Below, piece by piece: positions 1 through 21,344 of a DNA stretch of 21,344 bases. Source of the DNA: a virus; the IMG/VR virus record IMGVR_UViG_3300032293_001568, positions 1 through 21,344 of that record; one strand, written 5' to 3'. Numbering within the stretch: position 1 is the stretch's first letter; each line of letters begins with the position of its first letter. The translations under genes were made by a program, and so were the position numbers. The notes beneath the pieces were generated by a model. That model worked only from the letters and a program-made list of their open reading frames with translations. It had not been told where the DNA came from and did not search any database.

Positions 1-71
1 AGTGCGGTTGCTTTGATGAAGAAGTTTTGGCTTATCTCTTTCAAGGTGAGAGCGTTGGAGTTCTCCCTTAA
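1..71 (+). CDS. 3' end of an unidentified plus-strand gene (partial)
   Basis: An open frame enters from the left edge in frame 3 and ends at TAA 69-71, encoding about 22 residues that read CGCFDEEVLAYLFQGES followed by VGVLP. The composition looks like real protein, with a Cys-x-Cys pair and an acidic/hydrophobic helix. The stop is followed within 20 bases by a strong stem-loop with T-rich flanks, as expected at a gene end. Too little is visible to name a family. A chance open frame of this length is possible, so the call rests mainly on the terminator placement. Confidence 0.4.
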   Translation, partial: CGCFDEEVLAYLFQGESVGVLP

Positions 72-86
72 TTAAGGACAACAAAA

Positions 87-112
87 AACCCCCTATCTTT
101 TGGTAGGGGGTT
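87..112. terminator. Bidirectional intrinsic terminator between convergent genes
   Basis: AACCCCCTA (87-95) pairs perfectly with TAGGGGGTT (104-112) around an 8-nt loop. On the minus strand the stem is followed by a U run (plus-strand A run at 83-88), which suits the DUF3846 gene. On the plus strand it is followed by TTCTTTGCTTT, so it can also stop the gene ending at 71. Confidence 0.85.
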
Positions 113-128
113 CTTTGCTTTAGGGGTT

Positions 129-470
129 TTATACTTGTGCAAAGATTTTCAATAAGCGGTCTGCATAATTCTTATCAAGACCTAGTTGTTCACCTTCATC
201 ATCATAACCCCCAGCGATAACAACATCACCGAGAATTACATCAGGAAAGTTTGGGAAGTTAGCCAACCAAATTTCAGTTGCTCTTTCATTTATTGGAAGT
301 CCTTGCAACTTTCCTTCTTCATTCATAATAAGTGTGTAACCACTTGCAAGAGTCTTAGCCTCAATAAGACCACCTACCGCCATTTGAAGTGTTAGTAGTT
401 CGTTACTATCTGCCGTTAGGTCAATGATAGAAGCGTTTCCTTCTGCGGTTAGTTTAATTCCTAGTTTCAT
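129..470 (-). CDS. DUF3846 family small protein
   Basis: This 113-aa protein is encoded on the minus strand. The central part, LQMAVGGLIEAKTL then MNEEGKLQGLPINERAT, followed by GDVVIAGG, matches what I know of the DUF3846 family (LQ-x2-VGG-x-IE, then NEEGKL-x-GLP-x-N). That family is common in phages and in phage-derived regions of actinobacteria and firmicutes, and its function is unknown. No signal peptide or membrane segment is visible. The start is supported by AGGGAG seven bases upstream of ATG. It stands alone as a monocistronic unit, with its own promoter (513-541), a leader hairpin (485-507) and a terminator (87-112). Its orientation is opposite to the structural operon, which fits an early or accessory gene. 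The family call is from memory of the motif, not from a search. Confidence 0.8.
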   Translation of the reverse strand: MKLGIKLTAEGNASIIDLTADSNELLTLQMAVGGLIEAKTLASGYTLIMNEEGKLQGLPINERATEIWLANFPNFPDVILGDVVIAGGYDDEGEQLGLDKNYADRLLKIFAQV

Positions 471-484
471 TTGTTTTCTCCCTA

Positions 485-507
485 TAGTGGTACTTGGTTT
501 CCCACTA
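485..507 (-). promoter_or_regulatory. 5' leader stem-loop of the DUF3846 transcript
   Basis: TAGTGG (485-490) and CCACTA (502-507) form a 6-bp perfect inverted repeat with an 11-nt loop. The -10 box ends at 513 on the minus strand, so transcription should start near 506. The hairpin would therefore be at the extreme 5' end of the mRNA, just upstream of the AGGGAG ribosome site. A protective 5' hairpin is the likely role, by inference. Confidence 0.5.
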
Positions 508-512
508 CCGAA

Positions 513-541
513 ATAATAGATTACTTTCCTGCACTTTGCAA
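513..541 (-). promoter_or_regulatory. Sigma70-type promoter for the DUF3846 gene
   Basis: Read on the minus strand this is TTGCAA (-35, 536-541), a 17-nt spacer, then TATTAT (-10, 513-518). The -35 box and most of the spacer are identical over 21 nt (522-542) to the promoter of the second minus-strand gene (937-957). Spacing and box quality are close to consensus. Confidence 0.75.
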
Positions 542-585
542 GAATAAAAGAAAAGCTTTGTGCGGTGTGTCTTAGAAAAAGAAAA

Positions 586-608
586 AGCCCCCCTTGGATA
601 GGGGGGCT
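586..608 (-). terminator. Intrinsic terminator of the 620-880 gene
   Basis: AGCCCCCC (586-593) pairs with GGGGGGCT (601-608) around a 7-nt loop. On the minus strand it is followed by a U-rich run (plus-strand GAAAAAGAAAAA just to the left), placed 11 bases past the stop codon of the minus-strand gene. Confidence 0.88.
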
Positions 609-619
609 AATTCTTGCGG

Positions 620-880
620 TTACTTGGTTAGGAGTAAGTCCAAGATTTCGCTATCTGAAAGATTGCGGTAAGGGTTCTCATAAGAGTTTGGATTCTCCTC
701 AGTTACCTTAACCTTTAGTACGGTTGCTCCCATTCCCTTTGCATTCTTTGCGGTTTCAGTAATTAAGTCGCATGCATTTGTTGCGGTATCAACATGGAAA
801 GAATAATCTCTTTCTGTAGTGATTGTTCCATTTGAAGTTGCTTCTGTGTACTTAACTGTAATTTGAACTCCGTATGACAT
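620..880 (-). CDS. Small phage protein of unknown function
   Basis: This 86-aa protein is encoded on the minus strand and I do not recognise a family. The N-terminal half alternates as expected for beta strands (MSYGVQITVKYTEA, then ERDYSFHVDTATNACDLI). A helix and a strand follow (ETAKNAKGMGATVLKVKVTE), then a short acidic C-terminal helix (LSDSEILDLLL). There are no membrane segments or metal motifs, and one Cys. The start is supported by GGGAG seven bases upstream of ATG, in the same leader context as the DUF3846 gene. It has its own promoter (928-956), leader hairpin (901-921) and terminator (586-608), so it is a free-standing expression unit. The compact alpha/beta fold would suit a protein-binding early phage protein, but that is only a guess. 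Confidence 0.75.
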   Translation of the reverse strand: MSYGVQITVKYTEATSNGTITTERDYSFHVDTATNACDLITETAKNAKGMGATVLKVKVTEENPNSYENPYRNLSDSEILDLLLTK

Positions 881-900
881 TTGGTTTCTCCCTTTTTGTT

Positions 901-921
901 ATTGAAGCCCCTTGCTTCAAT
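901..921 (-). promoter_or_regulatory. 5' leader stem-loop of the 620-880 transcript
   Basis: ATTGAAGC (901-908) and GCTTCAAT (914-921) form an 8-bp perfect inverted repeat with a 5-nt loop. Its outer edge coincides with the +1 expected from the -10 box at 928-933. This is the same arrangement as in the DUF3846 leader, although the stem sequence differs. Confidence 0.55.
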
Positions 922-927
922 AAGTAA

Positions 928-956
928 AAGATATTCTACTTTCCTGCACTTTGCAA
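928..956 (-). promoter_or_regulatory. Sigma70-type promoter for the 620-880 gene
   Basis: On the minus strand this is TTGCAA (-35, 951-956), a 17-nt spacer, then TATCTT (-10, 928-933). The -35 box and the first part of the spacer are identical to those of the DUF3846 promoter. Conservation stops at the -10 box, which argues for a copied promoter cassette. Confidence 0.7.
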
Positions 957-981
957 GTCCATAAGTGGTCATTTCGTGTAT

Positions 982-1122
982 ATGACTAGTCATAGTTTTT
1001 CTAGCCTAATAGTCATTAAGTTACTAGTCAGTAGGCTAAAGGATAGTAAGTTACTAGTCAGTAAGTTACTAGTCAGTAAGTTACTAGTCAGTAGTAGTTA
1101 TTAGTTAGTAGTTCTACTAGTA
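982..1122. repeat. ACTAGT-centred 15-bp tandem repeats and palindromes (iteron- or operator-like)
   Basis: The 15-bp unit TAAGTTACTAGTCAG starts at 1017, 1047, 1062 and 1077. A degenerate unit fills 1032-1046, so the array keeps a 15-bp phase from 1017 to 1092. Upstream lies a perfect 12-bp palindrome, ATGACTAGTCAT (982-993). Downstream lies another palindrome, TACTAGTA (1115-1122). Altogether the hexamer ACTAGT occurs six times in 137 bp. TAGCCTA (1002-1008) and TAGGCTA (1032-1038) form a further inverted repeat around the first unit. There is no convincing gene here. Such arrays are typical of replication initiator or repressor binding sites, and the adjoining AT-rich tract favours an origin. 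The function is inferred. Confidence 0.7.
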
Positions 1123-1331
1123 AGACCTTTTAAAAATAATAAAGAGATATAAATCAAAAGAAAAAATAAAATTAAAGATAACAATAAGTAACCTCAAATC
1201 TTGCAAAAAACTGCAAAAAAATAAAAGTAATAGGGCTATGCCTTGTCTCAGTTTAATTTTTAGACTAAAAATTTAAAATTTAAGGGGGGAAAAAATAAAA
1301 GATTTTTTTAGAAAAAAGGCCCGGAACGATT
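1123..1331. other. AT-rich non-coding tract beside the repeat array
   Basis: This stretch is about 80% A+T (11 G/C in bases 1141-1200) and contains no supported gene. It includes a near-perfect 19-bp palindrome, AATTTTTAG-A-CTAAAAATT (1255-1273), and a small hairpin-prone patch around 1233-1243. Placed next to the iteron-like array, it could be the melting region of an origin. It could equally be the spacer carrying control sites between divergent transcription units. Neither role is demonstrated. Confidence 0.5.
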
Positions 1332-1371
1332 TTGAAAAGTCTGAAAAACACCCTCTTTCTTCTCCGGGGCC
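1318..1371. repeat. GC-rich imperfect inverted repeat before the structural operon
   Basis: GGCCCGGA (1318-1325) and TCCGGGGCC (1363-1371) are reverse complements except for one extra G, separated by 37 nt. They are the only GC-rich islands in an AT-rich spacer. They could form a long hairpin or mark a protein-binding or packaging site. The role is unknown. Confidence 0.4.
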
Positions 1372-1460
1372 AAAAGCAAATTATGAAAAGGTTCATATAT
1401 TTAGCTATTCCGTACAAGATTAGGCAGACTATCTTCTCGTACACCCCTCTGAAAACTCAG

Positions 1461-1473
1461 TACAATAGGACCA
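1461..1473 (+). promoter_or_regulatory. Possible leaderless promoter (-10 box) of the plus-strand operon
   Basis: TACAAT (1461-1466) fits the actinobacterial -10 pattern TANNNT. It is followed by exactly six bases and then ATG at 1473, so +1 would fall on or next to the A of the start codon. This is the hallmark of leaderless genes in actinobacteria. No good -35 box is seen 17 bases upstream. The next gene has no ribosome site at proper spacing, which agrees with leaderless initiation. Confidence 0.45.
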
Positions 1474-1970
1474 TGCTTAATCCACCGAAACTTCCCATAG
1501 AGGAGGTTATGTTCCTCTCTACGCTTACACGCTCAGAGATGGAGTCACGCCTACGCGGGCTGTGGAAAGCTGGATGGTCTTTAGGAGTCATAGGAAGCTC
1601 CCTCAGCCCTGCTGTGCCTAAGACCACTATCCACTTCTGGGTCCGTAGAGCTTTAGATGTGAAGCAGTTAAGAGCACTTCCTCTACCCCCACCTAAGTCT
1701 CTTACAACCTCAGTTCCAACTAAGCATGCCCCTCGACTTAGATCCGTCTCTCCAGGCGTTCCTCCAGAACTAAAGACTCGGCTCCGTGAGCTGTCTGCGT
1801 TATCAAAACGTTATAGAGCAAAGACATCTCCTACTAGTCCATTAGCTCAGGCAAATAATGAACTCACTCAGATTGCAAGGCAGCTAAAAAACCGTGGAGT
1901 TCCTACCGCCGCTATAGCTGAGGCTGCTGGAGTTACTTATCGAGCTATGGCAAGGCGCCTAAGTCAATGA
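1473..1970 (+). CDS. Double helix-turn-helix DNA-binding protein, first gene of the operon
   Basis: This is a 165-aa protein when started at ATG 1473. The frame stays open further left, but the upstream codons cover a GC-rich inverted repeat and lack a ribosome site. The chosen start follows a TACAAT -10 box directly. Two HTH-like segments are visible: residues 24-60 (ESRLRGLWKAGWSLGVIGSS onward to IHFWVRRA) and residues 127-165 (IARQLKNRGVPTAAIAEAAG, then VTYRAMARRL). A Pro/Ser/Lys-rich hinge joins them. The protein is basic and has no catalytic motif. Candidates are a transcription regulator, an initiator that binds the nearby repeats, or a small terminase subunit, since it heads the portal operon. 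I cannot choose between these. The stop overlaps the next start (ATGA). Confidence 0.7.
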   Translation: MLNPPKLPIEEVMFLSTLTRSEMESRLRGLWKAGWSLGVIGSSLSPAVPKTTIHFWVRRALDVKQLRALPLPPPKSLTTSVPTKHAPRLRSVSPGVPPELKTRLRELSALSKRYRAKTSPTSPLAQANNELTQIARQLKNRGVPTAAIAEAAGVTYRAMARRLSQ

Positions 1971-2314
1971 GTAGACTTTATAAAACCAAAACAGGGACTT
2001 ACAAAGATACTGATCTAGTTGTAGTTGTTTGGAAGAACCCTAAGAAGACCAAGAGACCTCAATCTCGCTCCCTTGAGACTATGTCTGCCCCTAGCTCAAG
2101 TTACCCTATGGCCTTCCCTTTAGTTTCCTTGAAGGACCATCACGCTTGGAAGAATGCAAAGCATGTAAAGAGCTCTGAAGATTTTGATTTAAGCATTGAA
2201 GAAAGCTCTAGAGAGTGCCCAATTATGCTTGACCTGCAACTAGCGGGTTATGCATTAGGGTGGAATGATTTCTACATCCCAGAAGAATATACAGAGTTTG
2301 GATTAAATAGTTGA
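1967..2314 (+). CDS. Hypothetical protein, 115 aa
   Basis: I do not recognise a family. The start overlaps the stop of the HTH gene by 4 bases (ATGA), so translation is probably coupled. The N-terminal third is basic (SRLYKTKTGTYKDTDLVVVV, then WKNPKKTKRPQSRS) and begins with a strand-like run. The C-terminal half is acidic and aromatic (DLQLAGYALGWNDFYIPEEY). There is no signal peptide, membrane segment or Cys cluster. Position inside a tight cluster leading to the portal gene suggests a minor structural or packaging-associated role, but nothing in the sequence proves it. Confidence 0.65.
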   Translation: MSRLYKTKTGTYKDTDLVVVVWKNPKKTKRPQSRSLETMSAPSSSYPMAFPLVSLKDHHAWKNAKHVKSSEDFDLSIEESSRECPIMLDLQLAGYALGWNDFYIPEEYTEFGLNS

Positions 2315-2679
2315 GAGCAGTTTCGGATGTCTTCCCAGCACTAGTCTGGATAGCTCCGCCCAACTCAGTTGGGTTAGATGAACTTTCAATACCAGGACCT
2401 TCACCTCAAGGAACTCGCAAGGTTGATAGAGTCCGAGTAGTTCTCCTTGGGAATAGCATTTTGATAGCGCAGGATTCTCCAGAAGGACCTAAACTTGTCT
2501 TCAGAGAGAAATACACACATAGGCACGTTGATGGGAAGCTTCAAGCAGTTCTAACAGAGTCCGAAAAAGTAATAGCCTTCATAAAGGATGCCACCTGCGG
2601 CTGTGGATCCCGTTTAAGAGGCTGGAACCCATACGGACAGAACAACTCGGTCTACTCAAGTGAGGATCCAACAGAGTGA
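2311..2679 (+). CDS. Hypothetical protein with a Cys-x-Cys C-terminal motif, 122 aa
   Basis: The only in-frame start near the 5' end is TTG at 2311. It overlaps the previous stop (TTGA) and follows an in-frame TAG directly, so the 5' end is well fixed even though TTG is a rare start. Residues 38-92 look like a small beta-rich domain (KVDRVRVVLLGNSILIAQDS through VLTESEKVIAFI). The protein then ends in DATCGCGSRLRGWNPYG, with C96 and C98 suggesting a metal or disulfide site. I recall a similar CGS-x-LR-x-WNPYG ending in uncharacterised actinophage proteins but cannot name a family. Its stop overlaps the GTG of the next gene. Confidence 0.62.
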   Translation: MRAVSDVFPALVWIAPPNSVGLDELSIPGPSPQGTRKVDRVRVVLLGNSILIAQDSPEGPKLVFREKYTHRHVDGKLQAVLTESEKVIAFIKDATCGCGSRLRGWNPYGQNNSVYSSEDPTE

Positions 2680-2972
2680 AAGATATAACCGTTCTACAAT
2701 TTATCCTTCTAGGGCTAGCCACATATCGTGTGACTAGGTTAGTAACTCGTGACATGGTTACAGCCCCTTTGCGTAATGCCTTTTGGAAAAAATTTCCACC
2801 AGAGACCACATACATTGGCTACCTATCCACCTGCGAGTGGTGTTTTAGCTTTTGGATAGGATCAGGGTTTGTAATCTCGGCTATCATTATTCCATCAGTA
2901 ACCTACATAGTTGCTACCGTTTATGCGGTATCTGCTATAGCAGGACTGTTGACTGCATATGAAGATAAGTAA
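2676..2972 (+). CDS. DUF1360 family small membrane protein
   Basis: This 98-aa protein starts at GTG 2676, overlapping the previous stop as GTGA. Residues 5-16 form a hydrophobic segment, followed by TYRVTRLVTRDMVTAPLRNA, then C53-EW-C56 and FSFW. Two further hydrophobic stretches follow at about 58-73 and 75-93. The order hydrophobic segment, R-x2-RLV-x2-D-x4-PLR, CxWC, W matches what I know of DUF1360, a short membrane family found in sporulating bacteria and in many actinophages. Its function is unknown. In phages it usually lies in small accessory clusters near structural or lysis genes. Two or three membrane passes are plausible. The call is by motif memory and not by search. Confidence 0.75.
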   Translation: MKDITVLQFILLGLATYRVTRLVTRDMVTAPLRNAFWKKFPPETTYIGYLSTCEWCFSFWIGSGFVISAIIIPSVTYIVATVYAVSAIAGLLTAYEDK

Positions 2973-3010
2973 GACTTCATATTCCGCAACTAGGATGACA
3001 AGGAGTTACC

Positions 3011-4747
3011 GTGGGTTTATTTACTAACGACACACCTGATCAACCAGCTTCTCAACCATCCCAGCCAAAGCGCAAAAGAACTAAGTCAACATTTTCTCGT
3101 TCTACACAAATAATTCAGGCTCCTAAGCCTTCAACAATTTCTTCTGTATTTACTAATACAGCTCAATCTGCAAGCTACTCAACTCCTAGAACTCTTACAG
3201 CTGCAGCAGCTCAAATTAAAGTTAACGACAAGGGTGAGTTCGAGCAATTTAGAATTCGTCGTTCAGCAGGATCGAGTGCATGGCAAGCAGAAGCTTGGGA
3301 ATACTATGATGCAATTGGTGAAATCAAATACGCTTTTAATTTAGTTGCATCCGTTGTTTCTCGCATTCGTATTTATGCTGCAGTAATTGATGATCCGTCA
3401 GAGACTCCAATCTCTGTTCGTCAATCAGAACTTATTGATGATCGTCTTGGTGCAGCAGCAGAGCGTGCACTTGCAAGATTAAATTCTGCATACGGTGGAC
3501 AAGCAGGATTGCTTAGAGATGCCGCACTAAACCTTTCAGTGGCAGGTGAATGTTATCTAGTTCAGATGCCAGCTAAACCATCTCAAAGATTGCCTGAGTC
3601 TTGGGACGTTCGTTCTGTTGACGAAGTAACAACTGATCCTCGTGGCGGTTTTAATATTATTGGTCGTCGTGAACAATCCACTACATCACAAGGTGGAGTT
3701 GGACAAGCATCTAAGTTAGGTAAAGATGCATTCGTAGGACGCATTTGGCGTTCACATCCTCGTTTTTCAGATGAAGCAGATTCATCACTTCGTGGTTTGC
3801 TTGATCTTTGTGCAGAACTCCTCTTACTGAATAGGACATTCCGTGCGACTGCTCGCTCTCGTCTCAATGCTGGTGCGCTTTATCTACCTGATGGTCTTTC
3901 CGTCGCGTCGCAAGGTGACGGCGACTTCCCCTACGATTCTGAGGATGGTATCGGCCCAAACTTTACTGCTGAAGAAGCAGAGGATGAATTCGAAGAACAA
4001 TTAATGGATGCGATGACAACTCCGATTCGTGACGAAGAGTCCGCATCAGCAGTTGTTCCGCTTATTATCCGTGGTCCTGCAGAACTTGGCGACAAGATTA
4101 AGCAGTTTAAGTTCGAGCGTTCATTCGATCCACAACTTGCAGAGCGTTCAGATCGTGTACTAGAGCGCATCCTTCAAGGATTAGATGTTCCAAAGGATGT
4201 TGTTACTGGTTTAGCAAATGTTAAGTATTCAAATGCAATGCAGATTGATGAATCACTATACAAGGCACACATCGAGCCACTTATGTTGATCATTGCAGAT
4301 GCTTTGACAGTTGTTTATCTTCGTCCATACCTAATTGCAAACGGTTTTGAAGAGACACAAGTAAATCGCATCGTTGTTTGGTATGACCCATCAGCAATTG
4401 CAACTCGTAATGACCGTGCAACAGATGCAGATGCAGGTTTTGATCGTATGGCAGTATCTGCAAACACATGGCGTCGTGCTCACGGCTTCTCAGATGCAGA
4501 TGCACCAACTCCAAAGGAACTTTCAATCAGACTTCTTCAAGAGCGTGGTGTATTTACTCCAGAATTTACAGAAGCAATGCTCGCAGCAGTTGCTCCAGAG
4601 GTTATTAACACAGTTCGTTCTCAGCAACAGCAATCTTCAGTGGCACCAATTCCGCCTGAGCTACAAGCAGCTCTAGATGCAGCAAGTCAAGGTGCAGAAG
4701 CTGCAGGAATTGCTACAGAGGCTCCTACAGAAGGACAAGAGCAGTAA
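3011..4747 (+). CDS. Phage portal protein
   Basis: This 578-aa protein forms the dodecameric ring at the capsid vertex through which DNA is packaged and ejected. The start is GTG 3011, with AGGAG at 3001-3005 and a 5-nt spacer. The Ser/Thr/Pro-rich N-terminus (1-70) includes RTLTAAAAQ (60-68). Portal-like features follow: a helical region (EAWEYYDAIGEIKYAFNLVA), a long central clip/stem region, and a wing/stem segment with RILQGLDVPKDVVTGLANVK then YSNAMQIDESLYKAHIEPLM. The C-terminal part contains NTWRRAHGFSDADAP, a combination I associate with actinophage portals. The last 60 residues are Gln/Ala-rich and probably disordered. Arg codons are mostly CGT/CGC here, unlike the helicase part of the giant gene. 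The stop overlaps the next start (TAATG). Confidence 0.88.
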   Translation: MGLFTNDTPDQPASQPSQPKRKRTKSTFSRSTQIIQAPKPSTISSVFTNTAQSASYSTPRTLTAAAAQIKVNDKGEFEQFRIRRSAGSSAWQAEAWEYYDAIGEIKYAFNLVASVVSRIRIYAAVIDDPSETPISVRQSELIDDRLGAAAERALARLNSAYGGQAGLLRDAALNLSVAGECYLVQMPAKPSQRLPESWDVRSVDEVTTDPRGGFNIIGRREQSTTSQGGVGQASKLGKDAFVGRIWRSHPRFSDEADSSLRGLLDLCAELLLLNRTFRATARSRLNAGALYLPDGLSVASQGDGDFPYDSEDGIGPNFTAEEAEDEFEEQLMDAMTTPIRDEESASAVVPLIIRGPAELGDKIKQFKFERSFDPQLAERSDRVLERILQGLDVPKDVVTGLANVKYSNAMQIDESLYKAHIEPLMLIIADALTVVYLRPYLIANGFEETQVNRIVVWYDPSAIATRNDRATDADAGFDRMAVSANTWRRAHGFSDADAPTPKELSIRLLQERGVFTPEFTEAMLAAVAPEVINTVRSQQQQSSVAPIPPELQAALDAASQGAEAAGIATEAPTEGQEQ

Positions 4748-5739
4748 TGTCACGCACAATTTCTCAAACTCCTGCTCCTAAAAAGGATCAAGTTAAGGGT
4801 TCTAAGAAAAATGCTAAAGGATCTGCATCAGGGACTCGTAAAGTTAAGTTTTCTTCCGCTGTAGAAAAATCTTTGAAGAATAAAGTTGAACAACATAACG
4901 AAAAAGCAGGTAAAGGTCGTCGTGCAACAGTTGGAATGTTAAAAGCTGTTTATCGCAGAGGTGCAGGTGCTTATAGCGTCTCACATCGACCAGGTATGAC
5001 TCGCAATCAATGGGCAATGGGTCGTGTAAATGCATTTTTAAGATTGTTGAAGTCTGGAAAGCCATCAAACTCTGCATACACAACAGATAATGATCTTCTG
5101 CCTTCTGGTCACCCACGTTCAACAAAGAAATCAAACTCCATTGCAGCTTCAGCAGGTTTGGTTCCTGAAGAGAGCGATTTAGCAGAAGCGCTAATCGAGA
5201 TTGCAGACAAATATGGAAAGTTCAATGAAGACGCCACAGGAATCTGGGCAGGGTATACACCACCAGCAGAAAATGACGTCAAAGGAATCGGAGTCAAGTG
5301 CTCTAGCTGTGTTTTATACATGGGTAACGGCTCGTGCAGAATCATCGACATGGAAGTCGAAGACGAAGGTAAGTGTCGTTTCGCGGTTATTCCAGATGGC
5401 GTCGTTGATGTTGGAGTTCTCGAAGGTGAAAAGCTCGGAAACGAAATCCAATCACCACAAGAACTAGCAAAGCTTGCTAATGAGTGGCGTTACGATCAAG
5501 AATTAAACATTGATCTCTTAGCTGAAGAAGATTACTCATCTCCAGAAGAAGCCATCCTTGCTATGGCAGAGTATTCAGGTTATGGATATGAAGCAGAGCA
5601 CGCAATCCGTGCTTCATGGCTTCGTGGAGTTCGTAACGGGGACAATCCTTTTAAAAGAGCGTCACTACTTGCATCTCTTGGTTACGAAAGCCTAGACGCA
5701 GACCTTCTTCCAAAAAAGGTAGAAGAAGATGCAGAATAA
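4747..5739 (+). CDS. Portal-adjacent Cys-rich head-region protein
   Basis: This is a 330-aa protein. Residues 1-60 are highly basic (Lys/Ser-rich), suitable for contact with DNA or scaffold. Residues 62-126 hold a conserved-looking helical module (RGAGAYSVSHRPGMTRNQWA, then VNAFLRLLKSG) ending in TDNDLLPSGHPRST (113-126). This is followed by SNSIAASAG (129-137). The same DLLP-x2-HPRST and short Ala-rich motif recur near the N-terminus of the next, giant protein. Residues 185-210 hold C185-x2-C188-x8-C197-x12-C210, a likely metal or iron-sulfur site, and then RFAVIPDG. The C-terminal 90 residues are acidic and helical and end with DADLLPKK. I know similar proteins next to actinophage portals but no proven function. 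It overlaps the giant gene by 11 bases. Confidence 0.68.
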   Translation: MSRTISQTPAPKKDQVKGSKKNAKGSASGTRKVKFSSAVEKSLKNKVEQHNEKAGKGRRATVGMLKAVYRRGAGAYSVSHRPGMTRNQWAMGRVNAFLRLLKSGKPSNSAYTTDNDLLPSGHPRSTKKSNSIAASAGLVPEESDLAEALIEIADKYGKFNEDATGIWAGYTPPAENDVKGIGVKCSSCVLYMGNGSCRIIDMEVEDEGKCRFAVIPDGVVDVGVLEGEKLGNEIQSPQELAKLANEWRYDQELNIDLLAEEDYSSPEEAILAMAEYSGYGYEAEHAIRASWLRGVRNGDNPFKRASLLASLGYESLDADLLPKKVEEDAE

Positions 5740-8700
5740 AATTATTGTAAGCTCTTATAGAGCATATAGCAGCCGTGAACAGGCACGTTTTATTCGTCAA
5801 GAAGCAAATGCACTACTTGAAAAAGCAAATGAATTTTCTACAACAAGCCGTCGAGTAAATCGTAGATCTGCATATAAGGTTCTTGCTCGTTCTCTACAAA
5901 AGACTAGAGGACTTCCTTTCTCAATTCGTAAGCATCAAGCACTTACAGAGCTTTCTAACTACATCTCTTTAGCTAAGTACAACAAAATTGTTGGCCTAGA
6001 AGCATTTAACACAGATCTACTTCCAGTATCTCACCCAAGATCAACTCGCATGAACACAATGACAGCATCTGCACTTGCAGAGGCTCAGATGCGCTGGGTA
6101 CTTGATGACCCACGCATTAAAGATGAGACAGTAAAGGGATTACTTGCTTCTGCAATGTTTTCTCCTATCGATTCACCAGAACATAAGTATTCGATGATTC
6201 GCTTAGAGAATATGCCTCAAGGACAAGTACCTCTTGAAGTTTTAATAGCTGCTGCAAATCCTTTTGCAGGTAAAAACTCTGCCGCAGCTCGTCGTGCTCG
6301 TGAAGCTGTACAGCTTTCAGACCGCTTTGAGCGATGGATTAATATGGGAAGATCCGCAGCTAAAAGAGCTACAGATGGCTTCCGTGTTTACGTTAAAAGA
6401 AATGACGGGTCAACTAAGAGTCTTTCTGGAGAACTACTTAACCAGAATATGTTTGATCCGAACCTTGTTGATATTGAAGTAGGTAAGGGAAGAGTTGCAA
6501 CAGTACCAACGAAGCTTGGTGAAGGTCTTGAAGCCTTTATTAAGAGCAAAGACTCACAAGATGGATACTCTTCTGTAGAAGCTGAGCTCCCTAACGGTGC
6601 ACAAGCACTCCCAGAAAGCAGCATTGTTATATCTGATGCCCCAAGTATTTATCGTAAAGATGAAGAAATGAAAAATGGCGCTATCAGATACACGGACGAT
6701 AAATATGACATAGTTAAATTTAATAACCCTAAAGAAGCACAGACAGCAATTGGTGAAGGTCAAAAAAGAGCTGCAGAGTTAGATAAGCCAGAGCCAAAGC
6801 TTCTTAAGAAGGGTGAAGTTGATGCAGATTCTGGTAAACAGTTCTGGAATCCTGACGAGCCAGTCTTTGGAGTTTACCGCCGTGGAAAAAATACACCTCT
6901 TGCATTTGCTCAGTCTTGGAAAGATGTAAACAACGAAATTTTGCGTGACGAACCTAATCTTGATGAAGATGAGGGTCGTACATATACTCGTCCAGAACCA
7001 CAAACAGAAGATGACAATGTCCCTCTTCTAGATCAAGCAGATGAAATCTTTAAGCCAGCTAAAAAGACAGCTGATAAGAAAAATAAAGTTTCTTCATTCC
7101 CATATGAAGTCCCAGATAGAGCATACGAGTTTAATCCTAACGAAGAGTATGTTCCAGAATTTGAATTTGATGATCCTGTAGCAATTGCAAATGATCAGAT
7201 GCCAGAGGAGCTAGAGGACGCTCTTGTTAGAGCAGTAGAACCTGTAAGTGATACTGAAAAAGCAACTGGCTATGCCCCAATTAGTTTTACAGATGGTCGT
7301 GAGCAAGATGTTCCTGCAGAAGCTATTGCTGCAGCAATTCGTGAGCAAGGTGGAGATGCTGAAATGGCTCTTGCACAAGCTTATGACAAGATTGCTGGAA
7401 ACAATAAGAATCAGGAAGCCCTTGATAAATCAAGAGGTGTAAAAGATGAGAAGCAGCTCGAAGAAGAAACTAAAAAAGCAGATAAGATTCTTAAGGATGC
7501 AGAAAAAGAAGCTAAGAAGATTAAGAAGCCTACATCTGATGAAATTATTGAAGAAGAGATTCAAAAGCCTGATACGAAAAAAACTGAATCTAAAAAACCA
7601 ATTTCTGAAGAAGAACCTATTGCAGACATGGTTGATGAAGGTGAAGAAAAATCTGTACCTCCGCTACTTAAAAGTCTTTCAGAAGAAGAATTAGCAGGGT
7701 ATAAGAAAGACGGTGACTATCGATCATTCTTGCCAAAGAATGCAGATATAGATACACCTGAAGGTCTCTACAAGTTAGATCCAAACCCAGTAGACCCTGC
7801 AGAAAATTTAATCCCTAAAGAAGTTGAATCAGAATATCCTTTCTACAATGCTGTAGATCTTGCAAACGATAACACAACTAAAGATTTAACTTCGAAGTTA
7901 GAAGATGCAATTAAAGGAACTGGACCTCAAGGCCCAGGATTTGGCGAACTCGATATATCTGACCCTAACTTAGAAACAGTAGGAGCTCCCGTTTCAGCAG
8001 AAGCTCTGCGTGATGCACTTCAGCTTCAAGGTAAAGATACAGATGCAATCATTGAGAAAATTAACAAGAAGGCTAGCAAAACAAAAGCAAAGTTAAAGCC
8101 TCCTGTTTCTGAAGAGCCAGAACCAGAAGCAGAGCCAGATGTAAAAGAAGAAGAAGAAAAACCTAAGAAGACAGTTAGCTACAAGCGTTCAGGTAATCGT
8201 ACTCTTCTTCGTGCTGGTAAGGGTGGAGCTTTCAAGGATAAAGAAATTGCTGACTTCCTTGACGAGAATGGTTTCGAGTGGACTGGATCTATTGAAAGAG
8301 ATGGAAAAACTCTTCCAGTTAACTCAGAATCTGCTACACAGACTGATGAAGAGTTTAAGGCTTTTGCTCGTGAACTTCGTGATCGTTTTGGTATTGATCT
8401 AGAACCTCGTGCTGCAACTGCAAAGTCACCTGCTCAAGATCCAATTGATATTGATGCCCCAGCTCCAGAACCAGAAGCACCAACTCCTGCTCCTGAACCA
8501 GAAGAACCAGTGGCAGAACCTACTCCAGAAGAACCTTTGAAGGACGGTAAAAAGTTTGTAGAAGATATTAAAGTTGGAGACGAAGTTTATATTCCTGGCG
8601 TAGGTTGGGTAAAAGTAAAGAGTATCTCTAAAGATGAAAAACGTTTTGAAGGTACTAAAAGAACAGTGCCTCTATGGAAAATTGAATACGAAGATGAAAA

Positions 8701-11700
8701 CGGTAAGACGGGCACATGGAAGTGGATGCCTATTTGGGAAGACGGTCAAGGAAATAAACTTGACGGAAACCTTCTTACTCGTGAGCCTGGAACTGAAGGA
8801 CCTGAAGTACCTGAAGTATCAGAAGATGTAGCTCCAACTCCTGTGTCTGAAGAGACTCCTACTCCATCAGTAGTACCAGATCAAATTGCTGGACTACCTG
8901 CTGGAACTAGAGCTACTAGTAAAGATCTTAATGGCAGAGCAATTATTTGGATCAAGCAAGAAGATGGTTCATGGGTAAACATTAAAACTGGTGAAATTGT
9001 AGATGAGCTACCTATTCCTATAAAGCAAATCGGGGGGTCGCAGTGGTGGAGCGACTACGAGTTTACTGCACCTGAAAATCTTGGTGGAGAAGAAGTAGCC
9101 GATGACGATGACTCAGATCTTGTTGATGAAGTAATTATTGACAGCGTCATAGATGAGGACAAACCTACACCTACTGTTGACGATATGGTAGATAGAATTA
9201 AAGTAAGAAGAAAGCTTACAAGAGCTGAAAGAAAAGCTTTAAAGAAAGAAAAAAAGCATCGCCAGCAGATGCTTATTAAAATTATTGACTCTAACTTTGG
9301 TCCTGGAGCTTTCAACTTAGATTTTGCAGAACGTAGAGCAGTTAAAGCAATGCTGTTCGATTTAGATTATATGACTACAGAAGAACTAGAAGATATTAGC
9401 CGTGCAGTTAACGCTGAACTTGGCTGGGAGTTTATTAAGAACCTTCCATATAAGCCAGAAGGATCAGACCAAGTTACTGATAAGCCTGAAGAAACACCAG
9501 AGGCTGAACCAGAGACCGAACCAGAGGTAGTCGAGCCTGAAGTTCTTCCTACTGAAGAAGAAGTTGCAGAAGCTGAAAGACAACGCAAGCTCAAAGCAAT
9601 TCGTGATAAGAAAAAGCGAGAGCGTGAAGATAAACTTATTGAAGAAGACGAAAAGGCCGAGAAAGAGAAGGCTAAAAAAGAAAAGCCTGAGTCAAAGCCA
9701 GAAGAGCTTTCTAGTGATAAAAAGAAGGTTCTTAAAGAGCTTGTAGCAGAGCGTCGTAAACTTCAAGATGCAATTGATGAAGCAGATTTAGCTGATGAAG
9801 TAAAGCCAGAAGAAAAGAAGGCTCTTAAGGATGCTCTAGATGAGCTCACTCGTCGCATTGATGAGATAGTTCTCTCTACACCAGATGAAACTCCAAAGCC
9901 TGAACCAACTAAAGATTCTACTCCTTCAGAAAAAACTCCTCAGCTTGTAATTGGAGTAACTACAGATCAACTAAAGCCTGGCGATGTTTTAGTAGACGGT
10001 CACTTTACAATTACAAAGATTGAGCGTGAAGGAACAAAGAAGGTAAATGTAGGAGGAGCTGTACAAGAGGTTCCTGCATACAGAATTACTGGCTACTATC
10101 CAAACTCTGTAGAGCAGTCAAGCAAGCTTTGGTCAGAAAACTACGCAACAGATCTTTATCGTGGAGCAACAACTCCAGCAAAGGGAGATCTTCCAGAGCT
10201 AAATCAGCCAAAGGCAGAAGATTACGGTCCAGAGTATGCATTCCCTAATCAGAGAAAAGTTAAGTTTAAGGATAGAACTCTTTACGCACCTAAAAATGCA
10301 GAGCTAGAAGCTAAATTCTTAGAAGATTATGCAGAGTACGACGCAGAGCGTATTCGTAGACAGAATCTGTGGGAAGCCCCTAAGACTTCACCACAAGCTC
10401 CTTCAAATCCTAGATATGCTACAAATATTCCTGCATCTGAAATTCAGGTTGGGGATATTGCATTTAGATTTAATAAATTTGGAGCAAGAGAGTTCTTCAC
10501 AGTTACCAAGGTTGTCGGTACTGCTGACGGTGTTACAACTATTGAAGGTCACTATGTAGGTCATCAAACACAAGTTAAGGAATGGCGATCTGGCACATCT
10601 ATCGATGTTATTCGCGGGGAGACAAATCTTCCAAAGGCTGGAGACAAAGAGCCTTTAGATAGACCAGATAAGGCTCTACCTAACTACGGACAGCTAGAGA
10701 AAGAGCGTCAAGCAAAGATTGCTTTAGCTGATCAAGGCTACACATTCAATGCCGAATCTCCAATGCCTAAGGTGTCAAAGCCTAAACTACCTCCGTTCTA
10801 TGGTTTTGTAGAGCTACTTCTAGATAATGATGCAGATGGAGCTTCTATTCAAAAGGCTTTAGATGAAAAGGGATTCATTGTTTTTGATTTTGAAACCTTA
10901 GGAAACGATGTACAGAATGTACTAAACCCAGATGCCCCTATCCAAGCTGCAGCAGTAAAGTATGTTGATGGCAAGAAGGTAGATGAGCTTAATATTTATA
11001 TTAATCCTGGACAGCCTCTAGGTAATTATTACTACGAAACTGATGAGTCTGGAAACAGAGTCCTCAAAGCTAGTCGTATGCTTGATGCTGAAGGAAATCC
11101 TATAACAGACGAATGGTTAGCTACACAACCTGATCTTAAAGAGCAACTACAAAAGCTTGTAGATTTCTTTGGAGATAAGCCAACTCTTGTAGGTCAAAAT
11201 GTTGACTTCGACATAAATGTTCTACAACGATGGGCGCAGAAGTTAGATATAGATTTCAGCTTAACCTCTGCTGTAGATACTTTAGGAATTGCAAAGATCT
11301 TACAAAATATTGAACGTTCTACAGTTGAGTTCCCAGAGAATCCAAAAGAAGGAGATCAAGCCTTCTCTTCTGCAGGAAATCCTTGGACATGGACTCTAGA
11401 TAAGAATGGCAAGGGAAGATGGGCCGCTCCCTCTAACGCTCTTAATCAGTTAGCAAAGCGTTTAGGAATAGAAGTTAACTCTTCTGGTTTCCATAATGCA
11501 CTATTTGATGTAGAAGTTACAGAAAAGGTATTAAGAAAGCTTCTTGAGAATGTTAAAGCTGGAGATCTACCTATCGGTGGAACTGTAGCTTATGCAAACG
11601 AATTTAAGAAGTGGATGAACTCTTTAGCCAGCGAGAAGCAGGTAAAGTCTAAGAGAGAAGCTGACAAGATTATCTCTGATGGACTTGCTGGAGAAAAGGT

Positions 11701-14700
11701 TACTGGCGAAGATGTTGACTCAGCCGTTAAGGAAGTTGGCTCTGTCGAAGAAGAGACTGTAACAATTGTTGAGGGTGAGGAATCTTCAGACTCTCCAAAG
11801 GAATATATATCTCCTCTATATGCAGATAAGATTAATGAGGACTGGGTTAAAGATCCAGAAAACACAGACTTTATTACTAATACAAGAATTAAAGATCTAA
11901 GGGTTGGTGATTTCTTAGTCGGCTCTGATGGGGAAATTTATGAAGTTATTAAGTTTGAAGATGATGAAGTACGCCCAGCCGATGCTGTAAGAGTCTACAG
12001 AGCAAACCTCAACACAGGTCAGATACTTGAAAACAGAAAATCAGAAAGAGAAGACGGTGGAACAGGGTTCTTCTTAAACGGAAAAATTGAAGGCGGAATT
12101 TATCGTAGAAAAGATAATGCAGATAAGACCAATGCTCAGATAGAAACAGAAACTATCGAAGCCATTGAAGATGTTGAGCCAGTACTAGTTCCTGAAGAGA
12201 AGCCAGTTAAGGGTGAAGAAATAACCCCAGAACAAGCAGAGACAGTTGTAAATGATGCAATTGATGCAATCACAACTTCTAAGCCAGATGCATCTATTGA
12301 AGAAGCTGTAAAGGGTCTAAATGTAGACGAGACTGTAAAAGAGCAGGTAGTTGCAGAACCTGAGGCAATTACACCTAGCCCAACAGTAGGCGGTTCTCCG
12401 TTCCACATATCTGCTGATGGAGTAACTCCAGTTAAGTCAGGCGATAAAGTTCTTCATGCTAAGACTAAAAGAATTGGCGTTGTAAGCGTTCTTCTAGATA
12501 CTTACAACAAGAAATATACAAATTATGTAAAGGTTAGATACGAAGATACTGGAGAAAGAGAGCCTGTAGCTTCTAAGAATCTTATAATTACTTACTCTGC
12601 ACCCGAAGCTGGGTCGGTTCGTAAACCTCTTAGAGACGAAACATCAGTTACAGAGGTTACTGCAAAGATTAAAGATATTCAAGGAGATTCACCAGCTGAA
12701 GGTGCATTAAATCCTGAAGAGCTTGCACAAAAATGGAAAGAAGCAGAAACAGCTCGTGACGCTAAAGTAAAAGAAGTTAATTTTGTAAGCACATCCCCTG
12801 ATGTAGTAAGCAAGATAAAAGAAAATCTTCCTACACGAGTAACTACACCAAGCTCTCTTCCAAGTCTTAAGACTGGAAATCCATATGATGTAACTTTTGC
12901 GTTCGATAAGCCTACAGCTAAAGAATTAAGTAAGTCTGCAGTAGAGCTTAATTTAGACTCTGAAGATGATTTAATTGTTTTTAGAGCATCTAAAGATCTA
13001 TTCCTTAGAAATCAACCTGTTGCAACAATTAAACCAGATGGATCAATAGTCTGGCAAAAAGAAAATGATAAGCGTTCATTCTCTCTAGAACTACAAAAAG
13101 CTTTAGAAGATTTTATTAGCCCAATTACAAATCTCAGTGCTATGGCTATCATGCCAGAGCCTGAAGATTTAGAAGGAACAGACGTAGAAAACTTTGGCAA
13201 TGGAACTCTTCTAGGCGAGTCAGAGAGCTCATTTGACTACAACAACATTTCTAAGTTCCCTCCAACAGAGGAGCAAAGAAAGATTGTTGATGCAATTATG
13301 GCTGGTAAAGACCTTGTTGTCCAAGCTCTTGCTGGAACTGGAAAAACATCTACTTTAGTTCTAGCAGCTAAAAGACTTCTTGCTGAAAAGCCAGACGCTA
13401 AACTTCTTTACATAGTATTTAATAAAGAAACAGCTGAAGAAGCTCTAGGAAGAATGCCAAAGAACGTAGATTCTAGAACTATGGATAATATTGCTTATTC
13501 TATGTTAGAAGATAACTATAGAAGCAGAAACAAACTTAGCAATAAAGATAAAATAGGTGATAGAAGTCTTATTGACTTTACAGATTTTGTAAACCTATTT
13601 GAGTACTATAAGTATGAGCCAGTGACTTTAATGATTAGAGGCGCTGAAACTACTCTAGGAAGAAACGATCTCGTACAAGAGATTAGAGAAGCTGTTGATA
13701 GATTTGCAGTCTCTGGCGACGATGTTTTAACTGAAAAACACTTTGCCAAGAAGATGCCGTTCTTCGATACAGTTCCAAAGGTTTTAGTAGATTATGCAAA
13801 GAGAATGTGGGATGACGTCAGCACTGAAGGCGGATGGGATCCTACTTCTAAGAAATTATCTAGAATTGACTTCTCACACATGCTAAAAACATGGGCACTT
13901 ACTAAACCTCAGTTTGCAGATGGATTAAATTCTGGATCAACAAGTGAAAAAGACTTTAAGGGAAGAAAAAATGAACTCTTCTTCTTCGATGAAGCACAAG
14001 ATATGAACCCAGTAATTGTCAAGCTTCTAGCTGATCAAGAAAATATTCAAAAGGTTTATGTTGGAGACAGTAACCAAGCTATCTACGCATTCCGTGGTGC
14101 TGTAGACGAGCTAAATAATGTTAAAAATGCAGAAGAGCTATATCTTACAAAAACATTCCGTTTTGGAAATATCATTGCAGCAATAGGAAATAGATTCTTA
14201 ACAACACTTGGATCTAGAAGAAAAATTGTAGGAAAGCCAGGAGAAGATGATGGCGTTATTCTTGAGAAAGAAATGGAAGATCCAGATGTAATTATTGCTA
14301 GAACAAATGGTGGAGTTATTGACTCTGTCTTTGATTTACTAGCTAAAGGTAAGAATCCTGGACTAAACCTAGAAACATATTACAAAGCTTTATCATATGC
14401 AAAATCAGCTCAGTGGTTAATGGCTGCCAATAAGGGAACACCTCCATACAAGAAGCCAAAACTACATGAAGATTTAGCTGGTTTCCAAAACTGGAACGAA
14501 GTCTTAAAGGCAGTTAACGAAGGTAAGTCAGTTGGCGGTGCTATGTACATGGTTCGTCTTCTAAGAGATAGAAAGATGAACATTAAAGAGTTAGTAGATA
14601 AACTCAATAGCATCACTCCAATTCGTGGAACTGGGTTTAGAGAAGATGTATATGTACCTGTAGGTAAAGAAGCAATTCAAGATGGAATTACTGGCGATTT

Positions 14701-17509
14701 TGGCATGGGAAGAAACAATAAAGGTCATATGTCAATGATCCGATACACCATTAAAGATGGTGTTTTGGAGCTACCTAACTCAAAATCTTATTTAGATTTT
14801 CTTGTAAAAGACCCTGTATACATTACAAAGAAGGGTGTAGACAAGTACGGAAAAGAGGTAGAGTATAAAGTACCAACAGTGTCCTTCACTAAAGATCAAG
14901 AAGATGACATTCTTACTTTAATTAACGATATCAGAAGATGGGTACAAAACTACGCTCCAAGAATTCCTATTGATACTGAAGTAATTACCGCACATAAATC
15001 AAAGGGTAAGGAGTGGGATCGTGTAAAGCTTCACGATGACTTTAAGCAGCCTGAAATTAATGATGAAGGAGAGATGGAGCTTCCAGATGCGGAAGAGCGA
15101 AGAATTTCATACGTTGCTGTCACTCGTGCAAAGAAGGCTTTAGATATTGGCGATAGCCTAAAGTGGATCTTCGATGTAACTTCAGAAGAAGATGGAAAGC
15201 CTGAAGAAATAGAGATTGAAAAACTTATCGGTATGTCTGTTACTGCAGATCCAGATCCAGTAACTCCAGAAGAGGTTGGCAACGAGGTTGTCAAGGCTAG
15301 AAAGATTACAGATCAGAAAACTCTAGAGGTAGCTAACCGACTAATCGAGCTTATTGAAAAGGGCGTTGTTCCTTGGACTAAGGGATGGTCTGGTGGAGGC
15401 TTCCTTCCAACAAATGGAAAGACAAACAAGAGTTATCAGGGAACCAACACGCTCGCTCTCTGGGCAGCAATGCACCTAAATGATTGGACAGATCCTAGAT
15501 TCTTAACCTTCAATCAAGGTAAATCTCTTGGAGGCTTTGTTCGTAAGGGCGAAACAAGCACAAAGATTTTAAAGCCTAATGTCGTAGCTAAAGATGTAAA
15601 ACAGCCAGATGGAACTATTAAAAAAGAAGGCTACATCTACTTTACAGAAATTCCAGTGTTTAACGTGTCTCAATTTGAGAAACTAAATCTTCCACCACTA
15701 GTAAAGAAGGATCCAGTTCCTGTACTAGAGATTGAAACTCAAATACTAGAGTCATACAAAGACCATCCAGAAATTATTTACAGACCTCAAGATGGAGCTT
15801 TCTATCGTCCTTCTGAGGACAAAATTTACTTACCTCTAAGAGAGCAGTTCGACAGCAGTCAAACTTTCATTGAAACTCTTTTCCATGAACTAGGTCACAG
15901 TACAGGACACACTTCACGTTTAGGTAAAGAAGGAAAGCGCAAAGATCTTCAAGATAATTATGGAGACCACAGAGCAAGCCGCGGTGAAGAAGAGCTTATT
16001 GCAGAAATTACAGTTGCACTCATTGCTGCAGAGTTTGGTGTTGAAATTGACTGGGGTAACACAGCTTCTTATGCAGAAGGTTGGTTAAAGCCTCTTAAGG
16101 ATGATCCAGGAATGATTATCATTGCTGCAAAGCAAGCTCAAGATGCAGTTAACTGGATGCTTGGAATTAAAAAAGGAGATACGCCTGACCAAGTTGGAGC
16201 TTCTTTCCCGGGATTACAAGATTATAAAGATGGTGGATCTGGCGGATTAGTTGGATCTAGAAGCACTGTAGGTTTTGTATCTACCGATGCGCTAAAGGAT
16301 ATGGCTGGCAATGTTGCTGGAAACGAAGAAGCTATAGAATCTTATAGAAAGTCTCTTCGTGAGGGTAAAGGATTTGCAATAAGAGATTTCAATGGAAAAC
16401 CGTTTAACGATCCAATTATGGTGATCTATGATGATGAAACAGGTATGGCTTTTGTTGGCGAAGGAAACCACAGACTACAAGCAGCTATCGCTGAAAACAT
16501 TCCTTTTGTCCCAGTTCGCGTCGTTAGAGGTAAAGCTAGCGAAATGGTTGAAGATGCAGAAAAAGGAAAATTCCCTAAGCAAATTAAAAACAATAAAGAG
16601 CCAAAATTTGTAGAGACAACTGGTGATAGAGCAGGGGAGCCAGTAAGTGCTGGCTACATCCCACCAGAGATGCACCCAAGCTTTGTATTTGATAAAGAAC
16701 TTGTTAGCGATGAAGTTCCAAATTTTGTTTCTCAGAGTGACCCCTTTGGTCCTCCAGAGCCTGGCGAAGGTGTAGGTAGTGAAGGTCAAACTGGAGAAGA
16801 AATTGCTGATCAAGCACCTGAAACTCCAGAAGCAACTCCAGAACCTAATGTTGGCGAACAAGGTCAAACAGGTGAAGAGATTGCTAGCAAGGCTCCAAAA
16901 AATAAAGACGCATCTGTAGAACCTACAAAGTTTACTTTTTCAGGTGAAGAATATGATTTGTGGGACGACATTACCTATGACCGTGAATCAGATAGAGGAA
17001 TAGACAACGAAGGTATTGAAAGTGGTCACGGAATTTTTGCTTCAAGACTTCTAGATGGACAAGAACTAATAACAGACAGAGGCGAGATTAACAACTACAT
17101 TTCAGAAATTTTAAAGAAATATGGTTATGGTAATAAATTCTTTATATTAGCTAAAGGCGCTGTTGCCGATAAAGTTTTAGGGGCAGACCCTATGGAAGGG
17201 GGACAGGGTATAGAAGCTGGAGTAGGTCGTTCAGACAGCTCTATTATTCCTGAAGGTAACCCTCTAAAAGAAATCGAGTTCCCTGTATTTTTAGCTAGAT
17301 CTAGAGGAATCTCTAAGGTAGCTATGCTTCACGAAATTGCTCACCTTATGGAAGCTGGATGGAGAACTGGCATCGGAGGAGGTCATAACATGATATGGCA
17401 TCAAACATTTTTAACACTTCTACGTCAAGAAGGTTTCCAAAAAGAGGCTAATCTACTAGCATTGACCATAGGAGAAGTGAAAGGAGATACAGGTGCCATT
17501 AGTCCCTGA
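5729..17509 (+). CDS. Giant polyvalent protein (exonuclease, helicase, ArdC-N, zincins, ParB-like), 3926 aa
   Basis: This single uninterrupted frame encodes roughly 430 kDa. Residues 1-116 carry TDLLPVSHPRST (95-106) and MTASAL, shared with the upstream head protein. Residues 195-275 hold a module resembling one in the downstream protease protein. Lys/Glu coiled-coil-like stretches lie at about 556-611 and 1274-1385, with Pro/Glu linkers between. Five similar beta-type modules are centred on a GD dipeptide (950, 1418, 1575, 2060, 2238). Enzymatic domains follow: DEDDh exonuclease (about 1705-1945), SF1 UvrD-like helicase (2508-3145), ArdC-N (3190-3320), HExxH zincin (3375-3470), ParB-like (3508-3615) and a terminal zincin (3735-3926). 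This matches the phage polyvalent protein concept of Iyer and colleagues, in which such proteins are packaged and ejected with DNA. Position between portal and protease supports that. Arg codons switch from CGT-rich to AGA-rich along the gene. Confidence 0.9.
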   Translation: MQNKIIVSSYRAYSSREQARFIRQEANALLEKANEFSTTSRRVNRRSAYKVLARSLQKTRGLPFSIRKHQALTELSNYISLAKYNKIVGLEAFNTDLLPVSHPRSTRMNTMTASALAEAQMRWVLDDPRIKDETVKGLLASAMFSPIDSPEHKYSMIRLENMPQGQVPLEVLIAAANPFAGKNSAAARRAREAVQLSDRFERWINMGRSAAKRATDGFRVYVKRNDGSTKSLSGELLNQNMFDPNLVDIEVGKGRVATVPTKLGEGLEAFIKSKDSQDGYSSVEAELPNGAQALPESSIVISDAPSIYRKDEEMKNGAIRYTDDKYDIVKFNNPKEAQTAIGEGQKRAAELDKPEPKLLKKGEVDADSGKQFWNPDEPVFGVYRRGKNTPLAFAQSWKDVNNEILRDEPNLDEDEGRTYTRPEPQTEDDNVPLLDQADEIFKPAKKTADKKNKVSSFPYEVPDRAYEFNPNEEYVPEFEFDDPVAIANDQMPEELEDALVRAVEPVSDTEKATGYAPISFTDGREQDVPAEAIAAAIREQGGDAEMALAQAYDKIAGNNKNQEALDKSRGVKDEKQLEEETKKADKILKDAEKEAKKIKKPTSDEIIEEEIQKPDTKKTESKKPISEEEPIADMVDEGEEKSVPPLLKSLSEEELAGYKKDGDYRSFLPKNADIDTPEGLYKLDPNPVDPAENLIPKEVESEYPFYNAVDLANDNTTKDLTSKLEDAIKGTGPQGPGFGELDISDPNLETVGAPVSAEALRDALQLQGKDTDAIIEKINKKASKTKAKLKPPVSEEPEPEAEPDVKEEEEKPKKTVSYKRSGNRTLLRAGKGGAFKDKEIADFLDENGFEWTGSIERDGKTLPVNSESATQTDEEFKAFARELRDRFGIDLEPRAATAKSPAQDPIDIDAPAPEPEAPTPAPEPEEPVAEPTPEEPLKDGKKFVEDIKVGDEVYIPGVGWVKVKSISKDEKRFEGTKRTVPLWKIEYEDENGKTGTWKWMPIWEDGQGNKLDGNLLTREPGTEGPEVPEVSEDVAPTPVSEETPTPSVVPDQIAGLPAGTRATSKDLNGRAIIWIKQEDGSWVNIKTGEIVDELPIPIKQIGGSQWWSDYEFTAPENLGGEEVADDDDSDLVDEVIIDSVIDEDKPTPTVDDMVDRIKVRRKLTRAERKALKKEKKHRQQMLIKIIDSNFGPGAFNLDFAERRAVKAMLFDLDYMTTEELEDISRAVNAELGWEFIKNLPYKPEGSDQVTDKPEETPEAEPETEPEVVEPEVLPTEEEVAEAERQRKLKAIRDKKKREREDKLIEEDEKAEKEKAKKEKPESKPEELSSDKKKVLKELVAERRKLQDAIDEADLADEVKPEEKKALKDALDELTRRIDEIVLSTPDETPKPEPTKDSTPSEKTPQLVIGVTTDQLKPGDVLVDGHFTITKIEREGTKKVNVGGAVQEVPAYRITGYYPNSVEQSSKLWSENYATDLYRGATTPAKGDLPELNQPKAEDYGPEYAFPNQRKVKFKDRTLYAPKNAELEAKFLEDYAEYDAERIRRQNLWEAPKTSPQAPSNPRYATNIPASEIQVGDIAFRFNKFGAREFFTVTKVVGTADGVTTIEGHYVGHQTQVKEWRSGTSIDVIRGETNLPKAGDKEPLDRPDKALPNYGQLEKERQAKIALADQGYTFNAESPMPKVSKPKLPPFYGFVELLLDNDADGASIQKALDEKGFIVFDFETLGNDVQNVLNPDAPIQAAAVKYVDGKKVDELNIYINPGQPLGNYYYETDESGNRVLKASRMLDAEGNPITDEWLATQPDLKEQLQKLVDFFGDKPTLVGQNVDFDINVLQRWAQKLDIDFSLTSAVDTLGIAKILQNIERSTVEFPENPKEGDQAFSSAGNPWTWTLDKNGKGRWAAPSNALNQLAKRLGIEVNSSGFHNALFDVEVTEKVLRKLLENVKAGDLPIGGTVAYANEFKKWMNSLASEKQVKSKREADKIISDGLAGEKVTGEDVDSAVKEVGSVEEETVTIVEGEESSDSPKEYISPLYADKINEDWVKDPENTDFITNTRIKDLRVGDFLVGSDGEIYEVIKFEDDEVRPADAVRVYRANLNTGQILENRKSEREDGGTGFFLNGKIEGGIYRRKDNADKTNAQIETETIEAIEDVEPVLVPEEKPVKGEEITPEQAETVVNDAIDAITTSKPDASIEEAVKGLNVDETVKEQVVAEPEAITPSPTVGGSPFHISADGVTPVKSGDKVLHAKTKRIGVVSVLLDTYNKKYTNYVKVRYEDTGEREPVASKNLIITYSAPEAGSVRKPLRDETSVTEVTAKIKDIQGDSPAEGALNPEELAQKWKEAETARDAKVKEVNFVSTSPDVVSKIKENLPTRVTTPSSLPSLKTGNPYDVTFAFDKPTAKELSKSAVELNLDSEDDLIVFRASKDLFLRNQPVATIKPDGSIVWQKENDKRSFSLELQKALEDFISPITNLSAMAIMPEPEDLEGTDVENFGNGTLLGESESSFDYNNISKFPPTEEQRKIVDAIMAGKDLVVQALAGTGKTSTLVLAAKRLLAEKPDAKLLYIVFNKETAEEALGRMPKNVDSRTMDNIAYSMLEDNYRSRNKLSNKDKIGDRSLIDFTDFVNLFEYYKYEPVTLMIRGAETTLGRNDLVQEIREAVDRFAVSGDDVLTEKHFAKKMPFFDTVPKVLVDYAKRMWDDVSTEGGWDPTSKKLSRIDFSHMLKTWALTKPQFADGLNSGSTSEKDFKGRKNELFFFDEAQDMNPVIVKLLADQENIQKVYVGDSNQAIYAFRGAVDELNNVKNAEELYLTKTFRFGNIIAAIGNRFLTTLGSRRKIVGKPGEDDGVILEKEMEDPDVIIARTNGGVIDSVFDLLAKGKNPGLNLETYYKALSYAKSAQWLMAANKGTPPYKKPKLHEDLAGFQNWNEVLKAVNEGKSVGGAMYMVRLLRDRKMNIKELVDKLNSITPIRGTGFREDVYVPVGKEAIQDGITGDFGMGRNNKGHMSMIRYTIKDGVLELPNSKSYLDFLVKDPVYITKKGVDKYGKEVEYKVPTVSFTKDQEDDILTLINDIRRWVQNYAPRIPIDTEVITAHKSKGKEWDRVKLHDDFKQPEINDEGEMELPDAEERRISYVAVTRAKKALDIGDSLKWIFDVTSEEDGKPEEIEIEKLIGMSVTADPDPVTPEEVGNEVVKARKITDQKTLEVANRLIELIEKGVVPWTKGWSGGGFLPTNGKTNKSYQGTNTLALWAAMHLNDWTDPRFLTFNQGKSLGGFVRKGETSTKILKPNVVAKDVKQPDGTIKKEGYIYFTEIPVFNVSQFEKLNLPPLVKKDPVPVLEIETQILESYKDHPEIIYRPQDGAFYRPSEDKIYLPLREQFDSSQTFIETLFHELGHSTGHTSRLGKEGKRKDLQDNYGDHRASRGEEELIAEITVALIAAEFGVEIDWGNTASYAEGWLKPLKDDPGMIIIAAKQAQDAVNWMLGIKKGDTPDQVGASFPGLQDYKDGGSGGLVGSRSTVGFVSTDALKDMAGNVAGNEEAIESYRKSLREGKGFAIRDFNGKPFNDPIMVIYDDETGMAFVGEGNHRLQAAIAENIPFVPVRVVRGKASEMVEDAEKGKFPKQIKNNKEPKFVETTGDRAGEPVSAGYIPPEMHPSFVFDKELVSDEVPNFVSQSDPFGPPEPGEGVGSEGQTGEEIADQAPETPEATPEPNVGEQGQTGEEIASKAPKNKDASVEPTKFTFSGEEYDLWDDITYDRESDRGIDNEGIESGHGIFASRLLDGQELITDRGEINNYISEILKKYGYGNKFFILAKGAVADKVLGADPMEGGQGIEAGVGRSDSSIIPEGNPLKEIEFPVFLARSRGISKVAMLHEIAHLMEAGWRTGIGGGHNMIWHQTFLTLLRQEGFQKEANLLALTIGEVKGDTGAISP
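8540..8790 (+). other. GD module 1 of the giant protein
   Basis: Residues about 938-1020 begin VEDIKVGDEVYIPGVGWVKV and continue as alternating strands (KRTVPLWKIEYEDENGK, WKWMPIWEDGQ). The opening pattern (I/L)-K-x-GD followed by a short strand, turn and second strand recurs in four more modules, near 9930-10200 (GD 1418), 10415-10680 (GD 1575), 11860-12125 (GD 2060) and 12395-12640 (GD 2238). They look like SH3-like or KOW-type small barrels. The fold is inferred. Confidence 0.5.
10830..11560 (+). other. DEDDh 3'-5' exonuclease domain of the giant protein
   Basis: All five DEDDh residues are visible: D1720 and E1722 in FDFETLG (Exo I), D1828 in QNVDFDINVL (Exo II), and H1922 and D1927 in FHNALFDVEVT (Exo III). 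The domain should degrade single-stranded DNA or RNA from the 3' end using two metal ions. About 35 residues (1866-1902) with a WTWT...GRW pattern are inserted between Exo II and Exo III, where the family usually has a short link. Confidence 0.88.
13250..15190 (+). other. SF1 (UvrD/FBH1-like) DNA helicase domain of the giant protein
   Basis: The Q motif PPTEEQRKI has Q2516. Walker A is ALAGTGKTST with K2539, followed by the Ia-like FNKETAEEAL. Walker B is DEAQD (2754-2758), motif III is GDSNQAIYAFRGA (2779-2791), and the motif IV region is IIARTNGG. Motif V is VITAHKSKGKEWDRV (3085 onward) and motif VI is YVAVTRAKKAL (3128 onward). All the residues needed for ATP hydrolysis appear present, so an active 3'-5' DNA translocase is expected. 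About 90 residues (2960-3050) are inserted before motif V. Arg codons are almost all AGA. Confidence 0.9.
15295..15690 (+). other. ArdC-type N-terminal ssDNA-binding domain
   Basis: Residues about 3190-3320 have the ArdC-N pattern: a helix (EVANRLIELIEKG), VVPWTKGW, PTNGKTNKSYQGTNTLALW, DPRFLTFNQGKSLGGFVRKG, and an ending VFNVSQFEKL. ArdC proteins bind single-stranded DNA and protect incoming plasmid DNA from restriction. This domain is followed by a zincin, as in plasmid ArdC. Confidence 0.85.
15840..16190 (+). other. Zincin-like metallopeptidase domain 1 (ArdC-associated)
   Basis: HELGH (3386-3390) gives two zinc-binding His and the catalytic Glu. EEELIAE (3420-3426), about 32 residues later, supplies the probable third ligand, as in the ArdC C-terminal metallopeptidase. 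All key residues are present. The substrate is unknown. It could be a host defence protein or the giant protein itself. Confidence 0.82.
16254..16560 (+). other. ParB-like domain of the giant protein
   Basis: Residues about 3508-3615 contain PIMVIYDDETGMAFVGEGNH, then RLQAAIAENIPFVPVRVV. The GEGNHR (3577-3582) and following A-x6-PVPV-like pattern is the ParB/sulfiredoxin-type G-x-HR motif seen in many phage polyvalent proteins. It probably binds nucleotide or acts on DNA. The specific reaction is unknown. Confidence 0.68.
16775..16899 (+). repeat. Short direct repeat in the linker before the terminal zincin
   Basis: The protein segment EGQTGEEIADQAP (from residue 3685) is repeated as QGQTGEEIASKAP (from 3711), separated by a Pro/Glu/Thr-rich stretch. 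The copies differ at several third codon positions, so it is not a fresh DNA duplication. Confidence 0.6.
16925..17509 (+). other. C-terminal zincin-like domain 2 of the giant protein
   Basis: Residues about 3735-3926 contain HEIAH (3868-3872) followed by GGGHNMIWHQTF, with H3886 (or H3891) as a possible third metal ligand. This HExxH...GHxxxW arrangement resembles small metallopeptidase-like domains in actinophage and plasmid proteins. Its spacing is unlike that of the first zincin, so it is a distinct family. Confidence 0.62.
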
Positions 17510-17603
17510 AGAAATGGAAGACTACATACTTCCAGAAAATCTTTCAGATAATGAAAAATCGTTTCCAGCATCGAAAGATTCTGAAGAAAAGGATAATGTA
17601 TAA
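17493..17603 (+). CDS. Very small ORF, 36 aa, overlapping the end of the giant gene
   Basis: GTG 17493 is preceded by AAGGAG (17481-17486) at 6-nt spacing, the best ribosome site in this part of the window. The ORF begins MPLVPEEMEDYILPENLS and ends in an acidic/Lys tail at TAA 17601. It overlaps the giant gene by 17 bases and its stop overlaps the next ATG (TAATG). The peptide is acidic with no hydrophobic segment. I do not recognise a family. The ribosome site and the coupling on both sides are the main evidence that it is translated. Confidence 0.6.
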   Translation: MPLVPEEMEDYILPENLSDNEKSFPASKDSEEKDNV

Positions 17604-17743
17604 TGAGTCTTACAGATAAAGAACTTTATACAGAGGCAATGATTGCTGCTTACAGAAGGCTTATGGATGTCGCTTTCTGGGATCCAGCAGCAGCCGATGA
17701 TGATGATGAAGATGCTGAACCTAAAAAGGAAGAGGATAAATGA
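17603..17743 (+). CDS. Very small acidic protein, 46 aa
   Basis: ATG 17603 overlaps the previous stop by one base, and its TGA overlaps the ATG of the next gene (ATGA). An AAGGA lies 10 bases upstream. The N-terminal 27 residues form a likely amphipathic helix (MSLTDKELYTEAMIAAYRRL then MDVAFW). The tail is strongly acidic (DDDDEDAE) and then Lys/Glu-rich. Such short helical, acidic-tailed proteins occur in phage head regions as adaptors or chaperone-like factors, but no family is recognised and the role is open. Confidence 0.6.
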   Translation: MSLTDKELYTEAMIAAYRRLMDVAFWDPAAADDDDEDAEPKKEEDK

Positions 17744-18447
17744 AAACCATAGTGGTTAAGTCCTATCCTGAAGAAGGTATGGCTCTTGCCTATCTTAAAG
17801 GCGAAGATGTTGTTAAGCAGTGCGTATTTTATAGCGAGAAATTTGGAATTCGTACTCTTATAGATGGCAAGTGGCGTTCATATGCCGAAGGCGATGTAAG
17901 TCTTGATGGCAAGTCATTTATCTACATTGAGCCAGCTAACTACAAAGTTGTTCGTGAGATGTTTGAAAAAGCTACGATTTCTGGTAAGTATCTTACATAT
18001 AAAGATGTAGAAAATTATAGAGTTGATTATCAACTAGGTAAAGCCGTTACTGCTGCCGTAGAAACATCTGAAGGATGCCCTCCAGCAACCCAAGATATTG
18101 GAATTAATCTAGATAACCGCAAGAACGCAATTGATACCGCTATGTATGGACCTCTTAATCCTCTAGAACCTAACGACGAGTACTGGCAAGCAATTGCAGA
18201 TGAATGGTCAGTCGATAAAGAGACTGCAAAGAAGCAACTTTGTGGCAATTGCGCCGTGTTTATTCAGACACCAAAGATGCTTGATTGCATTGCTTCTGGG
18301 CTTGGTAATGAAGAAGGAAATGATGCTTGGGGCTCAATCGATGCTGGAGATCTAGGGTATTGTGAAGCATTCGACTTTAAATGCGCTGCATCCCGCACAT
18401 GTCGTGCATGGGTCGCTGGTGGACCAGTAACAGAGGAGAGCAAGTAA
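17740..18447 (+). CDS. Six-cysteine protein, probable metal-binding virion-associated factor
   Basis: This 235-aa protein is translationally coupled on both sides (ATGA at its start, TAATG at its end). Residues 1-105 form a beta-rich domain (MKTIVVKSYPEEGMALAYLK through KSFIYIEPANYKVV). The C-terminal domain has a Trp-rich helix (EYWQAIADEWSVDKETAKKQ) and then C168-x2-C171-x11-C183-x24-C208-x6-C215-x5-C221, closing with CRAWVAGGPV. I recall CGNCA-x-F ... GYC-x-AFDFKC ... RTC-x-AW-x-GGP in uncharacterised proteins of diverse tailed phages, including marine ones, usually near head genes. Four or more Cys at these spacings suggest zinc or an iron-sulfur cluster. Whether it is in the virion is inferred from its place before the protease gene. 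Confidence 0.65.
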   Translation: MKTIVVKSYPEEGMALAYLKGEDVVKQCVFYSEKFGIRTLIDGKWRSYAEGDVSLDGKSFIYIEPANYKVVREMFEKATISGKYLTYKDVENYRVDYQLGKAVTAAVETSEGCPPATQDIGINLDNRKNAIDTAMYGPLNPLEPNDEYWQAIADEWSVDKETAKKQLCGNCAVFIQTPKMLDCIASGLGNEEGNDAWGSIDAGDLGYCEAFDFKCAASRTCRAWVAGGPVTEESK

Positions 18448-21344
18448 TGGACTATGTTGGCCGCAACGGTTCTAAGGTACTTTTCATCTCCGAAACATTA
18501 GGGGCAATTGTTGACGAGTTCCAAAATGTTGTAGTCGAGTTAGACCTTAAAGAGCCTTTAATTGCAGCCACCTATTGGGACAATAAAGATGAAAGACCTA
18601 CTGGACCTGCAGTAGAGCTTGCAGCGGCAGCACTTACAGATTTAGATATTAAAGTTTTTTCAAACAATGATCGTATGTATACAATTCCTGACTCAGTTGT
18701 TGCTGAGGCAAAGCGTGGTCTTGAGTGGCGTAATGAAGAAAACCGTGGTGGGACCTCAGTAGGTCTTAACACTGCTCGCACTCTTGCTCGAGGTGGTCAA
18801 ATTGGTATTCGCAAACTTCGTCATATTGCTAAGTATTTTCCACGTCACGAAGTAGATAAAAGAGGAACTGGCTACAAGCCGGGGCAAAAGAATTATCCAT
18901 CAAATGGTCGCATTGCTTGGGCTCTTTGGGGTGGAGATGCAGCTCGCTCTTGGGCCTCTGCAATTGTAGAACGTGAAAACAAGAAAGCTAAGTCAAACTC
19001 AATTACTGCAGGTGGCTTAGATCCTATGGAATACGAGATGCCAAAGAGAGTTAATTACGATTCTTTCATTGTCTCTAAGACAATGCCTGAAGATAATGTA
19101 ATTGAATTCTTTGCCCGTATTCGTTTAGATGGATCAGGTATTGATCGCTTATATCGAATTGAACCAGCAGGTCATATCTATGTTTGGGACGATGGCGACT
19201 GGGATGACATGGGTATGCCAGATGCTGATATGTCTATGTATGACAAAATTCTTGATGACCCTAACGATACAACACCTTGCGGACAGGTTCCAGTAGATAC
19301 TGAAACAGCACTTTTCATTGCAGCACTTCTTGATAACGAACCTTTTATTGCACATAAGGTAGATAAGTTATATCCAGAAGAAAGCAAGATTTATGAAGAA
19401 GCATATCCAGATCTTGATATGGATCTGCTAGATGATTTAGCTCTTCAAGATGAAATGTCTGACTCTTGGGATTTTGTTGATGACAGTTTAACTGCAGCTG
19501 GAGAGCAGGGTCCAACATCTGGTAAAGGTGACGGAGTAGATACTCCAGCAGATAAGGCAATGAGAGCAAATGTTCAGCTCCGTGATAAATCAGGTAAATT
19601 TGCAAAGATGGGTGGCCGTGTAGTTATTGGCGGTAACTCAAAGTATCAAGGAAACATCCGATCAATGGATGCAGCTACACAGACAGTTAAAGTAGAACTT
19701 AATAATGGAAATACAGTAGATGTTCCTGCAAATATGACAGAGCCTTTAGAGTCATACGTTCCTATTCCTAATGCAGTTGCAGAAGGAGAGTTGGATACTT
19801 CAGGAATTCTTGGTGAGCCTCGTACTCCTATGGATTCACCTATCCGTATGCCTGGAACTCTTCCACCACTTAACGCAGCAAATCTTAATCTCATGCTTAC
19901 AAACTATCCTCAATGGGTATCAGAGCAAAGACTTTCTCCAGATGTTTCTCCAGTATCTTCTAATCAACCAGGAGGAACTGGAACTTCATCAACACCAGCA
20001 AAGGCACCAGCTAGATCTGAAAATCCTCTAGCAAAGTACTACCCTCAACTTAAGAGTGGCGCTGAGATGAAAGCAGTCAATGCTTACAATGTTGCCAACC
20101 TTAAAGACTGGTTAGCATCAGATAAAACTGGAAGACGAACAGCTCCTCCATTTATGGATCCAGCTAAAAATAAAAAATATGTAGAAGAAAAAGGAATTGA
20201 TAGTCCTTGGTTAGATTCTAAAGGAAGAGCTATAAAAGCTTCTGCAGAAAGCAAGATGCTTACACCAGAAACTTCAGACGTTGCAATTATTCACATGGCT
20301 ATCGTTTCCCCAGACGATCCTCAAGCAGTCATGGATTTAGTTGCACTTCATCCATCTACAAAAGACACAATTGAGCCAACTACATATAGTAGGAAAAAAG
20401 GCCAATGGGTGCATGACCCACAAATTTTGTTGGACCTTAAAAGTGCTACACCGCCTCCAGTTATAGTTTTAGATGACGCAACTTTAGTTGATGTCATCGA
20501 ACAGATTGATAATAAAGCAATCACTGCTGCAGGTGGTTTAGATCGCAACCGTGGACAAGCAGAGAAGCTTCGTCGTTATTGGACATATGGCAAGGGTGCA
20601 GCCAAGATTCGTTGGAAGACTCCAGGAGACTGGACTCGTTGCTATCGTCAATTAGCTAAATACATGGGACCTCGTGCAAAGGGCTACTGCGCTCTCCGTC
20701 ACAAGGAGATGAATGGCTACTGGCCAGGAGATAAAAAGAACCAAGAAATGGGTGCCTTTACTGTCAATACTTTGCGTGATTATGATGAACTTTTGAGCAC
20801 TTTTATTATGCGTGCTAAAGCTTCAGATGCTAGAGCAAGGGTTATGACTGCTGGCGGAGAAATTGAAAATCAAGATGGAGCCGAGTTTTTTATCCCTCTT
20901 GTAATCCCTGAAGAAGTTGAGTCAGGGGATGGAAGAATTATTAACAAAGATGCTCTTTCTATGAGAGAGCTTCCACTACCGCTTTTGTGGCAAATTCAAA
21001 CAGGAGAAGGACATAATGGGTCCGTTGTAGTTGGAAAAATTGTCTCGATGGAAAAAGTAGATGGCGGAATTGGAAACGCTAAAGGATTTTTTGATAAAGG
21101 CTCATACGGTCAAGAAGCTGAACGATTAGTTCGTGGTGGCTTCATTCGCGGTGTTTCGGCAGATCTCGATCAATTTGAGGGTGACGAAGAGGTGCCAGAG
21201 ATTAAAGAAACTTCTGACACTAAGGTAGAAAGCGGTAAAATAAAGATCAAGAAAGCACGAGTCATGGCTGTGACTTTGGTGCCGAAGCCAGCTTTCCAAG
21301 AATGCTCAATTCAACTCGCCGATGAGCTCGGCGGAGAAGAGGAA
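18447..21344 (+). CDS. Composite head protein with C-terminal prohead (S78/HK97-type) protease, 3' end outside window
   Basis: At least 966 codons stay open to the window edge. Start ATG 18447 overlaps the previous stop. Residues 80-180 hold a conserved module (RGLEWRNEENRGGTSVGLNT to NGRIAWALWGGDAARSWA). SITAGG (185-190), SLTAAG (347-352), ITAAGG (692-697) and MTAGGE (800-805) punctuate the chain. Residues 376-435 form a small beta module (LRDKSGKFAKMGGRVVIGG) related to one in the giant protein. Residues 690-765 hold LRRYWTYGKGAAKIRWKTPG then WTRC, and AKGYCALRHKEMNG, familiar from actinophage protease fusions. The C-terminal protease contains GHNGSVVVGK with H856 and RGGFIRGVSADLDQF with S904, the expected His and Ser of the HK97 gp4-like fold, then VMAVTLVPKPAF. 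It should mature the capsid by cutting head proteins. Confidence 0.8.
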   Translation, partial: MDYVGRNGSKVLFISETLGAIVDEFQNVVVELDLKEPLIAATYWDNKDERPTGPAVELAAAALTDLDIKVFSNNDRMYTIPDSVVAEAKRGLEWRNEENRGGTSVGLNTARTLARGGQIGIRKLRHIAKYFPRHEVDKRGTGYKPGQKNYPSNGRIAWALWGGDAARSWASAIVERENKKAKSNSITAGGLDPMEYEMPKRVNYDSFIVSKTMPEDNVIEFFARIRLDGSGIDRLYRIEPAGHIYVWDDGDWDDMGMPDADMSMYDKILDDPNDTTPCGQVPVDTETALFIAALLDNEPFIAHKVDKLYPEESKIYEEAYPDLDMDLLDDLALQDEMSDSWDFVDDSLTAAGEQGPTSGKGDGVDTPADKAMRANVQLRDKSGKFAKMGGRVVIGGNSKYQGNIRSMDAATQTVKVELNNGNTVDVPANMTEPLESYVPIPNAVAEGELDTSGILGEPRTPMDSPIRMPGTLPPLNAANLNLMLTNYPQWVSEQRLSPDVSPVSSNQPGGTGTSSTPAKAPARSENPLAKYYPQLKSGAEMKAVNAYNVANLKDWLASDKTGRRTAPPFMDPAKNKKYVEEKGIDSPWLDSKGRAIKASAESKMLTPETSDVAIIHMAIVSPDDPQAVMDLVALHPSTKDTIEPTTYSRKKGQWVHDPQILLDLKSATPPPVIVLDDATLVDVIEQIDNKAITAAGGLDRNRGQAEKLRRYWTYGKGAAKIRWKTPGDWTRCYRQLAKYMGPRAKGYCALRHKEMNGYWPGDKKNQEMGAFTVNTLRDYDELLSTFIMRAKASDARARVMTAGGEIENQDGAEFFIPLVIPEEVESGDGRIINKDALSMRELPLPLLWQIQTGEGHNGSVVVGKIVSMEKVDGGIGNAKGFFDKGSYGQEAERLVRGGFIRGVSADLDQFEGDEEVPEIKETSDTKVESGKIKIKKARVMAVTLVPKPAFQECSIQLADELGGEEE

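Follow-up and report, generated by a model that had tools for sequence, protein, structure and literature searches.

Many small genes of a probable freshwater actinophage and its relatives are arranged as single-gene cassettes, in which a promoter of characteristic sequence is usually followed, at the predicted first base of the transcript, by a hairpin whose stem varies freely in sequence. There is very little doubt about this promoter-hairpin architecture, which we regard as secure. As for its meaning, the best reading (probability of about 0.6) is a phage-specific promoter regulon, in which each mRNA would be stabilised by a hairpin at its 5' end whose loop is rich in purines.

Operon membership is the usual assumption for phage genes that are small and of unknown function. 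The small genes described here are standardised single-gene units, with a defined promoter, a predicted start site and a 5' RNA structure, and their format provides a means to find and count small genes in uncultured freshwater actinophages. To our knowledge, few actinobacterial 5' stabilisers have been characterised; if the hairpins stabilise mRNA, they would constitute a natural library of dozens of such elements for actinobacteria. Moreover, since one promoter type goes together with one leader type, a link between initiation and RNA fate becomes testable.

The two cassettes of the window

The window, that is, the whole virus record of 21,344 bases, most likely derives from a freshwater actinophage: over 15% of the query, its portal gene shares about 70% identity with the one in Actinomycetia phage DSL-LC01 (OQ999401), whose source is Dishui Lake, and its weaker matches are Microbacterium, Arthrobacter and Gordonia phages.

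Both cassettes lie on the minus strand and follow the same order: TTGCAAAGTGCAGGAAAGTA, a 17-nt spacer, the -10 box, 6 nt, A(+1), a stem-loop from that A, AGGGAG, ATG, the gene and a terminator (Table 1). An earlier sequence-only reading had described a 21-nt promoter segment identical in the two cassettes, along with a 17-nt spacer, a stem beginning at the predicted first transcribed base, an AGGGAG leader and terminators, and all of these were found where it had placed them. Exact copies of the 21-mer occupy 522-542 and 937-957 on the minus strand, and shuffled sequence gave zero matches to it even at up to 3 mismatches. The same reading took the products of the two genes to be unrelated, in agreement with the lack of any BLASTP alignment between the 113-aa and the 86-aa protein. 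The former matches PF12957 and phrog_3777 (E 1.9e-15 and 7.2e-15, respectively); the latter has no Pfam or PHROG match, and the cassette is common to its orthologs too.

The hairpin of cassette 2 folds with -12.1 kcal/mol (z -4.9) and that of cassette 1 with -7.0 kcal/mol (z -1.3, which is weak alone), both folds including the base at -1. In cassette 1, the five pairs of AGUGG/CCACU run from +1, a sixth is formed via the base at -1, and the loop has 11 nt; stems AGUGG/CCACU and GCGG/CCGC are found in its orthologs. A T7-like promoter reading of CACTATAGGGAGA (477-489) was rejected, as there was no T7 promoter match and most relatives differ there (CACACTAGGGAG, CACAATAGGGAG); the T7-type promoter TAATACGACTCACTATAGGGAGA was absent at up to 3 mismatches.

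Table 1. Cassette features of the window, and examples among the copies of the approximately 78-nt RNA in other contigs (further copies exist).
Feature	Position	Strand	Description
Cassette 2 promoter	928..956	-	-35 TTGCAA (956-951), spacer block GCAGGAAAGTA (947-937), -10 TATCTT (933-928); exact repeat and PWM family
Cassette 2 5'-terminal stem-loop	901..921	-	Predicted +1 A921; AUUGAAGC-AAGGG-GCUUCAAU
Cassette 2 ribosome-binding site AGGGAG	888..893	-	Assigned from sequence
Cassette 2 gene	620..880	-	86-aa orphan protein
Cassette 2 terminator	577..608	-	AGCCCCCCT-ATCCA-AGGGGGGCT, then T-run; T-tailed terminator call at 586-608
Cassette 1 promoter	513..541	-	-35 TTGCAA (541-536), GCAGGAAAGTA (532-522), -10 TATTAT (518-513)
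Cassette 1 5'-terminal stem-loop	485..507	-	Predicted +1 A506; (U)AGUGG-GAAACCAAGUA-CCACU(A)
Cassette 1 ribosome-binding site AGGGAG	478..483	-	Assigned from sequence
Cassette 1 gene	129..470	-	113-aa DUF3846 protein
Cassette 1 terminator	82..117	-	G+C-rich inverted repeat ACCCCCTA-loop-TAGGGGGT; T-run on minus strand
~78-nt RNA	L213:17637-17717	-	The copies stand before different genes
~78-nt RNA	L218:7999-8079		As above
~78-nt RNA	L051:1961-2041		As above
~78-nt RNA	L274:9508-9588	-	As above

A promoter family in related phages

Further copies of the promoter had been predicted and, the window being the entire 21-kb record, they were sought in relatives. The exact 21-mer was found in 15 other virus contigs, and scanning these contigs along their whole length revealed degenerate copies at other genes, many with a differing hairpin sequence in the same place; additional contigs were found via the degenerate pattern. 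A position weight matrix (PWM) of the 29-nt promoter alone, with the hairpin left out, gave 233 raw hits (109 distinct sites) at a cut-off of 11, as compared with 5 hits in the same bases reversed or complemented. At a score of at least 16, 105 deduplicated sites in 27 contigs, window included, bear out the prediction. Many of these are mutually orthologous: the proteins downstream of 91 leaders fall into 54 groups. A broad scan of CAGGAAAGTANNNTANNNT brought up many unrelated contigs and was kept out of the statistics.

The freshwater actinophage contigs have from 2 to 23 copies each, clustered in the small-gene region adjoining the portal gene. In the 134-kb contig G016, for instance, all sites but one fall within 73.2-82.5 kb, the outlying one (G016 31699) being probably spurious. 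The term "plug-in cassette" that had been proposed for the format is a fair one: the genes are small (median 82 aa) and 51 of 101 are followed by their own terminator. One cassette gene of G018 and G031 is larger (602-635 aa; L225:13890-15797, minus strand); its product contains, by eye, a metal-binding VWA-like stretch, DISGSM, and is without PHROG or Pfam match.

The consensus, TTGnAAAtgtCAGGrAAGTAnnnTAnnnT-N6-A, has the elements of a sigma-70/SigA-type promoter (TTG, 17-nt spacer, TAnnnT and A at +1), to which the spacer block is an addition. As regards a phage sigma factor, no Sigma70_r4 or r2 match was obtained, and Sigma70_r4_2 appeared only below the cut-off, in 6 of 9 records, several of the contigs being fragments; 8 of 9 records contain WhiB genes, for which no link to the spacer block was seen. 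The motif is not a host one, since 257 Gb of bacterial genomes yielded 2 matches, neither with a comparable +1 hairpin on reading. At up to 3 mismatches it was not found in phages with a related portal (DSL-LC01, Big4, Pumpernickel, Racecar and Sixama) nor in Faith1, whose DUF3846 homologue lies within a gene run lacking the promoter-hairpin unit.

Transcription would start at the conserved A, which occupies +1, after 6 nt from the -10 box, in 92% of the first 37 sites. Eight sites look leaderless, with the start codon exactly at the predicted +1, so that this start is supported independently of the hairpin. As a group these eight are unstructured (mean z -0.03 vs -1.93), and one of them, G031 37936, could alternatively be leadered, with a hairpin. 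Leaderless genes are common in mycobacteria (PMC7148126).

Position, pairing and loop of the hairpin

When the 97 leadered sites are scanned in 28-nt windows, mean folding energy dips to about -6 kcal/mol where the window starts between -4 and +1, whereas most nearby windows give means of about -1.4 to -2.5. Folding becomes stronger again more than 60 nt upstream, where the structures are probably the terminators of preceding genes. A single hairpin of -3.5 kcal/mol or below is present at 72 of the 97 sites; 61 of these 72 begin between +1 and +4 (25 at +1, 22 at +2, 9 at +3 and 5 at +4), so most stems lie, as had been anticipated, no more than 4 nt from the predicted start. Measured from that start, they stand close to the 5' terminus of the predicted mRNA, as in the ompA and gyrase leaders. 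An energy of -5 or below is reached by 79% of genes with the motif vs 45% of motif-free genes with upstream gaps, a significant but modest contrast, and therefore it is the fixed position that carries the argument.

The sequence-only reading also held that the stems keep their position while differing in sequence; the same arrangement recurs in relatives, with arms that covary. Duplex energies below -8 are found for 49% of arms taken in cis and for 3% of swapped arms (p = 5e-18): arms pair within one leader and not between leaders, which indicates that pairing is selected while the stem sequence is free. Among 40 distinct pentaloop hairpins, standard pairs make up 85-100% at pairs 1 to 6, vs 40-52% when shuffled, and several pair types occur at every pair position. 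The 86-aa protein family alone has four stems in the same place, namely AUUGAAGC/GCUUCAAU, AUUGGGGC/GCCUCAAU, GUUGGUC/GAUCAAC and CUGAUC/GAUCAG. Selection thus acts on pairing, position and loop, and not on stem sequence. The hairpin is not obligatory, since some 15-20 of the 97 leadered sites have little or no structure, e.g. the ACTAGGGAAAGG leaders.

Loops of 5 nt occur in 41 of the 72 strong hairpins, and AGGG in 30. In the 40 distinct pentaloop hairpins the first base is always A, followed mostly by A or G and then G, and 21 loops read AAGGG or AGGGA. A loop far more conserved than the stems, and resembling the ribosome-binding site of the same leaders, is what would be expected if an RNA-binding protein of phage or host, or the ribosome, bound the hairpin by recognising the purine pentaloop and translation of the whole set were controlled in this way; a pure cap model does not require a constant purine loop. 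Recognition of this kind is the main rival of a 5' stabiliser, although we consider it rather unlikely: loops of 3 to 16 nt and of other sequence stand at the same place (GAAACCAAGUA in cassette 1 of the window; AAUCAC and CAAAGU elsewhere), and no RNA-binding protein was identified.

Sister phages and a possible role in transcription

Sister phages, represented by another group of freshwater contigs, possess TTGACT-N-TATACT promoters, which also precede single small genes at the same 6-nt distance from the start as in the CAGGrAAGTA set. Some of these genes are recognisably similar, by eye, to cassette genes (DUF3846-like, GLPDSA and CVEC proteins). Their leaders (n=59) are mostly open, with a mean of -1.3 kcal/mol at +1 and 9 of 59 at -5 or below; single-gene promoters therefore need no hairpin, and the hairpin goes with the CAGGrAAGTA promoter. 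Five sister contigs (L278, L281, L286, L290 and L294) have many TTGACT/TATACT promoters and apparent leaderless genes with ATG at +1 (ATGACCCAAACA...).

This association, together with a position fixed relative to the start site, could be explained if the inverted repeat worked in transcription, either as a pause or promoter-escape element coupled to the spacer block or as a DNA operator for a repressor or activator. Such a role is improbable, however, because leaderless and hairpin-free members share the promoter, and because stems that differ from gene to gene could not be read as an operator by one DNA-binding protein. A recent copying of one promoter region, by duplication or gene conversion, which would leave the shared features without selective meaning, can be practically dismissed: the 21-nt block is indeed exact in the window, but the duplication proposed from it is unnecessary since both promoters are members of a degenerate family, the exact match is in part accidental (the two genes keep separate promoters across relatives, and in most of these the promoters differ by 1-2 bases), and the same format, with covarying stems, is found at many unrelated genes.

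Proposed mechanism

For the preferred reading, a 5' stabiliser, the working unit would comprise TTGnAAA, the CAGGrAAGTA spacer block, TAnnnT, a start at the A 7 nt downstream, the hairpin, an AGGGAG-type leader, one small gene and often a terminator. The host RNA polymerase with its main sigma factor would initiate at the conserved A. A phage factor likely acts at the promoter as well, since the spacer block exceeds the needs of a plain sigma-70 promoter, and it might assist by reading this block. With a start at that A, each mRNA would begin inside a helix, which would keep the 5' end from 5'-dependent decay (RNase E or RNase J, pyrophosphohydrolase). Both loop and leader are rich in purines, the unpaired leader bases being 55% A and 30% G; they would offer few cleavable single-stranded bases and may load ribosomes early, and the net result would be stable single-gene messages in infection.

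We infer stabilisation from precedents. An effect of the ompA 5' stem-loop on mRNA stability is cited in PMC7148126; in Mycobacterium smegmatis, the gyrase mRNA has a protective 5' stem-loop followed by a Shine-Dalgarno sequence, and polypurine stabilisers have also been described (PMC2358910).

A structured RNA of about 78 nt

Several cassettes have, in place of the hairpin, a longer RNA of about 78 nt, which begins at +1 or up to 2 nt from it and also stands at the start site of TTGACT/TATACT-type promoters. Standard pairs fill 99.6% of the base-pair cells across 24 distinct sequences, and six pairs change on both sides; sliding the structure by 1-3 columns abolishes the signal. With a covariance model, 9 of 12 records show a copy, one in each genome, and no Rfam match was obtained. 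The apical loop reads as a palindrome that varies between phages (CUUGCAAG, CUCUAGAG, CGCUAGCG, CUCCGGAG, CCUGCAGG), possibly allowing dimer formation. What follows the copy at L280:7189-7269 is apparently a terminator and not an open reading frame, so this copy may function as a free RNA.

The occurrence of this RNA at one site in many genomes, along with stems of free sequence and a preferred purine pentaloop, raises a broader and doubtful idea, namely that the phage lineage marks a set of mRNAs with a genome-wide 5' RNA cap. A dedicated factor might read the marks, so that marked messages would survive and unmarked ones would be degraded in infection.

Relation to known systems

The leaders of ompA, Bacillus subtilis aprE and M. 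smegmatis gyrase, as well as polypurine (STAB-SD) stabilisers, are similar in having a short stem at or near the 5' end, then a Shine-Dalgarno sequence and a purine-rich leader, and the cassettes would work in a like manner. Whereas ompA, aprE and gyrase are single genes, as many as about 20 genes of a single phage share the cassette arrangement, all under one promoter motif; their stems are unrelated, a purine pentaloop is preferred, and stabilisation is here an expectation by analogy. No description of a genome-wide 5'-hairpin format in phages was found among the open-access papers searched.

The SAS/ESAS elements of cluster K mycobacteriophages recur in intergenic regions directly before small genes, and combine a SigA-like promoter with an inverted repeat. 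The ESAS repeat is conserved in sequence, in a motif containing the -35 and -10 boxes, and Pope et al. obtained little evidence of an RNA hairpin (PMC3203893, PMC11373665). Unlike this conserved 15-17-bp inverted repeat, the cassette repeat lies at and after +1, and its stems are free in sequence and covary; the 13-bp SAS GGGATAGGAGCCC has 0 matches in the window at up to 2 mismatches.

DSL-LC01 (OQ999401) also carries a repeated promoter at each small gene, with 6 nt from the -10 box to the probable +1, but the promoter is TCTAAAG-n-GTTATAAT and the leaders are mostly unstructured. Its contig (L048) has 22 copies of TCTAAAG-GTTATAAT-N6 before small genes; in 3 of these a very stable hairpin lies at the probable start or close to it. 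The Rfam family RF02980 (freshwater-2 RNA) is, like the cassette leaders, a freshwater leader RNA, and ends in AAGGAGAAAACAAAUG. Membership was rejected, given scores of 23.5 and 18.9 bits vs a cut-off of 49.9 and an alignment that puts the first hairpin on the promoter, and the Rfam scan of the relatives gave no family at gathering score.

Neighbouring features of the window

Immediately upstream of cassette 2, positions 1010-1110 hold an iteron-like tandem repeat of TAGTCAGTAAGTTAC, with a 15-nt unit in 6.6 copies, which separates divergent gene blocks. Finally, a 3926-aa open reading frame spans 5729-17509; exonuclease-like, helicase-like and ArdC-like segments are recognised in it by eye, and its product is a candidate polyvalent virion protein.
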